A DNA stretch of 32,321 nucleotides from positions 1-32,321 of the forward strand of contig SGYJ01000006.1 in NCBI GenBank assembly GCA_004214275.1, written 5' to 3'. Shown one piece after another: positions 1-32,321 of this stretch. Each line of letters starts with the position of its first letter. The stretch's first letter is position 1. The notes below the pieces were generated by a model, which was not told the origin of the DNA, searched no databases, and saw only the letters and a list, made by a program, of their open reading frames with translations. This DNA comes from Acidimicrobiales bacterium. GTDB taxonomy: Bacteria > Actinomycetota > Acidimicrobiia > Acidimicrobiales > Poriferisodalaceae. The position numbers and the translations under genes were made by a program.

Positions 1-1240
1 GTAGTTCTTCAATGGCAGCACGCAGATTGAAAAGATTGTTTGCCGATCCGATCTCGATCGCGAGAGGCACGTTGCTGTCATAGCCAACGACACCGCTTTC
101 GTTTTTGAGACTGATTTCGACGGCGGTGACTTTCCCGGCTTCAATCAAATCGAGTACTGAGTTTTTGAGACCTTGATGCGCCCACGCCGCAGCGCTCACG
201 TGAACTCCCTGAGTTCTGGGGTAAGCGATCGGGACGATCATGTTGAACGTGCTTGTGTTGCCAGCTCGATCAATCGCCAAGATCGAAACAGGTCCGGCCG
301 GAGGTTCGTCAAGTTCCAAGATGAACGACCCATCTCGGGTCTCTATTGGCACTCCGCCGACTACCAGAGTTGCCCCAGGTTCGGAGGTGCCAGCAATAGT
401 GACCGGTTCATTCATCGGAACGGGTTCCAAGACTTCTGGTAAACCAATTACAGGCGGAGTGCCGTCAACGCTGAAGTCGACAGAGCGAGATACTTCACCG
501 TAGAGTCGTCTCTTCACAATTAACTCAAGTGAATGGTCACCTTCAGTTAATGGTGGAACCACCCAAACGATTCGGTTCCCATATCTTTGAACACCGCTAA
601 CAGGAAAGTCGTCTAACAACAGTTGAGCTGATCGAGCATTCGCCCCAGCCACAGTGAAAGAAATCTGCGCTCCCTCAATTGAAGTTGGCTGCAGAGCTAC
701 GCCATCCTCGATACCCCCAATTTCAATGGTCACCTGCCGAATTGTGATCAACATTAAAACTATTCCCGCGAGTGTCACTACAGAGGCTGCAGCTAATAAA
801 CCCCAGCGGCGACGCGATGGCGGCTGTTGTGGGACCTGGAGAGGGAAGATTGGGCGGCGAACTGCTTTGCGGTTTTCACGAGTTGGACGAGGCAGCGTCC
901 TTGCGTAAACGGGAGCTTCCTTCTTCACTGGTCGCCAAGGAAAGCCCCACCCTTCGGCAGGGTCGCCACCGTCGTCGTCGGTTCTGGAGTTCGGCTCGCC
1001 CTTCGCCAATGACGGACCAACTTGTCGTCCATGAGACGTAAGTGACCAGCGACCTTCGCCTAGCCCCGGGGTGTGTGGCATGGGGACTGCGAGATCAGTT
1101 CGGTGAAGATGATCCAGTGCGTTCAGGACATCTTCGGCTTCGAGTCCTGTGGCAGCTGAAAGCTCGCTGGGCAAGGCTGTGCCATCACGCGACAACAAAT
1201 GTCGCAGCACCAACTTGTGTTGCGGGGCCAGCAACGGCAT
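1..1240 (-). CDS. Truncated (3' end off the left edge) membrane protein: wHTH-like N-terminus, single TM helix, Ig-like repeats, start of a DUF4015-like (putative glycoside hydrolase) domain
   Basis: Manual reverse-strand translation, frame open from ATG at 1238-1240 to the window edge with no stop: MPLLAPQHKLVLRHLLSRDGTALPSELSAATGLEAEDVLNALDHLHRTD...RRRWGLLAAASVVTLAGIVLMLITIRQV...PVPMNEPVTIAGTSEPGATLVVGG...QGVHVSAAAWAHQGLKNSVLDLIEAGKVTAVEISLKNESGVVGYDSNVPLAIEIGSANNLFNLRAAIEEL. The last part resembles DUF4015 (GVYVTGW..NAVVIDVKDDxGxVxYDSxVPLAxEIGA). Confidence 0.8.
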   Translation of the reverse strand, partial: MPLLAPQHKLVLRHLLSRDGTALPSELSAATGLEAEDVLNALDHLHRTDLAVPMPHTPGLGEGRWSLTSHGRQVGPSLAKGEPNSRTDDDGGDPAEGWGFPWRPVKKEAPVYARTLPRPTRENRKAVRRPIFPLQVPQQPPSRRRWGLLAAASVVTLAGIVLMLITIRQVTIEIGGIEDGVALQPTSIEGAQISFTVAGANARSAQLLLDDFPVSGVQRYGNRIVWVVPPLTEGDHSLELIVKRRLYGEVSRSVDFSVDGTPPVIGLPEVLEPVPMNEPVTIAGTSEPGATLVVGGVPIETRDGSFILELDEPPAGPVSILAIDRAGNTSTFNMIVPIAYPRTQGVHVSAAAWAHQGLKNSVLDLIEAGKVTAVEISLKNESGVVGYDSNVPLAIEIGSANNLFNLRAAIEEL

Positions 1241-1328
1241 CAAGACAAGTTAGTGGCGGAAACGGCAATAGTGACATCGTTGTGCAAGTACAAAGACGAA
1301 AGCCCGTACCAGGTGTAAGTTCCATGTC

Positions 1329-1835
1329 GTGGATGAGGAACAGCGCGAAGTCCTTGATTGGGGTAATTACGGTTTGGCATCTCGTGCCCTAGCCGGGCTA
1401 GTTGCCGAAGATGGCTATCAACCCGACATCGTTCTTGCGATAGCTAGAGGTGGACTTTTCGTTGCTGGCTCACTGGGTTATGCCTTATCGGTGAAAAACC
1501 TATATGTGATGAACGTGGAGTATTACACCGGGGTTGATGAACGACTTGACGTGCCGGTTGTGCTGCCTCCATATGTCGACGTTGTAGACCTGAGGGATAC
1601 TCGAGTTTTGATTGTCGACGATGTAGCGGACACTGGCCACACGTTGGCGTTGGTCCGGAATCATTGTCTTGATGAAGTCGCCGAAGTCCGCACCGCTGTT
1701 CTCTACGAAAAGTCCCGTTCAGTTGTTCAATGTGAATACGTGTGGAAGTACACAGACCAATGGATCAACTTTCCTTGGTCGACCGAACCACCGCTTGTCG
1801 AACCCGGAGACGGTGTCACAGTCCTTGACGCGTGA
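1329..1835 (+). CDS. Phosphoribosyltransferase, hypoxanthine/xanthine-PRTase-like
   Basis: GTG start; PRPP-binding motif VLIVDDVADTGHTL, N-terminal DIVLAIARGGLFVAG, C-terminal INFPWS typical of small purine PRTases. Confidence 0.85.
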   Translation: MDEEQREVLDWGNYGLASRALAGLVAEDGYQPDIVLAIARGGLFVAGSLGYALSVKNLYVMNVEYYTGVDERLDVPVVLPPYVDVVDLRDTRVLIVDDVADTGHTLALVRNHCLDEVAEVRTAVLYEKSRSVVQCEYVWKYTDQWINFPWSTEPPLVEPGDGVTVLDA

Positions 1836-1874
1836 TAGATGAGATCAGTGTGCCTCCCGTGTTCAGGGCGACAT

Positions 1875-2228
1875 TCAACTTTGGTGGGTAGCAGTGACCG
1901 TTGTGGTGATACCCCCGCGTACCAGCCATTCTGTGACAACAGTCATTGTTCTTGGCGACAAAGCTGAGACCAGGTCATCAAGAATTCGGTTGGTAATGCC
2001 TTCGTGATGGACACCTTCATCTCTAAAGCTCCAGAGATACATTTTCAACGACTTCAATTCCACGATGAGTTCATCAGGGGTATAGGTAAGTACCACCGTT
2101 GCGAAGTCGGGCTGTCCCGTGACGGGACAGAGGCAAGTGAGTTCTGGCGTTTCACAACGAATTTCATAGTCCCGACCCGGTCGAGGATTTTCTAGAACTA
2201 TGAGTTCTTTTGATGGTTCACTTGGCAT
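1875..2228 (-). CDS. queF: NADPH-dependent 7-cyano-7-deazaguanine reductase, short QueF
   Basis: [44 protein letters not shown] matches the QueF signature (CPxTGQPD, E(S/L)KSLKLYL, FR). The ORF extends to 2306; internal ATG at 2228 preferred. Confidence 0.9.
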
Positions 2229-2321
2229 TTCAAGTGCTCCCTTAAAGTTCGTACGATGGGATATGACGCTACCGTTCGCTAAAGCCGGCGACGAGGCTAT
2301 AGCCACCTAAGAAGGAATCAC

Positions 2322-2843
2322 ATGACATCACAACTGGTGATTCGAGAAGCTGAGACTTCAGACTACGAGTCGATTGCGAATCTTACGATGGCTGCTTACA
2401 AACCACTTTTCGAAGGCGCAGGTCTTCCTGAGGATTTGGGGTGGTATGGCGCCGAACTGCGAGATGTCACCGGGAGAGCCAGTCGCGCAATGATCGTCGT
2501 TGCAGAAATAGATGACCAAATTGTTGGAAGTCTTGCCTACCACCATGACTATGCCGAAGAGGCCCATGAAGGAAACCCTCAAGATTGTGCAGGATTTCGT
2601 GTCCTAGCTACTGACCCGTCATATCAAGGCCGAGGCATTGGAGAAGCACTAACTCGATGGTGTATCGACAAGGCTGGGTCTGACGGCAGATCTGCTCTTG
2701 TCCTAAATACGACTGACTATATGGAGGCAGCTCAACGTCTCTACCGTAGGCTCGGTTTTGAGCTGTACCCCGAGATCAGCTACCGCATCGGAGGACGGCA
2801 ACCAGTAGAGGTATTGGGCTTTCGTTTAGAGCTAAGGGATTAA
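2322..2843 (+). CDS. GNAT family N-acetyltransferase
   Basis: FRVLATDPSYQGRGIGEALTRWCIDKA...LYRRLGFEL: acetyl-CoA binding motif (Q/R-x-x-G-x-G/A) and YRRLGF motif. Confidence 0.9.
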   Translation: MTSQLVIREAETSDYESIANLTMAAYKPLFEGAGLPEDLGWYGAELRDVTGRASRAMIVVAEIDDQIVGSLAYHHDYAEEAHEGNPQDCAGFRVLATDPSYQGRGIGEALTRWCIDKAGSDGRSALVLNTTDYMEAAQRLYRRLGFELYPEISYRIGGRQPVEVLGFRLELRD

Positions 2844-2846
2844 AAG

Positions 2847-3596
2847 TTGAGCAATCGTCGTACTGTCATTATCACCACATGCGTTTTGCTCGTCGTTGTA
2901 GGAGCAATGGGAGCCTACGGCGCATGGAGAGTCCTGTCCGCTGCCCCTGAGGAAGTCTCTTTGGATGCCGCAGTTGCCGCGGTAGAGGAGGAACAAGCTT
3001 CTAATGATGGCGTCGAAAAAGTGGCTGACACTGCTGACGCCCTATCTACGGATGGTGTTTGGCATGTCGACACGGACTCAGGCAGCTTCAGCTTCGAGGA
3101 GGCTTCGGGATCCTTTGTTGGTTTCAGGGTCAAGGAAGAACTTGTCAAGATTGGAGACATAACGGCAGTCGGACGGACAGACCAAGTCGAAGGCGAACTA
3201 TCGATTCAGAATGGTCAGCTTGTTTCAGTTTTGATCACTGCCGACTTATCGGCGATTGTCACCAATGATTCGCGACGAGACAACGCAGCACGCAACGCCA
3301 TGAACGTGAGAGAGAATCCCATAGCTAGCTTCGTTCTTGATCAACCTGTAGACCTGCCCGAGACCGACGGATCGCAAATAAGTTTGCAGGCCGAAGGTCA
3401 ACTGACAGTTAACGGAATAACCAAAGCTGTGATCTTTGAACTTGAAGCTAAGGCTGTTGCACGATCCATTGTGGTTGTGGGCCAGACGGAAGTTATTTTT
3501 GCTGATTACGACATAGCGGTCCCGTCAGCCAGCATTGTCGTATCAGCTGAAGACCGTGGTGTAGTGGAGTTCCAGTTACTGTTTGTTCGCCGCTGA
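2847..3596 (+). CDS. Membrane-anchored YceI-family protein
   Basis: N-terminal TM segment (TVIITTCVLLVVVGAMGAYGAW) then YceI-like region (DGVWHVDTDSGSFSFE...VGFRVKEEL...RDNAARNAMNVRENPIASFVL...GQLTVNGITKAV). Confidence 0.8.
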   Translation: MSNRRTVIITTCVLLVVVGAMGAYGAWRVLSAAPEEVSLDAAVAAVEEEQASNDGVEKVADTADALSTDGVWHVDTDSGSFSFEEASGSFVGFRVKEELVKIGDITAVGRTDQVEGELSIQNGQLVSVLITADLSAIVTNDSRRDNAARNAMNVRENPIASFVLDQPVDLPETDGSQISLQAEGQLTVNGITKAVIFELEAKAVARSIVVVGQTEVIFADYDIAVPSASIVVSAEDRGVVEFQLLFVRR

Positions 3597-3600
3597 GCTG

Positions 3601-5823
3601 CTATTCACGCATCATCTCTGCGCGACCCATGCCTTCACCGTCGAGGATTTGGTCGTCGGCCAGATCGATCGTGACCTTTACCAATTCACCGGTGAAAACA
3701 TTCGGGGTTTGGTAGTGAGATACACCAGTGCCGCGATCCAGGCCGATATCAAGTCCGGACCAAGAAATCATTAGGAAGAAAATATTCTCTGTTTCGTGGC
3801 TAGCAACAACTTGACCATCAATCATCAAAGTTCCCACGCCCCTAGTTCCGCTTGAGGAACGCGCCATATGAAAGCCGAGACTTTCCGACCCTTGAGGGAC
3901 GGGATCAGGTGAACGAACCATTTGATGGCTGCCACCGATATTGAGATCATGAACTAGATGGCCGTCACCATCTATATAGAGGCTGTACCCAGAGGTGGCG
4001 TCTCCGTGTGCAATTAAGACACCGGAGACACCGGACTTGGTCGGCTTAACTAGTGCCTCTAAACGATAACTGCGACTTCTTAGATCGGGTGCAACATCGC
4101 TGGGTAAATGACCCATGCCTTTCCAAAAGGTGAAAAATTTTCGACCACCCAGATGACGTGCGGCATTTTCAGCGAAACGTTCAGCGAAACGGTCGTCAAG
4201 TGGCAACACCTGGTGCATGCGTGCCTGCTCCCACCACAAATCAACCATTTCGTTAAGGAGTTCAGGTTCAGTTTGCGATCGGTCTTTGGTTTCGTTGAAG
4301 TCGTCAAGGAGGTTGAAAAGTTCCCATTTGTCATCTTCGTATGGTGTGCCAGGGGGGTGGTACGCGACTGCCTTCCACCCATTGTGAACGATTCCTCTGT
4401 GGCCAAACATCTCGAAATATTGGGTTGTCTTTCCGGAGTCAGCTTCGGGATCATTCAGAGTCGAAGCGAAACTGACCCCTTCGATGGGCTTTTGTTGCAC
4501 TCCGTTGACCGATTCAGGAGCGTCAATGCCTATGCAATCAAGCAAAGTAGGGACGATGTCACATGCGTGACAAAACTGATCTCTTAGGCCCGGATGATTG
4601 ATGCGGCGCGGCCAATGAACGACCAAGGGGTCTCTCACACCTCCGCCGTGGGTGTTTTGCTTGTAACGACGTAACGGGGTGTTCGCCGCCATTGACCAAC
4701 CCCATGGAAAATTGCTGTGAGTATCCGGCCCGCCAATGTCACCTATTCGGTCAAATTTGTCGTCCATGGACTCAGGAAGTCCGTTGTATGGCCCCATGGC
4801 ATTGACGAAACCAAGTGGGCCTCCTTCCTGGCTTGCACCGTTATCAGAAAGAACCATGATCATGGTGTTATCGATTTCACCTGAAGTCCTCAAATGATCG
4901 ATGAGTCGCGCTAAGTGTTGGTCGGCGTGATGCAACATCGCCGCGTAGGCAGCTTGAAGACGTGTCGCCACTCGCTTGGTTACATCATCAATTTCTGACC
5001 ATGCTTCAACGAAATCATTTCGGGCCGGTAACTCTGTTCCCTCAGGAACGACCCCAAGCTCTATTTGCTTAGCTAACCGTTCAGTCCGTTCAACATCCCA
5101 TCCGCGACGAAACACCTGATCGTAGTGATCGATTAATTCCTTTGGGGCCTGGTGGGGGGCGTGACATGCCCCAAGCCCAATCAACGTCATCCAAGGTGTT
5201 CCCGGGCTGCTAGCCGTGTGTGAAGCGATGAATTCAATGGACTTATCGAAGAGATCCTCCGTTAAGTGGTATCCGCTCCCAAAGGTGCCTGGTGCGCTTA
5301 TGTGGCTGTTATCGAGAATCAACTCTGGCGAATAGTGGTCTGTTTCGGCGTCAAGGAAGCCATAGAAACGGTCGAACCCTCTCCCCAGTGGCCAGCCGTC
5401 AAATGGCCCGGTAGGACCAGATTCGGTCAAAGGCGTTACGTGCCATTTGCCCACCATGTAGTTCCTGTAGCCCTGAGGTCTCAGAATTTCAGCAAGGGTG
5501 CACGTGTCTCGACTGATTTTGCCTCTATATCCGGGGTACCCACTATCGAAGTTAGCTAGACAACCAACACCCGTTGAATGATGATTTCGACCGGTTAACA
5601 GGGCTGCTCGAGTTGTCGAACACATAGCAGTCGTGTGAAAGCCCGTATAACGGAGACCGTTGACTGCTAGCTGGTCAATTGTTGGAGTGGAAATAGGCGA
5701 TCCGTAACAACCGAAATCAGAGAAGCCGACGTCATCGAATAGAACTATCAAAATGTTGGGGCTGTCTTGTGGTGGCGTTGGACCTGCCGGCCAGTTTGGG
5801 ATGACGTCGATATCTGAACTCAC
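3601..5823 (-). CDS. Arylsulfatase A-type sulfatase with C-terminal jelly-roll-like extension
   Basis: PNILIVLFDDVGFSDFGCYGSPISTPTIDQLA; active-site region MCSTTRAALLTGRNHHSTGVG; GKWH and NGAS motifs; 740 aa. Confidence 0.93.
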   Translation of the reverse strand: MSSDIDVIPNWPAGPTPPQDSPNILIVLFDDVGFSDFGCYGSPISTPTIDQLAVNGLRYTGFHTTAMCSTTRAALLTGRNHHSTGVGCLANFDSGYPGYRGKISRDTCTLAEILRPQGYRNYMVGKWHVTPLTESGPTGPFDGWPLGRGFDRFYGFLDAETDHYSPELILDNSHISAPGTFGSGYHLTEDLFDKSIEFIASHTASSPGTPWMTLIGLGACHAPHQAPKELIDHYDQVFRRGWDVERTERLAKQIELGVVPEGTELPARNDFVEAWSEIDDVTKRVATRLQAAYAAMLHHADQHLARLIDHLRTSGEIDNTMIMVLSDNGASQEGGPLGFVNAMGPYNGLPESMDDKFDRIGDIGGPDTHSNFPWGWSMAANTPLRRYKQNTHGGGVRDPLVVHWPRRINHPGLRDQFCHACDIVPTLLDCIGIDAPESVNGVQQKPIEGVSFASTLNDPEADSGKTTQYFEMFGHRGIVHNGWKAVAYHPPGTPYEDDKWELFNLLDDFNETKDRSQTEPELLNEMVDLWWEQARMHQVLPLDDRFAERFAENAARHLGGRKFFTFWKGMGHLPSDVAPDLRSRSYRLEALVKPTKSGVSGVLIAHGDATSGYSLYIDGDGHLVHDLNIGGSHQMVRSPDPVPQGSESLGFHMARSSSGTRGVGTLMIDGQVVASHETENIFFLMISWSGLDIGLDRGTGVSHYQTPNVFTGELVKVTIDLADDQILDGEGMGRAEMMRE

Positions 5824-5892
5824 AGAGAGAATCCTAGAGATGATCTTGGGTCTAGAGAAGTGATGACCTATTAGAACAGGTGATCTCTCAAG

Positions 5893-7056
5893 TCACGCGA
5901 CGCTATTGGTGCCTCTCAGATTCCACGCGGCAACAGAGGCGAAAATGAAAGTGATCGCCAACACTGCGTAGGTCAAGAGATAAGAATTGGTGAGATCTGC
6001 CAACACCCCGCCGGTAATTGGTCCGAGTACTGAAGCGGGCCCATAAAAGATCGTCATCGCCCCGAAAACAGCGGTGAAATCTCGCTCATCTACCTGATCG
6101 CGGACAAAGGCGGCCGTTAACGGCGGCACGGCCATGCCTGCCATACCGTAGAGAGCAGCTGCAAGGGCTGCGGTCCACATTTGTCCAGCAAGAACTAACA
6201 CGCAAGTGACGGCACCGATAGCCGTGACTAGGCACATGGTTCGCGGACGTCCCAGCCGGTCGCTCAGCCGACCAAAAATAACTGCGCCAACCACACCTCC
6301 AATTCCCATTAGCGCCCACAAATTCGTAGTAAACCCCCTCGACATATTGTGATCGTTTTCAAGAGATAGGCCGAAGAATTGGTACCACGATGCGGCTACA
6401 AACGCGAAAGCCATGTAGAAGAAAACAGCTGTTTTCCATGCTTGTAAACGGGTGATGGCTTTGATGCCAGCGCCGAGAGGTAATGGTGGCGAAATGTCTT
6501 TACGTAGTGCAACGTAAAGAACAATGAGAATCCCAACTGCGACCACCATTTCCAGAAGCCACACTTCGCGCCAAGCGCCGACATCGTCGACTGCGTCGCG
6601 AAGGGCTGACGTCGCGAACGGAATGAATATTGAGCCGACCGCCATAGTTGCAGTTAGAGAGCCCATCACGGCGCCTCTCTTGGCGACAGGAACATTTGCT
6701 GTCGCGATGACCGGCATCGTCAACCAGATTCCTGCCCCCCCAAACCCCGCCAAGGCTGTACCAATCATTACTTGACTCGTCGTTGGAGCGGTGCCCAGAC
6801 ATAACAAACCCGCTGTGACTACCCATAAGCCGCATTTCAATAAAACAGCCGGCGCTATTCGGCTCGCCAGATAGGTCACGGCAATAACACCAACCAAGTA
6901 CGCCGCCATGTTCACTGACCCCGTGGCGCCGGCAGTTGTCGCGGTTAGCTCCAAATCATCGGAAATTGCAGGAAGAAGGAGCGGCATGGTGCTGCGACCA
7001 AAGGTGTGTGACACCACGCCTGCAAGAGTTATGAGAACAACTCTTAACCAACTCAT
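5893..7056 (-). CDS. MFS transporter
   Basis: Multiple hydrophobic segments, GRLSDRLGRPRTM loop motif. The ORF reaches 7173, but ATG at 7056 (MSWLRVVLITLAGVVSHTFGRS) begins the first TM helix. Confidence 0.85.
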   Translation of the reverse strand: MSWLRVVLITLAGVVSHTFGRSTMPLLLPAISDDLELTATTAGATGSVNMAAYLVGVIAVTYLASRIAPAVLLKCGLWVVTAGLLCLGTAPTTSQVMIGTALAGFGGAGIWLTMPVIATANVPVAKRGAVMGSLTATMAVGSIFIPFATSALRDAVDDVGAWREVWLLEMVVAVGILIVLYVALRKDISPPLPLGAGIKAITRLQAWKTAVFFYMAFAFVAASWYQFFGLSLENDHNMSRGFTTNLWALMGIGGVVGAVIFGRLSDRLGRPRTMCLVTAIGAVTCVLVLAGQMWTAALAAALYGMAGMAVPPLTAAFVRDQVDERDFTAVFGAMTIFYGPASVLGPITGGVLADLTNSYLLTYAVLAITFIFASVAAWNLRGTNSVA

Positions 7057-7219
7057 TTCTGAGCAGGGTTCAACAACAAATATTGCTGGTGAACGGCCGG
7101 CCTGCCGAGATGAGAAACCCGAACTTGTGGCGGGACTCATTTTTTGCGTCACCAAACCGCCCCCGCGAACCACAACGCCACTTTGGTGTTGCGCTTATCA
7201 TCACCCTACGATTGTCTTC

Positions 7220-7450
7220 GTGCCCGTGTACTCCTATCGCTGTCATAAATGTGCTGAGACCTTCGACCAGAGACGACCTATGTCTGAATCTGGTGAACCC
7301 GCGACCTGCCCAGTCGGACACTCCGGAGCCAGACGACAACTGTCGACATTCGCTTCGGTCGGAGCAAGACCACAGTCAACTGCTGTAACCGAAACAGGAT
7401 CGTGGACCGGCCAAAATGGTTGTTGCGGTGGGGGATGTCACGCGCACTAA
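7220..7450 (+). CDS. FmdB-family zinc-ribbon protein
   Basis: Frame of ORF 6908..7450; GTG at 7220 gives MPVYSYRCHKCAETFDQRRPMSESGEPATCPVGHSGARRQLSTFASVG...CCGGGCHAH, matching FmdB (MPxYxYRCxxCG, CPxCG-like second knuckle, His/Cys-rich tail). Confidence 0.8.
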   Translation: MPVYSYRCHKCAETFDQRRPMSESGEPATCPVGHSGARRQLSTFASVGARPQSTAVTETGSWTGQNGCCGGGCHAH

Positions 7451-7472
7451 GCAATACGTTCGACTGAACTAC

Positions 7473-7499
7473 CGGTGTCGGTGTCGGTGTCAGTGTCCG
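7473..7499. repeat. Short imperfect 6-bp tandem repeat (GGTGTC)n overlapping the P450 stop codon
   Basis: Direct reading: ccggtgtcggtgtcggtgtcagtgtccg. Confidence 0.75.
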
Positions 7500-8710
7500 C
7501 TGTCGAAAGCCACTGGGAGACTTTCCGGTCCCCAGATTCCATTTTCTAGAGGCTTCCAGGTGATATCGCCGTTGAGTTCCAGATTGGGCAATCGGTCTGC
7601 AACAACTGTAAAAGCTTCTTGGAGTTCAGCCCGGGCTAGAAACGCGCCCAGGCAGTAATGAATGCCACTCCCGAATGTCAAATGAGGAGACCCGGCCTCA
7701 CGGGTAATGTCGAAAGCTAACGGTTCATCAAATTTTTCAACATCATGATTTGCTGCAACAAAGTTAGGGAAAATAAGAGTCCCCTGAGGGAACACGAAAT
7801 CTTTGTAGACGATCTCTTCGCTCGCGTACCGGGCGGTGCCGCGCACAGCACCGAGGTAGCGCATTACTTCTTCTACTGCTTGTGGAGCGAGCCCCTTCTC
7901 TTCGCGAAGAAGATCGAACTGGTCTGGGTGTTGTGCGAATAGAGCCACGGCACAACCCAACTGATTTCTCGTCGTGTCAGTGCCCGCCAACAATATTGCG
8001 TTCGCCATCGACAAAAGCTCGTCAGTAGAAAGTCGATCGCCTTCTTCCTCAGCACTAATCAAGTCACTCAGAAGGTCATCATGAGGTTCAGACCTTCGTT
8101 CCGCGATCAGATCGAGCATGTAGGCGTCCATCTCATCGCTCGCAGCAATAATTGCTGGTGCATCCTCAGCCAAGTTGCCATTGAACAACTTGAAGATGTC
8201 GACAGCTAGCCGACTGAAAAGTTCCCAGTCCTCACGAGGAGCACCGAGTAATTCACAGATGATTGGAATCGGATACGGCTCACAGACATCAGCCACAAAT
8301 TCTGAATGACCCACTTCGCACACTGGATCGAGTAGCTCGTTCACCACATTTCTCATAAAGGGCCGCAGCCGATCCGCCGATTTAGGAGTGAACGCTGGGC
8401 TCACGATCCGCCTAATTCGCTGATGATCTTCACCTTCGGTTGAAAGAATGCTTTTACGGTTAGACCGATTTGACCACTCAGCGCTCTCATAGTTCTGAGT
8501 TTCGGCAATCAAAGACAAAGCACTAAACCAGCGTCGATCCCGAAGCATCGCGGCGCAATCATCGTGGCTGGCTATCACGTATCCAAGATCACTCTTGGCG
8601 ATCCAATGATCCTTGCTCAATTGATGAAGCCGGGCGCGTCGCTCGGACTCAGAAAAGGATAAATCTGTGGTGACGATTGGCAGATCGGCGTCGCTAATCA
8701 GTGTCGGCAT
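7490..8710 (-). CDS. Cytochrome P450
   Basis: Heme-binding FGSGIHYCLGAFLARAEL, I-helix AGTDTTRNQ, ExxR in EEVMRY; 406 aa. Confidence 0.96.
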   Translation of the reverse strand: MPTLISDADLPIVTTDLSFSESERRARLHQLSKDHWIAKSDLGYVIASHDDCAAMLRDRRWFSALSLIAETQNYESAEWSNRSNRKSILSTEGEDHQRIRRIVSPAFTPKSADRLRPFMRNVVNELLDPVCEVGHSEFVADVCEPYPIPIICELLGAPREDWELFSRLAVDIFKLFNGNLAEDAPAIIAASDEMDAYMLDLIAERRSEPHDDLLSDLISAEEEGDRLSTDELLSMANAILLAGTDTTRNQLGCAVALFAQHPDQFDLLREEKGLAPQAVEEVMRYLGAVRGTARYASEEIVYKDFVFPQGTLIFPNFVAANHDVEKFDEPLAFDITREAGSPHLTFGSGIHYCLGAFLARAELQEAFTVVADRLPNLELNGDITWKPLENGIWGPESLPVAFDSGH

Positions 8711-8798
8711 TTCGTCAGCCTAGTAATTCAAAGGTTTCTTAAGAAAACTGTGGGAGAGGAAACAGCAAAACGTTAGCGGTAAGGCTACGGTCGCATCC

Positions 8799-9506
8799 AT
8801 GTCGCATCCTTCGATAAGTACTCGCCGCGTCGACAAAGTCGTTTGTATCTCAGTTGACGATGGGCGTGCCAACGCATTCTCACCGTCGTTACTAGTTGCT
8901 CTTAGTCAAGAACTAGCTGAGGCAGAAGCAGACGCTGAAGTAGGAGCGGCTGTCATTGCCGGCAACCAAAAAGCATTTTTTGCCGGATTTGATCTGGATG
9001 TGATCGGCTCGGGGGACTCCAAAGCCATCGCCGAAATGACAACAGCAGGCGGAGCCTTCATCCGTCAGGCATACGGCGCGTCATTGCCAGTAGTGGCTGC
9101 TTCTACAGGTCATGCTGTTGCCGCTGGGGCATTGCTGTTGTGTGGATGTGATTATCGCGTTGGAGTAGACGCACCGGTGAAAATCGGACTCAACGAAGTC
9201 GCTATTGCTCTAACCCTTCCCAAGTGGGCGCTGTTAATCGCAAGTGAACGACTATCAAAGAGGTATTTGCAAGTCGCGGTTGCTAACGCGCAGATCTTCG
9301 ATGGTTCCGGTGCTGTGGATGCCGGGTTCCTTGACGAAGTGACCACACCCGATCAGGTTGTAACTCGAGCGATCGAGGTTGCCCAAGGTTTCGCCGAACA
9401 GCTCGACGCAAAAGCTTACGCGGCTACAGTGCGAAATCTCAGAGGTGGTCTTCTAAGCGAAATGGACGCGGCTGTCGCGTCTGACCGCGCCGCCGCCGGT
9501 CTCTAA
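8799..9506 (+). CDS. Enoyl-CoA hydratase/isomerase (crotonase) family protein
   Basis: Crotonase fold motifs: GAAVIAGNQKAFFAGFDLDVI, AVAAGALLLCGCDYRVG, INEVAI-like GLNEVAIALTLP. Confidence 0.9.
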   Translation: MSHPSISTRRVDKVVCISVDDGRANAFSPSLLVALSQELAEAEADAEVGAAVIAGNQKAFFAGFDLDVIGSGDSKAIAEMTTAGGAFIRQAYGASLPVVAASTGHAVAAGALLLCGCDYRVGVDAPVKIGLNEVAIALTLPKWALLIASERLSKRYLQVAVANAQIFDGSGAVDAGFLDEVTTPDQVVTRAIEVAQGFAEQLDAKAYAATVRNLRGGLLSEMDAAVASDRAAAGL

Positions 9507-9515
9507 TAAAACTCG

Positions 9516-10913
9516 ATGGCTTCCCAGACAGAAAGGCGCGCCCGGCGAACACTTTTTATCACCTCGCTTGTTGGCTTCATGGTGGCCATGGAGATCACGA
9601 TCATCTCTATAGCGCGCAACCAAATTTCAGCAGCGTTTCCTGAGGCCGAAGCAGCAACCCTGTCCTGGGTGATCACTGCGTACAACATCGGTGTGGCTTC
9701 ACTGCTGTTGCCTGCCGGGTGGATGGCCGATCGCTACGGCCGAAAGAAAGTGTTCCTATGGGGGCTTGGCGCATTTATATTCGGATCGTTGTTATCAGGT
9801 CTTGCCTCAACACCGAGCCTGCTCATCGGCGCGAGAGTGGTCCAATCCATAGGCGGCGCCGCGCAATATCCGGCTGGTCTAGCTCTGCTGCTCGCGGCAT
9901 TTCCGATAGAAAACCGAATGCGAGCCATCGGGGTGTGGGGCGCAGTCAGCGGATTAGCCGCAGCTTTAGCGCCCTCACTTGGAGCATTACTCATCGAAGG
10001 ATTCGGCTGGCGGGCTGTCTTTCTCATCAATGTGCCCGTGGCCTTGGTCGCTCTTGTCGCAGGACGAAGTTGGTTGGGAGAAAGCACGGGAGACGAAGTA
10101 GGCGAAAGAGTGGACCTCGTTAGCGTCCCGATGGCGTCGTTGGGTATTGGAGCCCTGCTGGTGGGGTTAGTGCAAGGCGGAAGTTGGGGATGGACGTCAC
10201 CGGTTACGTTGGTTGGCTTTCTTGCAGGCATTGTGATGCTTACTGCCTTTTTTGCGCGTTCAGTCACTCATCCAGAACCACTATTTGACCTCAACCTCTT
10301 CAGAATTCGCAGCTACGCCATCGCAAATGTTGGATCAGTGTTTTTCCTGGTGGCATTCTTTTCCTGGATTATTGTCCTCCCAGAATTCATCCAGGAAACG
10401 TGGGGATGGTCAGTTCTTAAGTCGGGCTTCGCGATTGCACCGGGTCCGGTGGTGTCAACCATCCTTTCTGTGACCAACGGACGCTTAGCTGACCGCATCG
10501 GTACACAACGAATTCTGGTCGTTGGGGGTTGCGCCGGGATCGTGGGACTCTTGTTACATGTCGCGTACACAGGAGAAGACCCGAATTTCTTTCTTGGTCT
10601 GCTCGTTCCCAACTTGACCATGGGCGTTGCAGCTGGATGCAGCTTTGCGATGTTGGTTGGTGCCTCAATGTCAGAAATTGCGCCAGCGCGTTTCGGAATG
10701 GCGGGTGCTGGTCGGACAACTGTTTTCCAATTGAGTATCGCAATAGGAGCGGGGCTAGCTATTACTTTGGTCGGCAACCCAACGGACTCGAGTGCTGCGC
10801 TGGAGGCGATGCGCAGAGTTTGGCTCGTCGGAGCCTTCTGTTGCTTACTGCAAGTGTTGTTGTTTCTATTCGCTTTTCCGAAAGACTCACAAAGAACAGT
10901 CCCAACTTCGTAG
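9516..10913 (+). CDS. MFS transporter, DHA2 (EmrB/QacA-like) type
   Basis: 465 aa polytopic; GWMADRYGRKKVFLWG motif A; LSWVITAYNIGVASLLLPAG typical of DHA2 permeases. Confidence 0.92.
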   Translation: MASQTERRARRTLFITSLVGFMVAMEITIISIARNQISAAFPEAEAATLSWVITAYNIGVASLLLPAGWMADRYGRKKVFLWGLGAFIFGSLLSGLASTPSLLIGARVVQSIGGAAQYPAGLALLLAAFPIENRMRAIGVWGAVSGLAAALAPSLGALLIEGFGWRAVFLINVPVALVALVAGRSWLGESTGDEVGERVDLVSVPMASLGIGALLVGLVQGGSWGWTSPVTLVGFLAGIVMLTAFFARSVTHPEPLFDLNLFRIRSYAIANVGSVFFLVAFFSWIIVLPEFIQETWGWSVLKSGFAIAPGPVVSTILSVTNGRLADRIGTQRILVVGGCAGIVGLLLHVAYTGEDPNFFLGLLVPNLTMGVAAGCSFAMLVGASMSEIAPARFGMAGAGRTTVFQLSIAIGAGLAITLVGNPTDSSAALEAMRRVWLVGAFCCLLQVLLFLFAFPKDSQRTVPTS

Positions 10914-10946
10914 GATCGGCATAGCTGAAGCAGCCTGAACTTCAAG

Positions 10947-11861
10947 GTGTTGAATCCAATTAGAAAAGCCTATGGTGGCAGTGTGGCCGGGGAAAATCGT
11001 TTCCGATTTCGCGAAACTCAGAGAGATATTGGTTTTCAACCATCGACAACCGAAAATCTTGCAGTGTTGTCCCCAGAACAGATTGAGCGGTTCAATGAAA
11101 CTGGCTACCTCACAACGTTGCCAGGGTTGTCTGCCGCTGATGTTGGAGTCCTCCGTCAGTACCTTGACTGGTTAATAGAAGAAGTGGTGTCAGCTGATGA
11201 TCGCCGAAACAGTTATTCAATCAACCAATATCACCAGGTAAGTGGCCCTTTGTGGGACCTCATCCACACACCGATATTCGTTGACTACGTGTCAGATATT
11301 TTGGGACCCGAATCGGTTTGTTGGAGCACGCACCTATTTTGCAAACTCCCTGGTGACCGCATGGAAGTCCCGTTACATCAAGACGCCAATTATTGGCCTT
11401 TCACTCCCACGAAATCAGTGACGATATGGCTCGCCATTGATGACGTTGATGAAAGCAACGCTGCTATGCGGTTCATCCCTCGGAGCCATCTCGAGGGTGA
11501 CCTAGCTCATGCAGAGTTGCCGTTAGATGGGTCAGTCGTACTTAATCGGCGTGTGGTCGAACACGAAAGCTACGACGATGTTGTTTTGAACGAGCTTCAG
11601 GCTGGGGAAATTTCGCTGCACACGGATCTTTTGTTGCACGGATCACCTGCCAACCTGAGTTCGCGTCGTAGATGCGGCATCGCGTTGCGCTACTTAGCTG
11701 CCCAGGTCAAAGTGGTGCCGGGCGGAGAAAGTTGGACTCGTAGCGCAGTGCATGTCGGTGTAGGAGACCCATCGGGGTATTGGCCAAATCGATCTCGTCC
11801 ACTCAAAGATGAACCCCACAAGATGGCGGGCTTTGTCGGTGGTTTCGACGGTAATTCCTGA
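10947..11861 (+). CDS. Phytanoyl-CoA dioxygenase (PhyH) family protein
   Basis: Fe(II) ligands HQD (VPLHQDANYWPF) and distal LLLHGSPANLSSRRR; TTG start, exact start uncertain. Confidence 0.88.
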   Translation: MLNPIRKAYGGSVAGENRFRFRETQRDIGFQPSTTENLAVLSPEQIERFNETGYLTTLPGLSAADVGVLRQYLDWLIEEVVSADDRRNSYSINQYHQVSGPLWDLIHTPIFVDYVSDILGPESVCWSTHLFCKLPGDRMEVPLHQDANYWPFTPTKSVTIWLAIDDVDESNAAMRFIPRSHLEGDLAHAELPLDGSVVLNRRVVEHESYDDVVLNELQAGEISLHTDLLLHGSPANLSSRRRCGIALRYLAAQVKVVPGGESWTRSAVHVGVGDPSGYWPNRSRPLKDEPHKMAGFVGGFDGNS

Positions 11862-11919
11862 CGACTTTCTTTATTTGAAATGCGTTGTCAGTCAATTTGA
11901 ACATGGGTGCCTGCGGTGG

Positions 11920-13905
11920 TCACGCGTCTGCGGCAGCGATCACCACGAGAAGTTCGCCGTTGTCGACCTGGTCGCCGACAGCAACGCGGACCTCAGTCAC
12001 CGCTCCATCAAAGGCCGCAACAATCTGGTGTTCCATTTTCATGGCCTCCATGAGCACTAGTAGCTGCCCTGTGTCAACAGGATCTCCTTCGTTGACTTCG
12101 ATAGCTAAAATCTTGCCTGGCATTGGAGCTGTCAATCCGCCCTCAACATCGGTTATGTCGGCTTCGGGAAAGCGACTCTTTTCAATGAGCGTGAGGCTGC
12201 CTGCGGGAATATCAACGCACCAGCGATTCCCAAACTTGTTGGCGTAACCGCTTGCTCTAATGTCGTCCAACTGAATCTCGAATTGACTCTCGTCGGTCGA
12301 CAGCAGCGTCGCCACCTTTGTTTCCTCAGCGTCACCCAAGCGTATTTCGAAGGAACCACCTCGAATAGGTCGATAGTTGACGGTCAGTTCGGTCTCCCCG
12401 TGGAGGAACACCATTTGCTGGCTGGGCATTGAACTATTGCGAAACCCAGAGGGCATAAACGCAAGGGCATCGGCAGCCGCTCGGTTCTCTGCTTGCGATA
12501 CGAGAGCTACTGCGATAGCGGCGTCTTCTAGCTCGCACTGTGTAGCAACTCGCTGTCCGGGAATTTCTACGCGAGAGATGAAATCAGTTGTCGTGTCGCC
12601 CGCGAGAAATTCTTCATTGCGCAGCGTCGCCACCAAAAAGTCGCGGTTCGTCACGACACCGTGGAGACGGGTTCGCTCAAGAGCCAACGCTAGTTTTAAG
12701 GCAGCCTCGGTTCGTGTCGGAGCATGTGAAATCACTTTGGCCAACATTGGATCGAATTCAACTGACACTTCAGAACCTGACTCGATGCCCGAGTCGTAGC
12801 GAACCTGGGGGGCTGATGCTGGTTTCCAGATATCTATTCTGCCGGTTGCTGGCAAAAAGTCATTGGCCGGATCCTCTGCGTACAATCGGACCTCGATCGA
12901 GTGCCCTGAAATTGAAAGGTCTGTTTGTTCGTAACCCAGTGGTTCTCCATTAGCTATCCGAATTTGCTCTCGCACCAGATCTAATCCCGTGACCTCTTCG
13001 GTTACCGGGTGTTCAACTTGAAGGCGTGTGTTGACTTCGAGGAAGAAAAATTCTGCTTCGTCATCATCGCCATCAAGCAGAAACTCGACAGTTCCCGCGG
13101 ATACGTAGCCGATCGCTTCAACAGCGGCGACGGCCGCTTGACCCATCTGATTCCGCAACGACTCAGATAAAACCGGTGACGGAGCTTCCTCAATGACCTT
13201 TTGATGGCGCCGTTGAATTGAACACTCCCGTTCGAAGCAGTGAAGGACTTTCCCATGCTGATCACCAAGAACCTGAATTTCGACATGTCGCGGGGTCGCC
13301 AAATACCGTTCCAGAAAGACGGTGTCGTTACCAAAAGCATTTAGGGCTTCACGCTTAGCTCCGCTAATGGCAGCTTCCAGGTCTGCTGCATCATCTACGA
13401 CACGCATTCCTTTGCCACCTCCTCCGGCGCTCGCCTTCACCAATAACGGAAAGCCGATTTCTTCGGCGATGCTGCCAACGTCAACAGATTCGGAAATCTC
13501 TATCGACGGGAGCGTTGGAACTTCGGCATCAACCATGGTGCGTTTTGCCGCTAATTTGTCGCCCATTGCGGCGATAGCTTGAGGAGGAGGCCCTACCCAA
13601 GTGATACCGGCATCTGTCACTGCCTTCGCGAAGTCAGCGTTTTCTGACAAAAATCCATACCCTGGATGAATAGCGTCAGCTCCAACTGCGATTGCCGCCG
13701 CAAGAATCTTCTCGCCATCTAGGTACGACTCAGAGGCGGTCGTGCCGCCAAGTGCTACGCCGAGGTCAGCGTCACTGACGAACGGAGCGTCGCTATCTCC
13801 ATCGGAGTGGACGGCAACTGTGAATATGCCCATTTCCTTAGCAGTGCGAAATACTCTGCGAGCAATTTCGCCTCTATTGGCTACGAGGAGTCGTCTTATT
13901 GTCAT
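11920..13905 (-). CDS. Acyl-CoA carboxylase alpha subunit (biotin carboxylase + BCCP), MCC/geranyl-CoA carboxylase-like
   Basis: RRLLVANRGEIARRVFRTAKEMG, ASAGGGGKGMR, EVNTRLQVEHPVTE, biotinylation site LMEAMKMEHQ. ORF to 13989, but ATG at 13905 follows a strong AAGGAGAA RBS. Confidence 0.95.
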   Translation of the reverse strand: MTIRRLLVANRGEIARRVFRTAKEMGIFTVAVHSDGDSDAPFVSDADLGVALGGTTASESYLDGEKILAAAIAVGADAIHPGYGFLSENADFAKAVTDAGITWVGPPPQAIAAMGDKLAAKRTMVDAEVPTLPSIEISESVDVGSIAEEIGFPLLVKASAGGGGKGMRVVDDAADLEAAISGAKREALNAFGNDTVFLERYLATPRHVEIQVLGDQHGKVLHCFERECSIQRRHQKVIEEAPSPVLSESLRNQMGQAAVAAVEAIGYVSAGTVEFLLDGDDDEAEFFFLEVNTRLQVEHPVTEEVTGLDLVREQIRIANGEPLGYEQTDLSISGHSIEVRLYAEDPANDFLPATGRIDIWKPASAPQVRYDSGIESGSEVSVEFDPMLAKVISHAPTRTEAALKLALALERTRLHGVVTNRDFLVATLRNEEFLAGDTTTDFISRVEIPGQRVATQCELEDAAIAVALVSQAENRAAADALAFMPSGFRNSSMPSQQMVFLHGETELTVNYRPIRGGSFEIRLGDAEETKVATLLSTDESQFEIQLDDIRASGYANKFGNRWCVDIPAGSLTLIEKSRFPEADITDVEGGLTAPMPGKILAIEVNEGDPVDTGQLLVLMEAMKMEHQIVAAFDGAVTEVRVAVGDQVDNGELLVVIAAADA

Positions 13906-13915
13906 CGCGTTCTCC

Positions 13916-15541
13916 TTACATCCGGAAGACGCCGAAGCCTTCGGCGCCTTCAATTTTGTTGTTGCTACAAGCAGAGAGAGATAATGCAATCACGTCGCGC
14001 GTATCGCGAGGGTCAATGATCCCGTCGTCTGTCACCCTCCCAGATGAATACAAGGCAAGGGACTTCAGTTCGTGATAGTGCTCAACCGATTCAGTAATTT
14101 GCCGGTCTGCTTCCTCATCGAATTCGATGCCCTTTCGGGCTGCTTGGCCCCGCCGCACGAGAGACATCACTCCGGCTATTTGTTTGGGACCCATGATTGC
14201 GATCTTTGCGGTTGGCCATAGGTAGGTGAATCTCGTATTAAACGCCCTTCCCGACATTCCGTAGTTACCCGCCCCGTAGCTATTTCCCAGGATCACGGTG
14301 ATGTGGGGGACCATTGAATTTGACACAGCGTTGATCATTTTTGACCCGTTTTTGACGATCCCTGAATGCTCAAAGTCTTTGCCGACCATGTATCCGGTGA
14401 TGTTTTGCAAGAACACGATGGGAATGTCTTGTTGGTTACATAATTGAATGAACTGAGCTGCTTTCTCACTGCTCTCGCTAAAGAGCGGCCCATTGTTGCC
14501 AATGAGGCCGACCGGGTATCCATGAATTGACGCCCAACCGCAAATCAACGTCGTTCCATACCGGGCTTTAAATTCTTCGAAGCGTGAACCATCAACTATG
14601 CGAGCTATGACTTCTCTGCAGTCAATTAATGCTTGAAGATCACGCGGCATCAACCCCAACAATTCTTCAGGGTCGTGCACAGGCGGGTCATCTTTCATTG
14701 ATGGGGCGGGCCCCAATTTTCTCCAATTCAGATGGCTAACTACTTCACGGCACATTCGCAAAGCTTCAGCTTCGTCTTCAGCGAGGTAATCAGCGAGACC
14801 CGAAATTTCTGCGTGCATTTGTGCGCCGCCGAGGGTTTCATCGTCACTGTCTTCCCCAGTGGCCATCTTTACTAAGGGTGGCCCGCCAAGAAAAACCTTG
14901 GATTGGTTTCGAACAAAGATGTTGTAGTCGCTCATTCCGGGCTGGTAAGCGCCGCCAGCGGTTGAGCTTCCGAAAACGACGGCGACAGATGGAATTCGTA
15001 GTTTGGATAGTTCGGTGACGTCGTAAAAGAGTCGCCCTGACTCTGCGAAATGGTCGCTCTGTTCAATCATTTGTCGCTCAGGGTCGTCGTCGCCGCGTAG
15101 ATCACCTCCGGCAGACTCCACAAATTGAATGTACGGCATGCGGTTTTGGCGAGCGATTTCGATTGCTCGCATCAGCTTCCGCCCGGCTACCTGAGTCATA
15201 GCTCCGCCAAGAACTGTCGGATCGTTTCCTTCGATCACGCATTCGACACCTTCGATCACGCCTATGCCCATGACCAGACCTCCACCAACCGCGTAATTGG
15301 TGCAGTAGCCGGCAAGAGAACTGATTTCGAAGAATGGAGAGTCTGTGTCGAGCACCATTTGTATGCGTTCTCTCACCGGGGTCTTGTCGCGGCTTCGCAT
15401 TCTGTCCATCGCAGCGGGCCCGCCGCCAGCAGCAGCCTCGGCATGCAACTCGTCGATGATCGCCAGCTGTTCCAGCATGTCGTCACAATTTTTTTCGAAC
15501 CAATCAGCATTGGTATCGATGTGGGATTGGAGTACCGCCAC
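13916..15541 (-). CDS. Acyl-CoA carboxylase beta subunit (carboxyltransferase), MCC-like
   Basis: MGIGVIEGVECVIEGNDPTVLGGAMT, QFVESAGGDL, VFLGGPPLVKMATGE, GNSYGAGNYGMSGRAF; directly upstream of the alpha subunit on the same strand. Confidence 0.95.
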   Translation of the reverse strand: MAVLQSHIDTNADWFEKNCDDMLEQLAIIDELHAEAAAGGGPAAMDRMRSRDKTPVRERIQMVLDTDSPFFEISSLAGYCTNYAVGGGLVMGIGVIEGVECVIEGNDPTVLGGAMTQVAGRKLMRAIEIARQNRMPYIQFVESAGGDLRGDDDPERQMIEQSDHFAESGRLFYDVTELSKLRIPSVAVVFGSSTAGGAYQPGMSDYNIFVRNQSKVFLGGPPLVKMATGEDSDDETLGGAQMHAEISGLADYLAEDEAEALRMCREVVSHLNWRKLGPAPSMKDDPPVHDPEELLGLMPRDLQALIDCREVIARIVDGSRFEEFKARYGTTLICGWASIHGYPVGLIGNNGPLFSESSEKAAQFIQLCNQQDIPIVFLQNITGYMVGKDFEHSGIVKNGSKMINAVSNSMVPHITVILGNSYGAGNYGMSGRAFNTRFTYLWPTAKIAIMGPKQIAGVMSLVRRGQAARKGIEFDEEADRQITESVEHYHELKSLALYSSGRVTDDGIIDPRDTRDVIALSLSACSNNKIEGAEGFGVFRM

Positions 15542-15562
15542 CCTGTTCTCCCTTTAAACACG

Positions 15563-16435
15563 TTGTTCGATCTTCGATTCCTAGGTGAAACAACGGCTGA
15601 GAGCAAGCGCGTTCGGCAATCATCCGCCAAACTTGCAGCTGTGAGCAGTGAATTAGAGCGTTCTCCTTGGACTCCAATCTCCCACCGAATGACACGTGCT
15701 GACGTTGACAGGGACTATGTCCTTTGGGTCGATCTACCTCCGACCTACGATCCTGATGGAGACGAACTGCATCCGGTGTATTTGTGTTTTGACGCTATGT
15801 GGACATATGGGACGGTTGTCGACACGGTGCGGCTCCTGGCGCCTTCTAAGGAACTTCCCAAGGCGATTGTTGTTGGCGTGGCCCACGACGAGCCGTCTTA
15901 TAGGGATGTGATTCAGCTTCGAGCGATGGACTTCACAACCACTGCTGTTGATGCCCCACCGTTGACGGGAGTGCGGGTTCCAGGCGAACAATTGGGGGGA
16001 GCAGAGATGTTTCGGCGTTGGTTGGGTGCAGAAGTCATTCCGTTTCTAAACACCCAATACCGCATCTCTGAGATGACTTTTATTGGACATTCGTTCAGTG
16101 CATTATTTGGTGTCCACGTGCTGTTCGAAAGTTCAGCGATGTTTGATCATTACCTTCTGGCTAGCCCTTCGGTTTGGTGGGATGACCAGGTGATGTTTCG
16201 CCGTGAACAAGAGCGATATGAAAGTAGCGAAAATCTTGACGCCCACGTATTCATGTCCAAAGGCGAGTTGGAAACGGACGAACTATCACCGCATCAAGAA
16301 TTCCATGATCAGCTGGCGTCTAGGAACTATGACGGCCTCGATCTTCATTGGCAAGTGTTCCCGAACGAAAGCCACATGTCGGTTACACCTGTAGCGCTAA
16401 GTCACGGGCTGAGGACCCTTCATTCAACTCGGTGA
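15563..16435 (+). CDS. Alpha/beta hydrolase, esterase (Fes/IroE/esterase D-like)
   Basis: DYVLWVDLPPTYDPDG, nucleophile elbow GHSFSA, ASPSVWWDD, C-terminal ESHMSV His. ORF opens at 15125 opposite the beta subunit; true start lies near 15563 (TTG) to 15689 (ATG). Confidence 0.82.
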   Translation: MFDLRFLGETTAESKRVRQSSAKLAAVSSELERSPWTPISHRMTRADVDRDYVLWVDLPPTYDPDGDELHPVYLCFDAMWTYGTVVDTVRLLAPSKELPKAIVVGVAHDEPSYRDVIQLRAMDFTTTAVDAPPLTGVRVPGEQLGGAEMFRRWLGAEVIPFLNTQYRISEMTFIGHSFSALFGVHVLFESSAMFDHYLLASPSVWWDDQVMFRREQERYESSENLDAHVFMSKGELETDELSPHQEFHDQLASRNYDGLDLHWQVFPNESHMSVTPVALSHGLRTLHSTR

Positions 16436-16469
16436 GCGAAGCGGTTAGTTTCTGAGCAAGAATGGTGCC

Positions 16470-17606
16470 ATGGGGGCACCACTAATCACCGAAGAACCGT
16501 ATGCATCTAGCGGGACAGTTCCTGTTTACGACGCTGATGCTCATATAGCTGAACCAACGTCAGTCTGGCAGGAGTACACCGATCCCAAATTTCGTGACTT
16601 GGTGATTCAGTGTCGGCCGGTAGGTGACGCCGACAGTGTTTTCGTCGAGGACCAGAGTATGGATACGAGTGCAGCACCGGCTTGCATTCCCAATGCGTAT
16701 GGGACCGCTGTCACCTGGGACGACATAGTCCCCGGTAGCTATGACCCGTCTGAACGTCTGAAAGTGATGGACGGTGAGGGTCTCGCCGCAGCGCTTATGT
16801 TCCCCTCCGTGCACTTGATGTCGGGTGATATTTCTGATGGCGAAGTCGCTGCCGCTAATGCTCGGGGTTACAACCGATGGATGTCTGATTTCGTTTCAGA
16901 AAATCCTGACCGGTTGTTCGGTGTCGGTGTCACTCCACTGCAGTCGGTTGACCATGCGGTCGCAGAGATCGAGTTTTGCGCTGGTGCTGGCTTGACTGGA
17001 GTGACGTTTCGGCCAGAGCGTTACAACGGACTTGAGTTATTCTCAGACGACATGGATCGCGTTTGGTCCGCGGCTGAAGATCACGACATGACGGTCGCTA
17101 TCCATGGCAGTTTTGGATCCAAAATGAAGAGCTTTGCTCGGACCCGATACACCAATCAGTTCTATGTTCACATGGTTTGTCACCCGTTCGAACAGATGGC
17201 GTCGGTAATGGAAATGGTCGCGAGTGGCGTACTAGATGCCCACCCTCGCCTACGGGTCGGATTCTTTGAATCAGGATTGGGATGGCTTCCTTACTGGTTA
17301 GATCGACTCGATGAACACAAGGAATCGATGGGGCACTTGGTACCGCGACTGAAACGCGAGCCAACCGAAATCTTTTCTGAACAATGTTTTGTCACGATGG
17401 AAGCCGGCGAAGGAGAAGCATTCGCTCAACTTGCCGACATGGGTCTCGCACATACAGTGGTCTGGGGTTCGGATTATCCGCACTACGACTGCACCTACCC
17501 CGGGGCGCTAGCTGAACTTGATCAGACTTTCGAAAGAATCGGCAGAAACGACCTTCGATCAGACGTCGTGTACACCAATGCTCGCCGGTTCATGGGTTTG
17601 GCCTAG
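16470..17606 (+). CDS. Amidohydrolase family (PF04909-type) metal-dependent hydrolase
   Basis: VYDADAHIAEPTSVWQEY, NPDRLFGVGVTPLQSVDHAVAEIE, VAIHGSFG, VVWGSDYPHYDCTYPGA. Confidence 0.9.
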   Translation: MGAPLITEEPYASSGTVPVYDADAHIAEPTSVWQEYTDPKFRDLVIQCRPVGDADSVFVEDQSMDTSAAPACIPNAYGTAVTWDDIVPGSYDPSERLKVMDGEGLAAALMFPSVHLMSGDISDGEVAAANARGYNRWMSDFVSENPDRLFGVGVTPLQSVDHAVAEIEFCAGAGLTGVTFRPERYNGLELFSDDMDRVWSAAEDHDMTVAIHGSFGSKMKSFARTRYTNQFYVHMVCHPFEQMASVMEMVASGVLDAHPRLRVGFFESGLGWLPYWLDRLDEHKESMGHLVPRLKREPTEIFSEQCFVTMEAGEGEAFAQLADMGLAHTVVWGSDYPHYDCTYPGALAELDQTFERIGRNDLRSDVVYTNARRFMGLA

Positions 17607-17759
17607 AAACAGTTTCAGTTTAACCACTCCGCTCTGAACCTCATAGTCAGCTTTGAAGTCAGGCATGTCGAAACGCGCGATCGCCAGATAGGCATTTCAG
17701 CTACTCTTTGACGACTTCCTGAGATTCGGCGGGAATTTGACTAGAGAAAAAGGTGAACT

Positions 17760-18359
17760 ATGTCGGTTATGACTATCGCAGTTACTGCTGTCCAAGATCT
17801 CAATGGTTTTGTTGATGCCAGTAACAGTTACGGAAAACAGCGAGTTCTCGATATGGGCTGCAAACACACTTCGATAGCCAAAATAGTTATGGGGGGAGAA
17901 GCGGCAGGTCTTTGTGGCGTTTCCTTTGAGTGGGAGTCGGTAGACGCCGCTATCGCCGGATCCAACGCGATCAATAGCGACGGTCAGATGCTGCAGATGA
18001 TGGGTGACTGTGGAGTGTCAGTCGTTCGCCGCAGCGTGCTGGAAATTCTCGCTGAGAGGGGCGAAACCAGGCCTACCAGTGGGTTTGGAACAGCGGTTTA
18101 TATGAGCGGAAATATCTCTGCAGAGGGCATCGACAACGGTTGGCGGCACATGCAAGAAGGAGCCAACGGACTCATGATCTCCCGAGCAATTGCGAACGGT
18201 ATGGCTCCATGGACAGGACTCATCATGACGTTCGCAGACTCAGTAGATGACCTGTTAGGCGCGGCAGCTAATGCCTGGGCAGACACTGCAATGCAAGCTC
18301 GCAACTCCATGAACGATGTGAAACCACTGGGGCGACTTATCAACGAAATAGTTGCCTAG
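17760..18359 (+). CDS. Uncharacterised protein, possible tandem dimeric alpha/beta-barrel (NIPSNAP/DUF6854-like) domains
   Basis: 199 aa ORF preceded by AAAAGGTGA RBS-like sequence. Two halves show similar pattern: KIVMGGEAAGLCGVSFEWESVDAAIAGSNAINSDGQMLQMM and EGANGLMISRAIANGMAPWTGLIMTFADSVDDLLGAAANAWADTAMQA. Confidence 0.75.
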   Translation: MSVMTIAVTAVQDLNGFVDASNSYGKQRVLDMGCKHTSIAKIVMGGEAAGLCGVSFEWESVDAAIAGSNAINSDGQMLQMMGDCGVSVVRRSVLEILAERGETRPTSGFGTAVYMSGNISAEGIDNGWRHMQEGANGLMISRAIANGMAPWTGLIMTFADSVDDLLGAAANAWADTAMQARNSMNDVKPLGRLINEIVA

Positions 18360-18392
18360 AGACTAATCCTTATTGATTGAAAGGATCCTTGG

Positions 18393-19073
18393 ATGGGAAC
18401 GACTATTCAAATCACGGCGTTAGATGGCAATACATTCAATGCTTATCGAGCCGACCCCGAAGGCTCGCCTAAAGGGGCAGTAGTTGTCGTGCAGGAGATA
18501 TTTGGGGTCAACGGTCATATTCGAAGCGTCGTCGATGGATATGCGGAGAAGGGATACGTTGCTATCGCTCCGGCTTTGTTCGACCGGGTTGAAAAGGGAG
18601 TTGAACTCGGTTACGACGAATCAGGTATTGACATTGGGCGGAAAATTGCGTTTGAAGACGTAACTATGGACCAAGTGATGGCTGATGTCGAAGCTGCTTG
18701 CGATGTGGCATCTACAGCTGGAAAAGTTGGCATCGTAGGCTACTGCTGGGGCGGCTCGATTTGTTACGTAGCCGCTGCTCGTCTATCGGACAAGATTTCG
18801 GCCGCGTCGGGGTACTACGGCGGCCAGATAATGCCCCATATTGAAGAAGAGCCGAAATCGCCTCTGCTGCTTCATTTCGGGGCAGACGACGCGGGGATTC
18901 CGTTAGAGAATGTCCGTGCAATAGCCGAGCGATGGCCCCACATAGATGTTCACATATATGAAGAAGCGGGTCATGGCTTCAATTGTGATGCGCGGGGAAG
19001 CTACGAAGAATCGTCAGCGGCCCTCGCCTTGGAGCGCACCTTGGAGCAGTTCGCGCAGCACGTGAACAGCTAA
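18393..19073 (+). CDS. Dienelactone hydrolase family protein
   Basis: VVVVQEIFGVNGHIRSVVDGYAEKGYVAIAPALFDR; Cys nucleophile GYCWGGS; FGADDAGIP; GHGFNCD. Confidence 0.95.
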   Translation: MGTTIQITALDGNTFNAYRADPEGSPKGAVVVVQEIFGVNGHIRSVVDGYAEKGYVAIAPALFDRVEKGVELGYDESGIDIGRKIAFEDVTMDQVMADVEAACDVASTAGKVGIVGYCWGGSICYVAAARLSDKISAASGYYGGQIMPHIEEEPKSPLLLHFGADDAGIPLENVRAIAERWPHIDVHIYEEAGHGFNCDARGSYEESSAALALERTLEQFAQHVNS

Positions 19074-19080
19074 CACCGGT

Positions 19081-19965
19081 TCAGTCTTTGTCAAGGAAGA
19101 TGAGACCTTGATTGATGGCGGGGCCTCCGTCTTCGGTGAGTACCTCAAAACGTGCGACATCCTGGCCGTCCACTGGGGTTATGTCTAGAACTCGGACCGT
19201 GACAGTTGATGGCATAAGCACCATTGACGCCATCCGTCCTCTGATACGACGGACTCGTTCGGGGTTACCGTCGGCAACCGTGGAAATGGTGGCGCTGACA
19301 CCGAGCGCCAGAGTAGCGGTCCCGTGCAGAATGATTGCCGGTAAACCCGCGTCCGCAGCTACTGACGCGTCAGTGTGTATGGGGTTCCAAATTCTTGCCG
19401 ATTCTGTGTAGGTGTGAGCTGCACCGTGGGCCACCGGAACTAGAACTTCTGCTATGGGATTCTCAGGCAGAGGTCCAAGTTCGGGAACCACCGGATCGTC
19501 CTGTGCTGGTCGATTATCACCCTCTGCGGGAACACCCAGATACATGCCACCCTGATGTGTCGTAAACACTGGATTACCGTCCGCGTCACAGGTTTCGATT
19601 TTCATCGTTGTGTACGCACCGGGGCTCTTGTTCTCAACGCCGGTATAGGTCAACTTGGTTTCCAAAACGTCGCCGGGTTTGACCAAACGATGAATGGTTA
19701 GATCGTGGGTCGCGTGAACAGATTGACGGGTTTCTTCGGGGGTGATGCCCCACTTGTCCGCTAAGTCCCTGCCCTGAACTATGACTGGCCATTCTGGACA
19801 TACAGCGAACATAGGATGAGCGACTATTCCATTGTCACGACGGGTATCGAAATAACAGTCCTGTGTGTCACCGAGGGACGCGGCATAGGCCATTATCCAA
19901 CGGGCGTCGACCTCGTGTTGTATTGGACCTATTTGGTCTCCGACCATGTCAGTAGGAACAGGCAT
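19081..19965 (-). CDS. MaoC-like double-hotdog dehydratase/hydratase family protein
   Basis: N-terminal hotdog (ARWIMAYAASLGDTQDCYFDT) plus C-terminal MaoC region SARIWNPIHTDASVAADAGLPAIILHGTATLALGV. Confidence 0.85.
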   Translation of the reverse strand: MPVPTDMVGDQIGPIQHEVDARWIMAYAASLGDTQDCYFDTRRDNGIVAHPMFAVCPEWPVIVQGRDLADKWGITPEETRQSVHATHDLTIHRLVKPGDVLETKLTYTGVENKSPGAYTTMKIETCDADGNPVFTTHQGGMYLGVPAEGDNRPAQDDPVVPELGPLPENPIAEVLVPVAHGAAHTYTESARIWNPIHTDASVAADAGLPAIILHGTATLALGVSATISTVADGNPERVRRIRGRMASMVLMPSTVTVRVLDITPVDGQDVARFEVLTEDGGPAINQGLIFLDKD

Positions 19966-20068
19966 CTGAGTCTTCCTCTTTATGGAGTGATTTGCTTGAC
20001 TTTAGTTGGCACAGCGATACGCAAGACGTTCGACAGGTTCAACCGAGCGCCAACGGCTAGCTTCTCCG

Positions 20069-20743
20069 ATGATGAAGGCATTCTTCTCGCCGGACGGCCT
20101 GATGGGCAAGCTGTTCTTTAGAGCGGTACGTGGGTTTGTAAGAATATTTTTGTTCAGGTGGTTTCGAATGCGCGTGGAAGGCCATGAACGTCTTCAAGTG
20201 AATGGTGGAGTGATAATCGCTCCTACTCATCGATCAAACCTCGATGGTCCGCTCGTTGGAAGCTCAAGTCACCGCCGGGTGCGATATTTAGGAAAGGATT
20301 CGTTGTTTCGACCGGCAGCAGCGGGTTGGGCTATGCGCTCGTTAGGTTCGTTTCCGGTGCGGCGCGGCGAAGCCGATTTAGACGCAATGCGTGTAGCTAA
20401 AGAGATGCTTGAAGCAGGTGAATGCATGCTTGTCTTTCCCGAAGGAAGTCGACAAGAAGGAGACTCGATCGGTGAAATATATGACGGAACCGCATGGTTA
20501 GCATCGAAGGCAGGAACGCCAGTAGTACCCGTCGGTATTGCGGGCACTGAGGTGGCGATGCCAGCAGGCTCAAAGTTCCCATCACGAGTTCCAGTCACCG
20601 TTGTGGTTGGCGAAGTTCTCGATCCGCCCGAAGCAGCGGACGGGAAGAGAGTGAAACGCTCCGATCTTAAAGAGTGGACCGAACAGTTGAGGATTCGTCT
20701 GCATGAATGTCAGACGCGGGCTCGAGAGATGTTGAACGAATAA
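20069..20743 (+). CDS. 1-acyl-sn-glycerol-3-phosphate acyltransferase-like (PlsC)
   Basis: HxxxxD motif THRSNLDGP, FPEGSRQEG motif, GTPVVPVGIAGT. TTG start possible at 20006; ATG 20069 preferred. Confidence 0.9.
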   Translation: MMKAFFSPDGLMGKLFFRAVRGFVRIFLFRWFRMRVEGHERLQVNGGVIIAPTHRSNLDGPLVGSSSHRRVRYLGKDSLFRPAAAGWAMRSLGSFPVRRGEADLDAMRVAKEMLEAGECMLVFPEGSRQEGDSIGEIYDGTAWLASKAGTPVVPVGIAGTEVAMPAGSKFPSRVPVTVVVGEVLDPPEAADGKRVKRSDLKEWTEQLRIRLHECQTRAREMLNE

Positions 20744-21234
20744 TGCGTCTTTATTGGATTGAGACGCCCACCGGACGGCTGGCAACTGCGCCAGCTCCCA
20801 GCGGAAGTGTTCTTGATCGCGAAATTAAGGATTTGTTGAACGAGAAAGTCACCAATGTTGTTTCTCTCCTGACTGACGAAGAAGTAGCCAATCTGGGTTT
20901 GCTTGCCGAACAAGACGCCCTGAACGTCGCAGGTATCGATTTCAGCAGACTCCCCATACCTGACTTTGGGATTTTGGAGGATTACAGCGACGCGAAGAAG
21001 GCCATAGATTGCGTAAAGAGCGACCTGCAACACGGTGATTCAGTAGTGATTCACTGTCGTGGAGGGATAGGACGGTCATCGACAGTCGCCGCAGCAGTCC
21101 TCACTCAGCTCGGCATCAACCCTGAACAGGCGATGGATCAAATAGCAGACGCTCGGGGGCTTAAGGTTCCGGAGACTCCGGCTCAACGAATGTGGGTGCA
21201 CGGTTACGCAGAATGGGCGGCGAAACAAGGATGA
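20743..21234 (+). CDS. Dual-specificity/protein-tyrosine-phosphatase-like protein
   Basis: CX5R active site VIHCRGGIGRSSTVAA; start ATG 20743 overlaps the upstream stop (TAATG). Confidence 0.88.
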   Translation: MRLYWIETPTGRLATAPAPSGSVLDREIKDLLNEKVTNVVSLLTDEEVANLGLLAEQDALNVAGIDFSRLPIPDFGILEDYSDAKKAIDCVKSDLQHGDSVVIHCRGGIGRSSTVAAAVLTQLGINPEQAMDQIADARGLKVPETPAQRMWVHGYAEWAAKQG

Positions 21235-22472
21235 CTGACCAAACGCCGCAAGCTTTAAACAAGGTCCGTATCTGTGACTTCACCGGTCAACTAGCTGGTG
21301 CGGGTGCGACCAAGATTCTTGCTGCTTTCGGTGCTGAAGTAATTCGTGTTGAAGACCCAGTTCATCGCGGCAAGTGGGACATCCTGCGTGGTGTTCCCCC
21401 ATGGGTCGGCGACGCGCGCGGACTAGAAGCAGGCGGTGCGTTCAATAACCACAATGCGGGCAAGCTAGGTGTCACGTTGAATTTGCGAGACGTTCGTGCC
21501 AAGGAATTACTTCGGGAGCTCGTCGCCGTGAGCGACGCCGTTACTGAAAATTTCGCTGCGGGAGTAATGGAACGTCTCGGGTTTGGATATGAGGACTTAC
21601 GTCAGATCCGAGAAGACATCGTCTACGTGTCGAATAACGGATTCGGTGCCACGGGGCCCTATACATCGTTTAAGTCCTGGGGCCCGATTGCTCAGGCAGT
21701 ATCCGGGTTGACCTATACGTCAGGCTTGCCTGATCTGCCGCCGGCTGGATGGGGATACTCATTCATGGACCACACAGGCGGCTATTACATGGCGACCGCT
21801 GTGCTAATGGCATTACTTCATCGACGACGAACCGGAGAAGGTCAATGGGTTGACTTAGCGTGCATCGAAGCCGCCGGAACCCTCAACGGTGTCGCGACCT
21901 TGGACGCGACGGTGAACCAACGATCAATGCGACGTCAAGGTATGCCAAACAGCAATCGGTCCCAGTCTCCGAGAATGGCCCCACATGGTATCTGGCCAAC
22001 TGAAGGTCACGACAACTGGATAGCGATCGCCGTCAGGGACGACCGGGAGTGGAAAATCTTGTCGGAAATCATCGGAGAAACTTGGTCTCGCGACGATCGA
22101 TGGACCCGCCTAGAGACGCGTTTACACGATGAAGACGAACTTGAACGGCTCCTTACAACCTGGACTGTTAATCAAAACCGACACGAACTTGCTCAAGAGC
22201 TCATTGATGCTGGGGTGCCTGCGGCACCAGTCCTCAAGCCACAAGAAAGAATCGAATTTGACCAACGAACGTCAGAACTTTGGGTCACTGTCGAGCACAC
22301 TGAAGCAGGACAGTCCAAAGTAGAGGGCCTGCCAGTTCGTATGTCCGAAACACCGTGGTCCATAACCCGCGGAGCAGCCTGTCTCGGTGAACATAACCAA
22401 TACGTGTTCGGCGAGATACTTGGCCTAGGTAATGCGGAGATTGAGACACTCGCCGAAGAGGGAGTCATCTAA
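21231..22472 (+). CDS. Class III (CaiB/BaiF/Frc) CoA-transferase
   Basis: VRICDFTGQLAGAGATKILAAFGAEVIRVEDP; catalytic region SFMDHTGGYYMATAVLMALLHRRRTGEGQWVDLACIEAA; ATGA overlap with upstream gene. Confidence 0.94.
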   Translation: MTDQTPQALNKVRICDFTGQLAGAGATKILAAFGAEVIRVEDPVHRGKWDILRGVPPWVGDARGLEAGGAFNNHNAGKLGVTLNLRDVRAKELLRELVAVSDAVTENFAAGVMERLGFGYEDLRQIREDIVYVSNNGFGATGPYTSFKSWGPIAQAVSGLTYTSGLPDLPPAGWGYSFMDHTGGYYMATAVLMALLHRRRTGEGQWVDLACIEAAGTLNGVATLDATVNQRSMRRQGMPNSNRSQSPRMAPHGIWPTEGHDNWIAIAVRDDREWKILSEIIGETWSRDDRWTRLETRLHDEDELERLLTTWTVNQNRHELAQELIDAGVPAAPVLKPQERIEFDQRTSELWVTVEHTEAGQSKVEGLPVRMSETPWSITRGAACLGEHNQYVFGEILGLGNAEIETLAEEGVI

Positions 22473-22474
22473 GA

Positions 22475-23704
22475 ATGACCACTACCTCACCGAATTCGGT
22501 GCTCTCCGGCTACCGAGTTATAGAACTCGCTTCTGAACGTTGCGCTCTCGCGGGAAAACTGATGGCCGATATGGGTGCAGAAGTAATCGTGGTCGAACCT
22601 CCAGAAGGGTGTAAGACTCGTTTATGGGAGCCATTCGCCGATGACGTAACAGACCCCGAAAATTCGCTCCATTGGTGGCATTACAACACATCAAAAAAAT
22701 CTGTTGCTCTTGATTTGGACACTGACACCGATGCTCAGCAATTCAGATCTCTGATCATGACTGCTGATGTAGTGATCGAAGCAGAGCCGCCGGGACGGTT
22801 GGAAGCCCTAGCTCTTGATTGGGAACAATTCCGAGAAATAAATAGTGAACTTATCTGGACCTCCGTTACTCATCATGGTCGAGACGGAACCGATCCACCC
22901 GCGACGGATCTGACCTTGTTGGCGGAAGGTGGGCCAGCTTGGTCATGTGGATACGACGATCACGAAATACCTCCGGTTCGGGGTGGGGGAAATCAGGCCT
23001 TCCACACTGCTTGCCACTACGCGGTTCCTTCTATTCTCGCCGCGCTGATGTGGCGAGAAGACTCTGGTAGGGGGCAACTAATTGACGTTTCGCTACTGAA
23101 TTCATCGAATGCAACAACGGAATTCGCGACGTTGTGGTGGCTTAATGGTGAACGACAAGTTGAACGTCAAACGGGTCGGCATGCTCTCCCGACGATGACC
23201 GAATGGACACAAATCCAGTGCGCTGATGGACGCTGGTTCAACACGGGCGTACCGCCCAGAAATAAACGGGAATTCCAAGCGCTTCGGTCCTGGATCGAAC
23301 AACTTGACCTCACTAAGGAGTGTCCCGCATACGAGATTTTGAAACTCGGAGACCAATTTGAACGGATTGGACTCCTTGAACTCGATGAGGACCCGCTGGC
23401 CGGTGAGGTGTTTCAGGCGGGAAGAGACGCGATCGAGTTCTTGGGACAACATTTGAAGGCGTATGACCTTTTTGTCGGGCTTCAACAGCGAGGTATGGCC
23501 TGCGGCATTGTCTACTCACCCGACGAAATGATTGAGGATCCCCACTTTGTCGAACGAGGTTTCCCTCAGGAAATTTTGTACGAGACTCGAAACGCCAGTC
23601 ATATCCACCCAGGAGCGCCCTACCGGTTCTCTAAAACGCCGTGGTCGACTACACGCGCCCCTCAACTGGGCGAGCACCAGGCTTTACTAGAAGACCTTGC
23701 CTGA
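22475..23704 (+). CDS. Class III CoA-transferase family protein, catalytic Asp apparently absent
   Basis: YRVIELASERCALAGKLMADMGAEVIVVEPPEG; NTSKKSVALDLDT; ILAALMWREDSGRGQLIDVSLLNS. Confidence 0.92.
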   Translation: MTTTSPNSVLSGYRVIELASERCALAGKLMADMGAEVIVVEPPEGCKTRLWEPFADDVTDPENSLHWWHYNTSKKSVALDLDTDTDAQQFRSLIMTADVVIEAEPPGRLEALALDWEQFREINSELIWTSVTHHGRDGTDPPATDLTLLAEGGPAWSCGYDDHEIPPVRGGGNQAFHTACHYAVPSILAALMWREDSGRGQLIDVSLLNSSNATTEFATLWWLNGERQVERQTGRHALPTMTEWTQIQCADGRWFNTGVPPRNKREFQALRSWIEQLDLTKECPAYEILKLGDQFERIGLLELDEDPLAGEVFQAGRDAIEFLGQHLKAYDLFVGLQQRGMACGIVYSPDEMIEDPHFVERGFPQEILYETRNASHIHPGAPYRFSKTPWSTTRAPQLGEHQALLEDLA

Positions 23705-24466
23705 CTAGATATCGGCAGCTTCGGCCCGTTCAGTAGCGTGAGACCGAGCAGCCTTCGAGAGGTCTCTCACCTCAGCGCGCTCCTCGTCACTAAGACATTC
23801 GAAATCAGGAGCGTGAAGACGGTCAGTTAACGTCTCGATTTCGTCTCTGGCTGACTCCAAATTGCTCACATCCGGATAGGGCTTAGACCAACCGAAAAAT
23901 TCTGCGTTCCATTCACCGGCAGGGCCGCTGAGGATGGCTTCCAGAGGGCCCATACCTAACGATTGCACCGCGATCGCATGACGCCCGAAGCGAAGTTCGC
24001 GCATGCATTGAGCCAATTGAAAAGTCCGTGCAGCCCCAACGTCTTCAGGAAGTTCTTGGTCTCGCCAGCCTACGAACGTCGGTACACCGTGCGGCGCTGC
24101 ATTCTGCACCACACGTTCCAGCAACTCACCCAGCCGGGCGTTACCTTCGAAATCAGCTAAAGCTTCGGTTCCATACTCTTGACATATTCGTGCGTAGACC
24201 CGTCCGCCTTCAATGGGGTCAAAAGCCGCGCGTCCCTCTTCAACCATGGATCTCATGTGGGCGGGATCCCAGAAAAAAGCTGCGGCCACGACGTTGTCAA
24301 CTGGGCAGTTGCCCAAAACGCCTAGCCGGCCCACCGCATAGGCCCCTTGCCCTTCACCCATACCGGCTTCAGCAGCCTTTTTCCGGGTGGACGGAGCCAT
24401 TAGCCACGCCATCGCCAACATTCCCAACGAACCCCGCATGCTGCGGGCAACAGTGATGCTATCCAT
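23705..24466 (-). CDS. SCO6745 (SalK/HTH-like) family protein
   Basis: Pattern recognition: GAYAVGRLGVLGNCPVDNVVAAAFFWDPAHMRSMV and LQSLGMGPLEAILSGPAGEWNAEFFGWS resemble actinobacterial SCO6745 proteins. Confidence 0.65.
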   Translation of the reverse strand: MDSITVARSMRGSLGMLAMAWLMAPSTRKKAAEAGMGEGQGAYAVGRLGVLGNCPVDNVVAAAFFWDPAHMRSMVEEGRAAFDPIEGGRVYARICQEYGTEALADFEGNARLGELLERVVQNAAPHGVPTFVGWRDQELPEDVGAARTFQLAQCMRELRFGRHAIAVQSLGMGPLEAILSGPAGEWNAEFFGWSKPYPDVSNLESARDEIETLTDRLHAPDFECLSDEERAEVRDLSKAARSHATERAEAADI

Positions 24467-24513
24467 TGGGCTGACGCTACTCAGTTAGGAATGCCTTTGC
24501 ATCTCGTTGCTGG

Positions 24514-25431
24514 TCAACTTTGAATCCGAATCAGGTCGACGACAAACAACAAGGGGGTGTTAGGTGGAATAGCGGCACCTGAACCGCGCTCCCCGTATGC
24601 CAAATCGCTGGGAATTTTCAAAAGACGTCTGCCGCCTTCCCGCATCCCCACTATTCCTTGATCCCAACCTGGAATGACCATGCCCACACCTATCGTCGTG
24701 GTGAAGGGCATTCCTCGACGCCAAGACGCATCAAACACGGTTCCATCGGTAAGGGTGCCCAAATAATGGACCGTCACCGTGTTCCCAGACTCCACCAAGT
24801 CGCCTGTGCCTTCAAAGAGATCTAGTACTTCTAGTGACCCCCCCACCTCCGTGGGTTCGGGAATGGCAGGTGGTTCTAAATCAAGAACTGAAACCAGATC
24901 AACAACAAAAACGAGCGAGGCGTCAGGTGGGATAGATGAACCAGCGCCCGAACTCCCATAGGCCAAGTGTGGTGGAATCACCAACACGCGTCGGCCTCCT
25001 TCACTCATTCCTGTGATTCCCTGGTCCCAGCCAGGGATTACAGCACCCATCCCGATGGGGACAAAGAACGTCTGCGATCGATTCCAACTCGCATCAAACT
25101 CGGTTCCGTCGCTAAGAAGCGCCCCAACGTAGTTGACTTCAAGGACATCACCGATCTCTGCTTGCACCCCGGTTCCGACAAAAATGTCTCTAATGACTAG
25201 TTCATTCGGAGGTTCGTTTCGAGGCAGTACCGATATGACTGGGCGACCGTCGTTGGTTGAAACTTCAACCCATGGTTCGGTATTAGTCAGAGGAGTTGAT
25301 GTGGTTGAAGAAACACTGGACTCAATAACCGCCGCGTCAGATTGTTCCTCTGGCGCAGGTCCATCTGAGCTTGAACATCCCAAGAAAAAGAGAGACAAAA
25401 AAGCTGTGATCAGAATATGGAAACGAGGCAT
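24514..25431 (-). CDS. Lipoprotein with two tandem FKBP-type peptidyl-prolyl isomerase domains
   Basis: ATG 25431: MPRFHILITAFLSLFFLGCSSSDG (lipobox LFLGC); two copies of VxYxGxLxDGTxFDASWxRxxxFxxxIGxGxVIPGWDQGIxGMxEGGRRxLxIPxxLAYG. Confidence 0.93.
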   Translation of the reverse strand: MPRFHILITAFLSLFFLGCSSSDGPAPEEQSDAAVIESSVSSTTSTPLTNTEPWVEVSTNDGRPVISVLPRNEPPNELVIRDIFVGTGVQAEIGDVLEVNYVGALLSDGTEFDASWNRSQTFFVPIGMGAVIPGWDQGITGMSEGGRRVLVIPPHLAYGSSGAGSSIPPDASLVFVVDLVSVLDLEPPAIPEPTEVGGSLEVLDLFEGTGDLVESGNTVTVHYLGTLTDGTVFDASWRRGMPFTTTIGVGMVIPGWDQGIVGMREGGRRLLKIPSDLAYGERGSGAAIPPNTPLLFVVDLIRIQS

Positions 25432-25545
25432 AGCTTGCAGGCTACGGATGCGGGCACCCTGTGAGGTGCTTTCGTACAGCTTGCGAGAGTCGGTCGAAAT
25501 CGTTAACGGTGTGTGAATAGCTAAATAGCAAGGCAACATAACGGA

Positions 25546-26619
25546 GTGCAATCGCAACTCCCACCCGTGTTTGGGCCAGATGCCGTAACGACCCCGTGGA
25601 TGGGCGCTGTCCTTGGGCGAGAGATGGAGTTGACTGATTGCCGGCTCGAACCCATCGGTACAGGACAGGTTGGAGCCAACTATCGGGTCCATTTGAACTG
25701 GGAGGACAGTGGAGGGCCTAGCACCGTCGTCATTAAGTTCGCTGCACTTGATCCTCAGAGTCGAGCTACCGGGATACAAGTCGGAACTTATCAACGCGAA
25801 GCAGAGTTCTATCGTCATGTCGCTCCGACGATTGAAGTGTCGGTACCCCACCTCTACTACGTCGATTTTGTTGAAGGAACCGCAGACATTGTCATAGTCA
25901 TGGAAGACCTTGATCCACGAGAACAAGGAGATCAACTTAGAGGGTGCAGCCCGACTGAAGCTGCCTTGGCATTGACTGAAGCAGCCAAACTTCACCGCGC
26001 ATTCTGGAATGACGAGACGCTATTTGACCTTGCATGGGTTAGTAGGCGCAATCCAGAACAGACTGCGCAAACCATTGCACTCTTAGAGGGGCTACAACCG
26101 GCCTTTGTTGAACGCTACCGAGATGACCTCACCCACGAAGCGACCGAGATCAGTGAACATTTCGTGCGAAATGCAGCCAACTGGTTTTCTGACGTCCCCA
26201 AGCCTTCGACCCTGGTCCATGGCGACTTCCGACTCGACAACCTGATGTTCGCGCCGACAGACATAGAAGTAACCCCACCAGTTGTGGTTGTCGACTGGCA
26301 AACCGTCGCTCACAGCCATGGAGCTCATGACGTCTCCTACTTCGTTGGATCGGCGTTTGAGCCTGACATACGGCGTCAGCATGAAGAACAACTGGTTTCC
26401 CACTATTTCGACGAGCTAACGAGGGACCAGTCGATCCCCCCCGTCAGCTGGGATGAACTTTGGCTCAACTACAGAAGATTTTCTTGGTCCGGGTTCATCA
26501 TGGCGGTTCTTGCTTCGATGATTGTGGGTCGAACTGATAGAGGCGATGAAATGTTCGTCGCGATGGCTAACCGCCACGCCGCGCAAGTGGTTGATCTGGG
26601 AGCTACCGAGTTCCTTTGA
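25546..26619 (+). CDS. APH/ecdysteroid-kinase-like phosphotransferase
   Basis: Kinase motifs LVHGDFRLDNLMF and VVVVDWQTV, IVIMEDLDPREQGDQ; GTG start. Confidence 0.87.
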   Translation: MQSQLPPVFGPDAVTTPWMGAVLGREMELTDCRLEPIGTGQVGANYRVHLNWEDSGGPSTVVIKFAALDPQSRATGIQVGTYQREAEFYRHVAPTIEVSVPHLYYVDFVEGTADIVIVMEDLDPREQGDQLRGCSPTEAALALTEAAKLHRAFWNDETLFDLAWVSRRNPEQTAQTIALLEGLQPAFVERYRDDLTHEATEISEHFVRNAANWFSDVPKPSTLVHGDFRLDNLMFAPTDIEVTPPVVVVDWQTVAHSHGAHDVSYFVGSAFEPDIRRQHEEQLVSHYFDELTRDQSIPPVSWDELWLNYRRFSWSGFIMAVLASMIVGRTDRGDEMFVAMANRHAAQVVDLGATEFL

Positions 26620-26665
26620 GAACCGAGATAAACAAGACAACGACGAAGCGCTAGCGTCTGACTCC

Positions 26666-27766
26666 ATGGGGGAAGCAACTGCAGCGGTCTTGCATGGAGT
26701 GGAAGACCTGCGAATCGAAACCTTTGAACTACCAAAAGTGCGGACTGATGATGCCGTACTGCGAGTAGAAGCATGTGGTTTGTGTGGAACAGACCATGAG
26801 CTATTTATGGGCCACATACCGGCTCCGTATCCGATTGTGCCGGGCCACGAAACCGTGGGCACCATCGAAGCCATCGGTGACCAAGCCGCCGCCAAATGGC
26901 AAATCAATGTTGGAGACCGAGTAGCTGTCGAATGTTGGCAAGCGTGCGGTGCATGTGAGTCGTGCAGGACAGGTGTGTATCGACGTTGCGTGAAACACGG
27001 CCAAACTGACTTGTATGGGATGATTCCGACCGATCGCGAACCCTCACTATTCGGTGGTTACGCGACGCACCATTACCTCAGCCCTGACTCTCTGGTGTTA
27101 CCCGTGCCAGCTGAACTGAACCCAGTAGAAGCGACTCTCTTCAATCCATTAGGAGCGGGAATAAAATGGGGGGTAGAGATTCCCGGAACCCAGCCGGGTG
27201 ACTATGTCGCGGTTCTGGGTCCCGGAATTCGAGGATTGTGCGCGCTCGTAGCAACACGGGATGCAGGTGCTGAATTTATTGCCGTAACTGGATACGGCCC
27301 CAATGATCACCCGCGTCTGGAGATGGCTGAAGCGATGGGTGCAGATCTCGTGGTCGACGTGGCAGAAGAAGATCCGGCTCGGAAATTTCGCGACGCTACA
27401 GGTGGACGTTTGGCGGATGTCGTTATAGATGTGACGGCGAATGCCCCAACTGCCTTTGGTCAGGCGGTCAGGCTCAGTGCCGTTGATGGAACGATCATAA
27501 TGGCTGGTGTTCGTGGTCAAAAAGGTGCCCCCGACCTCCACGCCGACGCAATCATCTGGAAAGAACTCACTGTAAAAGGAGCGTTAGGAGTGGATGCACC
27601 TGTGTATCGAAGGGCTTTAGAACTTCTCGCTGAAAGAAAGTTCCCGTTCGACTTGTTCAGCCGCCGAGAGGTTGGCCTCAATGAGACAGCAGATCTCCTT
27701 ACAGACATGGCCGGAAAGGGGTCAAAGCCACCGCCGGTTCACGGAGTGATTGTCCCCGGACTCTGA
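26666..27766 (+). CDS. Zinc-dependent medium-chain alcohol dehydrogenase
   Basis: CGLCGTDHELFMG, GHETVG, structural Zn motif CGACESCRTGVYRRC. ORF opens at 26522 inside the kinase gene; ATG 26666 preferred. Confidence 0.92.
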   Translation: MGEATAAVLHGVEDLRIETFELPKVRTDDAVLRVEACGLCGTDHELFMGHIPAPYPIVPGHETVGTIEAIGDQAAAKWQINVGDRVAVECWQACGACESCRTGVYRRCVKHGQTDLYGMIPTDREPSLFGGYATHHYLSPDSLVLPVPAELNPVEATLFNPLGAGIKWGVEIPGTQPGDYVAVLGPGIRGLCALVATRDAGAEFIAVTGYGPNDHPRLEMAEAMGADLVVDVAEEDPARKFRDATGGRLADVVIDVTANAPTAFGQAVRLSAVDGTIIMAGVRGQKGAPDLHADAIIWKELTVKGALGVDAPVYRRALELLAERKFPFDLFSRREVGLNETADLLTDMAGKGSKPPPVHGVIVPGL

Positions 27767-27835
27767 GAACGGATAAATGTCATTATTGGAGACCGGTATT
27801 CGGCGGACTCTCAATAAAAAGTGAAAGGTTGATCT

Positions 27836-28696
27836 ATGAAATTCGGGTTGATGTCAGCGAATCTGATGGGGAATGTGGAAGGCGTTGCGGCAGGAGAGTT
27901 GGCGCGCACGGCAGAAGAAGTTGGGTTCCATTCAATATGGGCCGTCGAACATGCAGTAGTCCCGGTGGAGTATGCCTCTACATATCCATACGACGAAGGT
28001 GGGCGACTGTTCAAAGGGGCTAGTCAACTGGACCATTCCGACCCGCTGATATGGCTGGCGTTCGCTGCTGCTGCTACAACCAAAATCCGTCTTGCCACTG
28101 GAATACTTATTCTTCCCCAACGCAATCCTCTTATTGCGGCGAAGGAAATTGCGAGCCTTGACCGTCTAAGCGACGGCCGGCTAGATCTAGGCATCGGAGT
28201 TGGATGGCTTCGAGAAGAATTTGATGCGCTAGGAGTCCCTTTTGAGGCACGCGGAGCTCGAACGGATGAATACCTGAGAGCCTTAAGGGTTCTGTGGTCT
28301 CAAACCGAAGCTGAGTTTCATGGCGAGTTCGTTGACTTTGCACCCGTGTACTGTCAACCCAAACCGACACAACAACCGATACCAATACTGGTTGGAGGCC
28401 ACTCTGATAGAGCGGCTCGCAGAGCTGGTGAACTGGGCGATGTGTTCTTCCCTGCGGAACGACCCGTTGAAACACTCACGTCGTTGCATTCGCTAGTGAA
28501 GGAATACGCAGAGAAAGCAGGACGTGACCCGTCTCGCATTGAACTATGGACCTCTTCGACTGGTGACCGCGATCATCTAGATCAGCTAGTAGAGGCTGGA
28601 GTCACCCAAGTAATGGTTCCAGCTCGACCACCTGAACAGCTTGACGACCGTTATTCGCAACTAATTGCCGACTACGACTCAGAGGATGCCTCATGA
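27836..28696 (+). CDS. LLM class F420-dependent oxidoreductase
   Basis: MKFGLMSAN...ARTAEEVGFHSIWAVEH, ILILPQRNPLIAAKEIASLDRLSDGRLDLGIGVGWLREEFDALG, PILVGGHSDRAARRAGELGD. Confidence 0.93.
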   Translation: MKFGLMSANLMGNVEGVAAGELARTAEEVGFHSIWAVEHAVVPVEYASTYPYDEGGRLFKGASQLDHSDPLIWLAFAAAATTKIRLATGILILPQRNPLIAAKEIASLDRLSDGRLDLGIGVGWLREEFDALGVPFEARGARTDEYLRALRVLWSQTEAEFHGEFVDFAPVYCQPKPTQQPIPILVGGHSDRAARRAGELGDVFFPAERPVETLTSLHSLVKEYAEKAGRDPSRIELWTSSTGDRDHLDQLVEAGVTQVMVPARPPEQLDDRYSQLIADYDSEDAS

Positions 28697-30246
28697 CCGA
28701 TCCAGACCGAACCTCAGATCTACGTGCTCGAGCAGAGCGTGTTCGAAATGAAATGGGAGGTGTAGAAAAAGTTGCAAAAATGTCTGATGAAGGAGACCGG
28801 ACTATCCGCCAACATATTGACAACTTTCTTGACGACGACTCCTTCAGAGAAATAGGTACCTTCAGCCGGTCACTTCGGGTAGAGGAACGAGAAAAGACGC
28901 CCGGGGACGGAAAAATAGGCGGGCATGGGACCGTGGACAGCCGTCCTGTCGCAGTCTTCGGTGACGACATCACCGTCTATCGCGGGTCAAGCTCAATTGT
29001 TGGTACTCGAAAAGAACATCGTTTATACGAAAGAGCTATGGCAATGGGCATACCCATTGTTCATTTTGGCGAAACTGGCGGCGCCCGAATACCGGACACT
29101 ATGGGAGCTGAAGGAATCAGCGAGCCGGGTGGCTTGTTTGAGCTTGCGAAACGACAGCACAGGGTTCCTATGGCGACGATGGTCACTGGACAGTCGTTCG
29201 GTGGCTCATCGTTCTTGTCTGCACTGTCTGACTATGTCGTGATGGTACGCGGGTCCTGTCTCGCCGTTACGTCGCCGAAAGTATTCGAGATCGCTACCGG
29301 GGAGGTCATATCTTTTGAAGACGTCGGCGGAGTCGATGTCCACGCAAGAAAAACCGGTCAAATCGATCTCGGAGTTGAATCAGATCAAGAGGGCTATGAC
29401 GCAATACGAAAGTGGTTGTCGTATCTACCGAGCAATGCGTGGGAGATAGCACCGCGAAACGAAACCCTAGGCTCATTGGATCACGATCCCGGCCTAGCTG
29501 AACTTGTCCCGGCGAAACGGACACGGGGCTACGACATGCGACGAGTCGTGGAACGGATCGTCGACACCGATTCGATGCTAGAAATCCAACCCCTCTATGC
29601 GCGCAACGTTGTTTGTGGCATGGCCAGACTTAATGGATTTTCTGTCGGGGTTATAGCTAACAACCCAATGTTTGGGGCAGGGACTTTAGACCCACAGGCA
29701 TGTCACAAAATCATACGATTAGCAACCGTCTGCGATTCATACAACATCCCCATCATTTTTCTTGCTGATGTTCCCGGCTTCATGGTTGGAGAACGAGTGG
29801 AACACGAACTGATGTTGCATTGGGGAATGAGAATGATGCACGCGCTCCAAAACTGTTCAGCACCGACATTGACTGTCTGTATTCGTAAAGCCTTTGGATT
29901 GGCGTGGCAGGCCATGAATGGCTCTCAGATGCCGGCACTCGGGGTGTACAGCTGGCCGGGAGCCGAAATTGGGTTCATGGATCCCGAGGTTGGGGTAAAT
30001 GTGGCATTCGGCTCAAAACTCGCCCGCATAGACGACAGTGAGACTAGGGAATCCGAGCGGGTCGCCCTGGTGCGAGAAGTAGGTGAATCGACGAACCCCT
30101 ATGAAGCAGCTGGAACCATGAGGATCGACGAAATTATTGACCCCGGCGACACTCGAGGTGTTCTGGCACATGATCTGGAGATGTTGGCTCACCGTTCAGT
30201 GCCGCCACCCGAGGCACGACCTTTGTCCTATTGGCCGACCTGCTAA
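28693..30246 (+). CDS. Divergent acyl-CoA carboxylase carboxyltransferase (beta) subunit
   Basis: VAVFGDDITVYRGSSSIVGTRKEHRLYERAMAMGIPIVHFGETGGARIP; IPIIFLADVPGFMVGERVEHE; ATGA overlap with LLM gene. Confidence 0.9.
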   Translation: MTDPDRTSDLRARAERVRNEMGGVEKVAKMSDEGDRTIRQHIDNFLDDDSFREIGTFSRSLRVEEREKTPGDGKIGGHGTVDSRPVAVFGDDITVYRGSSSIVGTRKEHRLYERAMAMGIPIVHFGETGGARIPDTMGAEGISEPGGLFELAKRQHRVPMATMVTGQSFGGSSFLSALSDYVVMVRGSCLAVTSPKVFEIATGEVISFEDVGGVDVHARKTGQIDLGVESDQEGYDAIRKWLSYLPSNAWEIAPRNETLGSLDHDPGLAELVPAKRTRGYDMRRVVERIVDTDSMLEIQPLYARNVVCGMARLNGFSVGVIANNPMFGAGTLDPQACHKIIRLATVCDSYNIPIIFLADVPGFMVGERVEHELMLHWGMRMMHALQNCSAPTLTVCIRKAFGLAWQAMNGSQMPALGVYSWPGAEIGFMDPEVGVNVAFGSKLARIDDSETRESERVALVREVGESTNPYEAAGTMRIDEIIDPGDTRGVLAHDLEMLAHRSVPPPEARPLSYWPTC

Positions 30247-30283
30247 TGACAAGGCGGCAGGCTACCGATCTGAAAGCAGTTAG

Positions 30284-31363
30284 ATGAGAGCAGCATTCAC
30301 TCGACAGGGAAGCATTGTTGTTGATACCGCAGAAGACCCAACCCCTTCATCTGGTGAAGTTCTAGTTAAAACGCTGGCGTGCGGGATCTGTGGCAGTGAC
30401 CTGCATGCGCTTCGACATGGACACGAAATGGTTGCTAGTCAGAAGGAAACCGGCGGGCCTCTTGTGTACGACGCAGATAGAGACCTCATAATGGGTCACG
30501 AGTTCTGCGTGGAGATATTGGAACTAGGACAAGACGTTCCTGATCACTTTGGAATAGGCGACATTGTTTGCTCCATGCCAGTCCTTCTACGGTCCGATGG
30601 GATTCACACGCTCGGCTACTCGAATCAGTTCCCAGGTGGCTACGCAGAGAACATGCTGCTCTCATCAAGGTTGCTGTTGCCGGTAAGGAACGGGTTAGCC
30701 CCTCAAGAGGCTGCGCTCACTGAGCCAATGGCTGTCGGAAGACATGCCGTAGAAAAGTCTGGCGCTAGCAGCGAGGATGTTTGTCTCGTCATCGGATGCG
30801 GGCCCGTCGGGCTTGCCGTAATAGCGGCGTTAAAACAAAAAGGTTTAGGGCCGGTGATAGCGGCGGATTTTTCCCCTAGGCGCCGAGACTTGGCTGAACA
30901 AGTGGGAGCCGACGACGTCATTGACCCAGCTATGACGTCTCCTTATGAAAGTTGGCAGCAGACAGCCTGGCCCAAGAATGTCGACCGTAACGATCCGACG
31001 CTTCGCTTCAGCGGTGTCGGCCCGAAGCCGGGCCTCATCTTTGAATGTGTAGGAGTTCCGGGTGTCATTGATCAGGTCATTCATGGTGCAATGAAAAACA
31101 CGCGAATTGTTGTAGTCGGTGTCTGCATGGAGCAAGACAGCTTCCGGCCGTTGACCGGGATCGGGAAAGAACTCAACATCCAATTTGTTTTGGGGTACAC
31201 GGCTGAAGAATTCGCGAATACTTTGACGTTGATCAGCGAAGGAGAACTGGTTGTCGACCAGCTCATAACAGGGCGAGTTGGTTTGAGTGAAGTGAACCAA
31301 GCTTTCGATGATCTAGGCGATCCAGAAGCCCACGCGAAAATCATTGTTGAACCGTGGCGTTAA
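30284..31363 (+). CDS. Zinc-binding medium-chain alcohol dehydrogenase
   Basis: LACGICGSDLHALRHG, IMGHEFCVEI, VIGCGPVGLAVIAALKQKGLGPVIAADFSPRRRDLAEQVGADDVID. Confidence 0.92.
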   Translation: MRAAFTRQGSIVVDTAEDPTPSSGEVLVKTLACGICGSDLHALRHGHEMVASQKETGGPLVYDADRDLIMGHEFCVEILELGQDVPDHFGIGDIVCSMPVLLRSDGIHTLGYSNQFPGGYAENMLLSSRLLLPVRNGLAPQEAALTEPMAVGRHAVEKSGASSEDVCLVIGCGPVGLAVIAALKQKGLGPVIAADFSPRRRDLAEQVGADDVIDPAMTSPYESWQQTAWPKNVDRNDPTLRFSGVGPKPGLIFECVGVPGVIDQVIHGAMKNTRIVVVGVCMEQDSFRPLTGIGKELNIQFVLGYTAEEFANTLTLISEGELVVDQLITGRVGLSEVNQAFDDLGDPEAHAKIIVEPWR

Positions 31364-31376
31364 GGAAATCCTTAGT

Positions 31377-32309
31377 TTAAAGATCGAATATCCAAGGTGA
31401 GGTGGGCAAAGCACTGGGATCGAAATAACGAGCAATCTGATCGAGCTCACCAAGTGATCCGATGTTTCGTAACTCGAGACTTGAGAGCAAATAATTCAAC
31501 ACGTCCAGCTCCGATTCGCCGAGCGCCAATCGGTCGTCAAGAGTTACAGCGCCATCTCGTTTAGCCAGCCGATCTCCTGAATGGGTTAAGACGAGAGGCA
31601 CATGGGCATAACTGGGCGGTTGTAGACCTAACAAATCAAACAAATACATCTGACGTGGGGTTGTTGGAAGCAAGTCGTCTCCGCGCACGACCTCTGTTAC
31701 ACCCATATCGGCGTCGTCAATGACTGCAGCCAGGTTGTACGAGGGCGTTAGATCGCCACGACATAAAACAAAGTCGTCGACAGAACCCTCGAAACTTCCC
31801 AACTGGCGGTCATCGATCTTGATTAATTGACTCTCCGAAACAATCCGGATCGCAGGGTTTCGACCAGACCTTTCATTTTCTGAGGTCTCTCTTGCTGTCA
31901 GTTGCCGACACTTACCCGAGTACGCGCCTTCGGGTAAATGGGAGTGTGGCGCAACAACAGCTTCGCGAATTTCGCGTCGCGTGCACCAACACCTATAGGT
32001 GAGACCTTGCCGTTGAAGATCTTCGATCGCGTCCCGATATAGATGCAACCGTTCACTTTGGCGGAAAATCTCGCCATCCCAATTCAAGCCAATGCGCTCA
32101 AAGTCACGAAGCTGATAATTGTAATAGTCCTCCCTAACGGCTCCATCAAGATCTTCGAATCGCCACAGCAACTCTGCGCCCCCCGAGCGCGCGAACAGCC
32201 ACGCCAAAAGCGCTGTACGAAGATTTCCCACATGAAATTCGCCAGTAGGGCTCGGCGCCCATCGACCTGTCACGAATCTTCTGCGAGTGCCTTCACGCCC
32301 TGAACACAA
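31377..32309 (-). CDS. gluQ: Glutamyl-queuosine tRNA(Asp) synthetase (GluQ-RS)
   Basis: GRWAPSPTGEFHVGNLRTALLAWLFAR (HIGH-like), Zn ligands YRCWCT...YSGKC, LAKRDGAV (KMSKS-like), and no anticodon-binding C-terminal domain (310 aa). Confidence 0.92.
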   Translation of the reverse strand: MCSGREGTRRRFVTGRWAPSPTGEFHVGNLRTALLAWLFARSGGAELLWRFEDLDGAVREDYYNYQLRDFERIGLNWDGEIFRQSERLHLYRDAIEDLQRQGLTYRCWCTRREIREAVVAPHSHLPEGAYSGKCRQLTARETSENERSGRNPAIRIVSESQLIKIDDRQLGSFEGSVDDFVLCRGDLTPSYNLAAVIDDADMGVTEVVRGDDLLPTTPRQMYLFDLLGLQPPSYAHVPLVLTHSGDRLAKRDGAVTLDDRLALGESELDVLNYLLSSLELRNIGSLGELDQIARYFDPSALPTSPWIFDL

Positions 32310-32321
32310 CGTTGCATGTTC

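Follow-up and report, generated by a model that had tools for sequence, protein, structure and literature searches.

A MarR-like winged helix on the cytoplasmic tail of a probable envelope glycosidase in one family of Acidimicrobiales: a possible protein-docking module

The HTH domain of RodZ binds MreB and not DNA (PMC6946637). Among transmembrane transcription regulators the single-pass layout is the commonest, accounting for 56% of them (PMC10269533). On the outer side of the membrane, the GHL10 hydrolases DigH (PMC12288456) and Cwp19 (PMC6016235) cleave peptidoglycan. For DUF4015, a literature search found no reported activity or function; YkyA, which is fused to DUF4015 in some proteins, also occurs fused to polysaccharide deacetylases (PMC12700454). 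Here we describe a membrane-anchored DUF4015 protein that is a lineage-specific combination of known domains. We give an even chance to its being an envelope glycosidase whose MarR-like winged helix has been converted to a protein-docking module, in a layout resembling that of RodZ.

The window analyzed here (32,321 nucleotides from an Acidimicrobiales bacterium) is an entire contig, C74, of a fragmented MAG that is 77.6% complete, so the assembly contains no left flank of the gene. As the initial sequence-only reading had noted, a reverse-strand frame of more than 410 residues runs off the left edge; it comprises 413 codons from the ATG at position 1240. A profile search of the whole assembly found no second DUF4015 fragment, the sole copy being that of the window (model positions 1–70). 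Homologues are present in 34 of the 61 relatives (E-values down to 1e-266), mostly as intact frames of 663–701 codons, and therefore the frame is not a chance one. The 27 loci recovered by the GTDB genome scan come from entries whose titles name Acidimicrobiales or Acidimicrobiaceae MAGs, including the marine actinobacterium MedAcidi-G3. Since the window copy sits at a contig end, it might be argued that two adjoining genes were fused by the assembly or that the frame is a frameshift artefact. However, the same uninterrupted frame occurs in some 30 further genomes that stem from separate projects, and these orthologues refute the suggestion, which is hardly credible.

The start codon is well fixed by three features: stop codons 3–4 codons upstream in close relatives, the N-terminus MPLLAP kept in nearly all orthologue translations (~660 residues), and a −10-like TAACTT at positions 1247–1252, 6 nt 5′ of the ATG. 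A similar TAnnnT hexamer lies ~6 nt 5′ of the start codon in most orthologue upstream regions. This spacing is typical of leaderless actinobacterial genes, which supports the start and, with it, the N-terminal head as part of the protein. The divergent phosphoribosyltransferase gene looks leaderless as well. We conclude that positions 1–1240 of the reverse strand carry the 5′ portion of a genuine gene, coding for the first 413 of ~660 residues (Table 1).

Table 1. Features of the DUF4015 gene and its upstream region in the window
Feature	Positions	Strand	Evidence
Partial CDS (413 codons, without its 3′ end) of a membrane-anchored DUF4015 protein of ~660 aa	2–1240	−	Frame and orthologues
Cytoplasmic winged-helix head, aa 1–79 (arm MPLLA; α1 6–17; α2 24–31; α3 35–47; wing ~49–68; α4 69–79)	1004–1240	−	AlphaFold2, Foldseek, Pfam HTH families, PDB profile
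Juxtamembrane motif DPAEGWGFPWRPxKxEAPxYA, aa 93–113	902–964	−	14 of 21 positions invariant
Variable basic linker, aa 114–148	797–901	−	Net charge of aa 81–150, +5 to +7
Lone TM helix, ~aa 149–168	737–796	−	Hydropathy; AlphaFold helix 151–168
First Ig-like (BiPBP_C-like) extracytoplasmic domain, aa 172–241	518–727	−	Pfam BiPBP_C, 17.1 bits (cut-off 26.8)
Second Ig-like (Big_6-like) domain, aa 280–331	248–403	−	Pfam Big_6, 18.6 bits (cut-off 27.6)
Start of DUF4015 TIM-barrel, model positions 1–70 of 313; remainder past contig end	2–208	−	Pfam PF13200
Divergent intergenic region, 88 bp, with boxes GGAASTTACACC, GATGTMACT and TARCTT	1241–1328	.	Conserved over 18 sequences
Phosphoribosyltransferase gene, divergent neighbour, not part of the system	1329–1835	+	Pfam of the L030 orthologue

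The DUF4015 segment proposed from the sequence is well supported. The cut-off window copy scores 31 bits against PF13200 (cut-off 27), and full-length relatives contain the complete domain, with 275.6 bits (L038; model positions 1–313 of 313) and 276.3 bits. The solved DUF4015 protein, 4s1a, is matched both in sequence (E = 1.2e-34) and in fold (TM-score 0.86), followed among the fold matches by glycosidases of the amylase/GH13, GH31 and GH36 types. Asp490, located in the DYxRxP motif where the fourth strand ends, is invariant in every sequence compared and, judging from the TIM-barrel glycosidase fold, would suit a retained catalytic aspartate. Asp429 and Asp561, too, are kept in the subfamily. 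Asp537 is kept by 85% of other DUF4015 proteins, but throughout the subfamily, headed or head-less, this position holds Ser or Ala; because of this, catalysis is not certain and the chemistry may differ. Among the headed proteins, 142 of the 306 DUF4015 positions are invariant, the strongest constraint of any folded domain. Taken as a whole, the extracytoplasmic part is probably a glycosidase acting on a cell-envelope glycan. A role in wall remodelling is plausible by analogy only, as the GHL10 family has peptidoglycan-cleaving members.

Between the head and the barrel, the remaining anatomy largely agrees with what had been read from the sequence. The linker is indeed basic. By the positive-inside rule, the positive net charge of aa 81–150, on the cytoplasmic side of the helix, places the N-terminus inside, and hydropathy agrees with the single TM helix of the proposed N-in topology. 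As to the proposed Ig-like repeats, two Ig-like regions were matched, though both Pfam scores fall under the cut-offs. In the full-length AlphaFold model, the linker and the C-terminal end are of low confidence (mean pLDDT 65), and the orientation of domains was not used. The stretch between the head and the juxtamembrane motif is variable. The motif itself has one match per genome, with one extra match in a single genome; beyond this isolated extra match, GWGFPW was not found in other proteins.

The N-terminal head is predicted to be a winged helix (aa 6–79, topology α1-β-α2-α3-β-wing-β-α4). The AlphaFold2 model, based on 26 sequences, has a mean pLDDT of 82 and contains helices 6–17, 24–31, 35–47 and 69–79 and strands 51–53 and 65–67. 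Foldseek returned 42 PDB matches at E ≤ 0.001, the top ones being the AspA centromere-binding protein and MarR-family proteins, with TM-scores mostly of 0.73–0.79. At the sequence level, 26 members matched many Pfam HTH families with weak scores (MarR_2 in 13 members; HTH_24 with the best E-value of 2e-5), and the head profile matched mostly winged-helix proteins among PDB sequences (E-values of 0.01–1.5). In the window copy, no Pfam HTH family was found above the cut-off, and the gathering score of MarR_2 is not reached by the head (16.3 versus 27 bits). Thus, the winged-helix fold suggested initially is borne out. The ‘basic wing’ of the same reading was wrong: the wing has one or two Lys/Arg residues, and the whole head is near neutral.

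Does the head read DNA? The best fold matches of the winged helix are MarR-type DNA-binding proteins, and together with the basic tail and the single-pass layout common among such regulators this might point to a transmembrane transcription regulator similar to CadC or ToxR, in which the Ig-like and DUF4015 part would sense or process glycan while the membrane-tethered winged helix binds DNA. For comparison, we aligned the heads with 19 MarR-type regulators from the same order over the HTH and the wing. In this region the heads have 2, 4, 2, 2, 2 and 2 Lys/Arg residues against 4–9 (mean 6.7) in the controls, an indication rather than a proof, given that the heads stand for no more than three independent lineages and that all controls are of the MarR type. 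Winged helices of other types bind DNA with fewer basic residues. The net charge of the same region is −6 to 0 in the heads and −4 to +5 in the controls; the DxR motif of the wing, present in most of the controls, occurs in none of the heads. Such an acidic to neutral DNA face argues against a regulator, and so does the conservation pattern. Between genera, only 1 of 13 positions of the recognition helix (helix 3) is invariant, versus 6 of 11 in helix 4, 4 of 5 in the arm and 14 of 21 in the juxtamembrane motif. Within the closest genera (g1, g2, g4 and g7) there is little variation in the recognition helix (entropy 0.27), which favours a regulator. Against this, DUF4015 is the most constrained folded region, as expected for an enzyme.

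The divergent upstream region bears on the same question. Conserved boxes are found at this locus only, in 18 genomes, which might suggest a binding site of the head. Nevertheless, the likeliest reading of the boxes is that of promoter elements: of the three present in the closest genera, two match the −10 elements of the divergently transcribed genes and the third is spaced like a −35 element, and in genus g5, which has a different upstream gene, the third box is absent. We also considered a regulon recognized through the paired boxes and rejected it, as they occur once per genome, at this locus. Upstream regions of different genera have no operator-like palindrome in common. In genus g4, a 7-bp inverted repeat (AGTTACA/TGTAACT) is made up of the first two boxes, which are separated by a few tens of bp. 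Of the one-component sensor proposed from the sequence, the winged-helix fold and the TM helix stand; the few basic residues, the variable helix 3 and the lack of a cross-genus operator speak against it. We therefore consider a DNA-binding regulator unlikely. Its stronger version, in which an active envelope glycosidase serves as the sensor, so that cleavage or binding of glycan outside would be read by a chromosome-bound winged helix, is very unlikely.

Gene neighbours say nothing on the wall. They include phosphoribosyltransferase, QueF, AMP-dependent ligase, luciferase-like monooxygenases and a beta-lactamase-fold gene, in an order that varies between genera. An operon, or guilt by association in general, was rejected, since gene order differs and the phosphoribosyltransferase retained by head-less genera is not flanked by this gene. 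In the window, a membrane-anchored or secreted YceI-domain protein (2847–3596) adjoins a GNAT gene (2322–2843), with QueF (1875–2306) and a sulfatase (3601–5823) nearby on the opposite strand to these two.

To trace the origin of the head, we considered the protein in a wider taxonomic context. PF13200 is patchy in the class (64 of 148 sampled genomes), and in those examined DUF4015 comes after a signal peptide or a TM helix, and no sizeable cytoplasmic domain is apparent. Five homologues (four at the order level and one at the class level) have the TM-Ig-DUF4015 arrangement without the head; they have the DYxRRPEG-like and VFGI signature in common with the headed proteins. In place of the head, the head-less homologues have a short basic N-terminal tail. 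Three of them (L049, L050 and L051) have a common motif, [ST]L-x-DIPGA, before this tail, possibly a docking peptide in the place of the head. In a tree of the DUF4015 part, all headed proteins form one clade (support 100/99, one change), and the tree fits a single gain of the head in the ancestor of the headed family members. A head-profile search in 298 genomes of the order revealed the head in this family only, where 32 of 39 genomes, covering 6 of 10 genera, carry the protein, always headed. These are marine and sponge-associated Acidimicrobiia of one Acidimicrobiales family, to which the fusion is restricted. In one genome of the same genus that lacks the gene, the neighbouring phosphoribosyltransferase is gone too, making an assembly gap likely; four other genera have the phosphoribosyltransferase, with no headed gene adjoining it. 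The idea of the head as a mobile module elsewhere in the order was rejected, as only weak matches were obtained there, mostly to ordinary regulators and to a HemD-like fusion. In the latter, a HemD-like (uroporphyrinogen-III synthase-like) protein (L098), a C-terminal winged-helix-like stretch resembles the head (LFTPAERRVLRTLLSRGGTA).

The existence of homologues with nothing but a short basic tail, and the faster evolution of the head compared to the DUF4015 part, could also mean that a gene fusion left the protein with a cytoplasmic cap that is passive or vestigial and fixes topology or stability only, the whole being no more than a DUF4015 enzyme with an anchor. We regard this as quite unlikely. 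The head is kept in all 32 family members found, across genera that are ~50% identical, with 19 invariant head positions, whereas decay would be expected of a cap; moreover, the adjoining motif is even more conserved than the head.

The DNA face poor in Lys/Arg, the variable recognition helix and the fixed GWGFPW next to it all point to docking, and on surface chemistry and conservation we favour it over a DNA-reading regulator. The protein would be a type II (N-in) membrane protein, whose two Ig-like spacers and DUF4015 TIM-barrel act outside on an envelope glycan. In the ancestor of the headed proteins, the cytoplasmic tail would have acquired a MarR-like winged helix. The head would no longer read DNA; with the adjoining invariant GWGFPW motif, it may now dock the enzyme either to itself or to some cytoplasmic protein. 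MreB is present in 39 of 39 family genomes, in most of them as two paralogues, and most headed genomes have no clear match to the RodZ-type HTH_25, the head-less genera being alike. We considered whether the head replaces RodZ and decided against it, since the head-less genera also have MreB and no clear RodZ HTH, so that presence of the head does not follow loss of RodZ.

If the head docks, it would join RodZ as a second and apparently independent example of an HTH-type fold used as a cytoplasmic handle for envelope machinery, and this in a lineage that yielded no clear RodZ HTH. DUF4015, a widespread glycosidase-like family, would also gain a first cellular context. If the head binds DNA instead, a single membrane-spanning molecule would combine an enzyme with a transcription factor. 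In both cases, the small cytoplasmic part lends itself to testing.

How does the protein compare with known systems? Like DigH and Cwp19, it belongs among envelope glycosidase-like enzymes; they are of the GHL10 (DUF187) type, a separate Pfam family from DUF4015, and PF02638 (GHL10) is absent among its Pfam matches at E ≤ 1 for the window copy and E ≤ 0.1 for the full-length relatives. With DUF4015 proteins, typified by the solved Cthe_0052 (4s1a), it has in common the full domain (276 bits), the fold and the invariant FxDP, DYxRxP and YPSH-type motifs, and yet it falls into a divergent subfamily (WDYMRRPEG; SVFGI for SADIFG). In the other DUF4015 proteins examined, the domain is accompanied just by a signal peptide or TM helix, or is joined to YkyA (PMC12700454), and none of those outside this Acidimicrobiales family has a winged helix. 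The head has the winged-helix topology of the MarR family and AspA; unlike them, it is below the MarR_2 cut-off, leaves no room for the MarR dimerisation helices and has a DNA face that is not basic. The winged helix of CadC and ToxR is of the OmpR type. These regulators (PMC10269533) resemble the window protein in having a DNA-binding-type fold, one TM helix and a sensor-like outside part; here, the DNA-contact signature is missing and the outside part is enzyme-like. In RodZ the HTH is of the Xre type and a glycosidase-like domain is absent, whereas the window protein has a MarR-like winged helix, with no Xre-type HTH_25 among the Pfam matches shown for the head. RodZ and the window protein nevertheless have the same layout: a cytoplasmic HTH domain, a basic juxtamembrane stretch, a single TM helix and an extracytoplasmic part.
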